DNA from: Natronospira proteinivora
GTDB taxonomy: Bacteria; Pseudomonadota; Gammaproteobacteria; Natronospirales; Natronospiraceae
DNA: 64,000 nt
Assembly (NCBI RefSeq): GCF_024170465.1
Contig: NZ_JALJYF010000001.1
Span: 744,001 to 808,000, forward strand
Reading direction: 5' to 3'
The position numbers and the translations under genes are program-made. Each line of letters opens with the position of its first letter. The stretch's first letter is position 1. Shown one piece after another: positions 1 through 64,000 of the stretch. A model generated the notes under the pieces. The model saw only the letters and a list, made by a program, of their open reading frames with translations. It was not told where the DNA came from and did no database searches.

Positions 1-717
1 GGCATAATTGCCGGGCCACAGGCTGAGCTTGCCCAGGTCCAGCTCGAGAATGTCGGTGGCCAGGTTCTTTAGAAAGGCCCGATCATGGGTCACGAACAGC
101 AGGCTGCCGCCAAAGGCCTTGAGATAGCCTTCCAGCCACTCAATGGACAGGATATCCAGATGGTTGGTGGGCTCATCCAGCAGCAGCAGGTCCGGCTGGG
201 CCACCAGGGCCCGGGCCAGGGCAGCCCGGCGACGCCAGCCCCCTGACAAGGCTGACAGGGTCTGATCCCCATGCAAGTCCAGGCGGCTGAGTACATGCGC
301 TACCCGTTGGTCGGCCGCCCAGGCATCGGCGGCATCCATGGCCTCCTGAACCCGGCCCAGTCGGGTCATGGAGGCTTCATCGGTCTGCATGGAGAGCTCA
401 TGAAACTCCCGGATCAGGGCGGCTTCATGGCCCAGGCCTTCACTGACAAACTCCCAGACCGTGCGCTCATCCGCCGGTGGCAGGGCCTGGCCCAGGAAAC
501 CGATTCGGGCTTCCGGGCGGCGCCAGACTACGCCTTCATCCACCGCCATTTCCCCGGCGATGATCCGCATCAGGGTGGATTTCCCGGCCCCATTCCGGCC
601 CAGCAGGGCGATTCGGCGCCCTTCTGGGATGGAAAGATCGGCCTTGTCCAGCAGGACATGGTTGCCAAAGGCCAGCGAGGCCTGGTCAATGCGTATCAGG
701 GATTCCGTGCTTGCGAT
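1..717 (-). CDS. uup: ABC-F family ATPase Uup (5' part only)
   Basis: The gene runs off the left edge, so only the first 239 codons are present. They contain the first of two ABC domains: Walker A GRNGAGKST, signature LSGGWRRR and Walker B LLLLDEPTNHLD, ending at LWPGNYA just before the inter-domain linker. The Uup-type GRNGAGKS and WPGNY motifs favour Uup over EttA. ABC-F proteins are soluble ribosome- or DNA-structure-associated ATPases, not transporters. It follows the VKOR gene by 4 nt and is probably co-transcribed. No ATG, GTG or TTG lies in frame between the upstream in-frame TGA and the first conserved residues. An ATC at 717-715, shortly after AGGA, is the best-placed codon, so the start is provisional. 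Confidence 0.85.
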   Translation of the reverse strand, partial: MASTESLIRIDQASLAFGNHVLLDKADLSIPEGRRIALLGRNGAGKSTLMRIIAGEMAVDEGVVWRRPEARIGFLGQALPPADERTVWEFVSEGLGHEAALIREFHELSMQTDEASMTRLGRVQEAMDAADAWAADQRVAHVLSRLDLHGDQTLSALSGGWRRRAALARALVAQPDLLLLDEPTNHLDILSIEWLEGYLKAFGGSLLFVTHDRAFLKNLATDILELDLGKLSLWPGNYA

Positions 718-721
718 GGTC

Positions 722-1606
722 CTATTCCTCCCAGTCGAAATTGGAGAGCCGTGCCAGCTCCTCCGGTGTCAGGATGCCTTCATGCTGTTCGCCATCAATG
801 ACCCAGGTGGGGAATTGCTCAATCCCGGCATTGACGCAGGCTGAGGCCATGAGCCCACTGCGCCCCTGGGGGTGGCATTCCACGAAAGGCAGGCGCTCGC
901 TGGAGGCGCCGAAAAGGTCTTCCTGTTCCTGGCAGGCCGGGCACCAGGACGCCCCATAGTAGCGGGCACCTTCTTCATCCAGATGTGTGGCCAGGGCTTG
1001 CAGTTGGGGGTCTTCCCGGCCCATGCCGGGGCCGAGCAGGCCGCTGTAATGCAGATGCATGACCGCCAGGATGACCAGGGTGGTGGCGCCGGTGTTGAGC
1101 AGCCAGTCACGCCAGGGTTGTCCGGGGCCGGCTGCTGGTCGTTTGATGGTCAGCCAAATGAAAATGGCGCTGATGGTGGCCAGGGAAATCAGGCACCAGA
1201 AGCACACCGCCTGAAGCTCAATCAGGCCAATGGCGGTGAGGTAAAGACTGACCGCCAGCCCCACCAGGGAGATGAACCACTGTCGCCGCCAGCGTTTGGT
1301 GGCCGGGCGCATCTCAAAGCTGATCAGGGCGATTGCGGCATAGGTAAGGAAACCGAACAGGGCCACCGGGATGCCGAACAGGGTGGACCAGCGGCTCGCC
1401 TGAATGATGTCACAGCCGGAACCCTCGGCACACAGCGGCATACCGGAAGTGGTGGATGCAGCCAGGGTCAGCCAGGCCGTTACCAGCATTCCGAACAGGG
1501 CCAGGCCCAGCACCGGCCAGTCCGGCTGGCGCTGGGTCTTGCGCTGTTCCATGGCACGTCGGGTATCTTTCTTCGCCTGTCGACGTTTTGCTTTCTGTTT
1601 GGACAT
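722..1606 (-). CDS. VKOR-family membrane protein fused to a thioredoxin-like domain
   Basis: 294 residues. A lysine/arginine-rich cytoplasmic N-terminus precedes about five membrane segments with the VKOR signature: a cysteine pair near GSGCDI and a CFWC redox motif. A C-terminal thioredoxin-like domain follows, with active site WCPAC and a later cis-Pro-like FPTW. In bacteria such fusions reoxidise disulfide-bond catalysts, using quinone as acceptor, so a role in envelope disulfide formation is expected. The ATG at 1606 is preferred to one 12 codons upstream because AAAGGTGG precedes it at good spacing. It is probably transcribed together with the ABC-F gene downstream. Confidence 0.88.
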   Translation of the reverse strand: MSKQKAKRRQAKKDTRRAMEQRKTQRQPDWPVLGLALFGMLVTAWLTLAASTTSGMPLCAEGSGCDIIQASRWSTLFGIPVALFGFLTYAAIALISFEMRPATKRWRRQWFISLVGLAVSLYLTAIGLIELQAVCFWCLISLATISAIFIWLTIKRPAAGPGQPWRDWLLNTGATTLVILAVMHLHYSGLLGPGMGREDPQLQALATHLDEEGARYYGASWCPACQEQEDLFGASSERLPFVECHPQGRSGLMASACVNAGIEQFPTWVIDGEQHEGILTPEELARLSNFDWEE

Positions 1607-1703
1607 GGGACCACCTTTTGCAATGTTTTTCGTCGCCGCCAAGAATACGGTTAACGCTACATGACGTCCATCTGGCGAACTGTTTTTTTATACTCATGAC
1701 GAA

Positions 1704-1732
1704 AAAGGCCGGCCCACATCGGGCCGGCCTTT
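1704..1732 (-). terminator. Rho-independent terminator of the Bax-inhibitor gene
   Basis: Perfect 12-bp stem (AAAGGCCGGCCC with its complement) and a 5-nt loop. On the minus strand it is followed by a T run, 20 nt after the stop codon of the gene starting at 2427. Confidence 0.85.
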
Positions 1733-1752
1733 CCACCGTGATTCAGACCCAA

Positions 1753-2427
1753 TCAGTCGTTGGCAAAGCCCAGCAGATGCAGCAGGCTTAGGAAGAGATT
1801 GTAGATGCTGACAAACAGCGACACGGTGGCGTGAATGTAGTTGGTCTCGCCCCCGTTCACGATCCGGCTGGTTTCAAACAGGATCAGGCCGGACATCAGC
1901 AGTACAAACATGCCGGATACTGCCAGGGACAGGGCCGGCATCTGGAAGATGACCGCCGCCAGGCCTGCCAGGAAGGCGGTGATGATGCCGACGAATAGGA
2001 AGCCACCCATGAAGGTGAAATCCTTCTTGGTGGTCAGCACATAGGCCGACAACCCCAGGAAGATGGCGCCGGTGCCACCCAGGGCCATCATCACCAGTTC
2101 GCCCCCGTTGGCCATGCCGGACACATAGGCATTGACGATGGGGCCGGCGGTGTAACCCAGGAAGCCGGTGAAGGCAAAGACAGAGAGCAGGCCCCAGGCG
2201 CTGTCCGCCGTCTTATGCGTCAAAAACAGCAGACCGAAGAAACCGGCCAGGGTCACCAGCATGCCCGGATGGGGCAGATTCATCATCATGGCCACGCCGG
2301 CCACACCGGCGGCCCACATCAGGGTCAGAGCCAGCAGGCCATAGGTGTTTCTCAGTACCTTGTTACTTGCAAGGACCGACTCCTGCCGACTGACGGCGGA
2401 ATAGGGATCTTGACGAGTCGTGCGCAT
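1753..2427 (-). CDS. Bax inhibitor-1 / YccA family membrane protein
   Basis: 224 residues with about seven hydrophobic segments after a short polar N-terminus (MRTTRQDPYSAV). The pattern is that of the BI-1/YccA (UPF0005, TMBIM) family: an early NTYGLLALTL helix, TKKDF between helices 5 and 6, and a C-terminal LFLSLLHLLGF segment. E. coli YccA modulates FtsH proteolysis, and other members are pH-sensitive Ca2+ channels; which applies here is unknown. The ATG at 2427 is chosen because ACGGAGAT lies upstream and the family N-terminus aligns there; the longer frame adds 29 unlikely residues. It is monocistronic with its own terminator. Confidence 0.9.
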   Translation of the reverse strand: MRTTRQDPYSAVSRQESVLASNKVLRNTYGLLALTLMWAAGVAGVAMMMNLPHPGMLVTLAGFFGLLFLTHKTADSAWGLLSVFAFTGFLGYTAGPIVNAYVSGMANGGELVMMALGGTGAIFLGLSAYVLTTKKDFTFMGGFLFVGIITAFLAGLAAVIFQMPALSLAVSGMFVLLMSGLILFETSRIVNGGETNYIHATVSLFVSIYNLFLSLLHLLGFAND

Positions 2428-2675
2428 GGTCGCGTATCTCCGTTCTTTGTGGCATTTTCCTGTGGATACGCCGCCCGGGGCGGTCAGACCCCGGGCGGCA
2501 GTCTCACTGCTCATTGGACCGGGGCTGGCTGAATTTTCTCCCGACTTGTGCTGGGAAAAGCCAGCCCGTTCATGTATCGATTCATGCTAACACAGGCCTT
2601 AGCCCCGGGTGACAATCAATCGCGGTCTTCGCATGACTTTCGAGCCGTGTCCGGGGCTTGTAAAATCCCCATCCC

Positions 2676-5048
2676 ATGTCCGATACCCTTCCCATTGATA
2701 ACCTAGAGAATGATTTCCGGCAGGCCCTGGAAACGGGCCATGTGGTGGTGTCCGCGGCCACCGGTTCCGGCAAGTCCACCCGTTTGCCGTTGTGGTGCCG
2801 TCAGGCGGGCCGTGTGCTGGTGATCGAGCCCCGGCGGGTGGCTTGCACCGCACTGGCCACTTTCCTGGCCGAATCTCTTGGCCAACGGCCCGGGCAGAGC
2901 GTGGGCTATGCCATCCGTTTTGACAGTTGCTTTGGACCGGAGACCGAGGTGGTTTTCGTGACCCCGGGGATTGCCCTCAGGTGGCTGGCCGAGGATGGCC
3001 TGGCGAATTTTGCCGTGGTGATGTTGGACGAGTTCCATGAACGGCGCTGGGATACGGATCTTCTGCTGGCGCTTTTGAAAGCTCGACGGCAGCATCATTT
3101 GGTGGCCACCTCGGCCACCCTGTCAGGACCAGCGCTGGCGGATTATCTCGACGCCCGAGTGTTGGAGGCGGAAGGCCGAAGTTATCCGGTATCAGTGAAC
3201 TATGTGGCGGGTGATGTCCGTGGCATGCCCGACAAACGGGGCCTGGAGGCGCGAACACGGGCCGCGGTGGAGCGAGCGCTGTCTGAGACCGACGGAGACG
3301 TGCTGGTGTTTTTGCCAGGGCGAGGTGAGATCCAGTCGGTGCAGGCTGCCCTGGGCGGATTGGACGCTGAATGCCTGACACTGCATGCCGGTGTTCCGGC
3401 CAATGAGCAGCAGCGGGCCCTCAAACCGGGCCGGGGCCGGCGGATCATCCTGGCCACCAATGTGGCGGAAACCTCCCTGACGATTCCGGCGGTGACGGCG
3501 GTGGTGGATGCCGGACTGGAACGGCGTACGGCACGGCGTAACAATCGCACGGTGTTACAGCTCGCCCCGATCGCCCAGGCCAATGCCGAACAACGGCGGG
3601 GCCGGGCCGGCCGGGTGGCGCCGGGCCATTGCTACCGGCTTTGGGGGCGTCAGGCGCCCCTGGACTCCTTTCGGCCACCGGAAATACAGCGTGAGGATCT
3701 GACCGAGATGATGTTGGCGGCGGCCAGTGCCGGCTATCGCTTGGCGTCGCTATCATTCCCCGACCGCCTGCCGGAAAGAGCCCTGACCACGGCCCGGGCC
3801 CGTCTGGAGAGCATGGGCGCGGTGGACCAGGAAGGCCGAATCACCGCCCACGGACGGGCCCTGTTTGCCCTGCCCATTGACACGCTGTTTGCCCACCTGA
3901 TTTCGGCCATGCCGGATGAATCTAGCCGGGCGGCGATGGTGGATCTCACTGCAGCCCTGAATGTCAGCCCGCCTTTGATGCGTTTGCCGGAGGCGGCGGT
4001 TGCCCGGGTGGAATTGGCGGATTGGCAACCGCTGGCCTGCGACGCCACCACGCTTCTCGCCGTGATCCGCGGGCGAGCGCCTGAGTCGCTTAATATCCGG
4101 CCCGGCGCACGCAAGGAGGCCCGACGCCTGGCCGAACAGATGCGCATGGCCCTGGGTCTCCCCCGGAACATCCCCGAGGTTCTGACGGTGGATCGGGCGG
4201 CCTGGCTCAAGGCCATGGCCAAGGCGGCCCCGGAGTTACTGTATGTGCGGCGTCAACGCCGGCCCTCTGCCATGGGCAACGGTTGGGATGAGGTCATCAT
4301 TGATGAGCGCTCCCGAATGGAGGACGAGGCCCTGGCGGCCCTGGTTCTGGATGATCACAGTGTGCCCGGCAAACGGGGGACCCGGGAGACCCGTACCCTG
4401 GCCACCTGCCTGGCACCGGTGCCCTTGTCCCTGATTCAGGATTTGGACCTGGGACAGGTCACCCTGGATGAGGTGCGACTGGAATCGGGGGAACCCCGGG
4501 TCCGGGAGAGGCGTGAATATGCCGGGCGTACCGTTGCTCGGGAAGAAACCCGGCCAAGCGGCACCGCTTTGCGACAGGCGGTCGCCGAGCTGGTGTTGGC
4601 GGATCGTATGTTGATACCGGCCGGCTCGCATCTGAAGGAAGATCTGCAGCAGTGGGCTCTATATGTGGCGCTGGGCAAGCATCGGGAAAGCATGGCGCCG
4701 GACATGCCGGATCAACCGGAGGTCCCCGAGGTCAAGCCCTGGCTGATAGCACGGTTGGAAACCCTGGGGCTGAATCTGATGGAGGATCTGGCCTTGATTG
4801 AGCCGGATGATCTTAAGTTCAAGGGCATACCGGATTGGGAGCGGGAAGCCTTTGACCGGCAATATCCGGCACGCTTCTTTCTGGGTGATCTGGTACTCCG
4901 GGTCTTGTACGATGTGTCTCGTAAGCAGATTATGCTGGAGCCGGAATCCGGGCAACGCAAAACGGTGCCCAAACGCTGGGAGTTGCCTGCCTGGTCTGGC
5001 TGGGAAATTCAGTATCGCCGTGACAGCAAGGTAGAAGATGTTCGTTGA
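2676..5048 (+). CDS. DExH-box ATP-dependent helicase (HrpB-like)
   Basis: 790 residues. The first 350 form a two-RecA-domain superfamily 2 helicase: motif I ATGSGKST, Ia EPRRVA, motif II DEFH in place of DEAH, motif III SAT, motif V ATNVAETSLTIP and motif VI QRRGRAGR. This is the HrpA/HrpB group of RNA helicases. DEFH and overall length fit HrpB (about 810 residues). However, the last 100 residues (LMEDLALIEPDDLKFKGIPDW through PKRWELPAWSGW) do not match the HrpB C-terminus as I remember it, so the symbol is withheld. It is transcribed alone and precedes the cNMP-patatin gene by 114 nt. Confidence 0.85.
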   Translation: MSDTLPIDNLENDFRQALETGHVVVSAATGSGKSTRLPLWCRQAGRVLVIEPRRVACTALATFLAESLGQRPGQSVGYAIRFDSCFGPETEVVFVTPGIALRWLAEDGLANFAVVMLDEFHERRWDTDLLLALLKARRQHHLVATSATLSGPALADYLDARVLEAEGRSYPVSVNYVAGDVRGMPDKRGLEARTRAAVERALSETDGDVLVFLPGRGEIQSVQAALGGLDAECLTLHAGVPANEQQRALKPGRGRRIILATNVAETSLTIPAVTAVVDAGLERRTARRNNRTVLQLAPIAQANAEQRRGRAGRVAPGHCYRLWGRQAPLDSFRPPEIQREDLTEMMLAAASAGYRLASLSFPDRLPERALTTARARLESMGAVDQEGRITAHGRALFALPIDTLFAHLISAMPDESSRAAMVDLTAALNVSPPLMRLPEAAVARVELADWQPLACDATTLLAVIRGRAPESLNIRPGARKEARRLAEQMRMALGLPRNIPEVLTVDRAAWLKAMAKAAPELLYVRRQRRPSAMGNGWDEVIIDERSRMEDEALAALVLDDHSVPGKRGTRETRTLATCLAPVPLSLIQDLDLGQVTLDEVRLESGEPRVRERREYAGRTVAREETRPSGTALRQAVAELVLADRMLIPAGSHLKEDLQQWALYVALGKHRESMAPDMPDQPEVPEVKPWLIARLETLGLNLMEDLALIEPDDLKFKGIPDWEREAFDRQYPARFFLGDLVLRVLYDVSRKQIMLEPESGQRKTVPKRWELPAWSGWEIQYRRDSKVEDVR

Positions 5049-5162
5049 AGGGTGGTCGTGGGGGGCTCCACATGGGCGATTGCCCCCCCTGGGGTGACCG
5101 TTTAGTCTACTTGGAGGTTTTCGGGGCCCGGTTAATGCTTGGGCCCCTTGAGGGAGTGATGC

Positions 5163-7391
5163 ATGATTGATGCCCGGCTTCGGGCTGTTCTGCGGGATTC
5201 GGCCCTGTTCGAGGGTGTCGATGGGGAGGTGTTTGGTCGCCTCATCGAACAGGTTTCCGAGCAGCACCTATCGGTGGATCAGGTCCTGTTCCAGCAGGGG
5301 GACGACGGCGATGCCCTGTATATCGTGATCGATGGTCTGCTGGAGGCGGTTCAGCATCGTGATGGCGGTGGGCATCGGCGGCTGGGGCTGATTCGGCCCG
5401 GTGATCCGGTAGGGGAGCTGGCCGTGTTGCTGGAAGGCCGGCGCGGCGCCACGGTTCGGGCGTTGGAAGAGACCCGTTTGGTACGACTGGAAGCTGAATC
5501 GCTGACTCCCTTGCTGTGGCAGTCGCCGGAAATGCAAGCGGCACTGGAGGCCCAGGTTCAGGCACGGATCCGTCGCAATGAGCTGGGCGATATCATAGAG
5601 CATTATTTTGGCGACTTGGCTGAGTCGGACCGAAGCATGCTGTCCGAACGCCTGGACTGGGTGGCCGTGGATGGTGGCGAGATCCTTTTTCGTCGCGGCG
5701 ATCCGGGCGACAGTCTCTATTTCATCGTCAGTGGTGAATTCTGGGCCCTGAGTCAGGGCCTGGATGGTGAGGACGTACCCATCGCCACCCTGGGCCGGCG
5801 GGAAGTGGTGGGGGAGATGGGATTGCTTTCCAATCAACCCCGCAGTGCGGCCGTGGTGGCCGCCCGACCCAGCCTGTTGGTGCGCCTTTCCCGAACAATC
5901 TTTGAATCCCTCAGCGCCGAGCATCCGCAATTGATGCTCAGTATTACCCGTGAGCTGATCGGTCGGCTTCAGACCACTCAGAGAAAACGAAGCGGGGAGC
6001 GGGGCGGGTGCCGACGAATCGCCGTGGTTGCGGCGGAGCCTTCTATCGATCTGGATGAGGTCTTGACCTCGCTTTGCGAGCCTTTGAGCGGGTTGGTGGG
6101 CATGGTCTCCCGCCGGAAGGCTGCCCAAGGGCTGGGCGATCAGGCCCTGCGGGATGCCGAAAAGGAAGATCCCGCCCGGGTGGGGTTGACCCTGTGGCTG
6201 GAAGAGCAGGCCGCACAGCATGAACTGTTCTTCCTGGCAACAGACGGGGTGGAAGCAGAAGGAATGAGTGCATGGTCTCGATGCTGTCTGGCCGAGGCCG
6301 ATGAAGTCCTGGTGGTGGCTGACAGCCGTGGGGATCCCCGTCCCCGGGGGCTGGAAGCTGAAATCCAGAAAGTCGGTGGCACGTCCAGACGGCAACGATT
6401 GCTGCTGATGCACCAGACGAGCCTGGCCGTGCCGGTGGATACCCATCGCTGGTTGGCGCCCCGGTCGTTAGACAGCCATTATCACGTCCGCTGGGGACAC
6501 GGTGAGGATCTGGCACGGGCGGCTCGCTTGCTCGCCCACCGGGGTGTGGGACTGGCACTGGGAGGGCATGGACAGGGGGCACTGGCGCAACTGGGCGCGC
6601 TTCAGGCACTGGATGAAGTGAATGTGCCCGTGGATATGGTAGCCGGCAGTGGTGTCGGTGCGGCCGTAGGCGGCATATTCTGCCAGGCCCGATTGGGCGA
6701 TGCGCTGGCCCACTATGGGGATTGGCAGTGCCTGGACTCGGCTCGCCTTGATGATGCTACGACCCAAACATTATTCGGTGAGACGAGTATTGAGGATCTA
6801 TGGCGACCCTTTTGCTGTACGTCCACCAATCTTTCCCATCAGTCCTTGAGCGTCCATCGTCAGGGGCCGTTATGGCGTGCCGTGCGTGCCAGTATGGCGA
6901 TCCCCGGACAGGGCGCGGCCGCGCGGTTTGATCAGGATATCCATGTGGATGGTGCTATCCTCAATAGCTTGCCGGCGGACCTGTTGTCCGGGCAGACGGC
7001 CTACACCATCGGTATTGACAGCTATCCAGGCCCTTTTTTACTGGAAAATGGCCTGTCCGAAAGCCAGACGAGACATCCCGGAAGCGTGCAACGGCTTCGT
7101 CGGGCACTGGCGGCCTGGCGCGGAAAGGGGGTAGAGGACGTGGAGGGGCCCAGTAGAGGAAGTCATGACAGGATTCTGCTGACCGCCTTGATGGCAAGGA
7201 CCCGCAAGGACACTACTACGGTCCGGAATCAACTGGACTTGTCGCTCTCCATTCCGGATGATAGCCCGGTATTTGATGGCCGCCGTCCCATTGGGGAAAT
7301 CATTGATTTCGGCTATACCACGGCCCAGGAAGCACTGTCGGATATGAATGTGTCGAACCTTCGGGCCCAGTTGTTGGGTACTGCTGGCTAA
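5163..7391 (+). CDS. NTE-like protein: two cNMP-binding domains plus degenerate patatin domain
   Basis: 742 residues. Two cyclic-nucleotide-binding folds lie at about 15-125 and 145-260, with phosphate-cassette-like GELAVLLEG-RGAT and GEMGLLSNQPRSAA. A Rossmann-like linker (285-450) and a patatin-type domain (460-640) follow. This order is that of neuropathy-target-esterase-type phospholipases. Key catalytic positions have changed: the usual GxSxG is GSGVG (495-499) with Gly497 at the nucleophile position, and the Arg of the oxyanion loop is Gln471. Only the Asp of the Ser-Asp dyad (Asp596, VDGA) remains. It may therefore be a ligand-controlled pseudo-enzyme. GGAGTG precedes the ATG. A gene for a c-di-GMP protein follows 34 nt downstream. 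Confidence 0.85.
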   Translation: MIDARLRAVLRDSALFEGVDGEVFGRLIEQVSEQHLSVDQVLFQQGDDGDALYIVIDGLLEAVQHRDGGGHRRLGLIRPGDPVGELAVLLEGRRGATVRALEETRLVRLEAESLTPLLWQSPEMQAALEAQVQARIRRNELGDIIEHYFGDLAESDRSMLSERLDWVAVDGGEILFRRGDPGDSLYFIVSGEFWALSQGLDGEDVPIATLGRREVVGEMGLLSNQPRSAAVVAARPSLLVRLSRTIFESLSAEHPQLMLSITRELIGRLQTTQRKRSGERGGCRRIAVVAAEPSIDLDEVLTSLCEPLSGLVGMVSRRKAAQGLGDQALRDAEKEDPARVGLTLWLEEQAAQHELFFLATDGVEAEGMSAWSRCCLAEADEVLVVADSRGDPRPRGLEAEIQKVGGTSRRQRLLLMHQTSLAVPVDTHRWLAPRSLDSHYHVRWGHGEDLARAARLLAHRGVGLALGGHGQGALAQLGALQALDEVNVPVDMVAGSGVGAAVGGIFCQARLGDALAHYGDWQCLDSARLDDATTQTLFGETSIEDLWRPFCCTSTNLSHQSLSVHRQGPLWRAVRASMAIPGQGAAARFDQDIHVDGAILNSLPADLLSGQTAYTIGIDSYPGPFLLENGLSESQTRHPGSVQRLRRALAAWRGKGVEDVEGPSRGSHDRILLTALMARTRKDTTTVRNQLDLSLSIPDDSPVFDGRRPIGEIIDFGYTTAQEALSDMNVSNLRAQLLGTAG

Positions 7392-7425
7392 GCGCTCCTA
7401 GATTCAGTCGTCAATGATATAGTGC

Positions 7426-10400
7426 ATGGTATCGCCTATTAGTCAGCGGGAGACCGGATTGACTGGATCGTATGCCTTGAAGCGGCTGGGGCTCTGGTTG
7501 GGGATTGGTCTGGCGTACGTGCTGGCCGCATGGGTCTCCCTTCAATTGCCCCGGCCGGATGATTTCATCACCCCGGTCTATCTGCCTGCTGGCATTGCTC
7601 TTGCCGCCATCCTGGTCTTTGGTGTTCGGTCCTGGCCAGGTATTTTTCTGGGTGCTCTGGCATGGGGTGCAACAGTCAGTCATTGGGGCCGTGAGGATGA
7701 GATTGTTGTTCTTTGGGCCTTGTTCATCAATCCGGTTTCGGTCACCTTGCAGGCCCTGTTGGGCGGCTTGCTGGCCCGCAAGCTGCTTGACTGGCCCCAT
7801 CCCCTGGATAGCCTCCGTTCTGTTCTGACCTTCATTCTGGTGGTAGTACCCCTTTCTTGTTTGATCAACGCCAGTGTTTCCGTGCCCATGCTGTGGAACG
7901 AGGTATTGCCCAGCGAGCGTGGCCCGTTCATTTTGTGGTTGCAATGGTGGCAGGGAGATATGCTGGGCAGTCTGTTGCTGATTCCCATTGCCCTCGTCTT
8001 TTTTGGTCAACCCCGAGAGGTCTGGCGACCCAGGAGGCTGGGCTTGAGCATCCCCCTGTTGGCCACGGGACTGTTGACGATTCTGGTATTCCGTCAGGTA
8101 GCCCTGGTAGAGGACGGCAATCGGGAATCCAGTTTCCAGCTGGACGCGGAAAGGACAGCCCATCAGGTAGAGCGGCACTTGTTCGCCCAACTGGACATGA
8201 TTCGGGTGTTGCAGAGGTTTCTGGCCATTTCCCCTGAGCTGGACAGGCAAACATTCCAGGCATTTGTAGCGCTGTTTCTTGAGCGTCATCCGGGTGCGCA
8301 GAATTTCAGTTTCAACCCACGGGTCAGCCAGCAACAGCGACTCGCCTTTGAGCAACGCCAGGCTGAAGTGATGGGCTTCCCCTACGCCATCCGGGATCGA
8401 CGGCCGGATGGTGCCCTGCATCCTGCCGAGGATCGGGAGCAATACTTTCCGATTCTTTTCGTGGAGCCCATGGCATCCAATCGGCTCGTTCTGGGCCTGG
8501 ATCCCGTTTCCATTTCTGCTCCCCGGCGTGCCATCGATGAAACCATTGACACAGGCGAACCCATTGCCAGCGAGCCATTTCGTTTGACTCAGGAAGCTGA
8601 AGATCAGCTGGGCGTGGTGGTATATGCCGCCGTACACCGGAGTCGTGCAGTGCATGGTGAAGTGGACGATGATGGGGTGATTGGTTTGGCCACGGCAGCC
8701 TTTCGGATGGACCATGCGATTCAGTCCATGGTGGAGGACGGTCTGGCGCGAGGTATGCAGCTGTGTTTGCTGGATCGTACTGGAGAGGGGGAGATTCAAG
8801 GCCTGGCCGGAGAAGGGGAATGCCTTCAGGATGATTGGTCAAAAAAACATGCGTTGTCCCGAAGCCAAACTATTGACTTCGCCGGTCGTGAATGGGAATT
8901 ACGGCTGGTGGGTACCCCCCAATACACCGGTGTTGCGGAAGGCTGGCCCATGTGGACGGCGGGGCTGGCTGGATTGTTTTTGACCGGGACCTTGGGAGCC
9001 TTTCTGCTGCTCTTTACTGGTCAGGCTCGACGTGTTTCCAATATTGTGGATCAGCGTACCCGGCAGTTGGCTGTAGCAACCGACGAGCTCAGGGAGCAGC
9101 AGGAGGCACTCAATCGGGCCCAGGGCATTGCTCGCATGGGGAGTTGGGAGGTGGATTTGAATGATGGAAGTTTTCATGCTTCCCAAGGGCTAGCTCGAAT
9201 CCTCTATTGCGGGCAAAGCGAGCTGCAGTCCATGAAGGACCTTTTGGAACAAATTCATCACCAGGATCGTGATTCCACACGTCAGATCATTGATCGTGCT
9301 GAAGTTGAAACCGGCATGTATCAGATGAATTGCCGCCCTGAATCCGCATCGGATCGTGTTTTGCGTCTGGTGGTGGAAAGCGATTGGCGAGGTGGTCAAG
9401 CATGGCGATTGCGTGGTATCGCCCAGGATGTTACCGAGGCAAGGGACGCGGCGGAGAAAATCGAGCGCCTGGCCCATTATGATGAACTGACCGGATTGCC
9501 CAATCGCAGTCTGTGGTTGGAGTGTACTCGGTCAGCCCTGGAGTCCGCCCGCCGCCATGAGGATTCACTGGCCGTGATGTTTTTGGACCTGGACGAGTTC
9601 AAGACCATCAATGATTCCCTGGGACATAGCGTGGGGGATCTTCTCTTGACTGCGATCGCAGAACGGCTTCGCGATAGTATCCGATCCGAGGATATTCTCG
9701 CCCGGCTAGGGGGGGATGAGTTTGTTCTGCTGCTGCCTCGTCTCAAGGAGCAGGGCTCGGCACAGTTGGTGGCGGAGAAAATGATGGCATCCTTGTCTGA
9801 GCCAGTCGCCATTGGTGGGCATGAGCTCAAGTTGACGGCCAGTATTGGCATTGCACTGTATCCGAATCATGGTGATTCGGTGGAAGCGCTACTGCAGCAT
9901 GCTGATACCGCCATGTACCGGGCCAAGGAAGCGGGTCGGAATAATGCCAAGTTCTTTGAGCCCGGCATGAGCGATGACGCCCGGGAGCGATTGTTCATCG
10001 AAAGTGGCATCCGGAAGGGCTTGGATGATTCCCAGTTCCTGCTTCATTTCCAGCCCCAGATCGATTGTAATACGGGGCGGACAGTGGGACTGGAATCCCT
10101 GGTCCGTTGGGCCCATCCTCAGGAAGGCTTATTGATGCCAGTCCGTTTCATTGCCGCAGCGGAACGTTCCGGGCTGATTATCCCCCTGGGTGACTGGGTT
10201 TTGCATGAGGCTTGTCGACAACAGGCGGCCTTGGCCAAACAGGGATATGGTGATGTGACCGTGGCCGCCAATATCTCGGCTCTGCAGTTCCGGCGTGAGG
10301 TCTTCGTGGATCGAATGGGGAGTTTTCTGGAGCAGACCGGGGCGAATCCGGAGCGGATTAAGCTGGAGATTACCGAAAGTACCTTGATGGACCTCTCCCA

Positions 10401-10755
10401 GAATTTATTGGGACAGCTTAGGGCGCTACGCGAGATGGGCTTGACCTTTGCTCTGGATGACTTTGGCACGGGCTATTCGAGCCTGAGCTATCTCAAGCGA
10501 TTACCCATTTCCCAGATAAAACTGGATCGTTCCTTCGTCATGGATCTGCCGGATGACAGTGACGATGCGGCCATCGCTGAAACAGCCATTGCCATGGCTC
10601 GCAACTTGGGTATGCAGGTGGTGGCGGAGGGTGTGGAAACCCAAGCCCAGAAGGAATTTCTCCTGGCTCGAGGCTGTCACATTATGCAGGGCTTCCTTTT
10701 CGCCAAGCCCATGCCGCTAGAAGACCTTGATCTTTCTACCAGTTACATGAAGTAA
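7426..10755 (+). CDS. MASE1-CHASE-PAS-GGDEF-EAL cyclic-di-GMP protein
   Basis: 1109 residues. The N-terminal 215 residues form a MASE1-type multi-helix membrane sensor. A helix leads to a periplasmic CHASE domain (about 250-470), a second membrane segment near 515 and a PAS domain (about 555-670). GGDEF (762-766) is intact, with an inhibitory I-site RSED (753-756) five residues before it. The EAL domain keeps Glu890 (written ESL), the ITES, DDFGTG and IKLDR motifs and the late AEGVE, so both diguanylate cyclase and phosphodiesterase activities are possible. It probably senses a small extracellular ligand and tunes c-di-GMP. It lies 34 nt after the cNMP-patatin gene and 12 nt before gloA, suggesting co-transcription. 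Confidence 0.92.
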   Translation: MVSPISQRETGLTGSYALKRLGLWLGIGLAYVLAAWVSLQLPRPDDFITPVYLPAGIALAAILVFGVRSWPGIFLGALAWGATVSHWGREDEIVVLWALFINPVSVTLQALLGGLLARKLLDWPHPLDSLRSVLTFILVVVPLSCLINASVSVPMLWNEVLPSERGPFILWLQWWQGDMLGSLLLIPIALVFFGQPREVWRPRRLGLSIPLLATGLLTILVFRQVALVEDGNRESSFQLDAERTAHQVERHLFAQLDMIRVLQRFLAISPELDRQTFQAFVALFLERHPGAQNFSFNPRVSQQQRLAFEQRQAEVMGFPYAIRDRRPDGALHPAEDREQYFPILFVEPMASNRLVLGLDPVSISAPRRAIDETIDTGEPIASEPFRLTQEAEDQLGVVVYAAVHRSRAVHGEVDDDGVIGLATAAFRMDHAIQSMVEDGLARGMQLCLLDRTGEGEIQGLAGEGECLQDDWSKKHALSRSQTIDFAGREWELRLVGTPQYTGVAEGWPMWTAGLAGLFLTGTLGAFLLLFTGQARRVSNIVDQRTRQLAVATDELREQQEALNRAQGIARMGSWEVDLNDGSFHASQGLARILYCGQSELQSMKDLLEQIHHQDRDSTRQIIDRAEVETGMYQMNCRPESASDRVLRLVVESDWRGGQAWRLRGIAQDVTEARDAAEKIERLAHYDELTGLPNRSLWLECTRSALESARRHEDSLAVMFLDLDEFKTINDSLGHSVGDLLLTAIAERLRDSIRSEDILARLGGDEFVLLLPRLKEQGSAQLVAEKMMASLSEPVAIGGHELKLTASIGIALYPNHGDSVEALLQHADTAMYRAKEAGRNNAKFFEPGMSDDARERLFIESGIRKGLDDSQFLLHFQPQIDCNTGRTVGLESLVRWAHPQEGLLMPVRFIAAAERSGLIIPLGDWVLHEACRQQAALAKQGYGDVTVAANISALQFRREVFVDRMGSFLEQTGANPERIKLEITESTLMDLSQNLLGQLRALREMGLTFALDDFGTGYSSLSYLKRLPISQIKLDRSFVMDLPDDSDDAAIAETAIAMARNLGMQVVAEGVETQAQKEFLLARGCHIMQGFLFAKPMPLEDLDLSTSYMK

Positions 10756-10767
10756 GGAGTTTTCCCA

Positions 10768-11304
10768 ATGGCGTTTAATACGGAACAGTATCCGGGTGTG
10801 AGTGAATCGGTGCGAGATCAAACTCAGGGGTTTCGCTTCAATCACAGCATGCTGCGAATCAAGGATCCGAAACGTTCGCTGCACTTTTACAGTCATGTGC
10901 TCGGCATGCGGGTATTGCGCCGTCTGGATTTTGAGGAAATGTCCTTTTCCCTGTATTTCCTGGCAAAACCTGATAATGATGAGACCATTCCGGAAGACCG
11001 TGCTGAACGCACACGCTGGACCTTTAGCCAGCGCGGCATTCTTGAGTTGACCCACAACTGGGGCACCGAGGATGACCCGGATGTGGCTTATCATGATGGT
11101 AATAGCGAGCCCCAGGGATTTGGCCATATCTGTTTTGCCGTGCCGGATCTGGACGCCGCCATTCGCTGGTTTGATGAAAACCAGGTGGCCTATGTGAAGC
11201 GCCCGGAAGACGGCAAGATGAAGGATATTGCCTTTATCAAGGATCCAGACGGTTACTGGATTGAGATTGTCGAGCCTGGGCGGATGGCCCGCTTGGGGGG
11301 ATAG
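10768..11304 (+). CDS. gloA: Lactoylglutathione lyase (glyoxalase I)
   Basis: 178 residues, the longer form also found in eukaryotes and many proteobacteria. It converts the hemithioacetal of methylglyoxal and glutathione to S-lactoylglutathione in the cytoplasm. Two VOC-type beta-alpha-beta modules carry the expected metal ligands: His26 (NHSML), Glu93 (LELTHNW), His120 (FGHICF) and Glu166 (WIEIVEP). TAAGGAGT sits before the ATG. It closes the plus-strand run and is followed at once by the long hairpin shared with tRNA-Ser. Confidence 0.95.
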
Positions 11305-11312
11305 TGCTTGGG

Positions 11313-11381
11313 CCTCCCTCTCCGCCAGACATAAAAAAACCGCCCATCGGGCGGCTTTTTTATGTCTGGCGGAGAGGGAGG
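11313..11381. terminator. 69-nt near-perfect hairpin shared by gloA and tRNA-Ser
   Basis: Two 33-nt arms (11313-11345 and 11349-11381) with one mismatch and a 3-nt loop. The core CCGCCC-ATC-GGGCGG flanked by A and T runs is a normal bidirectional terminator. The outer half of the right arm, however, is the 3' end of the tRNA-Ser gene, and the left arm is an inverted copy of it including CCA. A tRNA precursor reaching past the loop could therefore fold its own 3' end into the hairpin instead of the acceptor and T stems. Confidence 0.85.
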
Positions 11382-11454
11382 GATTCGAACCCCCGGACCC
11401 TTGCGGGTCAACGGTTTTCAAGACCGCCGCATTCGACCACTCTGCCACCTCTCC
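11367..11454 (-). tRNA. tRNA-Ser (anticodon UGA)
   Basis: 88 nt including an encoded CCA. Acceptor GGAGAGG pairs with CCTCTCC, discriminator base G. The anticodon loop CTTGAAA places TGA at 11420-11418. A long class II variable arm (GACCCGCAAGGGTC core) and the T loop GGTTCGAATCC are present. This isoacceptor reads UCA and related serine codons. Confidence 0.97.
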
Positions 11455-11550
11455 GATTCACACTGGGCCACTCACTCCCAAGGAGCGGTTGAAAAGGATA
11501 ACATGAGGAACTGTATTTTGTGGAATGCCATTGCCGATTGGAGAGCCGGG

Positions 11551-13098
11551 ATGAGGAAAATCTGGAGACTGGGCGGGGTGTTGCTGGCGATTGGGGCCGG
11601 TGGATTGCTATTGGGCGCCTGTGAAAGAGAAGCGGAACCGGAAGCATGGGCCACCGTGGCCCCACCGGAAGACGGTCTGGATGATTTCCGTGAGGAGGGG
11701 CGTCTATTCGTAGTGTTCGCCCCGGAGGATGCCGAGATTCCGCACCATCACATGGGCTTCCCGCCCATGGCGGATTCCGATCCCTTTTTCGCCATGGATG
11801 TCTCCGATTGGTCCGGCGAATCCCCTCTGGATTTGTTTGAGGATATGGCGGGTTTTCCCCGGGAGGCGCTCTCGGAGGTTCCCGAGGGTCGCTACCAGCT
11901 TCAGGCCGTCTACAAGACGGACTTTTTCTTCCATCAGGTAGTGAGTGAAGGCAGTTGGCTCTCGGAACCGGTGTCCGTGGAATGGCCGGCGGATCGGGGG
12001 GGAATTGAACTGCAGTTGAGCGATTACCGGCCGGATGAATTGCCGGCGGACCGTCCCAATCTACGTTTTGTACGTATCCACAGTGAGCATTTGAGCGAGT
12101 TTTGGGAAGAGGACATTTATCTGCGTGCCGCGGTGATCCTCCCCACGGACTGGGAAGACGGTGATGAAAGCTATCCCGTTCGCTACAACATTGGTGGTTA
12201 TGGTTCCCGGTACACGCGGGCACTGGAGCTCATGGAAGCTGGCAGCGAATTCAGGGATGACTGGTATGATCCGGCCAATCCCAAGTTCATCATGGTGCTC
12301 CTGGATGGCACCGGGCCCTTTGGGGACCCTTATCAGATCAATTCGGCCAATAGCGGGCCCTGGGGAGATGCGGTGGTGGAGGAATTGATTCCCCATATTG
12401 AAGAGCGCTTCAGGGCCATCGGAGAGCCCGAAGCCCGTTTCCTCGATGGTGGTTCCACCGGTGGCTGGGCCTCATTGGCCATGCAGCTGTTTTATCCGGA
12501 GCAGTTCAATGGTGCCTGGTCTTTCTGTGCCGACAGTCCGGATTTCCGTCGGTTCCAGCTCATCAATCTGTATGAAGATGATAATGCCTACCACAACCGG
12601 CATGGTTATCTGATCCCCAGTAAACGTTCCACCGAGGGGGATCCGGAGTTCTCCATCGAGGCCGAGATTGCCATGGAACGGGTCATGGGGCGAGGTGATA
12701 CCTTCCTCACCGGAGGCGAGCAGTGGGGCGCCTGGCATGCCCTTTACGGGCCTCGCGGCGAGGATGGTCTGCCGGTTCCGGCCTGGGATGAACATACGGG
12801 GGAAATCAATCCCGAGGTGGTGGAGCACTGGACCCAGTATGATCTTCGCCGTTATGTGCGCGACAACTGGGATGAGATCGGCCCTGATCTCCAGGGTAAG
12901 CTCAATATCTGGATGGGGGATATGGATGACTACTACCTCAATCCGGGCATGTATCGCTTCTCCGAGTTGCTGGAGTCACTGGAAAATCCGGATCCCGAGG
13001 CTAGTTTCACCTGGGGCCGACTGGAGGGCCATTGCTGGATTCCCCTGAGCCATGCGGAAATCCTTCAGCAAATGGCACAGCGCCTGGAGGAAGACTGA
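11551..13098 (+). CDS. Lipoprotein with esterase (enterochelin-esterase-like) domain
   Basis: 515 residues from the ATG at 11551. That start gives a lipoprotein signal (MRKIWR, hydrophobic run, lipobox LLGAC), so the longer frame reaching into the tRNA is rejected; an ATG at 11503 is also possible. The C-terminal 350 residues form an alpha/beta-hydrolase of the putative-esterase family. Nucleophile motif is GGSTGG, preceded by a YNIGGYGSRYT strand-turn and FIMVLLDGTG; the late GHCWIP is a candidate catalytic His. Substrate is unknown. It is expected to be anchored in the outer or inner membrane facing the periplasm. It is convergent with the Mrp operon. Confidence 0.8.
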   Translation: MRKIWRLGGVLLAIGAGGLLLGACEREAEPEAWATVAPPEDGLDDFREEGRLFVVFAPEDAEIPHHHMGFPPMADSDPFFAMDVSDWSGESPLDLFEDMAGFPREALSEVPEGRYQLQAVYKTDFFFHQVVSEGSWLSEPVSVEWPADRGGIELQLSDYRPDELPADRPNLRFVRIHSEHLSEFWEEDIYLRAAVILPTDWEDGDESYPVRYNIGGYGSRYTRALELMEAGSEFRDDWYDPANPKFIMVLLDGTGPFGDPYQINSANSGPWGDAVVEELIPHIEERFRAIGEPEARFLDGGSTGGWASLAMQLFYPEQFNGAWSFCADSPDFRRFQLINLYEDDNAYHNRHGYLIPSKRSTEGDPEFSIEAEIAMERVMGRGDTFLTGGEQWGAWHALYGPRGEDGLPVPAWDEHTGEINPEVVEHWTQYDLRRYVRDNWDEIGPDLQGKLNIWMGDMDDYYLNPGMYRFSELLESLENPDPEASFTWGRLEGHCWIPLSHAEILQQMAQRLEED

Positions 13099-13107
13099 TA
13101 GCCAGTG

Positions 13108-14751
13108 TCAGCGCAAGAGGAAGATGAGGACCAGCAGACCAAGCCAGAGCAGCAAGGCGGTGCCCAGGTCGGTCAGGCGGGTTTCCAGATAAGCCGACCA
13201 GTTCCCTGTCCTCGGTTTCCTTGGCCAAACCGGTGGGATGAGTACCGGGATTGACGGTTTCCATCGGAACAGCACAATTAGATCGCCGGGAGGAACTCTC
13301 GGATGGACTCCGGTCGGCCACCATCGCCGGGCCATGGCGGCTATTATCAGGCCGGCGGCAATGGGGGTCACGGTGTCTAGCAGATACGGGTGCTGGAAGG
13401 GCAGGGCCAGCTGAACCTCGGCGATCTGGGTGGCCGTCAGCCAGGGTAGCGACAGCCCTGCAAGCAGGAGAAGAAGCCAGGGCCAGGGCAGCCGGGTTTG
13501 CTCACGATTGGGGTTGTTGCTGGCGGTAATCAGGCCGTAGCGCAGCATCAATAGAGTGGTGGCTACCGAACTGAGCAGTAGGCCGGTTTCCAGTGTGGAC
13601 AGGGCCTCGGGCCAATGCCCCTTGAGACTGACCTTGGCCAGGGCCCCGGAAGTCAGGGGTGCACCGGCCAGGGCCAAGGCCGGTAGCCAGCGCAGGGCGT
13701 GGATCCAGGATCTTGGCTGATCCAGCACATCCACCGACATGAAAAGCGCTGCTTTGGCCAGGCCGTGGTGGAGGGCGAAGAGCACTACTATCGCCAGCAG
13801 GGGGCCGGCCTGTTCCGGAAAGGCCAGGGCGGCACCCACACCAGCACTGATCAGCCCCATTTGACTGATGCTGGAGTAGGCTAGCAAGGGCTTGGCCTTC
13901 TCCTGGCACAGCCCCAGGATGACAGCAATAAAGGCAGTGGCCAGGCCCAGACCCAGCAATGTCTGCCCGGGCAGTTGGAAACCTGTTTCGCCGATGGGCA
14001 AAAAGCGCAGCCAACCCATCAGGCCGGCAACGAGGATAACGCCACTGAGCACGGCACTGGCGGCTACCGGTGCCCTTGGGTGGGCCAGGGGTAGCCAGAT
14101 ATGCAGCGGCACCAGACCCATCTTGACGGCAAAGCCGGCCATAAAAAGCCATACCGCCAGACTTGCCTCTTCCAAGCCTTCCACCCCGGGCTGAGCCATT
14201 CCCAGCGCCGCATTGCCCAGTTCATTGCCGAGCAGCAGCAGACCGCTGATGATCAGTCCCTCCCCCAGTAGCGCCATCATCAGATAAATGCGCCCGGCCC
14301 GGTAATCCTCCGGACGGCGATAAAATACCACCAGCCCGTAGGCCGAGAAGGTCATCATGGCGTAGGCGGCATAGAAGCTGGCCGTATCCAGGGTGATGAA
14401 AACACAGAGATTGCCGGTCCAGCTCAACAGCCAGAACAGGAAAAAGCGCTGACGACCCTCGGCCTCCATGTGTCGACAGGCGTGCCAGCCAGCCAGGGTC
14501 CAGGCTGTGATGGCCAGTATCAGCAAGGGTGCCGAGAGGCCGTCGATGCCCACTCGAGCGCCCAGCAGCAGCCAGGGTAAATCCACGACCATTCCCTGGA
14601 GCCCCAGCAAGGGCAGGGCCGTGAGAGGCGCCCAGGGGGCCAGGGTGAGAGCGGTCTGGCGAAGCCTTGGAATGTAAAGCCCCATGGCCAGCAGGAGTGG
14701 CAAGCAGGGAAGGCAAAAGGCCATCAGTGTTGAAAGGCTGGGCAGACTCAT
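13108..14751 (-). CDS. Mrp-type antiporter subunit D-like, third paralogue
   Basis: 547 residues with about 14 membrane segments, in the MrpA/MrpD/NuoLMN proton-channel family. The TM7 lysine (FAVKMGLVPLHIWLP) and a late HHGLAKAALF segment are kept. The TM5 glutamate found in the two neighbouring paralogues is alanine here (Ala131, context YAMMTF). A charged, proline-rich loop and one more helix extend the C-terminus. The ATG overlaps the upstream stop codon in ATGA; it is the last gene of the operon. It may be a structural rather than a pumping subunit. Confidence 0.88.
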   Translation of the reverse strand: MSLPSLSTLMAFCLPCLPLLLAMGLYIPRLRQTALTLAPWAPLTALPLLGLQGMVVDLPWLLLGARVGIDGLSAPLLILAITAWTLAGWHACRHMEAEGRQRFFLFWLLSWTGNLCVFITLDTASFYAAYAMMTFSAYGLVVFYRRPEDYRAGRIYLMMALLGEGLIISGLLLLGNELGNAALGMAQPGVEGLEEASLAVWLFMAGFAVKMGLVPLHIWLPLAHPRAPVAASAVLSGVILVAGLMGWLRFLPIGETGFQLPGQTLLGLGLATAFIAVILGLCQEKAKPLLAYSSISQMGLISAGVGAALAFPEQAGPLLAIVVLFALHHGLAKAALFMSVDVLDQPRSWIHALRWLPALALAGAPLTSGALAKVSLKGHWPEALSTLETGLLLSSVATTLLMLRYGLITASNNPNREQTRLPWPWLLLLLAGLSLPWLTATQIAEVQLALPFQHPYLLDTVTPIAAGLIIAAMARRWWPTGVHPRVPPGDLIVLFRWKPSIPVLIPPVWPRKPRTGNWSAYLETRLTDLGTALLLWLGLLVLIFLLR

Positions 14752-16226
14752 TCGTACACCCGCTCGGTAATCAGTATGGCCCACTCCAGGGGGCTGAAGG
14801 GCATGCCGGCCAGAATGCCTGCACCAATGGCTAGCGCCGCGGTAAACAGCGACGGCCAGAGCAAATGCAGGGAAGCTTCCTGTACGCCAGTGGGGCGATC
14901 ATCAGGGGGTGGGTCAAACCAGGCCCGCTTCAGAACCGGCAGGAAATAGGCGGCATTCAACAGGGTACTGGCTACCAGCACTGCCACCACCCAGTAGTGA
15001 CCAGCCTCAATGCCGCCCAGGCCCAGATACCACTTGCTGACAAACCCCGCAAGCGGCGGAATACCAATCATGCCTAATGCCCCAACAGTAAAGGCCAGTG
15101 TGGTCCAGGGCATGGTGCGACCAATGCCGTTCATGTCAGAAACCTTCTTGATGCCATGGGTCTCAGCTAAGTTGCCGGCACAGAAGAAGAGGGTGATTTT
15201 CATCAAGCCCTGGTGAACCAAGTGAACCAGCCCGCCGATGGTGGCCAGCGGACCACCGATCCCTACACCCAGTGCGATATAGGAAACCTGGCTGACAGTG
15301 GAATAAGCCAGGCGTCGCTTGATGTCATTCTGTCGCAGTGCCATTACTGAGCCGTAAATAATGGTAAAGGCCGCTGCACCCGCCACCAGCATGTTCATGC
15401 CAAGTTGGGCCGTCAGCTCCAGACCGTAGACGTCATAGACCAAACGCACGATGCCGAAGGCCCCGGCCTTGACTACCGCTACTGCATGCAGCAGGGCGCT
15501 CACCGGCGCCGGTGCCACCATGGCCCGGGGTAGCCAGACATGCAGGGGAACGATGGCGGCCTTGACCCCAAAGCCGATGAAGAGCAGGAGAAAGAGTCCC
15601 TGGAGGAGGGCGGCCGGGGCATGGTCCTTATTCAAAAAACCACCCGGGAGAAACTCAGTGGTACCGCTGATGACCTGCAGGCCGACAATACCCAGTAGCA
15701 TCAAGGCACCGCCGCCCAGGGTGAAGGCCAGGTAAAGGGTGCCGGAGCGAAGCGACTCACGAGTCCCTCGGTGAACCACCAGGGGCCAGGTGGCCAGTGT
15801 TAGTAGTTCGTAGAAGATGAAAAAGGTGAATAGATTACCGGCGGTGGCGACCCCCATGGTGGCTGCCACGCAGAGGCCGAAAAAGCCGAAGAATCGGGCC
15901 CGATTGGGCGAGGTCTCCAGATAGGCAATGGCATACACCGTAGTCAGCAGCCAGAGGATGGCTGACAGGGTGGCCAGCAACATGGTCAGGGCATCGGCAT
16001 GCAGTTTCAGTTCAAGTCCGGGCAACAGGGCCAGGGTGAAGTGGAATTCATGACCTCGGGCCACCCCCCAGAGCATGATGCCCACCAGGACGAGTTTGGC
16101 GATTGCGGCACCCAGATTGATGGCCACACGGGTCCGATGCCAGGGCTCGCCCAGCACCAGAATCAGCAGCCCGGCCACCAGCGAGGCCAGCACTACCCAC
16201 AGCGGCATGGCGGTATAGGCCATCAT
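14748..16226 (-). CDS. Mrp-type antiporter subunit D-like, second paralogue
   Basis: 492 residues, about 14 hydrophobic segments, proton-translocating antiporter family. It keeps Glu140 in TM5 (IFYELLTLATWPL), the TM7 lysine in GFGVKAAIVPLHVWLP, a lysine in AVVKAGAFG and a histidine/lysine helix (VHLVHQGLMKITLFF). This is the full set associated with proton transfer in MrpA, MrpD and the complex I antiporter-like subunits. Its start and stop codons overlap those of both neighbours by 4 nt, indicating translational coupling. It acts in the inner membrane as part of the Mrp complex. Confidence 0.9.
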   Translation of the reverse strand: MMAYTAMPLWVVLASLVAGLLILVLGEPWHRTRVAINLGAAIAKLVLVGIMLWGVARGHEFHFTLALLPGLELKLHADALTMLLATLSAILWLLTTVYAIAYLETSPNRARFFGFFGLCVAATMGVATAGNLFTFFIFYELLTLATWPLVVHRGTRESLRSGTLYLAFTLGGGALMLLGIVGLQVISGTTEFLPGGFLNKDHAPAALLQGLFLLLFIGFGVKAAIVPLHVWLPRAMVAPAPVSALLHAVAVVKAGAFGIVRLVYDVYGLELTAQLGMNMLVAGAAAFTIIYGSVMALRQNDIKRRLAYSTVSQVSYIALGVGIGGPLATIGGLVHLVHQGLMKITLFFCAGNLAETHGIKKVSDMNGIGRTMPWTTLAFTVGALGMIGIPPLAGFVSKWYLGLGGIEAGHYWVVAVLVASTLLNAAYFLPVLKRAWFDPPPDDRPTGVQEASLHLLWPSLFTAALAIGAGILAGMPFSPLEWAILITERVYE

Positions 16227-17704
16227 GGCTGCAGCCTCCCATTAGGGGCTCCGATCTCCAGGAAAGGCGCCAGCAGCTCACCGGCGAAACCCAGGAATAC
16301 AGCCAATAGGGCGAGAATGACCGGTGGCCAGACCAGGGCTCGGGACAGCTTTCCATCTGCCTCTCGCAGGGGAGATTCCGCATAGGGGTCGGGCAGGAAG
16401 AATGCGTGGCGAAGAATGCGGAAGATATAGGCAGCAGCCAGCAGTCCGCCCAGGCTGATGAGCAGGGCCCACCACCACTGCCCCTGTTCCAGGGCAGCGG
16501 AAATCATCCACCATTTCGCGATGAAGCCGCCGGTGGGTGGTAGGCCAGCGATGGAGACACCGGCAATACCGATGGCCATGATGTTCTTGGACAGCATTCG
16601 ATCGCAGCCGGCCAGATTCCGAAGCCGGTCATTGCCCAGCACCATAATCAGATTGCCGGCGGCCAGGAACAGGGCAGCCTTGGCCAAACCATGGCTGAGA
16701 GCGTGGTAGATCACCCCGTTCCAGGCCATGAGCGAGGCCATGGGGATCAGCAGGAGCAGATAGCCCAGCTGGGCGACAGTGGAATAGGCGATAACCCGCT
16801 TGAGCCGGTTCTGGCGCAGGGCCTGGTAGGAGCCATACAGAATGCCTATGGCCCCGATCAGGCCCATGGCTTGGGCCAGGGACGGGGTCCAGGCCTCCGC
16901 CAGGGGACCAAGCCAGAGTCGAAGAATTAGATAGACACCGGCCTTGGCCACGATGGCCGACAACAGGGCACTGGCGGGGCTGGGGGCGGCACTATGGGCC
17001 AAGGGCAGCCAGCTGTGAACCGGGAACAGGGCGGCCTTCATGGCCAGCCCGGCGGTCATGAACAGTAGGGCGGCGGTGGCGGCGGGTCCGCTTACATCGG
17101 ATTCCGCTAGCAGCGAAAAGGAAAGGGTGCCCGCATGACCGTAGATCAGGGCCACCCCGAGCAGGAACAGTATGGAGCCCACCAGGGCGAAGAAAAGATA
17201 GCGTTGGGCGGCATCCAGGGGGGCTGCCCCCCGGCTGAGAATTACCAGGGGCACGGCGGCCAGTGTGGTGATTTCCAGGGTGACATAGAGATTGAACAGG
17301 TCAGCGGAGAGAAACAGAGCATTGAGACCGGACCAGAGCAGTAGCCAGAGCACTCGGTATTCACCGCCGGCGGCCGGCTTTTGTTGCCGGATCCAGGCCC
17401 GGGCATAAATGGCAACCACCAGGGCCAGAATGCTGCACAGCCAGAGCATGGCCAGGCTGAGCCCGTCCACCTGTAGGGGGATGGCAATCCCTTCCGGGTG
17501 ACCGCCGAGCTGATAGAGCAGAGGGCCTTCAAGCAATACCAGGCCGCTGAAGGGAATCAGCAAGGCCAGGAAAACCGTGGCTATCAGGATGCTCAGGTAG
17601 TCGGCTACAGCCGGGCGCTGTAGGAGGAAGGCCAGTACCCCGGTCAGCAACGGGCCGAAGATCAATGCGGTCACCATGGCGGGACCAAATTCAATCGCCA
17701 CCAC
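16223..17704 (-). CDS. mrpD: Mrp-type antiporter subunit D (first paralogue)
   Basis: 493 residues with about 14 membrane segments. Glu144 in TM5 (YVTLEITTLAAVPL), lysines in GLAMKAALFPVHSWLP and AIVAKAGVYL, and a YHALSHGLAKAALF helix match MrpD of multisubunit Na+/H+ antiporters. Such complexes exchange cytoplasmic Na+ or K+ for external protons and support growth at high salt or pH. The start overlaps the end of mrpC by 14 nt, with no room for a separate promoter. Confidence 0.92.
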   Translation of the reverse strand: MVAIEFGPAMVTALIFGPLLTGVLAFLLQRPAVADYLSILIATVFLALLIPFSGLVLLEGPLLYQLGGHPEGIAIPLQVDGLSLAMLWLCSILALVVAIYARAWIRQQKPAAGGEYRVLWLLLWSGLNALFLSADLFNLYVTLEITTLAAVPLVILSRGAAPLDAAQRYLFFALVGSILFLLGVALIYGHAGTLSFSLLAESDVSGPAATAALLFMTAGLAMKAALFPVHSWLPLAHSAAPSPASALLSAIVAKAGVYLILRLWLGPLAEAWTPSLAQAMGLIGAIGILYGSYQALRQNRLKRVIAYSTVAQLGYLLLLIPMASLMAWNGVIYHALSHGLAKAALFLAAGNLIMVLGNDRLRNLAGCDRMLSKNIMAIGIAGVSIAGLPPTGGFIAKWWMISAALEQGQWWWALLISLGGLLAAAYIFRILRHAFFLPDPYAESPLREADGKLSRALVWPPVILALLAVFLGFAGELLAPFLEIGAPNGRLQP

Positions 17705-18005
17705 GGTGACCCCCTTCCGGCTGATCCGATTGAGCGTCGGACAAGGCGTGGAAGTAGCGAATCAATGCCAGGGCAAAGGCGGTAAGGCTGACGGCAATGA
17801 CAATGCCGGTCAGGACCATGGCCTGGGGAACAGGATCAGGGTCTTCGGGATGCTTGGCTGAGAGCACAATCAGGAACAGGAAAACCGCTGTGGCCATGAT
17901 ATTGGCCCCTAGGAGCCGATGTATCAGGGCTTGCCGGGTCAATACCCCGTACAGTCCCAGGCCGAACAGGGCAGCAGCAGTCAGGGTGAACAAGGCGGCA
18001 CTCAT
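17691..18005 (-). CDS. mrpC: Mrp antiporter subunit C
   Basis: 104 residues, three hydrophobic helices, a NuoK homologue. Typical features are the first helix with GLYGVLTR, RLLGANIMATAVFLF in the second, and PQAMVLTGIVIAVSLTAFALAL in the third, where the glutamate common in NuoK is not seen. Its ATG overlaps the stop of the upstream A'B fusion gene in ATGA. Function follows from the complex: it is expected to form part of the ion path between the B and D subunits. Confidence 0.93.
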   Translation of the reverse strand: MSAALFTLTAAALFGLGLYGVLTRQALIHRLLGANIMATAVFLFLIVLSAKHPEDPDPVPQAMVLTGIVIAVSLTAFALALIRYFHALSDAQSDQPEGGHRGGD

Positions 18006-18979
18006 GATTGATTCCCCCCTTCACCCGGCTGCCGTGTCATGGCAAGCCCCGGCGTGGCGGAGAACATGAGCATGAGGGTCAGGGCAATGGAAATCATCAG
18101 GGCAAACTCGATGCCCAACACCAGTCCGTAGGCAAGGGTCTCGACGGCCGGATAACTGAGGGGCATGCCATCAATCCACAAGCCCCATACCGCAAACAAT
18201 GAGAACAACCCCAGACCGACAATTAACAATAGCCGGATCAGCGGACTGGCATGATCGCGGGCCGCCATCCGGCCGGTCAGGCGATACATGACGCCCAGGG
18301 CACCAAGCAGGGCACCGGCCTGGAAAGCACCACCGGGGGAGTGGCTGCCCGCCCAGAAAAGGTAAAAGGCGGTGAGCAGCATCAGTGGGGTGGCGGCGGC
18401 TACCAGTGGTGCCACCATGGGCGGGTCACTTTGCCGGGGCGGGTGCAGTGATGGCAGATGCGTTTGATGAATGAGAATACGAGCCCCCATGATGGCCAGG
18501 AGCAGGACCACCATTTCCAGCAGGGTGTCGTAGGCCCGGTAATCAAGCAGTACCGAAGTCACCGGGTTGCCCAGGAAGTGGTCTGCCTGGGCGGTAGTGA
18601 CCGCATCGGCCGTGGGCCCGCCTGTGCCGGGCATGGGCAGCATCAGCCAGGCCAGGCCGGCGGACAGCAGCAGACAGAGTACGACACAAGCGCCTCTATA
18701 CAGCTTCCCCGGGGGTGTTTCAGAGGCCGGTTGTGACTGTGTGTAGCTGGCCTTGCAGGCATTGAGCAACAAAGCCCCGGTGATACCGGACCCGATGGCG
18801 GCTTCCGCCAGGGCCAGATCCGGGGTACCCAGCCGAGCCCAACAGGCGGCCATGAGCAAACCGAAGACCATGAACAGTACGGTGGCTCGGAACTGGCCCG
18901 GGGAGATTACAACCTGCCAGGCCAGCCAGAGCAACCCCAGGCAAAGCAGTCCATCAAAGACAAGGCCGGCCTCCATCAT
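18002..18979 (-). CDS. mrpB: Fused Mrp subunit: MrpA C-terminal (DUF4040) domain plus MrpB
   Basis: 325 residues with about ten hydrophobic segments. The first 85 (FMVFGLLMAACWARLGTPDL, AIGSGITGALL) match the small domain found at the end of full-length MrpA, called DUF4040 or MbhD. The rest has MrpB features: DYRAYDTLLEM, FYLFWAGSHSPGGAFQAG and an AYGLVLGIEFALMISIALTLML C-terminus. This window has no full-length MrpA, so the A-tail is carried here, as in group 2 mrp operons. The ATG overlaps the mrpG stop in TGATG; a second ATG follows directly. Confidence 0.88.
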   Translation of the reverse strand: MMEAGLVFDGLLCLGLLWLAWQVVISPGQFRATVLFMVFGLLMAACWARLGTPDLALAEAAIGSGITGALLLNACKASYTQSQPASETPPGKLYRGACVVLCLLLSAGLAWLMLPMPGTGGPTADAVTTAQADHFLGNPVTSVLLDYRAYDTLLEMVVLLLAIMGARILIHQTHLPSLHPPRQSDPPMVAPLVAAATPLMLLTAFYLFWAGSHSPGGAFQAGALLGALGVMYRLTGRMAARDHASPLIRLLLIVGLGLFSLFAVWGLWIDGMPLSYPAVETLAYGLVLGIEFALMISIALTLMLMFSATPGLAMTRQPGEGGNQS

Positions 18980-19272
18980 CACGACTCGTCCCCTGAGTGC
19001 GCCTGGTGCCAGCGGGCGATAAGAAAGGCCGATAGGGTGGCCGAGCAAATGGCCAGCAACCAGATGAAGAAGAGCAGCAAAATGCCCGAGGCGGTCCGGT
19101 CATGCAGGGCCAGGCCCAGGCAGATCAGGCCCAGACCCACATTGTCGGCCTTGGTCAGGGCGTGTAATCGACTGAGGGTGTCGGGAAAGCGCAGCACCCC
19201 GACGGTTCCGGCAAGAAAGAACAGACAGCCGAAGCCCATGATAATCACCGCGATCATGTCCATCCCATTCAT
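18979..19272 (-). CDS. mrpG: Mrp antiporter subunit G
   Basis: 97 residues, three membrane helices. The MrpG/PhaG signature GVLRFPDTLSRLHALTKADNVG is present between helices 1 and 2, with LFFIWLLAICSATLSAFLIARW after it. It starts 5 nt after mrpF and its stop overlaps the start of the A'B fusion gene. The family is a small structural subunit of the inner-membrane Mrp complex. Confidence 0.93.
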   Translation of the reverse strand: MNGMDMIAVIIMGFGCLFFLAGTVGVLRFPDTLSRLHALTKADNVGLGLICLGLALHDRTASGILLLFFIWLLAICSATLSAFLIARWHQAHSGDES

Positions 19273-19277
19273 TCCGA

Positions 19278-19550
19278 TTAGCGCTCCTGGTCGGGACGAA
19301 TACGGGTGGGTAGCTGGACAAAGGCGATACTTCCGATGGCCGCCAGCATGACAAAGACCAAGGCCACGATGGCCAGGGCGGGCATGCTCTGGACGTAGGC
19401 CAGCAGCAACATGGTGGCCACCGTGGTGGTGGCGAAAAGCAGCAGGGCCAGCATGCGATCAGCGGGGTTGGGGCCCTGATAAACGCGAAGCAGACCGACA
19501 ATTAGATTACCCAGGAGAAACAGGGCCATGAGCATGAGGATTTGATTCAT
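19278..19550 (-). CDS. mrpF: Mrp antiporter subunit F
   Basis: 90 residues, three helices. The motif RVYQGPNPADRMLAL between the first two helices is diagnostic of MrpF/PhaF, and AIVALVFVMLAAIGSIAF follows. The ATG at 19550 overlaps the mrpE stop in ATGA, so the longer frame that starts inside mrpE is rejected. It belongs to the same antiporter complex. Confidence 0.92.
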   Translation of the reverse strand: MNQILMLMALFLLGNLIVGLLRVYQGPNPADRMLALLLFATTTVATMLLLAYVQSMPALAIVALVFVMLAAIGSIAFVQLPTRIRPDQER

Positions 19551-20053
19551 GGTTGCTGTTCCTGTACCAGGAAGACCCCCTGGGCCCGCTGTTCCAGGCG
19601 TCGACATTCATGAGCCACATCGCCAGAAATACTGTGGACGGTGAGCTGGTCGCCGTCCTGGGATACGGACAGGGTGCCCGGCATGAGACTGAGGCTGCCG
19701 ATGATGATGGTCCGGGCCGGACCATCAACCTCAAAGCGATGGACGTGCTGGCGAATATCCAGGGGCATCTTCGGGTGCAGGGCCCGCCAGGCCACATCCA
19801 GCCCTCCCAGAATAGAACGCTGGATGAAATAGAGGGAGAAGCTTAGAAGGCCGGTCAGGGAGACTGGCTTCAACGTTTCCGGGAGCAGCCAGTGACTGGC
19901 AAACAGAATGAGGATAATGGCGGGCAGGGCGGTCCACCACCCTTGTCCTCCGGACAGGGCAAACCACAGCAGCGTGAGCACGGCGGCCAGTAAGAGCTTA
20001 TTGGTCCATGCATGGCGGTCCAGACGGATTGGTGACATCGAGGATCGACCCAT
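19547..20053 (-). CDS. mrpE: Mrp antiporter subunit E
   Basis: 168 residues. Two or three N-terminal helices (LLLAAVLTLLWFALSG, then LLSFSLYFIQRSILGGLDVAWRA) precede a soluble domain with MPGTLSV and a VHSIS segment, the layout of MrpE/MnhE. It is the first gene of the antiporter operon. Two in-frame ATGs (20053 and 20038) both lack a clear ribosome-binding site, so the start is uncertain by five codons. The gene for the papain-like protein ends only 60 nt upstream on the same strand, so a shared transcript is possible. Confidence 0.9.
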   Translation of the reverse strand: MGRSSMSPIRLDRHAWTNKLLLAAVLTLLWFALSGGQGWWTALPAIILILFASHWLLPETLKPVSLTGLLSFSLYFIQRSILGGLDVAWRALHPKMPLDIRQHVHRFEVDGPARTIIIGSLSLMPGTLSVSQDGDQLTVHSISGDVAHECRRLEQRAQGVFLVQEQQP

Positions 20054-20113
20054 TACGGTGCTGAGAATACTTAAGGATGATGAACCATGGCTGAATAGTG
20101 GTCGGATAAGGCC

Positions 20114-22126
20114 TTAGGCCTGGACCACATCATGCCAGTCCTTTTCCGCGGCCCAACTGTTCCGGGCCATTTGTATAATGGCGGCCACTGATTCCTCGGA
20201 TACCGACTGCACATCGCCGATTTCCCTTTCATTGTAGTGGTAGACATACAGTCTTGATACAAACTGGTCAAAGGGCAGGGAAGACTCGCCGGGGATCTCT
20301 CCATGACCTTCCGTGGACGTGACAACCCCCTGGCCCCAGTCCTGGCGGCTTTCATTGTTGGGGTTGAAGAAGTAGACCCGCATCTCACCATCTGGGTCCA
20401 GCGTGACACGTTGGATGGCAATGGCATGCCAACCAATGAAGTGTCCAAAGGAATCCGTGGCTACCACGCCAGCCGGTTGAGGGTAAATGAGTTCGGCGCC
20501 CCCATTGTAAAGGGGATGGTAGGTGGCAAAGAAGCGACGCATGAAGCCCTCGAAATCGATGACGGCGCCGGTGCTGTACTGAATGCAGCTGGCAAAGCCG
20601 CGGTTCACCCACCAGCCGTGAAACTCGGGATTGATCCATCGATGGCCGTCTTCCCCCCGACCCATGATCCGTCGTCCCATTTCCCAGTAGATTTTGTCCA
20701 GGTGGGGAACCAGCAACAGAGAAACCATATCCAGTTCGGTATGAAAGTCTTCGATCAGCCCTTCACTCAGTTCACTGGAACGGATCAGGGCGCCTTCGAA
20801 ATGCATGTCGATCTCTCCGTCCCGGGCGGCCCACATGATCAGTTCCAGCAGATAACCTGGATCACATTGGGACCAAAGGCTGATGGCCCGTGCTGACTGG
20901 CAGGTGGGGTTATTGCCCTGGCCGATACCCAGTGGTTGGCCCAGAACGCTGATTACGCCGGCCAATAGAAGGCTATGTCCGGAACGATGCTCACTGGCCC
21001 CGGACTCCCGGTGGAGCATGTCGGATATTTGGTCATTGGGAACAAAGCGGGTTAACCGCCAGAGGGCCGGGGCAATGGGGGGGAAGAAGAGGATGCCCCG
21101 GTTCAGAAGACAATGCAGTCCATAGGCAGATTGAGCCGTTTCGGCGGAAATCGCTTCACGGACCAGCCTCCGGCACAGGGATTCATAGGCATCCAGGCTG
21201 TCCCGACCTACATTGTCCAGCCCCAGGAGGGTGGCTAGTTCGTCCAGAGGGGCATCGGCAAACTGCTCCAGTAAGCCGCCATGGGCCCGGCAGGCCAGAC
21301 CGCTGGCTGCCAGGCTGGTGCCCAGACGCTCCAGTTCCGGCTGACGTTCCTCCCGGGGCAGGGCTTCCACTGCTTCGGTGTACGCCGCCGTGTCTTGATG
21401 ATGGTGCTGGGCCAACGCGGTGGGACCTCGCCAGGCGGAAACCATCTTCCGTGCCCGCCGGGCCAGGGTCTCATCCTCGATGTCGCTCAGGCGGGGTTCA
21501 ATCCGCTCCAGCATATGCCAGACCGGCGCTACATCAATGGGGCGTTGCTTGAGGATCTTTTCTGATTCTTCCACCAAGGTAGCCACCACCCCTGCATTGC
21601 CCAAGTGGTTGAGCAGGAAGTCCAGGTGGTGGCGGACGGCTTCTCGTTGGCCATCTACGACATCTCGGCCAGCCTCAGAGTGATCGGGCAGCACCAGGTT
21701 GATATTCAGGGCCAGTACCCGCTCCAGAAAGCCCCGTGCCTGTTCTGCCGACAGTTCCGAATACTCGGACTGTCCCTGGCTGATGGCGAGCATGCGCAGC
21801 TCACTCAGGCATTCCAGGGCGGCGGTTCGGGCCGGGCCGGTCAGGGCGCCACGGACCAAATCGGGTTGCAGTCGTTCCGGGTAATGCCAGTCTGTCCCGT
21901 AGAACACGCCGGCATCCTGGAAGCGGGGCGCAAATTCGAACAGACGATCAAGGCCACCAGGCAAGCGCATGAGACGACTGGCTAGATCCAGCAGCTGGGT
22001 CTGGTAATTGATCTTGGCAAAATCTCGGGCAGAATCCAGGCGGCTCAAAGCTTGGTCGAAGCGATCCATATTGCGTTCCAGCAGAGCCGAATCATTATCC
22101 ATGGGACCGCGTTCCTGTCTGTTCAT
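20114..22126 (-). CDS. Unrecognised protein with papain-like Gln-Cys-His-Asn pattern
   Basis: About 670 residues from the ATG at 22126; an in-frame ATG at 22102 is an alternative. I do not recognise the family. There is no signal peptide or membrane segment. The first 380 residues look mostly helical and leucine-rich. The C-terminal third has GQGNNPTCQSARA, in which Gln403 and Cys409 are spaced exactly as Gln19 and Cys25 of papain. His567 (FIGWHAIAIQ) and Asn588 (YFFNPNNE) follow in the order and setting of a clan CA cysteine-peptidase or transglutaminase-like site. The gene lies 60 nt upstream of mrpE and may head that operon. Hydrolase function is inferred from motif geometry only. Confidence 0.75.
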   Translation of the reverse strand: MNRQERGPMDNDSALLERNMDRFDQALSRLDSARDFAKINYQTQLLDLASRLMRLPGGLDRLFEFAPRFQDAGVFYGTDWHYPERLQPDLVRGALTGPARTAALECLSELRMLAISQGQSEYSELSAEQARGFLERVLALNINLVLPDHSEAGRDVVDGQREAVRHHLDFLLNHLGNAGVVATLVEESEKILKQRPIDVAPVWHMLERIEPRLSDIEDETLARRARKMVSAWRGPTALAQHHHQDTAAYTEAVEALPREERQPELERLGTSLAASGLACRAHGGLLEQFADAPLDELATLLGLDNVGRDSLDAYESLCRRLVREAISAETAQSAYGLHCLLNRGILFFPPIAPALWRLTRFVPNDQISDMLHRESGASEHRSGHSLLLAGVISVLGQPLGIGQGNNPTCQSARAISLWSQCDPGYLLELIMWAARDGEIDMHFEGALIRSSELSEGLIEDFHTELDMVSLLLVPHLDKIYWEMGRRIMGRGEDGHRWINPEFHGWWVNRGFASCIQYSTGAVIDFEGFMRRFFATYHPLYNGGAELIYPQPAGVVATDSFGHFIGWHAIAIQRVTLDPDGEMRVYFFNPNNESRQDWGQGVVTSTEGHGEIPGESSLPFDQFVSRLYVYHYNEREIGDVQSVSEESVAAIIQMARNSWAAEKDWHDVVQA

Positions 22127-22278
22127 AGATTGTTTCTCGCCCGAACGGGCCTTGGTGGCGTTATCAACCCACATTACCTGATGACCGGGTTCCCGGCTAG
22201 CCGTGCCACCCGAGGATTCGCGCAGCGGGCCTGTCTCGGTTAGAATGGCGCCCCTGCGCGCGCCCAGGGAGGCTCTGT

Positions 22279-22560
22279 ATGTCGCGTCCCCTGAACGGGA
22301 ATCCATTGATCAAGGCATTGGCCGCCATCGGGGCTGTTCTGGTGACGGCATTTGCCATTTTTCTGGGGGCCATGGCGTTTCTGGCCTTTCTCGGTTTGGC
22401 GATCATCGCCTTCATTGCCTTTCAGCTTCGCCTCTGGTGGCTAAGGCGGCGCGTGGCTGCTGCCCGCCGTCGCCGTGGTGGGCAAGCAACACGGCGCCCA
22501 CAGGGGCGGGTTATTGAGGGTGAGTATTCCAAGCGCGCTCAAGACGACAAAGACCATTGA
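22279..22560 (+). CDS. Small membrane protein of unknown function
   Basis: 93 residues. One long or two tightly packed hydrophobic helices (about 10-50) are followed by an extremely arginine-rich stretch (WWLRRRVAAARRRRGG) and a charged tail. GGGAGG lies 7 nt before the ATG. It is divergent from the papain-like gene and 32 nt upstream of ppa, so it may share the ppa transcript. No family recognised; a positively charged cytoplasmic tail after the membrane helix is likely. Confidence 0.7.
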   Translation: MSRPLNGNPLIKALAAIGAVLVTAFAIFLGAMAFLAFLGLAIIAFIAFQLRLWWLRRRVAAARRRRGGQATRRPQGRVIEGEYSKRAQDDKDH

Positions 22561-22592
22561 ATCCATTTCTAATGCCTTAATAGAGGTTGCAC

Positions 22593-23201
22593 ATGTCCAA
22601 GGATTTCTCCCAGTACCGCGCCCATCCCTGGCACGGCATTGAAGCCGGTCCTGATTTGCCCGGGATCGTAAATGTATTCATTGAGATCACTCCCGCCGAC
22701 CCCATCAAGTACGAGATCTGCAAAGATACCGGCTATCTGGTGGTGGACCGGGTACAGCGTACATCGGCTCTGCCGCCGGCCGTCTATGGCCTGGTGCCGC
22801 GTACCTATTGCGGGAGCCGGGTGGCGGCCATGACGGGTGATAATCTGGAAGGGGATGGCGATCCGCTGGATGTGGTGATTTTCAGCGAGCGCCCCATCGG
22901 CCAGGCCGATGTTCTGGCCGAAGCCAAGGTGGTGGGTGGTTTGTGCACCGTGGACAAGGGCGAGGCAGATGACAAGATTGTCTGTGTTCTGCCTAGTGAC
23001 CGGGTGTATGGCGGCGTGGAAGATGTTTCGGAATTGCCGGAGGTCTTTATCGAGCGCCTGCGCCACTACTTTGAGACATACAAGTGGATTCCAGGCATGG
23101 ACAAATCACCCTGTTTTGTGAAAAGCGTCTATGGCCGCGAACAGGCCCACAAAGTAGTAGAAGCGTCCCTGGAAGATTACCGGGAGCTGGTGGGCCAATA
23201 A
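22593..23201 (+). CDS. ppa: Inorganic pyrophosphatase (family I)
   Basis: 202 residues. It hydrolyses pyrophosphate to two phosphates, pulling biosynthetic reactions forward in the cytoplasm. The family I signature DGDPLDV, with its metal-binding aspartates, is present, as are the upstream YEICKDTG and YGLVPRTYCG segments and the late TYKWIPGMDK. Length is slightly above that of E. coli Ppa (176). AGAGG lies 6 nt before the ATG at 22593; a TTG two codons earlier is rejected because it abuts the AGAGG. A strong terminator follows. Confidence 0.95.
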   Translation: MSKDFSQYRAHPWHGIEAGPDLPGIVNVFIEITPADPIKYEICKDTGYLVVDRVQRTSALPPAVYGLVPRTYCGSRVAAMTGDNLEGDGDPLDVVIFSERPIGQADVLAEAKVVGGLCTVDKGEADDKIVCVLPSDRVYGGVEDVSELPEVFIERLRHYFETYKWIPGMDKSPCFVKSVYGREQAHKVVEASLEDYRELVGQ

Positions 23202-23226
23202 GCAGCCCACAGCCGTTGACCCACTC

Positions 23227-23260
23227 AAAAAAAGCGTCCCCTTTTGGGGACGCTTTTTTT
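23227..23260. terminator. Bidirectional Rho-independent terminator between ppa and the suf operon
   Basis: A-run, 9-bp stem AGCGTCCCC with its complement, loop TTTT, then T-run. It lies 25 nt after the ppa stop and about 60 nt past the end of the convergent suf operon, and can serve both. Confidence 0.92.
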
Positions 23261-23318
23261 ATGAATCTACATTGGCAATTTTATGAAGCCAGAGAACCTA
23301 GAATGTTGGGGCAGGGGG

Positions 23319-23948
23319 TCAATCCGCCTCGTTCCAGCAGAGCTCGCGACCTTGCTGGAAAGGACGGGCAAGAATGGCGGATTCCAGTGCCGCATGGTCC
23401 TTGGCGCTTTGGTCCTGGAAACGGAGGGTGGCACCTTCTTCCAGGGCCGTGTTCAGGCTGCTGCGGGGCAGGGACGAAGCCACGAGATTACTGGCGGGGC
23501 GCCAGTAAATGCTGTCTGCCGCAATCCCTAGATATTCGTCCTCAGCGATTCGAGCTTGGAGTTTCTGCCAGCTCAGGCCCTCTGCCTCATTCCAGTTCAG
23601 GCTCAGCTCCAACGTGACACCGTTAATGCTCAAGCGGGCATTTCCGGACAGGCCGTCGGCGGTTTCCTGAATCACCAGGTAGTCGGGCGGGGTGGGGATG
23701 GCCCGAAATTCTGGGTTTCGAAAGCTGTCCACTCTCAGCTCGGACGCGGACTCCGGCCAGCGTTCATGTCCTTCGCCCTGAGTGTCACTGGTGAAAGGCT
23801 GGCCATTGAGATAGGTCCCATCCCGACAGACCGTGATGGTGTCGAGTGTCTCATTCAGCACCGGCACAGCCTGGGCCGCCATGGGCAATGCCAAGAGCAA
23901 TGCCAAGCTAACCTGGGGCCGGAGCTGGGAAAGGGAGGTTGGCTTCAT
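23319..23948 (-). CDS. Exported protein of unknown function at the end of the suf operon
   Basis: 209 residues with a Sec signal peptide (hydrophobic LALLLALPMAAQA, cleavage expected before VPVLN). The mature part is soluble with two cysteines (VCRDGTY near the N-terminus, ELCWNEAD at the C-terminus) that could form one disulfide. No family recognised. It starts 9 nt after sufT on the same strand and is followed by the shared terminator, so it is probably co-transcribed with the iron-sulfur genes although its product leaves the cytoplasm. The ribosome-binding site is weak. Confidence 0.78.
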   Translation of the reverse strand: MKPTSLSQLRPQVSLALLLALPMAAQAVPVLNETLDTITVCRDGTYLNGQPFTSDTQGEGHERWPESASELRVDSFRNPEFRAIPTPPDYLVIQETADGLSGNARLSINGVTLELSLNWNEAEGLSWQKLQARIAEDEYLGIAADSIYWRPASNLVASSLPRSSLNTALEEGATLRFQDQSAKDHAALESAILARPFQQGRELCWNEAD

Positions 23949-23957
23949 CGCCCCGTC

Positions 23958-24506
23958 TCAGAGCATTCCAGTTTGCAGTTTGGCTTCATCGGACATCATA
24001 TCCCGGTGCCAGGGCGGATCAAAAGTCAGTTCCACATTGGCCTGTTCAATCTGGGGGATACGTTCCAGCTTGATTTTAACGTCCTGGGCAATCACATCCC
24101 CCATGCCGCAACCGGGTGCCGTCAGCGTCATCATCACGTTGACGTGATACTGCTTGTTGCCGATGGGCGTGAGATCACATTCATAAACCAGACCCAGATC
24201 CACGATGTTGATGGGGATCTCCGGGTCGAAGCAGCTCTTCATGCGATCCCAGCAGAAGGCTTCCACGTCTTCCTCGCTGGCATCGGCGTCCAGTTCCGGC
24301 TCCGGTTCCGGTTCGATGCCCAGGGCATCGGCATCGAAGCCCTCGATGCGAGCCATGTTGCCGGAGACATAAACGGTGTAGCTACCGCCCAGGGCCTGAG
24401 CAATTACCACTTCGGTGTTCTCCGGAATCACCACGCGACTACCGGAAGGAATCAAAGTGGCTTCGCAGTCTCTGGTCAGTGCAACAGGATCACCGCGGGT
24501 ATACAT
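23958..24506 (-). CDS. sufT: Fe-S cluster assembly protein SufT
   Basis: 182 residues. The N-terminal third (RDCEATLIPSGSRVVIPENTEV, ALGGSYTV) matches the SufT-specific leader, and the C-terminal half is a MIP18/DUF59 domain with DPEIPINIVDLGLVY and the conserved cysteine in TAPGCGMGD. A Glu/Asp/Pro-rich spacer separates them. SufT supports maturation of Fe-S proteins in bacteria that depend on SUF. It lies 11 nt after sufU in the operon. Confidence 0.93.
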   Translation of the reverse strand: MYTRGDPVALTRDCEATLIPSGSRVVIPENTEVVIAQALGGSYTVYVSGNMARIEGFDADALGIEPEPEPELDADASEEDVEAFCWDRMKSCFDPEIPINIVDLGLVYECDLTPIGNKQYHVNVMMTLTAPGCGMGDVIAQDVKIKLERIPQIEQANVELTFDPPWHRDMMSDEAKLQTGML

Positions 24507-24517
24507 AAGCCGTCCTC

Positions 24518-24961
24518 TTACTCGGTTGTCGCAATTTCTTCGCCCTCAAGGGCGGCATGCAGGGTGTGCCAGCATAGGGTGGCGCACTTGACGCGGGAAG
24601 GGTAGGCCTTGACCCCTTCCAGTGCCGCCAGCTTGCCCAGGGCCTCCACATCCACCTCTTCGCCTTGGCCTGTCAGCAGGCTGTGCATCTGGCCGAACAG
24701 GTCTTCCGCTTCCTTGGCCGGCTTTCCCTTGAGTCGTTCGGTGAGCAGGGAGGCCGAAGCCATGGAGATGGCGCAGCCCGAGCCTTCAAAGGCCACGTCC
24801 TCGATCACACCATCCTTTTCCACCACATAGAGCCTGAGTTTGTCGCCACAGAGGGGGTTGTAGCCCTCGCTGACGCGGGTGGCCTTCTCAATCCGGCGAA
24901 AATTCCTGGGTCGCCGATTATGATCCACGATAATTTCGTGATACAGATCCTTCAAATCCAT
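24518..24961 (-). CDS. sufU: SufU/NifU-type iron-sulfur scaffold or sulfur-relay protein
   Basis: 147 residues. Three conserved cysteine sites are visible: NPLCGD, GSGCAIS and KCATLCW. The insertion between the second and third sites is that of SufU rather than IscU, and an HSC chaperone-binding LPPVK motif is absent. SufU accepts persulfide from SufS, with a zinc-bound active-site cysteine in studied examples. Its ATG overlaps the sufS stop in TGATG. Here it takes the place of sufE, which is not in the window. Confidence 0.93.
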   Translation of the reverse strand: MDLKDLYHEIIVDHNRRPRNFRRIEKATRVSEGYNPLCGDKLRLYVVEKDGVIEDVAFEGSGCAISMASASLLTERLKGKPAKEAEDLFGQMHSLLTGQGEEVDVEALGKLAALEGVKAYPSRVKCATLCWHTLHAALEGEEIATTE

Positions 24962-26211
24962 CAGCCCAGTACCTCTTGTGCTTTTCTAATGGCCCCGGCC
25001 AGGGCATCGATTTCTTCCTGGGTATTGTAGAAGGCCATGGAGGCCCGGGCAGTGGCCACCAGATCCAGCTTTTCCATCAGGGGCATGGCACAGTGGTGCC
25101 CGGCCCGGATGGCCACACCATCGCTATCCAGAATGGTGCCCAGATCATGGGGATGGACATTGTCCACCACGAAGGAAATCACTGAAGACTTCTTCTCGCT
25201 GGTGCCGATAATACGGACACCGGGAATGGCTTCCAGGGCTACGGTGGCATACCGAAGCAGTTCATTCTCCCAGGCGCCAATGGCATCGATCCCTAGCGAT
25301 TCAATGTAATCAGCGGCTGCCGCCAGGCCGATGGCCCCGGCGATATTGGGGGTGCCGGCTTCGAACTTGTGGGGTAGATCATTCCAGATGGAGCGATCCA
25401 GGCGCACCATCTTGATCATTTCTCCGCCCCCTTGCCAGGGGGGCATTTCCGTCAGCAATTCCCGTCTGGCCCAGAGCACACCGATGCCGGTGGGCCCAAA
25501 CATCTTGTGGCCGGAGAAGGCATAGAAATCACAACCCAGGGCCTGAACATCCACGGCCATATGGGGTGTGGCCTGGGCCCCATCCACCAGTACGGGCACA
25601 CCATGGGCGTGGGCCCGCTCCACCAGATGCTTGATCGGGTTGATGGTGCCCAGGGCGTTGGAGACATGCCCCACGGCGAACAGGCGAGGGCGGCGGGCAA
25701 TAGCTTCTTCAAAGCTATCCAGATCCAGTTCGCCATTCTCCTTCACGCTGACGGCCCGAATCTTGGCGCCGGTCTGTTCGCAGACCAGCTGCCAGGGCAC
25801 GATGTTGGAGTGGTGATCCAGCTCCGTGATGAGAATCTCATCACCCGGCTCCAGCCGAGGACGGGCCCAGCTCTGGGCCACCAGATTGATGGCTTCGGTG
25901 GTACCCCGAAGGAAGATCACTTCTTCTTCCGAGGCCGCATTGATAAAGCGGGTCATGCGCTCCCGGGCGGCTTCATAGGCCTGGGTAGCCCGTTCCGCCA
26001 GGGTATGAACGCCACGATGGATATTGGCATTATCCATTCGATAATAGTGGTCCACCGCCTCGATTACCTGTCGCGGCTTCTGGGAGGTGGCCGCATTATC
26101 CAGATACGCAAGCGGTTTGCCCTGCACGCTCTGATGCAGGATGGGAAAGTCTTCACGTACAGCTGCCACGTCCAGTGGCTGGGTACCGAGTTTGTCAGCC
26201 GCAGTGCTCAT
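24961..26211 (-). CDS. sufS: Cysteine desulfurase SufS
   Basis: 416 residues, a PLP-dependent group II cysteine desulfurase that supplies sulfane sulfur for cluster assembly. Visible features: TTEAIN near the substrate pocket, the PLP-binding aspartate in VDGAQ, the Schiff-base lysine in FSGHKMFGP, and the catalytic cysteine in RAGHHCAMPLM. Length is normal for SufS (about 406-420). It overlaps sufD by 4 nt and sufU by 1 nt. Confidence 0.96.
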   Translation of the reverse strand: MSTAADKLGTQPLDVAAVREDFPILHQSVQGKPLAYLDNAATSQKPRQVIEAVDHYYRMDNANIHRGVHTLAERATQAYEAARERMTRFINAASEEEVIFLRGTTEAINLVAQSWARPRLEPGDEILITELDHHSNIVPWQLVCEQTGAKIRAVSVKENGELDLDSFEEAIARRPRLFAVGHVSNALGTINPIKHLVERAHAHGVPVLVDGAQATPHMAVDVQALGCDFYAFSGHKMFGPTGIGVLWARRELLTEMPPWQGGGEMIKMVRLDRSIWNDLPHKFEAGTPNIAGAIGLAAAADYIESLGIDAIGAWENELLRYATVALEAIPGVRIIGTSEKKSSVISFVVDNVHPHDLGTILDSDGVAIRAGHHCAMPLMEKLDLVATARASMAFYNTQEEIDALAGAIRKAQEVLG

Positions 26212-27554
26212 TCTTCCATGGCCTCCAGGTCAGCCAGTCGTCCTTCCTCCGAGACCCGGTTCACCACCAGGGCGCTGAGCCAGTCCCGGACTTCCGCGAG
26301 CGCCATTCGCTCAATGACGGATTCTGCAAAGGCATAGGTGAGAAGGTCGCGCGCCTTGGCTTCATCCACGCCACGGGAGCGCAGGTAAAACAGCGCATCT
26401 GGATCCAGTTGGCCAATGGTGGCGCCATGGGAGCAGGCCACATCATCGGCGTAGATTTCCAGCTCCGGCTTGGTATCCACTTCCGCCAGCTTGGTGAGGA
26501 GTAGATTGTCGTTCTTTTGCCCGGCATCAATCTTCTGAGCGTGTTTGTGAACCACCACCCGGCCGTTGAACACCGCCCGGCCACGACCATCCAGCACGCC
26601 CTTGTAGGTCTCGTCACTATTGGTATGGGGGGCGGCATGATCCACGCAGGTGTGGTTGTCCACGTGCTGGCGGTCGGAGACCAGATACAGACCATTGAGA
26701 ATGGCCTCACTGCCTTCCTCCGCCAGGCGGGCATTGATGTCATGGCGGACCAAGGCACCGCCCAGGTTCACATTGTGATTCACATAATGGCTGTCGCGTG
26801 CTTGATGCACATGCACGCCACCGATGTGATAACCAGCGGAGGATTGGCGTTGAAGCAGATAGTGGTCCAGGCGTGATTGGGCCGACAGGGCAATCTCACT
26901 GACCACATTGTTGAAATTGGCAGCTCCATCCAGCCCTACATGATGTTCCAGGACCGTGGCTTCACTGCCCTGGTTCATCTGGATCAGTACCCGGGGGTGA
27001 AAGACAAAGGCCTCGTCACCGGGGGCGGAGATGAACAGCAGTTCAATGGGCGTCTTGCACTGCACATTCGCGGCGATCTCCAGCAGGGCCCCATCCCTCA
27101 CAAAGGCATTATTGAGTGCCGTGAAAGGGGTGTAATCCAGGCCGGATTGACGACTGAGGCGTGCTTGAAGCGCCTCGGGATCGTCCTCCATAGCCTGGGC
27201 AATGGAACGCAGTTTGACCCCGTCCGGCAGGCCGGCGGTGTCGGACAGTTCCGCCTGGTAACGGCCATTCACAAAAACCAGTCGGGCTGCATCCAGTTCA
27301 GGTACCCGGGCATTGTCCACCTGCTCGGCGCTGACCGAGGGGGCGGTCTTGGCCAGGGCGAAGCGGCCCTGGCTGATGGGGCGCAGACTGGTGTACTTCC
27401 AATCTTCGTCCTTTTGGCTGGGCAGGCCCTGATCCTGAAAACGGGTCAGGGCATCCCGGCGGAAAGTGGACAGCCAGCCATCACCCGGCAGTGTATCTAC
27501 CGCCCGGTCGAACTGGGTCAGGAAATTGTAGCGTGCGGTATCTTCTCCGCTCAT
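26208..27554 (-). CDS. sufD: SufD, SufBCD scaffold subunit
   Basis: 448 residues. The C-terminal core of parallel beta strands carries the SufD pattern: DNHTCVDHAAPHTNS, KGVLDGRGRAVFNGRV, DDVACSHGATIGQLD and the terminal RSRGVDEAKARDLL. SufD pairs with SufB on the SufC ATPase dimer in the cytoplasmic scaffold complex. Its ATG overlaps the sufC stop by 4 nt. Confidence 0.95.
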   Translation of the reverse strand: MSGEDTARYNFLTQFDRAVDTLPGDGWLSTFRRDALTRFQDQGLPSQKDEDWKYTSLRPISQGRFALAKTAPSVSAEQVDNARVPELDAARLVFVNGRYQAELSDTAGLPDGVKLRSIAQAMEDDPEALQARLSRQSGLDYTPFTALNNAFVRDGALLEIAANVQCKTPIELLFISAPGDEAFVFHPRVLIQMNQGSEATVLEHHVGLDGAANFNNVVSEIALSAQSRLDHYLLQRQSSAGYHIGGVHVHQARDSHYVNHNVNLGGALVRHDINARLAEEGSEAILNGLYLVSDRQHVDNHTCVDHAAPHTNSDETYKGVLDGRGRAVFNGRVVVHKHAQKIDAGQKNDNLLLTKLAEVDTKPELEIYADDVACSHGATIGQLDPDALFYLRSRGVDEAKARDLLTYAFAESVIERMALAEVRDWLSALVVNRVSEEGRLADLEAMEE

Positions 27555-28306
27555 GCCTCAGCTGCCTCCTTCTGGATGCCTTCATAGCCGTCACGCTCCA
27601 GCTCCAGTGCCAGGTTCTTGTCGCCGGTCTTGATGATCTTGCCATCGGACAGCACATGCACCTTGTCCGGCTCCACATAGTTCAGCAGGCGCTGATAGTG
27701 GGTGACCATGACAAAGGCCCTTTCCGGATCACGCATCTGGTTGATGCCTTCAGCCACTAGCTTCAGAGCATCAATGTCCAGGCCGGAGTCCGTCTCGTCC
27801 AGAATGGCCAGGGAGGGTTCAAGTACCTGCATCTGGAAGATTTCATTGCGCTTCTTCTCACCACCCGAGAAGCCGGAGTTCACGCTGCGGCGGATGAAAC
27901 TTTCATCCATGCCCATGCGCTTCATCTTCTGCTTGACCAGCATCAGGAAGTCGGCCGAATCGATGGGCTCCTCGCCGCGATGCTCGCGAATGGCGTTCAG
28001 TGCGGCTTTGAGCAAGTAAACATTGTTCACGCCCGGAATCTCCACCGGATACTGAAAGGCCAGAAAGACGCCCTCATGGGCTCGCTCTTCCGGCTCCATC
28101 TCCAGCAGGTTCTTGCCGTGCCAGGTGGCGGAACCGCTCACTATTTCATAATCGCCGCGTCCGGCCAGGATGTGGGCCAGGGTACTCTTGCCGGAGCCGT
28201 TGGGCCCCATGATGGCGTGCACTTCCCCGGGCTTCACTTCCAGGCTCAGGCCCTTGAGGATTTCCTCGTCACCGATTTTGACCTTGAGATTGTCAATCTT
28301 GAGCAT
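27551..28306 (-). CDS. sufC: SufC, ABC-type ATPase of the Fe-S scaffold
   Basis: 251 residues. Walker A GPNGSGKST, Q-loop region AFQYPVEIPGV, signature FSGGEKKRNEI, Walker B LAILDETDSGLDID and switch histidine VTHYQRLL are all intact. SufC is a soluble ABC ATPase that drives conformational change in SufBCD; it is not a transporter. The gene starts 52 nt after sufB, the widest gap within the suf operon. Confidence 0.97.
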   Translation of the reverse strand: MLKIDNLKVKIGDEEILKGLSLEVKPGEVHAIMGPNGSGKSTLAHILAGRGDYEIVSGSATWHGKNLLEMEPEERAHEGVFLAFQYPVEIPGVNNVYLLKAALNAIREHRGEEPIDSADFLMLVKQKMKRMGMDESFIRRSVNSGFSGGEKKRNEIFQMQVLEPSLAILDETDSGLDIDALKLVAEGINQMRDPERAFVMVTHYQRLLNYVEPDKVHVLSDGKIIKTGDKNLALELERDGYEGIQKEAAEA

Positions 28307-28358
28307 GTCTTTGTACCTGTTTCTCTAAAAAATGTGTTCGGTAGCAGGGCTGTGCGCT

Positions 28359-29819
28359 TTAACCGACCGCGCCTTCCAGTGTGATGCCCAGCAGGGCTTC
28401 GGCTTCTACGGCAAACTCCATGGGCAGTTCCTTGAAGACATCCTTGCAGAAGCCGTTGACGATCATGTTGACGGCGTCTTCCTCGGAGATGCCGCGCTGC
28501 CGGCAATAGAAGAGCTGATCCTCGCTCACCCGGGAGGTGGTGGCTTCGTGCTCCACCTGGGCAGAAGGGTTACGGGCTTCGATGTAGGGGAAGGTATGAG
28601 CCCCACAACGATCGCCGATTAGCAGGGAATCGCACTGGGTATAATTGCGCGCCCCCTCGGCCTTGGGCGTGATCCGCACCAAGCCGCGATAGCTCTGATC
28701 CCCTTGCATGGCCGAGATGCCCTTGGAGATGATGGTGCTTTTGGTGTTCTTGCCGATGTGAATCATCTTGGTGCCGGTATCCGCCTGCTGGTGATTGCTG
28801 GTCACCGCCACGGAATAGAATTCCCCCACCGAGTCGTCACCACGGAGAATACAGCTGGGATACTTCCAGGTGATGGCGGAGCCGGTCTCCACCTGGGTCC
28901 AGGTGATCTTGGAGCGGTCACCGCGGCAATCACCGCGCTTGGTGACGAAGTTGTAGATACCACCCACACCGTTTTCGTCGCCCGGATACCAGTTCTGCAC
29001 CGTGGAGTACTTGATGGTGGCGTCGTCCAGGGCCACCAATTCCACCACCGCCGCATGCAGCTGGTTTTCGTCCCGCTGGGGCGCGGTGCAGCCTTCCAGG
29101 TAGGACACGCTGGCGCCTTCCTCGGCCACGATCAGGGTCCGCTCGAACTGACCCGTATTGGACGCATTGATGCGGAAATAGGTGGACAGCTCCATGGGGC
29201 ATTTCACGCCCTTGGGCACGAACACGAAGGAGCCGTCGGTAAACACCGCAGAGTTGAGGGCGGCGAAGAAGTTGTCCCGGTGGGGCACCACGGTGCCCAG
29301 GTACTGCTGAACCAGTTCCGGATACTTGTGCACCGCCTCGGAGAAAGAGCAAAAGATCACGCCGGCTTCGTGCAGCTTGGCCTTGAAGGTGGTGGCCACG
29401 GAAACTGAATCAAACACCGCATCCACGGCAACCCCGGCCAGTTGTTCCTGTTCGTGCAGGGGAATGCCCAGCTTTTCATAGGTCTCCAGCAGCTTGGGAT
29501 CAACCTCGTCCAGGCTCTTGGGGGCTTCCTCCTTCATCTGCTCCTTGCTCTTGGGCGCGGAGTAGTAGGAGATGGACTGGTAATCCAGGGGCGGATGCTT
29601 GACCTTGGCCCAGCTGGGATGCTTCATCTCTGTCCAGGCACGATAGGCCTTCAGCCGCCATTCCAGCAGCCACTCCGGCTCATCCTTCTTGGCGGAAATA
29701 TGCCGGATGACGTCCTCGTCCAGCCCCGGCGGCAGGGTGTCCTGCTCAATATCGGTGACCCAGCCGTGCTTGTATTCGCGGCTGACGATTTCGTCCATTT
29801 CTTTTTGATTGGTCGCCAT
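28359..29819 (-). CDS. sufB: SufB, Fe-S scaffold subunit
   Basis: 486 residues, normal for SufB. Family landmarks: [32 protein letters not shown], the [10 protein letters not shown] segment, and the conserved late cysteine in [12 protein letters not shown]. SufB builds the nascent cluster together with SufC and SufD in the cytoplasm. It is the first structural gene, 24 nt after the regulator gene, and is preceded by AGGAGGAAT. Confidence 0.97.
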
Positions 29820-29843
29820 GGGTATTCCTCCTAGCCAGCGAGC

Positions 29844-30308
29844 TCAGGCGTCCTGTTGTCGGTCGTCATTCGCTTCCGGTCGGCTGGGAAACCAGCGCAA
29901 GGGAAACTCCGGTCGAATGAGCTCGTCCAGGGTGATTTCGGTCAGGGTATTGCGGATGACGTTGTTGATCTTTTGCCAGCCTTGGCCAACGCCGCAGATC
30001 GATTCCAGGCTGCAATCCCCGTCCTCGTGACTGCATTCGGTCACCGCCACCGGTCCTTCGATGGCGTCGATAATGTCGGCGGCGCTAATGTCGGTGGCGT
30101 GTCTGGCCAGGGCATAGCCGCCGGCGGCACCCCGGGTGCTGGTCACCAAGCCGCCTCGGGCAAGGGCTTTGAGCACCTTGCTGACGGTGGGGCTGCCCAG
30201 GCCGGTCCGCTGCGCCACATCCGCCGCCGAGTGGCGCATTTCCGGGTGTCTGGCCAAATGGGCCAGCACCACGGTGGCGTAGTCTGTCAATTTGCTCAGT
30301 CGCAGCAT
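29844..30308 (-). CDS. Rrf2/IscR-family regulator of the SUF operon
   Basis: 154 residues from the ATG at 30308, which has GGAGG 7-11 nt upstream. A winged helix (LTDYATVVLAHLA, TVSKVLKALARGGLV, GGYALAR) is followed by three cysteines in ECSHEDGDCSLESIC, the usual Fe-S cluster ligands of IscR-type sensors. The cluster-loaded form would be expected to bind the type-1-like operator at 30332-30344 in its own promoter and repress the operon when cluster supply is adequate. It corresponds to the SUF-associated Rrf2 regulators, sometimes called SufR, though unrelated to cyanobacterial SufR. Confidence 0.92.
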   Translation of the reverse strand: MLRLSKLTDYATVVLAHLARHPEMRHSAADVAQRTGLGSPTVSKVLKALARGGLVTSTRGAAGGYALARHATDISAADIIDAIEGPVAVTECSHEDGDCSLESICGVGQGWQKINNVIRNTLTEITLDELIRPEFPLRWFPSRPEANDDRQQDA

Positions 30309-30324
30309 TTGGACCGCCTCCAAT

Positions 30325-30364
30325 GAATGTGGACTATTTTAGTCCGAATTCATTCCTGGGGCAA
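30325..30364 (-). promoter_or_regulatory. suf operon promoter with IscR type-1-like operator
   Basis: Minus strand: -35 TTGCCC (30364-30359), 17-bp spacer, -10 TAAAAT (30341-30336). A dyad at 30325-30351 overlaps the -10; its core GACTATTTTAGTC (30332-30344) fits the core of the E. coli IscR type-1 consensus, GACTR-WWW-YAGTC, exactly. The predicted leader is about 20 nt and ends in the GGAGG site of the regulator gene. Confidence 0.8.
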
Positions 30365-30458
30365 ATCCAGGCTGGCTGGTCAGACCGGAAGATGGGGGGT
30401 AGTATGCCGCAGCTTGAACGCCCGCCCAGTTCAACCCCCTGGCCAGACAGGAAGCCGC

Positions 30459-31370
30459 ATGTTCAGAGATCACAACGAGCGGATCGGGGTCTTCTTTGCC
30501 ACCGCTACCTTCTGCTTTTACGGACTGACACCGCTGTATTTCAAGGCCGTTCAGCATGTGCCGGCCCTGGAGGTTCTGGGGCACCGCATTTTCTGGTCGG
30601 TGCTGTTTCTGGTGGGGCTGCTGTGGTGGTGGGGTGGCTCCCGGGCGGCGGCCCGTTCGCTCATGTCCTGGAAGGTGCTCCCCTGGCTGTTCCTGAGTGG
30701 CGCCATCATCGGTTTCAATTGGGGTGTTTTTATCTGGACGGTGCATGCCGATCGGGTGCTGGAAGCCAGTCTGGGCTATTACATCAACCCACTGGTCAAT
30801 GTGCTGCTGGGCTTGCTGTTTTTTGGGGAACGGCTGCGTTGGCCTCAATGGGTGGGGGTAACTTTGGCGGCGGCCGGAACCGTTAATATGGTAGTTGCCC
30901 AGGGGGTTCTGCCATGGGCGGGTCTGGCACTGGCCTTCAGTTTCGGCTTTTACGGCCTGGTGCGAAAAAAGGTGGCGGTCAAGGCCAGTATCGGCCTGCT
31001 GGTGGAAACGGCGATGCTGTTACCCCTGGTCTTGCTGGCTGCGGCCTGGGCCTGGCAGGCGGATATGCTGAGCTTTGCCCACGGCGACCTGAAGACGGAT
31101 CTGTTGCTGATTTCAGCCGGGGTCATCACCACGCTGCCCCTGATCTGGTTTGCCAATGCCGCCCGTCGTTTGCCCCTGTCGGTGATCGGATTTTTCCAGT
31201 ACATCGCGCCCACGGTCACGCTGTGCCTGGCGGTCTTTTTATTTGGGGAAGACTTCACGCCTGCTCATGGGGTGACCTTTGCGCTCATCTGGATCGCCCT
31301 GGCCCTGCTAATGGCTGATACAATTCGCTACCGTCGTCTCAGTCGATCATCCCTCGAACGGAAGGATTAA
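30459..31370 (+). CDS. rarD: RarD family EamA-type transporter
   Basis: 303 residues from the ATG at 30459 (AGGAA upstream); the longer frame would begin inside the suf operator. Ten hydrophobic helices in two EamA halves, with RarD landmarks FCFYGLTPLYFK, VLGHRIFWS, GYYINPLVNVLLG and FQYIAPTVTLCLAVFLFGE. RarD proteins are drug/metabolite-transporter-superfamily permeases of uncertain substrate; chloramphenicol sensitivity gave the name. Divergent from the suf regulator and 9 nt before the NERD gene. Confidence 0.92.
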   Translation: MFRDHNERIGVFFATATFCFYGLTPLYFKAVQHVPALEVLGHRIFWSVLFLVGLLWWWGGSRAAARSLMSWKVLPWLFLSGAIIGFNWGVFIWTVHADRVLEASLGYYINPLVNVLLGLLFFGERLRWPQWVGVTLAAAGTVNMVVAQGVLPWAGLALAFSFGFYGLVRKKVAVKASIGLLVETAMLLPLVLLAAAWAWQADMLSFAHGDLKTDLLLISAGVITTLPLIWFANAARRLPLSVIGFFQYIAPTVTLCLAVFLFGEDFTPAHGVTFALIWIALALLMADTIRYRRLSRSSLERKD

Positions 31371-31379
31371 ACCCCCAAC

Positions 31380-31922
31380 ATGGCGTATTCGGATACCTGG
31401 TTGCTGGTCGCCGCCGGCGTACTCACCCTGATTCTGCTCATGGTCCTGTGGTGGTTTATTCGCCGCCGCCACCAAAATCTCAGACATCTACTTAAACGCC
31501 ATGCCTGGCGACAGGCTCGGGATGTGGTGATCCCGGATGGCATGGATGGGCATGTGCATATCGATTATGTCCTGCTGACCCGCCGCGGGTTGGTGATTCT
31601 GGAGACCAAGGAGCTCAGCGGAGCGGTATTCGGTGCCGAGAAGATGGATGAATGGGTGATGCTGGATCGCAGTCGTCGCTACGGCTTTCGCAATCCCCTG
31701 GCGGAGCTGGATGATCGGGTGGCGGCACTGAAAAGCTTTGTCGAAGGCATTCGGGTGGAGGCTTATGTGCTGATCACCGGGCCTGTGGAGTTTCCCAAGG
31801 GACGCCCGGTGCGCACCCTTCGCATTGATGACCTGACCGACAGACTGGAACCGGTGAGCGGTGAGGTCCCGGATGGTTGGCGCGGGCTGTGGAACAAGAT
31901 TGCCGGCCGCGCTGAAGGCTAA
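31380..31922 (+). CDS. Membrane-anchored NERD-domain protein
   Basis: 180 residues. One N-terminal helix (LLVAAGVLTLILLMVLWWFI), then a positively charged stretch, then a NERD (nuclease-related) domain: HIDYVLLTRRGLVILETKE holds the D...ExK pattern of restriction-endonuclease-like folds. A catalytic role in DNA cleavage is possible but unproven for the family. It follows rarD by 9 nt and is probably in the same transcript. Confidence 0.85.
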   Translation: MAYSDTWLLVAAGVLTLILLMVLWWFIRRRHQNLRHLLKRHAWRQARDVVIPDGMDGHVHIDYVLLTRRGLVILETKELSGAVFGAEKMDEWVMLDRSRRYGFRNPLAELDDRVAALKSFVEGIRVEAYVLITGPVEFPKGRPVRTLRIDDLTDRLEPVSGEVPDGWRGLWNKIAGRAEG

Positions 31923-31961
31923 TTCCAGGGTTCCGACACGCGCCCGGAGAGAATGAGTTTC

Positions 31962-32135
31962 TTTCAGCGCTTCACGGCTCGAGTACAGGGTGGAACTGTC
32001 CCAGGGCGCATGGACCCATCCCTGGGGCTCTGGGCGCGACATCCTTGTCGCGCCCAGCCCTGGTCAGCCCCACCCTGTACTCGATCCTCCTGTCTGAAAG
32101 CAGTGGAGGTGTTAGCTGGGTTTTCCTTCAAGGGA
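31962..32135. repeat. Structured dispersed repeat, copy A
   Basis: About 175 bp between convergent genes, closely similar to copy C (55321-55504) and, inverted, to copy B (54963-55160). A perfect 15-bp outer stem (31979-31993 with 32070-32084) encloses two hairpins: CCCAGGG/CCCTGGG (32000-32026) and a perfect 12-bp stem CTGGGCGCGACA (32030-32057). Folded, it is a three-way junction. Conserved flanks include CTTCACGGCTCGA on the left and TCGATCCTC with GAAAGCAGTG on the right. Confidence 0.85.
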
Positions 32136-32136
32136 C

Positions 32137-33546
32137 CTATTGCTTCGCGTGGGCCGCCAGGACCTCTGCGACGCAGGCGGTGAGTTTCTTGCCGGTATCG
32201 ATGTGCAGAAACTCATTGGGCCCGTGGGCATTGGACTTGGGGCCCAGCACCCCGGTGACCAGGAACTGGGACTTGGGAAACTTCTCCGCTAAAAGTCCCA
32301 TGAAGGGAATACTGCCGCCCATGCCCATGTACATGGCGTCCCGCCCGAAATGATTCCGTGAAGCCTGCTGCATGGCTTCATCCAGCCAGGGATCAATGGC
32401 GGGGGCGTTCCAGCCGCCCTGGGGGGAATCAATGCTGAAGCTCACCTTGGCCCCATAGGGTGGATCGCTTTCCACTTTCTGTTTGACGGCCTCGCCCGCG
32501 GCATGGGCATCACAGGTGGGGGGCAGTCGGAAGGAAACCTTGATCGCGGTATAGGGGCGCAGCACATTGCCCGCATCGGAGAAGGGTGGAATGCCGTCCA
32601 CGCCGGTGACCGAAAGGGTGGGGCGCCAGGAATTATTGAGCAGCAGCTCGTAGGAATCGTCGGCGACCGGACGCATCCCCTCGGCTGCGAAGGGGTATTT
32701 CTTGGCAATGGTGTCGCCCAGGGCATCGGCGGCTTTGCGGGCCTGTTCAAGGCGCTCCTCGGGCATGGCCACATTCATCTCATCAATGTGGATTTGGCCG
32801 GTGGCCGGGTCTTCGATGCGTTCCATTACCTCGCGCAAGATCCGGAAGCTGGAAGGCACAATGCCGCTGGCGCTGCCCGAGTGAACCCCTTCTTCCAGCA
32901 CGTCCACCCGCAGGGTGCCCACCAGATTGCCCCGCAGGGAGGTGGTGGTCCACAGCTGCTCATAATTGCCGCATTCGGCATCCAGGCAGACCACCAGATC
33001 CGGGGTACCGATGCGCTCGGCCAGGTGATCGATATAAGGGGGCAGGTCGTAGCTGCCGGATTCCTCACAGGTCTCGATCAGGAGCACGCAACGGGCGTGG
33101 GGGATGCCCTGCTTCTGGAGGGCGGCAATGGCGGTCAGGGAGCCGAACACGGCATAGCCGTCGTCGGCACCGCCCCGACCATACAGCTTGCCGTCCCGGA
33201 TCACCGGTTTCCAGGGCCCCAGGTCCGGCTCCCAGCCGGTGAACTCTGGCTGCTTGTCCAGGTGGCCGTAGAGCACCACCGTGTCGTCCTTCTGGCCCTC
33301 CACTTCCACGTAGAGCAGTGGTGTGCGGCCTTTGAGCTTGACCACCTCCACATGCATGCCGTCCACCGGCTGTTTTTTGCACCACGCTTCTGCCTGGGCA
33401 ATGGCCTCGTCGATATAGCCGTGTTTTTCCCAGTCGGCATCAAAGTGGGGCGATTTAGCCGGAATCTTGATGTATTCCTCCAGCTCCGGAATGATCTCCT
33501 CATCCCATTTGCTGTTGACGAAGTCTTTCAAAGCATCAGTATTCAT
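32137..33546 (-). CDS. M20-family dipeptidase / carboxypeptidase
   Basis: 469 residues from the ATG at 33546 (GAGG upstream); 14 further upstream residues are rejected. A dinuclear zinc peptidase of the carnosinase-like M20 group. Expected ligands are seen: His in YGHLDKQP, bridging Asp in GGADDG, the Glu-Glu pair in CEESGS, Asp in LDAECGN and the late His in AHGPNEFLHID. A dimerisation domain sits in the middle. It likely cleaves dipeptides in the cytoplasm; no signal peptide. Its stop lies just beyond repeat copy A. Confidence 0.92.
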   Translation of the reverse strand: MNTDALKDFVNSKWDEEIIPELEEYIKIPAKSPHFDADWEKHGYIDEAIAQAEAWCKKQPVDGMHVEVVKLKGRTPLLYVEVEGQKDDTVVLYGHLDKQPEFTGWEPDLGPWKPVIRDGKLYGRGGADDGYAVFGSLTAIAALQKQGIPHARCVLLIETCEESGSYDLPPYIDHLAERIGTPDLVVCLDAECGNYEQLWTTTSLRGNLVGTLRVDVLEEGVHSGSASGIVPSSFRILREVMERIEDPATGQIHIDEMNVAMPEERLEQARKAADALGDTIAKKYPFAAEGMRPVADDSYELLLNNSWRPTLSVTGVDGIPPFSDAGNVLRPYTAIKVSFRLPPTCDAHAAGEAVKQKVESDPPYGAKVSFSIDSPQGGWNAPAIDPWLDEAMQQASRNHFGRDAMYMGMGGSIPFMGLLAEKFPKSQFLVTGVLGPKSNAHGPNEFLHIDTGKKLTACVAEVLAAHAKQ

Positions 33547-33615
33547 AAGTAACCTCATTGTCTGTTGTGACTCTTTTTGGAGTGACACAGAGGGGTGTTA
33601 TTTGAATAGATCACC

Positions 33616-33694
33616 GTAGGAGCGAATTCATTCGCGATAGGCTCGGGCGGCTCTACCAGAGGTGTCCAGAAATCGCGGATAAATCCGCTCCTAC
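33616..33694. repeat. Inverted REP pair (BIME-like)
   Basis: Two 23-nt REP units in opposite orientation: GTAGGAGCGAATTCATTCGC start at 33616-33638 and ATCGCGGATAAATCCGCTCC start at 33672-33694. Each has an internal palindrome. The same REP head (GTAGGAGCG) occurs at 42190 and 43186. CTCTG-type repeats (33725-33765) lie beside it, between the M20 and tatD genes. Confidence 0.85.
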
Positions 33695-33789
33695 GGCAAT
33701 CTAACCATTCCCGAATAAATAGTTCCTCTGTGTCCTCTGCGGATTCTCCGCGCCCTCTGCGTCAAAAATTCCAGCCCCTCTACAGCCGA

Positions 33790-34608
33790 TTAACTCGATG
33801 GTAGAGCAAAGAACCGCTCAGCGTTTTCGGTGGTTTGGCGGGCCAGGGTTTCAGGCTCCACGCCGCGGCATTCGGCCACCCGGGCCAGGATATGGGGCAG
33901 CCACTTGGGTTCGTTGCGCCGGGTCTTGGGCTTGGGCTTGAGATCCCGGGGCAGGAGATAGGGGGCATCGGTTTCTACCATGATGCGATTATCCGGAATC
34001 AGGCCCACAATATCCCGCAAATGCGTACCCCGTCGCTCATCGCAGATCCAGCCGGTGATGCCCACGTAGAGATCCAGCTCGAGATAATGTTCCAGCTCTT
34101 CCCGCTCACCGGTGAAGCAATGGATGATGGCGCGGGGCAGATCCGGCAGATACTCCTTGAGGATGGCCAGAAAATCCTCGTGGGCATCCCGTTGATGCAG
34201 GAAGACCGGGTAGCCGATGTCGCAGGCAATCTCCAACTGGGCACGGAAGGCCCGGTGCTGGTCTTCCGGTTCCGAGAAATTACGAAAGTAATCCAGGCCG
34301 CATTCCCCCACCGCCACGCAATTTTCGGACGCCAGAAAGTCCCGCAAAAGGCCGGTGGTTTCCTCCACATAATGCTTGGCCATATGCGGATGGACACCCA
34401 CCGTGCTCCAGAACTTGCCCGGCCATTGCTCGGCCAGGGCCAGGGCCTGTCGGCTGCCCTTGACGCTGGCGCCAGTGAGAATCATGCGGGTCACATTGGC
34501 GTCATCGGCTGCCTGGATGACCGTTTCACGGTCGTCGTCAAAGCTGTCGTGGCTGAGGTTGGCGCCGATGTCGATCAGGGGCGCCGGGGAGCGGGTGAGG
34601 GCGGTCAT
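33790..34608 (-). CDS. tatD: TatD-family metal-dependent hydrolase
   Basis: 272 residues, a TIM-barrel amidohydrolase-like DNase. Seen: VGECGLDYFRN (metal Glu), HQRDAHED, IHCFTGE and METDAPYLLPRD. The N-terminal HxH of many family members is replaced by DIGANLSHDSF, as in E. coli TatD proper (DIGVNLTSSQF), which supports TatD over YcfH or YjjV. TatD has 3'-5' exonuclease activity and is linked to DNA repair. It follows mtfA by 73 nt on the same strand. Confidence 0.88.
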   Translation of the reverse strand: MTALTRSPAPLIDIGANLSHDSFDDDRETVIQAADDANVTRMILTGASVKGSRQALALAEQWPGKFWSTVGVHPHMAKHYVEETTGLLRDFLASENCVAVGECGLDYFRNFSEPEDQHRAFRAQLEIACDIGYPVFLHQRDAHEDFLAILKEYLPDLPRAIIHCFTGEREELEHYLELDLYVGITGWICDERRGTHLRDIVGLIPDNRIMVETDAPYLLPRDLKPKPKTRRNEPKWLPHILARVAECRGVEPETLARQTTENAERFFALPSS

Positions 34609-34681
34609 GCCTTGGAGGTCTCCTTCGCGTTGCTTGGGATCGGGAACGAGCCGGGAATTCTGAGGGAGATTGCCCCTGGCC

Positions 34682-35464
34682 TCAAGGGCCGGGGCGATGA
34701 CTGGGCTGGACGGGGTCCTGGCGATAAAAGCGGCGGAGCTGCTCGTAGACCTCGGGCCAGGTCTGTTTCAGGCGCTCCGGTGCTTCGAAGAAGGTTTCAC
34801 TGACCACCGAGAAAAATTCCCCCGGGTTTTCCAGGGCATAGGGGTCCACCGGCGGCTCACGGTCGTCGGCTTCTACAATGGCTTGAAGGGATGCCCAGGC
34901 GGCCGTGAATACCCGCTGCCACTGGGCGGCATCCATATCCTTGTGCAGGGGCGGCGAGCCATTGGGCCCGTCGGCCAGCATGTCCAGTTTGTGGGCCAGC
35001 TCGTGGATCACCACGTTGTAACCGCTTTGACTGTCCGTGGCCTGGACATCCTCCCAAGAGAGAATGACCGGACCCTGGCCCCAGGCTTCCCCGCTCAAGG
35101 GATGCCGGTCCCGGTGAACCACGCCGAAATCATCCTCATACTCGTGTTGGGGGATGAATTCCGCAGGGTAAACGATTACCGAATACCAGCCCTCATACCA
35201 ATCCAGGCCCAGCTCCAGGATGGGTACCACCGCCATGGTGGCAATGCGCAGCTGCATGGCATCGTCGAGGTGCAGTCCGCCGCCCGACTCGAATTGTTTT
35301 CTGAGAATAAAGCGCAGGGACAGGGATTTCAGACGTTCCCGTTCCGCGCCCTGGTAACGCCGGGCCACCGGCCAGTCGGCGATGGCCGACTCCCATTGGG
35401 CGTGATTCACGGGCAGTCGTTTGAGACGATAGTCTTCTCGCCAGCGGCGTAAAATTCCGAACAT
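34682..35464 (-). CDS. mtfA: MtfA-type zinc-dependent peptidase
   Basis: 260 residues. VVIHELAHKLDMLAD contains the HExxH metallopeptidase motif, and PAEFIPQHEYED and ENPGEFFSVVSETFFE match MtfA (YeeI). In E. coli MtfA binds the glucose regulator Mlc and has aminopeptidase activity; whether an Mlc target exists here cannot be judged. Cytoplasmic, no signal. It is divergent from the DUF4389 gene with a 64-nt spacer. Confidence 0.9.
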   Translation of the reverse strand: MFGILRRWREDYRLKRLPVNHAQWESAIADWPVARRYQGAERERLKSLSLRFILRKQFESGGGLHLDDAMQLRIATMAVVPILELGLDWYEGWYSVIVYPAEFIPQHEYEDDFGVVHRDRHPLSGEAWGQGPVILSWEDVQATDSQSGYNVVIHELAHKLDMLADGPNGSPPLHKDMDAAQWQRVFTAAWASLQAIVEADDREPPVDPYALENPGEFFSVVSETFFEAPERLKQTWPEVYEQLRRFYRQDPVQPSHRPGP

Positions 35465-35528
35465 GAGTTAAATGAGCTTTTTGCGCTAGACTAGGTCAGG
35501 ATACTACGTCACAAACCTGGGAGGCTCC

Positions 35529-35945
35529 ATGAGCACAGATGAATTTGATACGGATGAGCTGAAAGAGCATGTGACTGCACGCCAGACCTGGCTGCGTTTG
35601 GTGTATATGGTTATTTTCCTGTTTTTTGCCTGGGTGGCCAGTTTTGTTTTCGGGGTGGTCATTCTGGTGCTCTTCCTTTGGCATCTGTTTTCCGGCAAGC
35701 CCAACCCCCAGGTCAAGGCCTTTGGCCAGAGTATGAGCAGTTGGGGTTATCAGGTGTTGCGCTTTCTGAGCTATAACAGCGAGGAACTTCCCTTTCCCTT
35801 TGATGCCTGGCCCAGTGGTCCGGTGGACGGTGCTGCAGCGCCCCGGAAGAAGGCGACCCGCAAAAAGGCCGCCAAGAAGAAGAAAACCGCAAGCACCGGG
35901 ACCGGTGGCAGCGACAATGAGTCGGATGAAAGGAAGAACAGCTGA
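35529..35945 (+). CDS. DUF4389 small membrane protein
   Basis: 138 residues. Two hydrophobic stretches (about 23-60) with WLRLVYMVIFLFFAW and VVILVLFLWHLFSGKPN, then FGQSMSSWGYQVLRFLSYNSEELPFPF typical of DUF4389. The C-terminus is a long lysine/arginine-rich tail (RKKATRKKAAKKKKT) ending in an acidic, Ser-rich segment. Function unknown. GGGAGG precedes the ATG. Its stop overlaps the next start in TGATG, suggesting coupled translation with the MAPEG gene. Confidence 0.85.
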   Translation: MSTDEFDTDELKEHVTARQTWLRLVYMVIFLFFAWVASFVFGVVILVLFLWHLFSGKPNPQVKAFGQSMSSWGYQVLRFLSYNSEELPFPFDAWPSGPVDGAAAPRKKATRKKAAKKKKTASTGTGGSDNESDERKNS

Positions 35946-36352
35946 TGGCCGCCGAAATTTGGGCCCTGGTGTTCATGTGCCTGTTTGTCGCCCTGGCCTG
36001 GTTTCCGGCCTCGGTGGCCAAGAAACAGGCCTATGGACTTCGCTGGCTGGCCTCCAACCGGGAAAGCGAGGGCCTGCCGCCCCTGCCGGAATGGGGTCAG
36101 CGGGCCATGCGGGCCCATGACAATCTCCGGGATAACTTCCCGGCCTGGGCGGCCTTGGTGCTGCTGATCATCGTCATGGACTGGAGCTCGGCCACCAGCG
36201 CCTGGGCGGCAACATTGTTTCCCATCGCCCGGGTGGGTCATATGGTGAGCTATATCGGCGGCTGGTTCATGCCCCGGTTCATCTGCTACACCGTTGGCCT
36301 GATCTGTACCCTGGTGCTGGCCGGCGTGGCCATCTGCGGCTTGCTGGCCTGA
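35945..36352 (+). CDS. MAPEG-family membrane protein
   Basis: 135 residues with four hydrophobic helices. The MAPEG pattern is visible: basic ASVAKKQAYGLRW near the N-terminus, the conserved RAMRAHDNLRDNFPAW loop, and ARVGHMVSYIGG with FICYTVGLICTLVL. Family members are glutathione- or eicosanoid-linked membrane enzymes; the bacterial short forms are uncharacterised. It is translationally coupled to the DUF4389 gene. Confidence 0.87.
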   Translation: MAAEIWALVFMCLFVALAWFPASVAKKQAYGLRWLASNRESEGLPPLPEWGQRAMRAHDNLRDNFPAWAALVLLIIVMDWSSATSAWAATLFPIARVGHMVSYIGGWFMPRFICYTVGLICTLVLAGVAICGLLA

Positions 36353-36377
36353 CAGATACTATCGCTTGGGGGTTTAA

Positions 36378-36393
36378 CACGGAGACCACGGAG
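36378..36393. repeat. Short CACGGAG array (two units)
   Basis: CACGGAGAC followed by CACGGAG, preceded by TTAA as in the longer arrays at 42115 and 43122. No REP unit follows here. Confidence 0.7.
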
Positions 36394-36430
36394 AAAAGCA
36401 GGAATGATGTCTCCGCTTAGGCAGGCATAA

Positions 36431-36460
36431 AAAAACGGCGGCCCTCGGGCCGCCGTTTTT
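36431..36460. terminator. Bidirectional terminator between MAPEG and amidohydrolase genes
   Basis: A-run, 8-bp GC stem ACGGCGGCC/GGCCGCCGT with a CTCG loop, then T-run. It lies between convergent genes and can end transcripts from both sides. Confidence 0.92.
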
Positions 36461-36485
36461 CTGCTCACGGTTCACTGGGAATTGT

Positions 36486-39400
36486 TCACTCTCTTTCCCA
36501 CCAGAACAACCCCCGTTCCTCGGGGTGGTTGCCGATCTGGTTCATGGTGTGGGCATCAAAGAGACGGCCATTGACCATGACGTAATCCACAAACTCCGTG
36601 TTGCGGATGTTTTCCAGGGGATTGCGGTCCAGCACGATGACATCGGCCAGTTTGCCCGCTTCCAGGCTGCCCAGATGCTCGTCCATGCCCAGATAACGGG
36701 CGGGATTAATGGTGGCGGTCTTGAGCGCCTCCATGGGCTCCATGCCGCCTTGGGCAAACATCCAGATCTCCCAGTGGGCCGCGAGTCCTTCCCGCTGACC
36801 ATGGGCACCGATGTTCACATCCACGCCCCGTTCCATCAGTTGGCGGGCATGGTTGGCGATGTCGAATTGGACGTATTCCTCCGCTTCCACCTTGGCCCGG
36901 CGACGGGCCGCCGGGTCAATGATTTCCCGCGGCACAAAGCGAGTCAGGCGTTCGTGTTCGAACACATTGGTGTGCTGATACCAGTAGTTCTCACCACGAA
37001 AACCGCCATAGCCAACGCCCAGGGTGGGGGTATAGCCCACATTGGTCCCCCCCCAGAACTGCAGCACATCCTCATAGGTATGGGGCACGCTCAGCGAGTG
37101 CTCGATACCGGTATGCCCGTCCTGGACCATGGTCATATTGTGCTGGAAGAGGGCACCGCCCTCAGGGTGCACATGCATGTCCAGTTTGCGGGCCGCTTCC
37201 ATGATCTGCTGACGCTGGTCCCGACGTGGCTGGTTATAGCTCTTCACGCTGAAGGCACCGGATTTTTGCAGGCGAGTCAGGTGATCCCGGGCATCATCCA
37301 GGCTGTCGATCTCCACTGTGAAGTCCGTGGTAGCGCCATACAGGATACGACCGGTGGAGAAGATCCGCGGTGCGGTGATCTTGCCGGTGCGGCCCATTTC
37401 ATGGGCGGCGAATACCGTATGGGTGTCATTGGAGGGATCATGATAAGTGGTCACTCCAAAGGTGAGACTGGCGTGGTTGATCCAGTTTTCTTGCGGGATG
37501 ATCTGATTGTTGCCCTGGGAACCGTGCCAGTGGGCATCGATCAGACCCGGCATCACGGTCTTGCCGGACACATCCTGCACATGGGCCCCATCCGGCACAT
37601 CTACTTCATCCGCCGGGCCCACGGCCACGATGCGATTGCCTTCCACAACCACCGTGCCGTTGTCGATGACTTCCATATCATCGTTCATGGTGATGACCTG
37701 GCCACCCACAAATGCCACGCTGCCTTCCGGTACGTCGGCGGGGGCGCTGTAGCCGATGTCGCGGCCATCGGCCACCGGCATGTCCACTTCGTCGATCTCG
37801 CCGTTGAGGAAGTCAAAGACCTCATCCAGGCCGGCGCTGTAGAGTTCGGGTCCGGTGGACCAGTGGAGGTTCTCCGAATCGGACCAGTGAATGAAATCAC
37901 CGGTTTCCTTGGAGACGCGTTGCAGGGGCAGGGCACGGGTATCCGGGCCCAGCTGTACGGTCTGGCCGGAGACGGCAAAGGGCGCCACATAGGCGTTGTA
38001 GCGTTCCTGGAAGGCTACCCATTGCTGGTCCGGTGAGACCCGGAAGTTGCTGGCCCAGGTGGTGGTGAAGTGGGTTCTTTCCTCGCCACCGTCCAGATTC
38101 ACGCTCACCAGGTTACGGGTGTCATAACCGGCATAGCGCATTAAAAAGACCCGATCATTGTCACGTCCGAAGTGGGCGCTTTGACCGTTATCGGTGATCT
38201 TTTCCACATCACCGCCCCGGGCGCTGGCCCGGAAGAGGCCGGTGGTTTCACCCCACCAGGGGGACCGCTGCATATTACCCGAGAGCTTGCGGAAGACCAC
38301 CGTGTCCCCGTCCGGGGAAAAGGCCGGCTCAATGTAATGGCCCGGCTCCTCGGTGATTTCCCGGCCTTGGCGGCCACCCCGGGCACGAATCACCCGCACC
38401 GCACCCAGGTCTTCGTCACTCCAGCTCACATAGGCGATATGGCGCCCATCCCGGGAGTAGGTGGGGTAGAACTCGAAGTGATCATCCTGGCGGGTGAGCC
38501 GCTCGGGCTCGCCGTCGGGCAGGTTGCGGGTGTAGAGATGGCCGCGGGATTCATAGACCACTTGATCCCCATCGGGGGAGGCGGTGACCCAGCGGAGCAT
38601 CTTGGCGTCCACGCTATCCGGGGCCGGATCGATGGGCGGGCGTTGGGCGGTGCGGATCTCACGCTCATCCTGCACTTGGAAGGCGATTTCCTCCGCCTCA
38701 CCGCTATTTACATCCACTTCATGGATTTTGCCGCCGGCCCAGTAAATGATGGATTCACTATCGGGGGCCCAGGCCATATTGGCATAGACGCCATGGATGG
38801 CCCAGATTTCCTGCATGTCCCGTTCCAGGTTATCGATGACCTTGTGTTCGCGGCCGGATTGCTTGTCCTTGATGAACAGGGCGGTGTCGGCGCCCACCCG
38901 GCGAACGAAGGCAATGGACTCTCCGTCGGGGGAGGGGCGCGGATGAATGGCGCCACCCGTGCCGGAGATGTAGGTGCTTAGCTCGCCGGTTTCACGATCC
39001 AGGCGGCGGATGTCATAGATACCCGGATGGGGGTCCTTGTCATATTGGAAGGTGTCCCCCTCGGTGGTGTCCTGGCTGAAATAGAGATAACGGCCGTCCC
39101 GGGAGAAAGCCGGTTCGTTCAGGTCTTGTTGGTCGTTGGGCCGTTCCACCATCTGCATGCCGGCACTGGTGCCGCTGCGATGGTAGAGCCACATCTCCCC
39201 GGCCCCCAGGGAGCGGGTCCCGGTGAAGTGCTTGCGGGCGGCAATGTATTCGCCATCCGGGCTCCAGGTGGGGTTGTTCAGAAGACGAAAGCTCTCGTCA
39301 GTGATCTGGCGCGGATCGCTGCCATCGGCGCGCATGATCCAGATGTTGTCACCGCCATTGCGATCGCTGGTGAAGGCCAGCCATTCCCCGTCGGGGCTGT

Positions 39401-39692
39401 AGCGGGGCTGCATGTTCCAGGCCATGCCCGAGGTCAGGGCCTCGGCCTCGCCGCCGCTGCGGGGCATGCGATAGATATCGCCCAGCATGTCGAAGACGAT
39501 GGTTTCACCATCCGGGCTCACATCCAGATTCATCCAGGTGCCCTCGGTGACCTCCAGGGGAACGGTCTCACTGGGGCCGGGGGGATTATTGACATCCCAC
39601 TCCTCATTTTCCTCGGCAACCGCCGAGCCTGAGGCAAGCACGGCTGCCAGGCTTAAGCCGGCGGCCAGTGTCAGCGCCTTTCGATATCGCAT
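36486..39692 (-). CDS. Secreted amidohydrolase with N-terminal TolB-like beta-propeller
   Basis: 1068 residues from the ATG at 39692, with AAGGAG 6 nt upstream. A Sec signal (LTLAAGLSLAAVLASGSAVA) leads to repeated PD40/TolB blades: SPDGE or SPDG recurs with GRYLYF, GRHIAYVSW and DTVVF (about 60-600). A metal-dependent amidohydrolase domain (about 670-1068) follows. The metal site is recognisable: HxH in LIDAHWHG, lysine in SVKSYN, His in DMHVHPEGG and GIEHS. Such propeller-amidohydrolases are periplasmic or exported and probably act on peptides or related amides; the substrate is unknown. It is a single-gene unit with its own terminator. Confidence 0.9.
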   Translation of the reverse strand: MRYRKALTLAAGLSLAAVLASGSAVAEENEEWDVNNPPGPSETVPLEVTEGTWMNLDVSPDGETIVFDMLGDIYRMPRSGGEAEALTSGMAWNMQPRYSPDGEWLAFTSDRNGGDNIWIMRADGSDPRQITDESFRLLNNPTWSPDGEYIAARKHFTGTRSLGAGEMWLYHRSGTSAGMQMVERPNDQQDLNEPAFSRDGRYLYFSQDTTEGDTFQYDKDPHPGIYDIRRLDRETGELSTYISGTGGAIHPRPSPDGESIAFVRRVGADTALFIKDKQSGREHKVIDNLERDMQEIWAIHGVYANMAWAPDSESIIYWAGGKIHEVDVNSGEAEEIAFQVQDEREIRTAQRPPIDPAPDSVDAKMLRWVTASPDGDQVVYESRGHLYTRNLPDGEPERLTRQDDHFEFYPTYSRDGRHIAYVSWSDEDLGAVRVIRARGGRQGREITEEPGHYIEPAFSPDGDTVVFRKLSGNMQRSPWWGETTGLFRASARGGDVEKITDNGQSAHFGRDNDRVFLMRYAGYDTRNLVSVNLDGGEERTHFTTTWASNFRVSPDQQWVAFQERYNAYVAPFAVSGQTVQLGPDTRALPLQRVSKETGDFIHWSDSENLHWSTGPELYSAGLDEVFDFLNGEIDEVDMPVADGRDIGYSAPADVPEGSVAFVGGQVITMNDDMEVIDNGTVVVEGNRIVAVGPADEVDVPDGAHVQDVSGKTVMPGLIDAHWHGSQGNNQIIPQENWINHASLTFGVTTYHDPSNDTHTVFAAHEMGRTGKITAPRIFSTGRILYGATTDFTVEIDSLDDARDHLTRLQKSGAFSVKSYNQPRRDQRQQIMEAARKLDMHVHPEGGALFQHNMTMVQDGHTGIEHSLSVPHTYEDVLQFWGGTNVGYTPTLGVGYGGFRGENYWYQHTNVFEHERLTRFVPREIIDPAARRRAKVEAEEYVQFDIANHARQLMERGVDVNIGAHGQREGLAAHWEIWMFAQGGMEPMEALKTATINPARYLGMDEHLGSLEAGKLADVIVLDRNPLENIRNTEFVDYVMVNGRLFDAHTMNQIGNHPEERGLFWWERE

Positions 39693-39844
39693 GGAATACT
39701 CCTTCGTGGGGGAAAATAAGGGGTTCACCCGGCCAGCTTGTAGCCGATACCGGATAAAGGCATAGACTACCTAAAATGGGCAATTGAATCTAAACTGTGA
39801 CCGAAGGGAACCAAGGGGGTTCCTTCATCGGCGAGGTAGGGGCA

Positions 39845-40534
39845 ATGAACGTAAAAGCAGTGGGATTGATAGTGGTACTCTTTTTGGCAGGCTGCGGCAA
39901 CGGGGTTAATCAATCCGTGGATATCGATCCCGGCAGTGAACGACACCAGGATTTTCGCACCGTCAATGGCACCATTACCGTGGGTGAAGCGGCCCGGGTG
40001 GAGGGTGTGCTGGAGACCGTGAATGGGGGCATCCGAGTCGGGCCTGAAGCGGAAATAGGCCGTGCTGAAACCGTCAATGGCAGTATCCGTGTGGAAGATG
40101 GGGCGACTACCGCCCACCTCACCACAGTCAACGGCAACATCCGCATTGCTTCCAATGTGGTCATCGACGGCAATCTCAAGACGGTGAATGGTGCCATCGG
40201 ACTTGGTCAAGGAAGTCGCTTGAACGGGGATCTTAGCAACTTCAATGGTGGTATTACCATTGAAGGGGGGCATGTGGCCGGCAATGTGAGCACCCGAACC
40301 GGGGATATACGTATTATCGACGGCGCCCGGATTGAAGGGGACGTGCATGTTCAAGCCCGCAGCCGCGGTGATGTGCAGCGGGATGTGCGTGTGGTCATCG
40401 GTCGAGAGGCGGTGGTGGAAGGGACCTTGCGCATGGACCGGCGGGTGCAGTTGCTTGTGCATGAAAGCGCCCAGGTGGGGGATATTCAGGGGGCCGAGGC
40501 TGAAACCTTCACTGGCGACGAACCACGTCGGTGA
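39845..40534 (+). CDS. Lipoprotein with repeated TVNG beta-solenoid
   Basis: 229 residues from the ATG at 39845 (GAGGTAGGGG upstream). Lipobox LAGC (signal MNVKAVGLIVVLFLAGC) gives a mature N-terminal cysteine. About six repeats of roughly 20 residues follow, each with T-V-N-G-x-I or a variant (TVNGTITV, TVNGGIRV, TVNGSIRV, TVNGNIRI, TVNGAIGL, NFNGGITI), then degenerate turns. The spacing predicts a right-handed beta-helix like polymer-forming or DUF4097-type proteins. Anchored in the envelope, role unknown. Its stop overlaps the next start in TGATG. Confidence 0.8.
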   Translation: MNVKAVGLIVVLFLAGCGNGVNQSVDIDPGSERHQDFRTVNGTITVGEAARVEGVLETVNGGIRVGPEAEIGRAETVNGSIRVEDGATTAHLTTVNGNIRIASNVVIDGNLKTVNGAIGLGQGSRLNGDLSNFNGGITIEGGHVAGNVSTRTGDIRIIDGARIEGDVHVQARSRGDVQRDVRVVIGREAVVEGTLRMDRRVQLLVHESAQVGDIQGAEAETFTGDEPRR

Positions 40535-41229
40535 TGAGACAGGCATTACCCAAAATCCAGTGGCGGCGAAGCCGCAGGGCTCGGCGTCTTAAGCTTGCTC
40601 TCTGTCCCTGGCGGGGTATCGAACTGGTTCTGCCTCCGGGGGTCAGCGAAGCCCAGGGGCAGGCCTTTCTCGATAGCCGTCGCGACTGGATGGAGGCGGC
40701 CTGGGGACGTATTCGGCGAAAGGTCCCGGAGGCTTTTCAGGAGAACGCACCTGAGTCTTTGCTATTGGCGGCCATCGGTCGCCGTTATGACTTGCAATAC
40801 CGGCCTCTGGGCGATCGCCTTGAGCAGCGGGGCAATGTGCTGCTGGTCCCGGGGCCGGCGACACAGAGCAATGCTCGCTGTCGGATCAAGCCCTGGCTGA
40901 TTGCCCAAGGTCGGGAGATCCTGCCCCAGTGGGTGGCTCGAGTCGGTGAGCGCACCGGTTTGGCTCACCAGCGAGTCCAGGTCCGTGATCAACGTACCCG
41001 TTGGGGCAGTTGCTCGGCCCGGGGCACCATCAGTCTCAACTTTCGAATCCTCTTCCATGAGGCCCGGGTAGTGGATTACCTGATTCTGCATGAACTCTGC
41101 CATACCCGGCACATGAATCACGGCCCCCAATTTCGGGCGCTGGTGGCCCGATTTGAGCCCCAGTGGCAGTCACTGGATCGGCAGCTCAGCCAGGCGGCGG
41201 GGGGCGTGCCCGGCTGGATTGGCTGGTAA
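40534..41229 (+). CDS. YgjP-like (M48/SprT-type) metallopeptidase domain protein
   Basis: 231 residues. The C-terminal domain has RTRWGSCSARGTISLNFRILF and LHELCHTRHMNHGPQF, the WGSCS and HExxH motifs of the YgjP/DUF45 family; the downstream His of the zinc site is in MNHGPQF. The N-terminal half has basic RRSRRARRLKL and an alpha/beta stretch. These proteins are cytoplasmic, and some partner restriction-modification loci; no such genes are here. Starts at ATG 40534 overlapping the lipoprotein stop; a GTG one codon earlier is also possible. Confidence 0.88.
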   Translation: MRQALPKIQWRRSRRARRLKLALCPWRGIELVLPPGVSEAQGQAFLDSRRDWMEAAWGRIRRKVPEAFQENAPESLLLAAIGRRYDLQYRPLGDRLEQRGNVLLVPGPATQSNARCRIKPWLIAQGREILPQWVARVGERTGLAHQRVQVRDQRTRWGSCSARGTISLNFRILFHEARVVDYLILHELCHTRHMNHGPQFRALVARFEPQWQSLDRQLSQAAGGVPGWIGW

Positions 41230-41239
41230 GGAGTGTTTT

Positions 41240-42085
41240 ATGTCGGAATGGCCCCTGCTCATCACCGCTGAAAGACTCAGGCAGGAAGGGGGTGTGGTTC
41301 AGGTCCTTGACTGTCAGGCCCAGCTTTCCGATCCGAAGGCCGGACGCCGAGCCTGGTTGGCAGGGCATATCCCCGGGGCCGTACACCTGGACCTGGAAAA
41401 AGACCTCAGTGCGCCGGTCAGTGAGCGTACCGGCCGCCATCCCTTGCCGGATCCCCAGCAATTGATCCGCACCCTGGGTGAGAAGGGTATCCGCCCGGAT
41501 CGCCCCATTGTGATCTATGACAACAGCGGTGGCGCCTTCGCCGGCCGTGCCTGGTGGTTGCTGCGCTGGCTCGGCCATGAGTCGGTGGCGCTGCTGGATG
41601 GGGGGCTCGCGGCCTGGCAGGCGTTGGAGGGGCCGCTGGAGGAAGGGGCTCAGTCTCGGCCGGTCACCGAATATGCGGGGCGTCCCGGGCAGATGCCGGT
41701 GGTGGATGCGACGACCGTCCAGTCCCGTCTGGCAAGTGATGAATTGCTTCTGCTTGATGCCCGGGGCAGTGCCCGATTCAAGGGGCGTGAGGAGCCCATT
41801 GATCCGGTGGCAGGGCATATCCCCGGGGCGGTTAATCTGCCTTTCATGGACAATCTGGATAAGAATGGCTACTGGCGTCGCCCCGAGGAGCTTCGAGATC
41901 GCTTTGAGGCGGTTCTATCCCCATTCGATCCCGAGCAGTCAGCTCATATGTGCGGCTCCGGCGTGAGCGCCTGTCATAATCTGTTCGCCATGGAGTTGGC
42001 GGGCCTTAAGGGGTCGGCGCTGTATGCCGGCTCCTGGAGTGAATGGATTCGGGATCCGTCCCGGCCATTGGCAAGAGATCCCTGA
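41240..42085 (+). CDS. sseA: Thiosulfate/3-mercaptopyruvate sulfurtransferase (two rhodanese domains)
   Basis: 281 residues from the ATG at 41240 (AAGGAG upstream). Two rhodanese domains: the first (about 1-140) has AGHIPGAVHLDLE and ends in DGGLAAWQ; the second (160-281) has LLDARGSARFKG, AGHIPGAVNLPF and the active-site cysteine in MCGSGVSACHN. CGSGV(S/T) fits SseA-like mercaptopyruvate sulfurtransferases, which pass sulfur to cyanide or thiols in the cytoplasm. It follows the YgjP-like gene by 10 nt, so a three-gene transcript with the TVNG lipoprotein is likely. Confidence 0.9.
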   Translation: MSEWPLLITAERLRQEGGVVQVLDCQAQLSDPKAGRRAWLAGHIPGAVHLDLEKDLSAPVSERTGRHPLPDPQQLIRTLGEKGIRPDRPIVIYDNSGGAFAGRAWWLLRWLGHESVALLDGGLAAWQALEGPLEEGAQSRPVTEYAGRPGQMPVVDATTVQSRLASDELLLLDARGSARFKGREEPIDPVAGHIPGAVNLPFMDNLDKNGYWRRPEELRDRFEAVLSPFDPEQSAHMCGSGVSACHNLFAMELAGLKGSALYAGSWSEWIRDPSRPLARDP

Positions 42086-42114
42086 GGTCCTCATATAGAG
42101 GGTGGGGGGATTAA

Positions 42115-42212
42115 CACGGAGATCACGGAGAAGCACGGAGGGTCACGGAGGGTCACGGAGAAAAGCATAATGTCAGAGGGGGCAGCCTCGTAGGAGCGGC
42201 TTTAGCCGCGAT
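42115..42212. repeat. CACGGAG array followed by a REP unit
   Basis: Five CACGGAG units with 9-10 bp period (42115-42160), preceded by TTAA. A 23-nt REP (GTAGGAGCGGCTTTAGCCGC plus GAT, 42190-42212) follows 29 nt later. The order and spacing recur at 43122-43208. Confidence 0.85.
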
Positions 42213-42257
42213 TGGGCGGACTGAGTTCTGAGCCAGGCACATCCGTTCCGTTCTTAC

Positions 42258-42992
42258 TTAGCGTCCTTGGTATGCCACCAGCAGGGCCGGCAGGGCTTCG
42301 GCGGCGCGGGCCCGGATGGCGATATCCACCGTGTTCATGTCGCTGGTTTGTGGGTTGATCTCGGCGGTGGTGGCGCCGTGTTCCCGGGCCAGGTCGGCCA
42401 GGCTGGCGGCCGGATAAACGGTGGCCGAGGTGCCGATGGCGATGAAAAGCTCGGCCTTCCGGGTGGCGGCTAGGGAACGACTCAAGGCGGTCTCGGGAAT
42501 GGATTCGCCGAACCAGACCACCCCAGGGCGAACCAGGCTGTCACAGATACGGCAACGGGGCGGTTTATCCGGATAGTCCTCCACCCGCATCATATGGCCA
42601 TTATCCAGGCAAAGATTGCGATGGATATTGCCGTGGAACTCAATCACGTCTTCATGTCCGGCCCGCTGATGCAGGCCATCCACGTTCTGGGTGACCAGGG
42701 TGAGTGAGGGATGGCTGTGGGCGAGTTCAGCCAGGGCCTTGTGGCCGGGATTTGGTTCCACCGACAGCACTTTCTTCCGCCGCCATTGATACCACTGCCA
42801 GACAAAATCCGGGTCTTTCAGAAAGGCATCCGGGCTGGCCAGGTCCTGGGGCTGGTACTTGGCCCAAAGGCCTTCCTGAGGATCGCGAAAGGTAGGCACG
42901 CCGCTGTCGGCGGAGATGCCCGAGCCGGTGAGTACCGTGACATGCTCGGCTTGCTGCAAGGACTCGGCCAGTTGTCGAATGGTATCGCTCAT
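42258..42992 (-). CDS. cobB: Sir2-type NAD-dependent protein deacylase
   Basis: 244 residues. Rossmann motifs TGSGISADSGVPTFRD and TQNVDGLHQRAG, the catalytic His in EFHGNIH and the GVVWFGE motif are intact. Zinc ligands include Cys in NLCLDNG and the pair CRIC; the single first cysteine also occurs in E. coli CobB. Tyr68 and Arg71 (WYQWR) form the YxxR pair that binds succinyl- or malonyl-lysine in SIRT5-type enzymes, so desuccinylase activity is likely. Single gene flanked by repeats. Confidence 0.92.
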   Translation of the reverse strand: MSDTIRQLAESLQQAEHVTVLTGSGISADSGVPTFRDPQEGLWAKYQPQDLASPDAFLKDPDFVWQWYQWRRKKVLSVEPNPGHKALAELAHSHPSLTLVTQNVDGLHQRAGHEDVIEFHGNIHRNLCLDNGHMMRVEDYPDKPPRCRICDSLVRPGVVWFGESIPETALSRSLAATRKAELFIAIGTSATVYPAASLADLAREHGATTAEINPQTSDMNTVDIAIRARAAEALPALLVAYQGR

Positions 42993-43121
42993 GATGTGGG
43001 CTTGTTATGTGCATTAGGAACGTCATTTTTTAACATGAAGACCATGGGGAGTTCACCTGTGCTTGTGGGAGGGCCATTCCTGGCCCGACTGGGTCAAGGC
43101 TGTAGAGGGTTAGGGTTTGAA

Positions 43122-43208
43122 CACGGAGATCACGGAGGAGCACGGAGAGTCACGGAGGGACGGGCAATGCATGGAAGGAAACGCCGTAGGAGCGGCTTTA
43201 GCCGCGAT
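43122..43208. repeat. CACGGAG array followed by a REP unit (second copy)
   Basis: Four CACGGAG units (43122-43157), then a REP at 43186-43208 identical over 23 nt to the one at 42190. The 320-bp space between cobB and acnA holds only this composite and the acnA terminator. Confidence 0.85.
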
Positions 43209-43258
43209 TGAATGGGGGCGTAATCTTCTGATGCCGGGGGCATCGCCCGGCTCCAAAC

Positions 43259-43289
43259 AAAAAAAGCCCCGCCGAAGCGGGGCTTTTTT
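43259..43289 (-). terminator. Rho-independent terminator of acnA
   Basis: AAAAAAAGCCCCGCC-GAA-style hairpin with GCGGGGC complement and T-runs on both strands, 24 nt after the acnA stop codon. Confidence 0.92.
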
Positions 43290-43312
43290 GTTCAACCAAA
43301 TCACCAAAGTGA

Positions 43313-46072
43313 TCAGGCCGTTTCGGTTTCCTGCTTCTTGATGAGCTGTCGCAGCACATAGTGCAGGATGCCACCGTGCTTGAAGTAATCCCGCTCCTTG
43401 GGCGTGTCCAGACGGACAACGGCCTTGAAGTGGATCGGGTCACCACTTTCCGGCGTGGCCTTCACGTCCACTTCGGTGGCATTGCCATCATCCAGACCGG
43501 TGATTTCAAAGGTTTCCTTGCCGGTCAGACCCAGGCTTTCGGCACTGTCGCCGTCCTTGAACTGCAGGGGCAGCACGCCCATGCCGATCAGGTTGGAACG
43601 GTGAATCCGCTCATAGCTCTCGGTGATCACGGCCTTAACGCCCAGCAGGCGGGTGCCCTTGGCCGCCCAGTCACGGGAGGAACCGGTGCCGTATTCCTTG
43701 CCGGCGATGACCACCAGCGGCACATCGTTCTCCTGGTACTTCATGGAGGCATCGTAGATGCTCATCTCTTCGTCATCGGGCTGGTAGCGTGTCCAGCCAC
43801 CCTCGGTGCCGGGGGCCAGCAAGTTGCGCAGGCGGACATTACCGAAGGTGCCACGCATCATCACCTCATGGTTACCACGACGGGAACCGAAGGAGTTGAA
43901 CTGGGACGGTTCGACGCCTTTCTCCATGAGATATTCGCCGGCCGGGCTCTTCTTGGGAATGGCACCGGCGGGGGAGATGTGGTCGGTGGTAACGGAATCG
44001 CCCAGCAGGGCCAGGCAACGGGCCCCCTTGATATCTTCCACCTGGGACGGCTCCATGCTCATGCCCTCGAAGTAGGGCGGGTTCTTCACGTAGGTGGAGT
44101 TGTCGTCCCAATCGAAGAGGTCGCCTTCCGGCACATCCAGGCTGTTCCAGTTATCGTCGCCGGAGAAGACTCCGGCGTAGCTGGAATGGAACATGCCGGA
44201 ATTGATGGTGCTGGTAACCAATTCCTGGATCTCGCCGGAGTCCGGCCACAGATCCTTGAAGTAGACCGGCTTGCCGTCCTTGTCCTCGGCCAGCGGATCG
44301 TTCATCAGATCGATGTCCAGGGTCCCGGCAATGGCGTAGGCCACCACCAGGGGCGGTGAGGCCAGGAAGTTCATCTTGATGTCCGGATGAATCCGGCCTT
44401 CGAAGTTCCGGTTGCCTGACAGCACGGAGGTAGCCACCAGGTCATTGTCATGCACGGCCTTGGAGATCTCCGGACGCAGCGGGCCGGAGTTGCCAATGCA
44501 GGTGGTGCAGCCATAACCCACCAAGTGGAAGTTCAGAGCTTCCAGGTCTTCCAGCAGGTCGGTTTTCTTCAGGTAATCGGTGACCACCTTAGAGCCGGGG
44601 GCCAGGCTGGTCTTTACCCAGGGCTTGACGTTGATGCCGCGTTCGCGGGCCTTGCGGGCCAGCAGACCGGCACCGATCATCACCGCCGGGTTGGAAGTGT
44701 TGGTGCAGGAGGTGATGGCGGCGATCAGCACGTCACCGTCCTTGATGGTGAACTTCTCACCGTCCATCTCCACTTCGCCCACACCGTTCTGCTGGGTGTT
44801 GGGGCTGCCCACACCGGTGGAGCCGCCTTCACCCTCGAAGGCCGCCTCGCCATTGGACTTCTGGGCTCGCTCTTCCAGCAGCGGTTCCAGGTGCTTGTTG
44901 AAAGCCTGCTGAGCGGATTTGACCGCAATCCGGTCCTGCGGGCGTTTCGGCCCGGCAATGGAGGGCTCGACGGTGCCCATGTCCAGCTCGAGCACATCGG
45001 TGTACTCGGGGTCGGCATCACCGTCTTCCCGCCACATGCCCTGTTCCTTGGCATACTGCTCCACCAGCTCGATCTGTTCTTCGCTGCGGCCGGTGAGTTC
45101 CAGGTAACGGATGGTTTCCTTGTCCACCGGGAACATGGCGGCGGTGGAGCCGAACTCGGGAGACATGTTGCCCAGAGTGGCCCGGTCGGCCAGGGGCATA
45201 TTGGACAGGCCGTCGCCGAAGAACTCCACGAACTTGCCCACCACGCCCTTCTTGCGCAGCATCTCGGTGACCGTCAGCACCAGGTCGGTGGCGGTGGCGC
45301 CTTCCGGCAGTTTGCCATTGAGCTTGAAGCCAATGACCTGTGGCACCAGCATGGTCACGGGCTGACCCAGCATGGCGGCTTCTGCCTCGATGCCGCCCAC
45401 GCCCCAGCCCAGCACACCCAGGCCATTGACCATGGTGGTGTGGGAATCGGTGCCCACCAGGGTATCCGGGTAAGCCTGCAGCACGCCGTCGTTCTTCTTG
45501 CCAAAGACCACCCGGGCCAGGTGCTCAATATTCACCTGGTGGACAATGCCGGTGTTGGGCGGCACGACCTTGAAGTTGTCCAGGGACTGCTGGCCCCAGC
45601 GCAAAAAGGCATAGCGTTCCTTGTTGCGCTCGAATTCGATTTCATTGTTCTGGGTCAGGGATTGGGCCGTGCCGTAGTTGTCCACCTGCACGGAGTGATC
45701 GATGACCAGCTCGGCGGGGGAGAGCGGGTTGATGCTACCGGCCTTGCCGCCCAAGGCCTTCACGGCATCCCGCATGGCAGCCAGGTCGACCACCGCCGGT
45801 ACCCCGGTAAAGTCCTGCAGAATGACGCGCGCCGGTGTGAAGGCGATCTCATCGCTGGGCTTGGCTTTCGCGTCCCAGTTGGCGATGGCCTCGATGTCCT
45901 TGGCTGTAACGGTCTCGCCGTCTTCATGGCGGAGCTGGTTCTCCAGGAGGACCTTCAGCGAAAAGGGCAGGCGGGAGATGTCGAACTTATCGGCCAGTGC
46001 GTCCAGGCGATAGATCTCGTAATCCTTGTCGCCCACCTTGAGGGTGGAGCGTGCCTTGAATGTGTCGGTCAT
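43313..46072 (-). CDS. acnA: Aconitate hydratase A
   Basis: 919 residues, the AcnA/IRP-type aconitase converting citrate to isocitrate in the TCA cycle. The [4Fe-4S] ligand cysteines are in [10 protein letters not shown] and [12 protein letters not shown]. Substrate-contact motifs [22 protein letters not shown] and [13 protein letters not shown] are intact, and domain 4 is at the C-terminus. Residues about 380-430 carry a family-variable, Gly-rich insertion. GGGAGG lies 5 nt before the ATG. The gene has its own terminator and a likely TATAAT promoter 136 nt upstream. Confidence 0.97.
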
Positions 46073-46213
46073 GGGGCCTCCCGGTTTGGAGATATTGGAA
46101 ATGTTCTTTTGGTCAAACGCCCCGCCAGACTGGGCGGGGGCTCTGAATTAAGAGCGGAAAGCCGGATTTCGGCCACCGAAGGCAGCCTTTCTCGACTTAG
46201 ACCCCCCATTATA
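46073..46213 (-). promoter_or_regulatory. acnA promoter and leader
   Basis: On the minus strand a perfect -10 TATAAT sits at 46213-46208 with only a poor -35 match (about GTGAAG, 17 bp upstream). The transcript would have a leader of roughly 128 nt containing a GC-rich hairpin, CCCCGCC/GGCGGGG, near 46120-46139. No known leader element was recognised. Confidence 0.5.
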
Positions 46214-46285
46214 CGGAATCCAAGCTGGAACTTCACGCCTGGGGCCAGCGGCATGGGCGGCTTCGCGACGCTGCCGGCCATTTGA

Positions 46286-46640
46286 CGGCAATACCCCGAG
46301 CTTGCCCCACGTCATGTCAAATGAATGGCCTGATGGGCCATGGGATGAGCGGTATCAACTTTGGGATGGTTGTTTGTCAGCCATCGAGGGGGACTGCTAA
46401 TTGAATAGCCTTAAAGGCCTTGATGGAGGTGTGTAAGCGCCTGATTGAAAAGGTCTTATAGCTATCGCGGGGGGGAAGACTTTGCGTCCGTGGCAAAGTG
46501 AAGGGAAAGACCCTTTTTATAACACGATGAGAAAGCCTGTCCAAGGATTCTCTTGGGCATGGCGGCGGCTGTGTTTGCCATTTCCATTGGGACGGTTCTT
46601 AAATGAGGCATGAGCGGCTTGAATAACGGAGGACACCACC
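46286..46640. other. Intergenic region between acnA and the divergent unknown pair
   Basis: About 355 nt with no supported gene. It holds a 7-bp hairpin ACTTTGC/GCAAAGT (about 46479-46499) followed by a weak AAGGG/CCCTT stem and T-run (46500-46519), which could be the end of a small RNA. CGGAGGA precedes the ATG at 46641. Confidence 0.4.
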
Positions 46641-47264
46641 ATGAACCGTCGTTCCGATCTGGAAACCGTGACCGATCTGCGCCAGTGGTTCCAGGGTTCG
46701 GTCCACGAAGCCATGCACCGCAATGCGCTCAGTGCCGGTCGTCTTACCGAGCGTTATGTGGCGGATCTGCTGGTCCAGTACAGCCGCTCTGAGCGGCTGT
46801 ATGAGGTGACCGAAGAGGGTTCCGGACTCAAGCCCCTGGCCTTTATGTACCAGGATGCCATGGAGTCCCCATCCGAGGAGGTCCGCCGTCAGAATCTGCA
46901 GCGCTTGGGGGATATTGCCTTGTTCATCGCCGGCTATTTTGCCGAAAGCCTCAGCCGAAAATCCGTGGACGTGGACTATTACGCCGGCATGGGCGGTGCC
47001 GCCTACAACAGTCTGGCGGAAACCCCGCCTCGCAATTTTGATGCTCTGGAGGTTAATGAGGTCTTCCGGGAGCTGGCCGAAAAGTTCACCGCCTTCATGG
47101 ACGTGCTGGCGGAAGTGGGGCATATGGCCCATGGCAACGGCGATCAGAGTATTCTGCGCTTGTATGAAACCTGGATGCACACGGGCAGCCCGCGAGCCCG
47201 TCGTAAGCTGGAGGCCATGGGCGTGATTCCCAATGAATCCAGCACCAGCCGGAGGCATCACTAA
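46641..47264 (+). CDS. Conserved-looking protein of unknown function, first of a coupled pair
   Basis: 207 residues, soluble, mostly helical by composition, no signal peptide. Recognisable segments include AGRLTERYVADLLVQYSRSERLY, LQRLGDIALFIAGYFAESL and VDVDYYAGMGGAAYNSLAE; no motif assigns an activity. CGGAGGA lies before the ATG. Its TAA overlaps the start of the next gene (TAATG), so the two products are probably made in balance and may interact. Divergent from acnA. Confidence 0.8.
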   Translation: MNRRSDLETVTDLRQWFQGSVHEAMHRNALSAGRLTERYVADLLVQYSRSERLYEVTEEGSGLKPLAFMYQDAMESPSEEVRRQNLQRLGDIALFIAGYFAESLSRKSVDVDYYAGMGGAAYNSLAETPPRNFDALEVNEVFRELAEKFTAFMDVLAEVGHMAHGNGDQSILRLYETWMHTGSPRARRKLEAMGVIPNESSTSRRHH

Positions 47265-47947
47265 TGGCTGCCCAGGCGTGGGCCGCATCGGGGGCCCGCT
47301 TGTCCGGCTGGCAGGGGATGCTTGAGCGCTTGTACGAGGTGGAAACCGGCTTTGATGTAAGCAAGTTTTTGCTCACCGATCGTCGATTCGTGCAGCTCAT
47401 GGAAGGGCGCCGGTACCGGCCCGCCCGGGAAAAACTGCTGATCCATGAGATTGATGGCGAACTCAATGTTTCCCTGTACCTGGACCCGGAACTGCTAAGG
47501 CGACTCGAGGCCCAACCACCGGAGCAGTTACTGGACGGACGTAATCTGACGGATTTCTGGATGGCCCTGGAAGGGGTCAGCCATTTTGTTTACCTGGGCC
47601 ATAACGCTCGCTATGACCGTCCCGTGAGTCGTCTGGAAATGGAGTTGCAGGCCGAGGTGGACAAGTTCGTGTTGGCCAATCTCTTTCTGGCTCGACAGCA
47701 GGGCCACAGTCCGGGGAAACGCCTACATCGGGCGCTTTTTCATCAGCCTCATTTCCATAGCCAGCTGAGCCATGAAGAAGCACGGCGCTACGTCCGGGCC
47801 AGCCGGTATGCGGGCCGCTATTGTCAGCATCTTATCCACGGCATGCGACGGCCGGGCCGTGGGCCGTTAAGCCGCGAACTGCGGCGCTTTTACCGTCTGC
47901 ACCGACACCGCAAGTTGGAGTACATCGACACCGCCCATTCCCACTAG
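47264..47947 (+). CDS. Protein of unknown function, second of a coupled pair
   Basis: 227 residues, soluble. The N-terminal half is alpha/beta-like (YEVETGFDVSKFLLTDRRF, LIHEIDGELNVSLYLD); the C-terminal third is very rich in Arg and His (GKRLHRALFHQPHFHSQLSHEEARR, RRFYRLHRHRKLEYI). The basic end could bind nucleic acid or metal, an inference from composition. Starts in the TAATG overlap with the preceding gene and ends 12 nt before convergent glsA. Confidence 0.8.
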   Translation: MAAQAWAASGARLSGWQGMLERLYEVETGFDVSKFLLTDRRFVQLMEGRRYRPAREKLLIHEIDGELNVSLYLDPELLRRLEAQPPEQLLDGRNLTDFWMALEGVSHFVYLGHNARYDRPVSRLEMELQAEVDKFVLANLFLARQQGHSPGKRLHRALFHQPHFHSQLSHEEARRYVRASRYAGRYCQHLIHGMRRPGRGPLSRELRRFYRLHRHRKLEYIDTAHSH

Positions 47948-47959
47948 TGGTGCGATTTT

Positions 47960-48880
47960 CTAATGCCCGAATACGGACCAGCCGGTGTTCTGGGTGAACA
48001 TCTCCAGGGCCTTGGTACCCAGCAGGCTATTGCCCACGGTATCCAGGCCGGGTGACCACACGGCGATAGAGCCTTTGCCGGGAGCGATGGCCAAAATCCC
48101 GCCACCGACGCCGCTTTTGCCCGGCAACCCGACCCGATAAGCGAATTCGCCGGAGCCATCGTAGTGCCCGCACATCATCATCAGGGAATTGATGCGTCTC
48201 GCTCGCTGGGCGGAGACCACGCGGCTGCCGGAGACTTGGTTGATACCATCCGAGACCAGGAACAGCCCGGCTCGGGCCAACTGCTCGCAGTTCATGGCCA
48301 AGGCACATTGGTGGGAGTAGGTGCCCAGGATCTTGTCCACATCGTGCTGAAGCTTTCCGAAGGATTTCATGAAGTGGGCCAATGAGGCATTGCGATGTTT
48401 GTGTTCAAGCTCGGAAGCGGCCACTTCATGATCAAAATAAATACTGGCATCGTCGGAAAGGAAACGGATAAAGCTGAGGATCTCCGCCAGCACTTCCTTG
48501 GGCTCATGGCCCATCATGATGGCATCTACTACGGCCAGGGCACCCGCATTGATGAAGGGATTACGCGGTTTTCCGGATTCGTGCTCCAACTGCACAATGG
48601 AGTTGAATGGATCACCCGAAGGTTCACGGCCCACATATTCCCAGATACCATCCCCGCGTTTGCCCAAGGCTAGGGTCAATGCGAACACCTTGGAGATACT
48701 CTGGATGGAAAATGGCTGGCTCACATCACCGGCGGAATACAGCGCCCCCTCCGGGGTGGCTACACTGATTCCGAAATGCTGTGGACTGACTTGGGCCAAT
48801 TGCGGGATGTAGTCCGCAACCTGGCCACGAAGGTCATGGTCGGCCAAATCGCGGGTGATGTTATTGAGCAATGTCTGCAT
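47960..48880 (-). CDS. glsA: Glutaminase A
   Basis: 306 residues, typical for the beta-lactamase-like glutaminase family (about 308). It hydrolyses glutamine to glutamate and ammonia in the cytoplasm and can aid acid resistance. The Ser-x-x-Lys catalytic pair is in [10 protein letters not shown], with [13 protein letters not shown], the [15 protein letters not shown] segment and a C-terminal [27 protein letters not shown]-like stretch (partly shown: [11 protein letters not shown]). No operon partner. Confidence 0.93.
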
Positions 48881-49054
48881 CTGAGGTAGTTAAACTTGAA
48901 TGTTTGAAATTGGGAAGACCCAATCAGTCTGGGTTCCGCCGTTTCTACCGCATTTTTGCTGGAAGGTCAGGCATACCGGTCGGCATCGTGCTCGGCTATA
49001 GACCACCGCGTGGCTCCACCGGCCGTGAGAGCCAGATAATCGTTCCGGCGGGAT

Positions 49055-49357
49055 TCATCCAGGCCTTCGCTGGCGAGACTCTCGGGTTCCCAGCTCATCG
49101 ATGGTGGTATCGCCGCTTCGGGCCCCGCTACGCGTGGGGGCATTGGCTCGCAGATAATAGTCATGCTGGTCCTGGTCACTGCTGTAAGTACCGGCCAGTT
49201 GGCTTACCTGACCTTGTTCCGTGACCATGGGGCGTACTGGCATGAGGCTGGCTCGAAAGGAATCCCCCAAGCCGGATACAATCCAGACCAGCGGCTGGGC
49301 TTTCACCAGTTCAAACAGATCCTGGTGGGATTGCGGGCCATAACGTTTTCCGGCCAT
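49055..49357 (-). pseudogene. Possible remnant of an FMN-binding (PNPOx-like) protein
   Basis: The frame MAGKRYGPQSHQDLFELVKAQPLVW-like (shown to 20: MAGKRYGPQSHQDLFELVKA) runs on to WIVSG and SLMPVRPMV, resembling the N-terminus of pyridoxamine-oxidase-fold regulators or oxidoreductases. It then loses resemblance and ends after about 100 codons, and the following sequence is in another frame. It appears truncated and frameshifted. The family assignment is tentative. Confidence 0.35.
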
Positions 49358-49667
49358 GGGTGTACCCTTTGATCTTGAACGCGTTTCTTTTGATGGTGTG
49401 GATGAGCAGCGAATCAAAAATCCCGGCATTCTTGTACAGCGGGGCCGAATCATAGCAGTGGGTGAGGGTAGTGATCGCGTTGACCCGGACCGTCACATCA
49501 CACTTGATGATGATCATACCATTTTGCCCGGCTTCATCGACTTGCATACCCATTACCATGTGGACCTGTTTGATGCGGGGCGGGTGGATGAAACCAAAGC
49601 CTATCCCTTGCTGTATTCAGGAAACGGAAGGCCGGATTGGTCTCCAATTCGAAAGCGATTGTCCTGA
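49356..49667 (+). pseudogene. Truncated amidohydrolase remnant
   Basis: 103 codons. GILVQRGRIIAVGEGSD and ILPGFIDLHTHYHVDLFD match the N-terminal beta-sandwich strand and first metal-binding HxH of amidohydrolases such as N-acyl-amino-acid deacylases. The frame stops after YPLLYSGNGRPDW with no barrel, so about three quarters of the protein is missing. No continuation is visible before the next gene at 49782. It begins at the same point as the opposing remnant. Confidence 0.65.
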
Positions 49668-49781
49668 CTGGAAGCCCAGAAAAGATTGATTTTCCGGCCG
49701 CGATACGGGCTTATTGGCAGGTGACCGGAGTCATTCCGGCATTGGAACAGTCATAATCGACAGGCCAGACCGGAGCAGCTT

Positions 49782-52613
49782 ATGAGCAAGCGGCATTCCG
49801 TCTCGGAATCTGAGTTGCTGGACCTGATCCGCACCATCTCGGCGGAGTTGAACCCTCGGCAATCCCCTCCTGAGTTGAGCCTGGATAGCGCCCTGGAGCG
49901 AGAGGCGGGCCTGGACAGCCTGGGCCGGGTGGAATTGATGCTGCGCATCGAACGGCGATTCGGGCTGAGAATCCCGGATGAGAAGGCGGTTTCGGCACGG
50001 ACGCCCAAGGAGCTGCTGGCGCTTCTATCGGATGGCAACATGGCCGAAGCCAATGATCCGGGGCAACGGGACCCGGCACTTGGCCAAGCACAGGGGGAGG
50101 AACCGGTGGAGCCACGTTCGGCGGCCACCCTGAGCCAGGTGTTGGAATGGCATGCCGACCGGGTGGGGGATCGCCAGTGCCTGAGTCTCTATCAATCCGG
50201 CGGCGAGATGAGCCATCTGAGCTATGCCGAGCTTCGGGATGGAGCGGCCGAGCTCGCCGCCGGGCTACGCGACAAGGGCGTGGGTCCGGGGGACCGGGTT
50301 GCCTTGATGTTGCCGACCAGTCTGGAGTTCTTCTTTGCTTTTCACGGTGTCATGTGGGCGGGTGGTGTGCCGGTCCCCTTGTATCCGCCGGTACGGGTCA
50401 GTCAGGTAGAAGACCATTTCCGTCGCATTGCAGGCGTGGTGGAGAATGCCGAGTGCCGTTGCTTTATTGCTTCCCGTGAAACGGCCCAGGCCGGTCAACT
50501 GCTCAAGAGTCTTGCACCCTCACTGAGTCATGTGTTGACCGTGGACAAGCTGCGCCAGGGGGTGGGGATCGCCCGGGTACCCCGGCGAAGCGATGATCTG
50601 GCCTTCTTGCAATATACCTCTGGCACCACTGGTGACCCCAAGGGGGTGATGCTCAGCCATGCCAACTTGCTGGCCAACATCCGCTCCATCGGTAGTGTGG
50701 TTGACGCCTCTCATGAAGACCGTTTTGTCAGCTGGTTGCCCCTCTACCACGACATGGGTCTAATCGGCGCCTGCCTGGGGACGCTGTACTACGGCATTCC
50801 CCTGTTTCTCATGTCCCCCCTGCAATTCATGGCCCGGCCACAGAGTTGGCTATGGGCTATTCACCGCCATCGAGCCACCCTGTCCGCGGCGCCTAATTTT
50901 GCCTACGATCTCTGTGCCAATCGCCTTGAGAGTGAAGAGCTGGAAGGGCTGGATCTTTCCAGTTGGCGGGTGGCCTTCAATGGTGCTGAGCCCATCAGTC
51001 CGCAGACGCTGGATGGCTTCGAGCAGCGCTTTGCTCACTATGGTTTTCATCGGGAGACCATGAAACCGGTTTATGGTCTGGCGGAGTCGTCGGTGGGCTT
51101 GACGTTTCCCCCGACCGATCGTGCCCCCAAGCTGGATCGTATCGAGCGAGATCGCTTCGACCAGCATGGTGAAGCCCGTCCTGCGGCGGACACGGATGAA
51201 ACCCCGCGCCTGTTCGTGGCCTGTGGCAAGCCATTGCCAGAGCATGAAATACGGGTGGTAGACGAACAGGGGCAGCCTCTGCCGGATCGTCAGCAGGGGC
51301 ATCTGCAGTTTCGCGGACCTTCCTGCACCCGGGGCTACTTTCGCAATCCCGAAGCCACCGACGCGCTGATCGACAACGGCTGGCTCAGCTCGGGGGATTT
51401 GGCCTATCTGGATGAGGGGGAGCTGTATCTCACCGGGCGGGTCAAGGACATGATCATCCGGGGTGGGCGAAATTATTACCCCTATGAGCTTGAGCAAGCC
51501 GTCTCCCGGGTTTCCGGGGTGCGGCGCAACAATGTGGCGGTATTTGCCAGTTCTGACCCGGATGGTGGATCGGAACGCCTAGTGGTGGTGGCCGAGACCC
51601 GGGTCACGGATCGCGCCGAGCGGGAGCGTATTCGCCAAGCCATTGTGGACGCCAGCGTGGATCTGATGGATTCCCCGCCGGATGCCGTTTCCCTGCAGCC
51701 ACCCCAGGCCATCCCCAAGACCTCCAGCGGCAAGATTCGTCGTCCGGCCTGCAGGCGCCTGTTCGAGGAAGGCCACCTGGGCCGGCCCCAGGGCCTGCTG
51801 CGTCAGATGGCTCACTTGTTGCTGGGCGGTATCTGGCCAATGATTCAACGCCTGCTTCGGGCAACAGGGCAGGGCCTGTTCGCGTTCTGGATGTGGCTGT
51901 TTGGATTGCTGATCGGGATTCCAGCCGCCCTGTTATTGCTGCTGATGCCGGGTCGCCGATTGCGTGTTGCCCTGGCCCGGGGGAGCAGTCGACTGATTTT
52001 CTCGGCAGTCCGTATGGGGCCGCGAGTCCAGGGGCTTGAGCATCTTCCCGATGGGCCCTGTGTGCTGGTGGTCAACCATGCTAGCTATCTGGACGGTGCC
52101 GTCCTGCGGGCAGCATTGCCGGGGCCGCTGTATTTTGTCGCCAAGCGCGAGCTGAGCAAAGGCATGGCGGGACGTCTGCTCAAGCGGATTGGGGCCGTGT
52201 GGGTGGCCCGTTTCGATCACAAGCAGGCCTTGAGTGACTTGGAACAGGCCATGGCCCATCTGGCCAAGGGGGAGCGGCTGCTCTTCTTCCCGGAAGGGAC
52301 CCTTTCAGCCGCACCGGGACTGCGCAATTTCCGGATTGGTGCCTTCATGGCAGCGGTACGTCAGCAAGTGCCCGTGGTTCCGGTGGTATTGCGGGGAACG
52401 CGCCAAGCCTTGCCGGGTGAGTCTTGGCGTCCCCGGCCCAGCCGCATCGAGATCCGGATTGGCCGCCCAATTGAAGCCAAGGGTGAGGATTGGGATGCGG
52501 CATTGGATCTGCGTGACCGAAGCCGTGTCTGGGTGCTTGAGCAATGTGGTGAAGCGGACATTGCCGGGGAGGATGGCGGTTTGCTGGGTGGCCGGGAGCA
52601 GGGCCGGCTTTAA
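49782..52613 (+). CDS. ACP - fatty acyl-AMP ligase - PlsC acyltransferase fusion
   Basis: 943 residues with three domains. Residues 10-85 form an acyl carrier protein with phosphopantetheine Ser46 in GLDSLGR. Residues 105-690 form an AMP-binding ligase of the FAAL/acyl-CoA synthetase type: YTSGTTGDPKG, YHDMGLIG, the VYGLAESS motif and SSGDLAYLDEG. Two hydrophobic stretches near 700-740 suggest membrane association. Residues 745-910 form a PlsC-type acyltransferase with NHASYLD (His766) and FPEGTLS. The fusion could load a fatty acid on its own carrier and pass it to a glycerophosphate or similar acceptor. Preceded by a decayed region and followed by yghU. Confidence 0.9.
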   Translation: MSKRHSVSESELLDLIRTISAELNPRQSPPELSLDSALEREAGLDSLGRVELMLRIERRFGLRIPDEKAVSARTPKELLALLSDGNMAEANDPGQRDPALGQAQGEEPVEPRSAATLSQVLEWHADRVGDRQCLSLYQSGGEMSHLSYAELRDGAAELAAGLRDKGVGPGDRVALMLPTSLEFFFAFHGVMWAGGVPVPLYPPVRVSQVEDHFRRIAGVVENAECRCFIASRETAQAGQLLKSLAPSLSHVLTVDKLRQGVGIARVPRRSDDLAFLQYTSGTTGDPKGVMLSHANLLANIRSIGSVVDASHEDRFVSWLPLYHDMGLIGACLGTLYYGIPLFLMSPLQFMARPQSWLWAIHRHRATLSAAPNFAYDLCANRLESEELEGLDLSSWRVAFNGAEPISPQTLDGFEQRFAHYGFHRETMKPVYGLAESSVGLTFPPTDRAPKLDRIERDRFDQHGEARPAADTDETPRLFVACGKPLPEHEIRVVDEQGQPLPDRQQGHLQFRGPSCTRGYFRNPEATDALIDNGWLSSGDLAYLDEGELYLTGRVKDMIIRGGRNYYPYELEQAVSRVSGVRRNNVAVFASSDPDGGSERLVVVAETRVTDRAERERIRQAIVDASVDLMDSPPDAVSLQPPQAIPKTSSGKIRRPACRRLFEEGHLGRPQGLLRQMAHLLLGGIWPMIQRLLRATGQGLFAFWMWLFGLLIGIPAALLLLLMPGRRLRVALARGSSRLIFSAVRMGPRVQGLEHLPDGPCVLVVNHASYLDGAVLRAALPGPLYFVAKRELSKGMAGRLLKRIGAVWVARFDHKQALSDLEQAMAHLAKGERLLFFPEGTLSAAPGLRNFRIGAFMAAVRQQVPVVPVVLRGTRQALPGESWRPRPSRIEIRIGRPIEAKGEDWDAALDLRDRSRVWVLEQCGEADIAGEDGGLLGGREQGRL

Positions 52614-52712
52614 CCGTTCATTTGTCCACACCGCTTGAATGTTTCCGAGCCCGTCACCAGCATGCAGGGCAGATTCATTCCTTTCTGCGTCCACCCATAC
52701 CGGAGTTTTTCA

Positions 52713-53591
52713 ATGACAGAACAACAATACACACTGCCTCGAGTCTGGACAGCAGATCAGGCCGGGGGCGGCAAATTTGCCGGCATCAATCGCCCCGAAG
52801 CGGGGGCCACCCATGACAAGGCATTACCGGTGGGCAAACACCCGCATCAGCTCTATTCCCTGGCCACCCCCAATGGCGTGAAGGTCACCATCCTGTTCGA
52901 GGAGTTGTTGGCGGCGGGCCATGGGGATGCGGAATACGATGCCCATCTGATCCGGATTCTGGACGGCGAGCAGTTTGGCAGCGGCTTTGTGGAAGTTAAT
53001 CCCAACTCCAAGATTCCGGCTATGGTCGATTGCAGCACCGAGCCCCATACGCGAGTCTTCGAATCCGGGGCCATCTTGCTCTACTTGGCCGAGAAGTTCG
53101 GCGCCTTCATCCCCACGGATCACTCGGGCCGGACAGAGACGCTCAACTGGCTGTTCTGGCAAATGGGCAGTGCTCCGCTGGTGGGTGGGGGCTTCGGGCA
53201 TTTCTATGCCTATGCCCCGGAATACTACGAATACCCCATCAACCGTTACACCATGGAAACCAAGCGCCAGCTTGATGTGCTCAACCGGCAACTGGCCGAC
53301 CAGGCCTATATCGCCGGTGAAGACTACTCTATTGCTGATATGGCCATCTGGCCTTGGTACGGACAGTTGGTACTGGGCCGGCTTTACGATGCTGCCGAGT
53401 TCCTGGCCGTGCATGAATACCCGCATGTGCTGCGCTGGGCCGAAGCCATCGACCAGCGCCCGGCGGTCAAGCGGGGCCGCATGGTGAACCGGACCTGGGG
53501 CGAACCTCAGGAACAGCTCCATGAACGCCACGATGCCGGTGATTTCGACACGCGCACACAGGACAAGCTGGATGAGCAGGCGGGGGCTTGA
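52713..53591 (+). CDS. yghU: YghU-type glutathione S-transferase family disulfide reductase
   Basis: 292 residues from the ATG at 52713 (CGGAG upstream). Thioredoxin-like N-domain with HQLYSLATPNGVKVTILFEEL, VNPNSKIPAMVD and the glutathione-contacting FESGAILLYLAEKFG, then a helical C-domain with ETLNWLFWQMGSAPLVGG and EDYSIADMAIWPWYG. The extended N-terminus (YTLPRVWTADQAGGGKFAG) is specific to YghU and the Ure2p-like group, which act as glutathione-dependent disulfide-bond oxidoreductases. Cytoplasmic. Confidence 0.93.
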   Translation: MTEQQYTLPRVWTADQAGGGKFAGINRPEAGATHDKALPVGKHPHQLYSLATPNGVKVTILFEELLAAGHGDAEYDAHLIRILDGEQFGSGFVEVNPNSKIPAMVDCSTEPHTRVFESGAILLYLAEKFGAFIPTDHSGRTETLNWLFWQMGSAPLVGGGFGHFYAYAPEYYEYPINRYTMETKRQLDVLNRQLADQAYIAGEDYSIADMAIWPWYGQLVLGRLYDAAEFLAVHEYPHVLRWAEAIDQRPAVKRGRMVNRTWGEPQEQLHERHDAGDFDTRTQDKLDEQAGA

Positions 53592-53608
53592 GACAGGGGG
53601 TTCTTGGT

Positions 53609-54808
53609 TTAGCCCTTGACGCAGACCACCTGCTTGAGCCGGTGTAGGACGTCCACCAGATCGGTCTGATTGGCCATGACGCGGTCAATGTCCTTGTAGG
53701 CGCCGGGGGCTTCATCCAGCACGCTTCGATCCTTGCGGCATTCCACGCCCCGGGTGGTGGCGCGGAGTTGGTTGAGGTCAATCTGTTTCTTGGCCTGGCG
53801 GCGGCTCATGCGCCGTCCGGCCCCGTGGGCGCAGGAGTCCAGGGCCTCGGGCGGCCCACCCCGGCCGCGGACGATGTAGGAGCAGGCGCCCATGCTGCCG
53901 GGGATAATGCCCAGATCACCCCGGCGGGCGCGAATGGCTCCCTTGCGGGTGACCCAGACCTCACTGCCGCCGTGGCTTTCCCGGGCCACATAGTTGTGGT
54001 GGCATTTGATGGCTTCCTCGGTGACCCGGAAGGGCGGCAGAACGCCCTGCAAGGCCTCCAGAATCGCGGCCATCATGGTTTCCCGGTTGTGGCGGGCATA
54101 GTCCTGGGCCCAGCCCACTGCCTCCACATAGTCATCGAAGCCGGTCGTGCCTTCCCGCAGGTAGGAGAGGTCTTTATCCGGCAGGTTGCGCTGGTGGATG
54201 CGCATGTCCTCGCGGGCGTATTCGATGAAATAGCGGCCAATGGCATTGCCGATGCCCCGGCTGCCGGAGTGGAGCATCACCCAGACCCGCTCGGACTCGT
54301 CCAGGCAGAGTTCGACGAAGTGATTGCCGCCGCCAAGGGTGCCCATCTGGCGGGTAAACTTGCCGCGCATGTTCTTGCCCATGCGGGCGATGGTGGGGTG
54401 GCGTTCCAGGATCCGGTCCAGGCCCCGGGCCAAGGGTTCGCAGGCCGAGTAGGGGGCGTGGGCGGCATCATGGCTGTCAAAGCCCACCGGCACCACCCGC
54501 TCGATGGCGCGGCGAACGGCCTTGAGGGATTCGGGCAGCTGGTCTGCGGTGAGGTCCAGACGCCGGGCCATCATGCCGCAGCCGATGTCCACGCCCACCG
54601 CAGCGGGGATGATGGCTTCCCGGCTGGGAATGACCGAGCCCACCGTGGCGCCTTTACCCAGGTGCACATCCGGCATGGCCGCGACGGAGGGGCCCACCAC
54701 GGGCAGGGCCGCCACCCGCTTGAGTTGCTCCAATGAGGCCGCGTCCACGTCCTCGGTAAAGATATGGACCGGCACCCGCTCGCTGTTCAGGTGTTGTCGA
54801 ATGGGCAT
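53609..54808 (-). CDS. rtcB: RtcB family RNA-splicing ligase
   Basis: 399 residues from ATG 54808; the longer frame adds a region without homology. GTP- and Mn-dependent ligation of 2',3'-cyclic phosphate ends to 5'-OH RNA is the family reaction. Seen: MPDVHLGKG, the metal-binding cysteine in GVDIGCGM, GTLGGGNHFVEL, HSGSRGIGNAIG and the guanylated histidine in SCAHGAGRRMSR. No rtcA or rtcR regulator is nearby. Upstream lies the 650-bp palindromic repeat region. Confidence 0.94.
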   Translation of the reverse strand: MPIRQHLNSERVPVHIFTEDVDAASLEQLKRVAALPVVGPSVAAMPDVHLGKGATVGSVIPSREAIIPAAVGVDIGCGMMARRLDLTADQLPESLKAVRRAIERVVPVGFDSHDAAHAPYSACEPLARGLDRILERHPTIARMGKNMRGKFTRQMGTLGGGNHFVELCLDESERVWVMLHSGSRGIGNAIGRYFIEYAREDMRIHQRNLPDKDLSYLREGTTGFDDYVEAVGWAQDYARHNRETMMAAILEALQGVLPPFRVTEEAIKCHHNYVARESHGGSEVWVTRKGAIRARRGDLGIIPGSMGACSYIVRGRGGPPEALDSCAHGAGRRMSRRQAKKQIDLNQLRATTRGVECRKDRSVLDEAPGAYKDIDRVMANQTDLVDVLHRLKQVVCVKG

Positions 54809-54962
54809 GGTTGGGCTACCCGTAAAATAGCCTTCAAGGCATACTTTAACAAAGGGGTGAGCCCTAGGAGGAAGGGTCTTTTCCATCGACAGGCCCTGAA
54901 ATGGGACATCGTGGAATTCCGTGGAGAATGGTGAGGCCTATCACTGTCTGGAGCTGTCTATA

Positions 54963-55160
54963 TAGCAATTTGAACGAAGCCCAAGCCAACTAACCCCCTC
55001 ACTACTTTCAGTCTGGAGGATCGAGTGCATGGTGGGATTTGCCGGGGCTGTGCGCGACAGGGATGTCGCGCCCAGAGCGTCTCAGGGACGGATTCACAGC
55101 GTCCCCGGAAAATCCCACCATGTAATCGAGCCGTGAAGCTCTGGAAGAAGTCTACTTCTT
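54963..55160 (-). repeat. Structured dispersed repeat, copy B
   Basis: Inverted relative to copies A and C. Its outer stem pairs 55021-55047 with 55103-55129 (24 of 27 positions). The stem sequence differs from copy A (CATGGTGGGA against ACAGGGTGGA) yet still pairs, and the inner CTGTGCGCGACA hairpin is kept. This is covariation-like support for a conserved structure. Confidence 0.75.
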
Positions 55161-55320
55161 TCGGCTGACCCAGCTTGAATCTTTTCGTAAGGTTTTGACA
55201 GAACTGTGCTGCGGCATTGAGCCATAGGAACCCTGTATTGTGTACCAACTGGGCCTGTTCGGTGTGACGTCCATTAGCTACTTCCGAAGCCGTTCAAGCT
55301 ACAGCCAGCGGAGGGTGTTA

Positions 55321-55504
55321 GTTTCTGTTTAAACTTCACGGCTCAAGCACAGGGTGGAACTGTCCAGGGACGCGTGGACCCATCCCTGGGGCTCTGGGCG
55401 CGACATCCCTGTCGCGCACAGCCCTGGCCAGTCCCACCCTGTACTCGATCCTCTAGTTGGAAAGCAGTGGTGGGATGAGCTGGCTTGGGCTTCGTTCCAA
55501 TTGC
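55321..55504 (+). repeat. Structured dispersed repeat, copy C
   Basis: Close to copy A along its length, including GGACCCATCCCTGGGGCTC and GGGCGCGACATCC. The outer stem has two mismatches and the second inner hairpin one. It ends in GCTTCGTTCCAATTGC, shared with copy B in inverted form. Confidence 0.8.
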
Positions 55505-55588
55505 CGAGGTAGGTAGCTCCGGAGAATGTGGATGCGACCACGCTCCACGGAATTCCACGAAGAACCGAAAAAACGGGTTAGCGTAATC

Positions 55589-56080
55589 ATGGAGATAGTA
55601 AAGGTCAGCGGCGAGGATGATATCGCTGAGGTGGCGGCTCTGGCTCGCAAAATCTGGACGGCACACTACACCCCGATCATTGGCAAGGCCCAGGTGGATT
55701 ACATGCTCGAGCGCTTCCAGAGCGAGCAGGCCATCGCCCAACAAATAAGAGATGGGCAGGAATACTATCTGCTCCGGGATGAGGGAGAGGTGGGCTATCT
55801 GGGCCTGGTGCCGGATTCGGCCCAAAAGACCTTGATGATCAGCAAGATCTATGTGGATGGTGAGCAGCGAGGCAAGGGCTACGGCTGGCACATGCTGGAT
55901 TTCGTGGAGTCGCTATGCCGAGAGCGGGGCCTGGAATCCATCTGGTTGACGGTGAACAAACATAACCAAGACTCAATCTACTGGTATCAAAACCGTGGAT
56001 TTAACAAGACCGGCGCCCTGGTCCAGGACATCGGCGGCGGTTTTGTCATGGATGACTATCGCCTGGAGAAATCGCTTTGA
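55589..56080 (+). CDS. GNAT-family N-acetyltransferase
   Basis: 163 residues from the ATG at 55589; the longer frame begins inside the flanking inverted repeat and is rejected. GNAT core: ISKIYVDGEQRGKGYGWHMLD holds the acetyl-CoA motif (Q/RxxGxG/A), and SIWLTVNKHNQDSIYWYQNRGF is motif B. Substrate unknown. It stands next to the structured repeat region and is convergent with hflD. Confidence 0.88.
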   Translation: MEIVKVSGEDDIAEVAALARKIWTAHYTPIIGKAQVDYMLERFQSEQAIAQQIRDGQEYYLLRDEGEVGYLGLVPDSAQKTLMISKIYVDGEQRGKGYGWHMLDFVESLCRERGLESIWLTVNKHNQDSIYWYQNRGFNKTGALVQDIGGGFVMDDYRLEKSL

Positions 56081-56095
56081 GTGCGGCTTGGCGTC

Positions 56096-56716
56096 TTAAG
56101 TTTGCCGGGTCAGTCGCAAGGCCTCCTGGGCCAGGGCCTTGCGGCGGAAGATGAGACTGAAGCGATTGCCCCCCAGTTGATGCCAGAGGACCGCCGCCCG
56201 GATCGCCGCCAGCAATAGGCTACGGATCTGGTTGACCACGCGTGGGTTTTGAAGGTGGTTGTCATTGCCGGAGACCATGATGCGGGGGTGAATATTGCCG
56301 GCGGTTTCGGAATAGGTATCGGCCAGGGCGGCGAAGACATTTTCGTGGTCGCTGCCGAAATGACTGACCGAGCGCTCGGCCTTGTCGATGCCGCTTGACA
56401 GGGCATCCATCAGCGCCGGTTTTTTGCGCAGCTTCTTGGCGATATGCATGACTCCCACGGCATAGCGGGTCAGGGCCATGTCATCGGCGGGTACTTGTTC
56501 GGTGAGCAGGCGATGGAATTGGCGCAGACCCGGCAGCAGGGCTTGGACACCGCCGAAGATGGCTTCGGTGCTCTCGGCATCCCGGGTCAGGGTGCTTTTC
56601 ACGGCCGCATGCAGGATGTCCTTGTCGGCCTGACCGTTTCGGGCCAGTTGATGGACGCCGGTGACGGCCTGGAATAGGGCGGCCAGGGCAATGACGCGGT
56701 CGCTGAGTTGACTCAT
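56096..56716 (-). CDS. hflD: HflD homologue, high-frequency lysogenisation protein
   Basis: 206 residues, the usual length. [21 protein letters not shown] at the N-terminus, [12 protein letters not shown] and [33 protein letters not shown]-type C-terminus (shown here to [20 protein letters not shown]) match HflD/YcfC, a peripheral membrane protein found beside mnmA and purB in gammaproteobacteria. In E. coli it affects lambda CII stability. Its ATG overlaps the mnmA stop by 4 nt. Confidence 0.93.
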
Positions 56717-57864
56717 GAGGCTTGGTTTTCCGTCTTGATGGCGGTTTCGTTTTTATCCTGGGCCAGCAGGGCCTGGTGGATGACCCCACCCCCCAGGCAT
56801 TCCTCCCCCTGGTAGAAGACCACATATTGGCCCGGGGTCACGGCCCGCTGGACCCGATCGAAATGAACGTCCAGTTTGCCGTCCGGACGTGGGTGAATTT
56901 CGCAGTCCTGGTCGGCCTGGCGATAGCGGGTCTTGGCCCGGCAGCGCAGGGGCAGTTCAGGCCTTGCGTTCAGCCAGTGGGGCTGGTCGGCGATCAGGCC
57001 CTGGTGTTGCAGCAGGGGGTGGTCATGGCCCTGGACGGCAATCAGGGTGTTGTCCTGCACATTCTTGTCGGCCACATACCAGGGCCGCTCATCGGTGCCG
57101 GGGACACCGCCGATGCCCAGACCCTGGCGCTGGCCGATGGTGTAATACAGCGCCCCCTGATGCTCGCCGATTTGCTGCCCCTCCGGGGTCAGGATAGGGC
57201 CCTTGTTGGCGGGGAGGTAGTTGGCCAGAAATTCCCGGAAGGCCCGCTCGCCGATGAAGCAGATGCCGGTGGAGTCCCGCTTGGCATAGTTGTGCAGACC
57301 GGCCTCCACGGCGATTTCCCGGACCCGATCCTTTTCCAGCTCGCCCACCGGGAACAGGGTCTTGGCCAGGGCATCGCGCTCGATGGCGTGCAGGAAGTAG
57401 CTCTGGTCCTTGTTGTTGTCCAGGCCCTTGAGCAGGTGAGCGCCGTTGTCATCCCGACGGACCCGGCAGTAATGGCCGGTGGCGATCCAGTCGGCGCCCA
57501 GGCGCATGGCGTAGTCCAGAAAGGCGCGGAACTTGATTTCGGTATTGCAGAGTACATCCGGGTTGGGGGTGCGACCGGCGGAATACTCGTCCAGGAAGTA
57601 GCTGAAGACCCGCTCCCGGTACTCGGCGGCAAAGCTCACCCGCTGGATGGGGATTTCCAGTTCCTCGGCCACCCGCCGGGCATCCTGGAAATCCTCCGCC
57701 GCCGTGCAGTAACCGCCGGCATCCCCCTCGGCGTCCGCATCCCAGTTATCCATGAACAGGCCACGCACGTCATAGCCTTGCTCCACCAGTAGATAGGCGG
57801 AGACGGAGGAGTCCACGCCGCCGGAGAGGCCGACGACAACGGTTTCGCGGGTCTTGGTATTCAT
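56713..57864 (-). CDS. mnmA: tRNA-specific 2-thiouridylase MnmA
   Basis: 383 residues. Adds sulfur to U34 of Lys, Glu and Gln tRNAs, using ATP and persulfide sulfur. PP-loop [15 protein letters not shown], the two catalytic cysteines in [12 protein letters not shown] and [10 protein letters not shown], and the TGHYCRVRR and [10 protein letters not shown] segments are intact. In the same operon as hflD. It starts 46 nt after the nudJ stop, so read-through from the upstream block is likely. Confidence 0.97.
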
Positions 57865-57910
57865 GAAGTCAATTGTAACCTGTGGCGGCTTCAGAGGTCA
57901 GCCAAGGCGG

Positions 57911-58372
57911 CTATTCCTCAAAGCCATCCGCCATGTGGGTGAGGGCGTCCAGGGGGTAGCGGCGGCCGGCCAGGTAGTCGTCCACGCAGCGCAGGACCAG
58001 GGGGCTGCGGGCGCGGTGCATTTCGGCGGCGATTTCCTCGCGGCTGAGCCACAGGGTTCTCTGGATGCCGGTATCCAGCGGCTGGGTGGGATCGAATTCC
58101 GGGGCATGGCCGAAGAAGTTAACCCGCAGAAAGGTCTTGTCGGCACCGGGGTTCTTCCAGAGATAGATGCCGGTGATCGCCTCGGGAACAAAGTGGCGGG
58201 CGGTTTCTTCCTGGACTTCGCGAATCACCGCATCCACCAGGCTTTCGTCTTCTTCCAGGTGGCCGGCCGGGTTGTTGAGCTTGAGCTCACCGCGAATGGT
58301 TTCTTCCACTAGCAGAAAGCGGCCATGATCTTCCACCACGGCGGAGACCGTCACATGGGGTTTCCATTCCAT
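57911..58372 (-). CDS. nudJ: Nudix phosphatase NudJ
   Basis: 153 residues. The Nudix box GHLEEDESLVDAVIREVQEE is complete, preceded by LKLNNPAGHLE, a hallmark of NudJ/YmfB, which hydrolyses HMP-PP and other nucleotides and pyrophosphates. The order nudJ-mnmA-hflD is conserved with E. coli. Stop is 46 nt before mnmA; start follows the unknown gene by 31 nt. Confidence 0.92.
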   Translation of the reverse strand: MEWKPHVTVSAVVEDHGRFLLVEETIRGELKLNNPAGHLEEDESLVDAVIREVQEETARHFVPEAITGIYLWKNPGADKTFLRVNFFGHAPEFDPTQPLDTGIQRTLWLSREEIAAEMHRARSPLVLRCVDDYLAGRRYPLDALTHMADGFEE

Positions 58373-58403
58373 CCCTTGCTACCTTTTTTCGGCTTGCAGT
58401 GGT

Positions 58404-58901
58404 CTAAACGCCCAGGCGGCGGAATTCGCTTTCCGGCTTGCTGCGCTCCCACAGGGCATCGAAACGTTTGCGGAGTTGTCGGGCCCGGACCGGATCATAT
58501 TCGCTCCAGCGGCCCTCATAGCGATCGGCAAGGGTGCGGTAGAGATAGGCTGTCTCATCGGCCACGATGAAGGTGTCCCGCGCGTCGGCATCGTCCTCGT
58601 GGGGACGGTGCATTTGAATATGGGTCGGAAGCCGCTGGGCCAGGCGAACCAGGCCATGACCATCCCGCAGGGCCCGGACCGGATCGACGGTAAGCACCCG
58701 AATCCGGGTGTGTCGGCTGGCCACCACGAACTGGCGAAGGGGGTCGATGATCTCGGCATGGTCGAGTACCGGGGGTTCCAGATTATGGCTGAAAATGATG
58801 AGTTCCCGACGGACCAGTCCGGCCAGGGTGGCAGCGGCTTGGCGACTGTCGTCCCGGCTCTCCAGTGGCTGGCTTTCGGCGTCCTGGGTCTCCTCGCTCA
58901 T
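58404..58901 (-). CDS. Unknown protein, possibly phospholipase-D-like (DUF7931 type)
   Basis: 165 residues, soluble. An acidic N-terminus is followed by RRELIIFSHNLEPPVLDH, HTRIRVLTVDP and DTFIVADETAYLYR, then RQLRKRFDALWERS. The order of strands recalls PLD-type or DUF7931 proteins, without a full HKD motif. Function unknown. It overlaps the GNAT gene by 4 nt, which suggests the two act together, and is inserted between purB/roxA and nudJ compared with E. coli. Confidence 0.75.
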   Translation of the reverse strand: MSEETQDAESQPLESRDDSRQAAATLAGLVRRELIIFSHNLEPPVLDHAEIIDPLRQFVVASRHTRIRVLTVDPVRALRDGHGLVRLAQRLPTHIQMHRPHEDDADARDTFIVADETAYLYRTLADRYEGRWSEYDPVRARQLRKRFDALWERSKPESEFRRLGV

Positions 58902-59333
58902 GAGGCATCCTCCGAAATCCGAAGCCGCATCAGGTAATGGGGGATGCCGGCTTCCATGAATTCCTCGCCTTCGGCCTTAAAGCCATAGCGGTTGTAAAAG
59001 CCCAGCGCCGAGGTTTGGCCATGCAATCGGCATTCGGGGATGCCGGCCTTGCGGGCCTCATCCAGCAGGGCTTGAAGAATGGCGCCACCGACGCCATGCC
59101 CGCGCCAGGGCTTGAGGACCGCCATGCGGCCCACCTTGCCGTCCCGGGAGAGGCGGCCGGTGCCGATGGGACGGCCTTCGCCATCGTGGGCCAGGACATG
59201 GATGCACTTGGGATCGTCCTCATCCCATTCCAACGCCAGGGGCACCTGCTGCTCCTCCACGAAGACCGGTTCCCGTACTTCACGCAGGGCGGGGACGTCA
59301 TCCGGCCATTGGGCGGGGCGTACCGTGAATTGT

Positions 59334-59341
<8 letters not shown>
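58898..59341 (-). CDS. GNAT-family N-acetyltransferase
   Basis: 147 residues. Acetyl-CoA binding segment KPWRGHGVGGAILQALLDEA (RGxGxG-type) is preceded by GTGRLSRDGKVGRMAVL and followed by GFYNRYGFKAEGEEFMEAGIPH, as in the ElaA/YjcF-like group. Small-molecule or protein acceptor unknown. It overlaps roxA by 8 nt and the unknown PLD-like gene by 4 nt, so all are read from one mRNA. Confidence 0.9.
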
Positions 59342-61857
<2,516 letters not shown>

Positions 61858-61991
61858 TTAATCAGCTGTAAATGGTAAAATCAGCATTTTACAGGAAAAG
61901 GCCTTCAGGGGCTGCCCGCCAGCGGGCTCTTGTGGGCCGTGACAATGATCATTTGTACCTAACCCCAGATAAACAACCTTAGGAGTCAGTG

Positions 61992-63380
61992 ATGTCGAGC
62001 AAGGGTTTCCGGATCGAGAAGGACAGCATGGGCGAGCTTCAAGTGCCGGAGGAGGCACTCTGGGGCGCGCAGACTCAGCGTGCCGTGGAGAACTTCCCCA
62101 TCAGCGGCCTGCACATGCCGCGTGCCTTTATCCGAGCCCTGGGTCTGGTGAAATGGGCGGCGGCGGCGGCCAACCGGGAACTGGGTTTATTGGATGACGC
62201 CCGCGCTGATGCCATCCAGGCGGCCGCGGAAGAAGTGGCTTCCGGTCGTCACGATGCCCATTTTCCGGTAGATGTTTTCCAGACCGGTTCCGGCACCAGC
62301 TCCAATATGAACGCCAATGAGGTGATTGCCCGCCTGGCCACCGACAAGCTCGGCGACAAGGTGCATCCCAATGACGACGTGAACATGGGACAGAGCTCCA
62401 ATGACGTGATTCCCACCACCATTCACGTCAGCGCCGCGCTGGAAGTCAACGAACGCCTGCTGCCCGCTCTGCGCCACCTGGCCGGTACCATTGAGCGCCG
62501 GGCCGGCGAACTGTCCAATGTGGCCAAGACCGGCCGCACTCATCTGATGGATGCCATGCCGGCCCGCTTTGATCAGACCATGGGCGCCTGGGCCACCCAA
62601 GTGCGTCGGGGTTGTGCCCGGGTGGAGGCCACCCTGCCGCGCCTGTACGGACTGGCCCAGGGCGGCACCGCGGTAGGCACGGGCATCAATGCCCATGAGC
62701 AGTTCGCCGATAGCTTCGCCAAGCACTTGGCAGAACGCACCGGCGTGGCCTTCGAGTCTGCCGAAGACAAGTTCGAGACCATCGCCACCCAGGACACGGC
62801 GGTGGAACTGTCCGGTCAACTCAAGACCGTGGCGGTTTCCCTGATGAAGATTGCCAACGATCTGCGCTGGATGAACAGCGGTCCTCTGGCCGGCCTGGGC
62901 GAGATCACCCTGCCGGCCCTGCAGCCGGGTTCCTCCATCATGCCCGGCAAAATCAACCCGGTGATCCCGGAAGCGGTCTGCATGCTGTCGGCCCAGGTGA
63001 TCGGCAATGACAGCACCATTACCGTGGGCGGGCAGTCCGGTAATTTCGAGCTCAATGTCATGCTGCCGGTGATCGGCTACAACCTGCTGCAGAGCATTGA
63101 ATTGCTGTCCAATGGTAGTACCCAGCTGGCCGACAAGGCCATCGATGGCTTTAAGGTCAATGAAGCCAATCTGCGGGAAGCGCTGGCGAAAAACCCCATT
63201 CTGGTAACGGCCATGAACCCGGTGATCGGCTATGAGAAGGGCGCGGCTATTGCCAAAAAGGCCTATGCCGACGGCCGCCCCATCATGGATGTGGCCCGGG
63301 AAGAGACTGACCTCCCGGATGAAGAGTTGGCCCGTCTGCTGGATGCGGTGGAACTCACCAAAGGTGGTATCAAAAGCTAG
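61992..63380 (+). CDS. fumC: Fumarate hydratase class II
   Basis: 462 residues, oxygen-stable fumarase converting fumarate to malate. SGTSSNMNANEV, the catalytic TGRTHLMDAMP, and the signature GSSIMPGKINPVIPE are present, with ESAEDKFETIATQDTAVELSG-type middle residues (partly shown: FETIATQDTAVELSG). AGGAG lies 7 nt before the ATG at 61992; the GTG just upstream is not needed. It sits next to purB, which also releases fumarate. Confidence 0.96.
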   Translation: MSSKGFRIEKDSMGELQVPEEALWGAQTQRAVENFPISGLHMPRAFIRALGLVKWAAAAANRELGLLDDARADAIQAAAEEVASGRHDAHFPVDVFQTGSGTSSNMNANEVIARLATDKLGDKVHPNDDVNMGQSSNDVIPTTIHVSAALEVNERLLPALRHLAGTIERRAGELSNVAKTGRTHLMDAMPARFDQTMGAWATQVRRGCARVEATLPRLYGLAQGGTAVGTGINAHEQFADSFAKHLAERTGVAFESAEDKFETIATQDTAVELSGQLKTVAVSLMKIANDLRWMNSGPLAGLGEITLPALQPGSSIMPGKINPVIPEAVCMLSAQVIGNDSTITVGGQSGNFELNVMLPVIGYNLLQSIELLSNGSTQLADKAIDGFKVNEANLREALAKNPILVTAMNPVIGYEKGAAIAKKAYADGRPIMDVAREETDLPDEELARLLDAVELTKGGIKS

Positions 63381-63393
63381 CTAGCACAGAACC

Positions 63394-63427
63394 CGCCATG
63401 GGTGGCGTCAAGCTGCCACCCATGGCG
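63394..63427. other. Perfect 13-bp hairpin after fumC
   Basis: CGCCATGGGTGGC at 63394-63406 pairs with 63415-63427 around an 8-nt loop. No T-run follows, so it is not a classical terminator; it may protect the fumC mRNA end or lower read-through into the Nudix gene. Confidence 0.5.
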
Positions 63428-63458
63428 ACCATTCACGGCTTGTCAGGAGGCCATTGGC

Positions 63459-64000
63459 ATGGCGGTCAGCATGAATACCGGAGGCGGGACCCTGTTGGCG
63501 CGGTTGCTGGGCCAGCTGGACCAGTCGGGTCCACCCAAGGATTTGGCCGCCGAGGCCCGTTATGGCGTGCATGGGGATGTGCCGGCCAGTCTTCAGCGAC
63601 CGGTCAAGCCCCGGCCCGCTGCCGTCTTGATTCCCATCGTGGCGCATGAACAGGAGCCCACCATCCTGTTGACCCGCCGAACCGATCATCTGGCGGATCA
63701 TCCCGGCCAGATCTGTTTTCCGGGGGGTGGTTGCGAGGTGGGTGATCCGGACCTGGAGGCCACAGCGCTTCGGGAAACCCGGGAAGAGGTGGGCATTGAC
63801 GCCGACCGAATTCATATTCGCGGTTATCTGCGCCCCTATATGACCATCACCGGATTTGCCGTCGCGCCCGTGGTGGGCTTGCTTCAACCGGGTTTTGCCG
63901 TGGCACCGGACCCTTTTGAAGTGGCCGAGGTCTTTGAAGTGCCATTGGCTCATCTCATGGACCCCGCCAACCATGCCCAGCAGCAGGCTGATTTTCGCGG
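63459..64000 (+). CDS. CoA pyrophosphatase-type Nudix hydrolase (3' end missing)
   Basis: 180 codons before the window ends. The NudL/CoA-pyrophosphatase motif LTRRTDHLADHPGQICFPGG precedes a complete Nudix box running from GGGCEVG through ALRETREEVGI. The family splits CoA to 3',5'-ADP and phosphopantetheine. AGGAGG lies 8 nt before the ATG; a second ATG four codons later is possible. It follows fumC by 78 nt. Confidence 0.9.
   Translation, partial: MAVSMNTGGGTLLARLLGQLDQSGPPKDLAAEARYGVHGDVPASLQRPVKPRPAAVLIPIVAHEQEPTILLTRRTDHLADHPGQICFPGGGCEVGDPDLEATALRETREEVGIDADRIHIRGYLRPYMTITGFAVAPVVGLLQPGFAVAPDPFEVAEVFEVPLAHLMDPANHAQQQADFR

Follow-up and report, generated by a model that had tools for sequence, protein, structure and literature searches.

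A papain-like protein found in several bacterial phyla is probably part of an amide-bond pathway with an ATP-grasp ligase

Here we describe P0001, a protein of 670 residues encoded in a window of 64,000 nucleotides from Natronospira proteinivora (contig NZ_JALJYF010000001.1, positions 744,001 to 808,000). It is probably part of a bacterial pathway that makes and breaks amide bonds, and not of the sodium antiporter operon that it adjoins. We see an even chance that P0001 works in the cytoplasm as a papain-fold cysteine amidase or transpeptidase, together with an ATP-grasp ligase of the L-amino-acid-ligase type and usually with a deacetylase of the HDAC type, a reading in which we infer the catalysis, its direction and the substrate.

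An invariant papain-type residue set in a protein of no recognised family

The P0001 gene lies on the minus strand (22126..20114) as an open frame of 671 codons including the stop. Initiation at an alternative in-frame ATG further upstream, at 22306, would yield 730 residues. Since the congeneric relatives begin at the same methionine as the 670-residue form (MNKQERGP, MHRQQKGP), 670 residues is the right length. The N-terminus reads MNRQERGPMDNDSALLERNM and, judged by eye, has no evident signal peptide; the protein is likely cytoplasmic, as had been proposed from the sequence alone.

The sequence-only reading had also picked out Gln403, Cys409, His567 and Asn588 as a papain-type active site and had named their conservation in homologues as a check. 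Indeed, all four are present and are invariant in 100/100 and in 113/113 homologues in two alignments, the second made of distinct sequences, and because of this invariance the four-residue pattern is more than chance. None of the 113 lacks Cys409, which is the sole invariant residue among seven cysteines; the other six match the query's cysteine in only 5 to 22 of the 113. On the minus strand, the codons lie at 20918..20920 (Gln403, candidate oxyanion-hole residue), 20900..20902 (Cys409, candidate nucleophile), 20426..20428 (His567, candidate general base) and 20363..20365 (Asn588, candidate third catalytic residue).

Invariant positions make up 6% of the N-terminal region (residues 1-368) versus 21% of residues 370-640. 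They include a second cluster, H475, D477, D493, H495 and E501, invariant in the 113 homologues and joined by H503, which is kept in 106 of them (residues 475-506; window positions 20609-20704). Within it, the motif HRWINPEFHGWW (residues 495-506; 20609..20644, minus strand) is the best-conserved stretch of the family. This cluster falls outside the papain triad and is possibly a metal or substrate site.

That P0001 belongs to no recognised family was borne out. It has no match to Pfam or NCBIfam profiles even at an E-value of 10, and no meaningful relative among PDB sequences, whilst 63 family members gave scattered single profile matches only (best E 0.001). PADLOC profiles matched neither P0001 nor its ATP-grasp partner, and a role as a defence system was dropped on that ground.

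The earlier proposal of either a clan CA peptidase or a transglutaminase-like enzyme found support in its first part. The Gln, Cys, His and Asn set, in this order, is that of papain, calpain and staphopain, and the structural hits of the model are peptidases. In transglutaminases, NlpC/P60 proteins and CHAP amidases the third residue is usually Asp or His, whereas here it is the invariant Asn588, and there is no Pfam match to these groups; their absence from the list of structural matches points neither way. Cys-His-Asn together with an upstream Gln points to the peptidase branch over the transglutaminases, although transferase chemistry is still allowed.

The C-terminal half is predicted to be papain-like

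An AlphaFold2 model built from 63 sequences reached a pLDDT of 91.5 and a pTM of 0.87. Residues 1-368 (21023..22126, minus strand) form an all-helical N-terminal region according to the AlphaFold2 secondary structure, fold searches and conservation, and residues 369-632 (20231..21022, minus strand) a papain-like domain according to structural alignment and the order of secondary structure elements. In the model, Cys409 is the first residue of helix 409-421, His567 lies within strand 563-576 and Asn588 directly follows strand 582-587. Papain has the same order, with Cys at a helix start, His in a strand and Asn after the next strand. The model therefore has the cysteine opening the core helix, as in clan CA.

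Profile searches had found no papain core, and a Foldseek search with the whole model returned nothing at E<0.001. Realignment with VIA-align did find one, in that rows 1 to 21 were all papain-like. Calpains scored Z 8.3-7.2 (calpain-3 core, Z 8.3 over 201 residues at 4.3 A) and staphopains Z 7.5-7.3 (best Z 7.5 over 136 residues at 3.6 A), with cathepsin B and bleomycin hydrolase ranking lower; values of Z near 8 are quoted as background for models that lack a clear match, and are weak alone. The aligned range of P0001 consistently runs from about 369 or 398 to 632. It starts at residue 398 against staphopain residue 13 and at 399 against cathepsin B residue 19, which puts Cys409 in register with staphopain Cys24 and cathepsin B Cys29, assuming a gapless stretch from the start of the range to the cysteine; we take these two to be the catalytic cysteines of their enzymes. 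Because independent papain subfamilies agree, the range is constant and the cysteine is in register, a papain-like fold is credible, and the papain reading of the C-terminal half is supported at moderate strength. For the N-terminal half, fold searches gave weak ARM/HEAT-like matches only.

A structural role would preserve such a fold too, and P0001 might then be a papain-like but catalytically dead scaffold. Gln, Cys, His and Asn are however invariant in 113/113 homologues while identity within the family drops to 40%, and we consider a dead scaffold highly improbable.

An ATP-grasp ligase, and not mrpE, is the conserved partner

The mrpE open reading frame (20053..19547, minus strand) lies 60 nt from the P0001 gene on the same strand, just as the sequence-only reading had noted when it proposed a link of P0001 with the antiporter genes and with ion homeostasis and named synteny with mrpE as a check. 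To its credit, this order is kept in two other species of the genus. The adjacency is nevertheless confined to the genus (loci L001-L003 and L006). A scan of the genome collection yielded at least 472 relatives, from which 80 loci, the closest carriers, were kept; mrpE is adjacent at one of them, that of the congener, and the other 79 are without it. The conserved partner is instead an ATP-grasp protein, and the Mrp tie, largely refuted by synteny, now seems to us very improbable indeed.

The ATP-grasp gene has about 407 codons. At 56 of the 80 loci it immediately precedes the P0001-family gene on the same strand, the two being separated by a median of 58 nt; at a further seven it is convergent (three), divergent (three) or downstream (one). 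In evenly drawn samples the P0001 family is rare (13/369 genomes of the class, 11/398 of the phylum and 3/246 of the Nocardia class), and in the class and phylum samples searches with P0001 and with the ATP-grasp protein return identical genome sets; further ATP-grasp proteins, with E above 1e-21, are left out of the count for the class sample. The ATP-grasp gene was also found in 15 of 15 carrier genomes tested singly, eight of which lack it at the fetched locus; every one of about 35 tested carriers of the P0001 family has it. The genome of N. proteinivora is itself such a case, with the ATP-grasp gene at C1:821036-822250, 55 kb from P0001 and beyond the window. As the two genes co-occur even when physically separated, we argue for a shared function. 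The distance matrix of one family correlates with that of the other at r 0.80, a value in which shared species history is left in. Mean identity is 81% for the ATP-grasp protein versus 60% for the papain-fold protein; differing thus in conservation, the two may not share one substrate site.

A model of the ATP-grasp partner (pLDDT 88.8) matched L-amino-acid ligases over its full length, with VIA Z-scores of 31.1 to 3vot and 30.6 to 4wd3. Its invariant E264, E277 and R281 align with the Glu and Arg residues with which these ligases bind ATP and Mg. As modelled, the partner is an ATP-grasp ligase of the L-amino-acid-ligase fold, for which dipeptide synthesis is a prediction. The known enzymes BL00235 (3vot), RizA (4wd3) and BacD/YwfE (3vmm, 3wnz) resemble it in whole-chain fold (Z 27-31), in a weak profile match (1.9e-5) and in the aligned Glu and Arg residues. 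It differs from them in that identity is 14-18%, that it is paired with a papain-fold protein and that no antibiotic cluster was seen nearby.

The ATP-grasp protein (e.g. L005, 3511-4731), with its 81% mean identity across phyla, carries a conserved QEELDFYV-like C-terminal tail. Neighbouring genes were called with a codon-bias caller. In the genus, the ATP-grasp gene adjoins a gene for L-piperidine-6-carboxylate dehydrogenase (NF050084, above cut-off; L104:9033-11952 on G000:C1, outside the window). This neighbour is confined to the genus and absent at other loci, and a role in lysine catabolism was therefore dropped. A RiPP-type system was set aside as well, since the small open reading frames within 1.5 kb of the pair form no lineage-spanning cluster and are shared only within Marinobacter.

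A deacetylase often accompanies the pair

The pair has a class II HDAC-type deacetylase as a neighbour, in varying gene orders, in G006, G276, G818 and G362 and in Wenzhouxiangella, Alcanivorax and Pseudomonadales bins, and the second ligase copy of G395 has one as well. A close relative was present in 17/20 carriers versus 0/20 non-carriers (Fisher p 2.6e-8), at a cut-off of E<1e-90 that was chosen after the result had been seen and with non-carriers not matched by phylogeny. N. proteinivora has its own relative at C2:858443-859519; at the same cut-off, the deacetylase is absent from Nocardia (G384), from G654, which lies outside the class, and from G177. We regard the HDAC-type deacetylase as a likely third member of the system.

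In G188 and G295 a GNAT gene directly follows that of the deacetylase (L203:9621-10073 and L204:9106-9588), and the nearest solved structures to the G188 GNAT are spermine/spermidine acetyltransferases. Deacetylase and GNAT together hint at an amine substrate, lysine or a polyamine, an idea that draws on the deacetylase plus a single GNAT family, present in two genomes within one genus (g173).

Proposed function

In the mechanism that we propose, the ATP-grasp ligase would spend ATP on linking a carboxylate and an amine through a peptide or amide bond. Cys409 of P0001, with His567, Asn588 and the oxyanion residue Gln403, would then attack this bond by way of a thioester, ending either in hydrolysis or in movement of the acyl group to another amine, and the deacetylase would free the N-acetylated amine. 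As substrate, the most likely class would be amines, for instance lysine or a polyamine, conjugated to an amino acid or peptide, and the helical N-terminal half of P0001 would probably dock the ligase or a protein substrate. More tentatively, at somewhat better than one chance in three, the three genes together may form an undescribed cytoplasmic system whose product is built and taken apart again, either an amine conjugate, with a polyamine or as a lysine peptide, or a protein tag that is added reversibly. Such a system would have a patchy distribution, in Gammaproteobacteria and the rest of the Pseudomonadota as well as in Actinomycetota and a few further phyla.

The large helical N-terminal half of P0001 is of a kind often used in protein binding, which would suit a narrower alternative in which the ATP-grasp protein modifies the end or a side chain of a protein with an amino acid or short tag, which P0001 removes. 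The pairing of ATP-grasp and papain-like proteins recalls tubulin tyrosine ligase and vasohibin, and no conserved small precursor frame occurs near the pair, so that any peptide target would be encoded elsewhere. Against such a cycle, the nearest structures to the ligase are dipeptide ligases of free amino acids and not protein ligases, no conserved neighbour offers itself as a target protein, and the deacetylase suits a small amine better, although HDACs act on proteins too. We hold a protein-tag cycle to be unlikely.

Comparison with known systems

The papain superfamily is well known, and so are pairs of an ATP-grasp and a papain-fold enzyme. P0001 shares with calpain (C2), staphopain (C47), cathepsin B (C1) and bleomycin hydrolase the order and spacing of Q, C, H and N, the cysteine at a helix start (C409) and a structural alignment over residues 369-632. 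It differs from them in having no detectable sequence relation, a helical N-terminal half of 368 residues, a second invariant His/Asp/Glu cluster, a probably cytoplasmic location and an ATP-grasp partner.

As for pairs, glutathionylspermidine synthetase/amidase combines an ATP-grasp with a CHAP amidase (PMC10318531, and general knowledge). It thus has the same pairing of an ATP-grasp amide-former with a papain-fold amidase, and the amine-conjugate chemistry that we presume here. In our case, by contrast, there are two separate proteins, the ATP-grasp is of the L-amino-acid-ligase type and the papain-like domain is Cys-His-Asn; a CHAP profile matched none of 63 members of the P0001 family. In tubulin tyrosine ligase and vasohibin, likewise, an ATP-grasp adds and a papain-fold enzyme removes, but these proteins are eukaryotic, the vasohibin triad is Cys-His-Ser (PMC4866520) and the ligase is of another type. 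The Anbu-linked system of circularly permuted ATP-grasp, alpha-E and transglutaminase also joins an ATP-grasp, a papain-fold enzyme and a helical domain. It was rejected, as alpha-E occurs in 12/23 carriers versus 14/43 non-carriers (p 0.19, no association) and hhalign gave a probability of 1% for a relation between alpha-E and the N-terminal half of P0001.

The P0001 family is undescribed, and so is its pairing with the ATP-grasp ligase, within the literature searched; no paper there joins these parts, though an earlier mention is still possible. The curated family libraries that were searched name neither of the two proteins. When a bond-making enzyme and a likely bond-breaking one are strictly paired across phyla, this is usually the sign of a complete pathway. 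Here, that would mean a new family with the papain fold and perhaps a novel metabolite of the amine-conjugate kind, or a novel protein modification, in bacteria.

Distribution of the family

Homologues of P0001 are of similar length, 40-75% identical and spread over several phyla. Relatives in two other species of the genus are 74-75% identical, and those in two related genera 43%. The 80 kept loci are mostly from Gammaproteobacteria (Natronospira, Wenzhouxiangella, Halomonas, Marinobacter, Alcanivorax, Halorhodospira), with others from Nocardia, Hoyosella, Mycolicibacter and Rhodospirillaceae and single records from Planctomycetes and Cyanobacteria.

Many of these closest 80 carriers are halophilic or marine, which would fit one-way biosynthesis, where the ligase makes a dipeptide and P0001, as a transpeptidase or transglutaminase-like condensing enzyme, takes the next step towards a metabolite that can diffuse, for example a compatible solute. 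The L-amino-acid-ligase fold of the partner and the capacity of papain folds for transpeptidation agree with this. However, the Nocardia carriers are not halophiles, the excess of halophiles is biased by the query, and no transporter, oxidoreductase or regulator recurs beside the pair outside single lineages. We put this at roughly one chance in five, on a level with the protein-tag cycle.

In the protein tree the Actinomycetota require at least two changes, which fits transfer; alternatively, paralogues or contaminated bins may account for them. One family member (L098; G362:C130:1215-3203) has a single in-frame TAA with its catalytic residues intact, and is either a pseudogene or an assembly error. 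Another match lies on a Halomonas megaplasmid, in a record without annotated genes. Three genomes (G701, G764 and G799) each carry the papain-fold gene in triplicate and the ATP-grasp gene in two or three copies, which suggests that they carry paralogous pairs.
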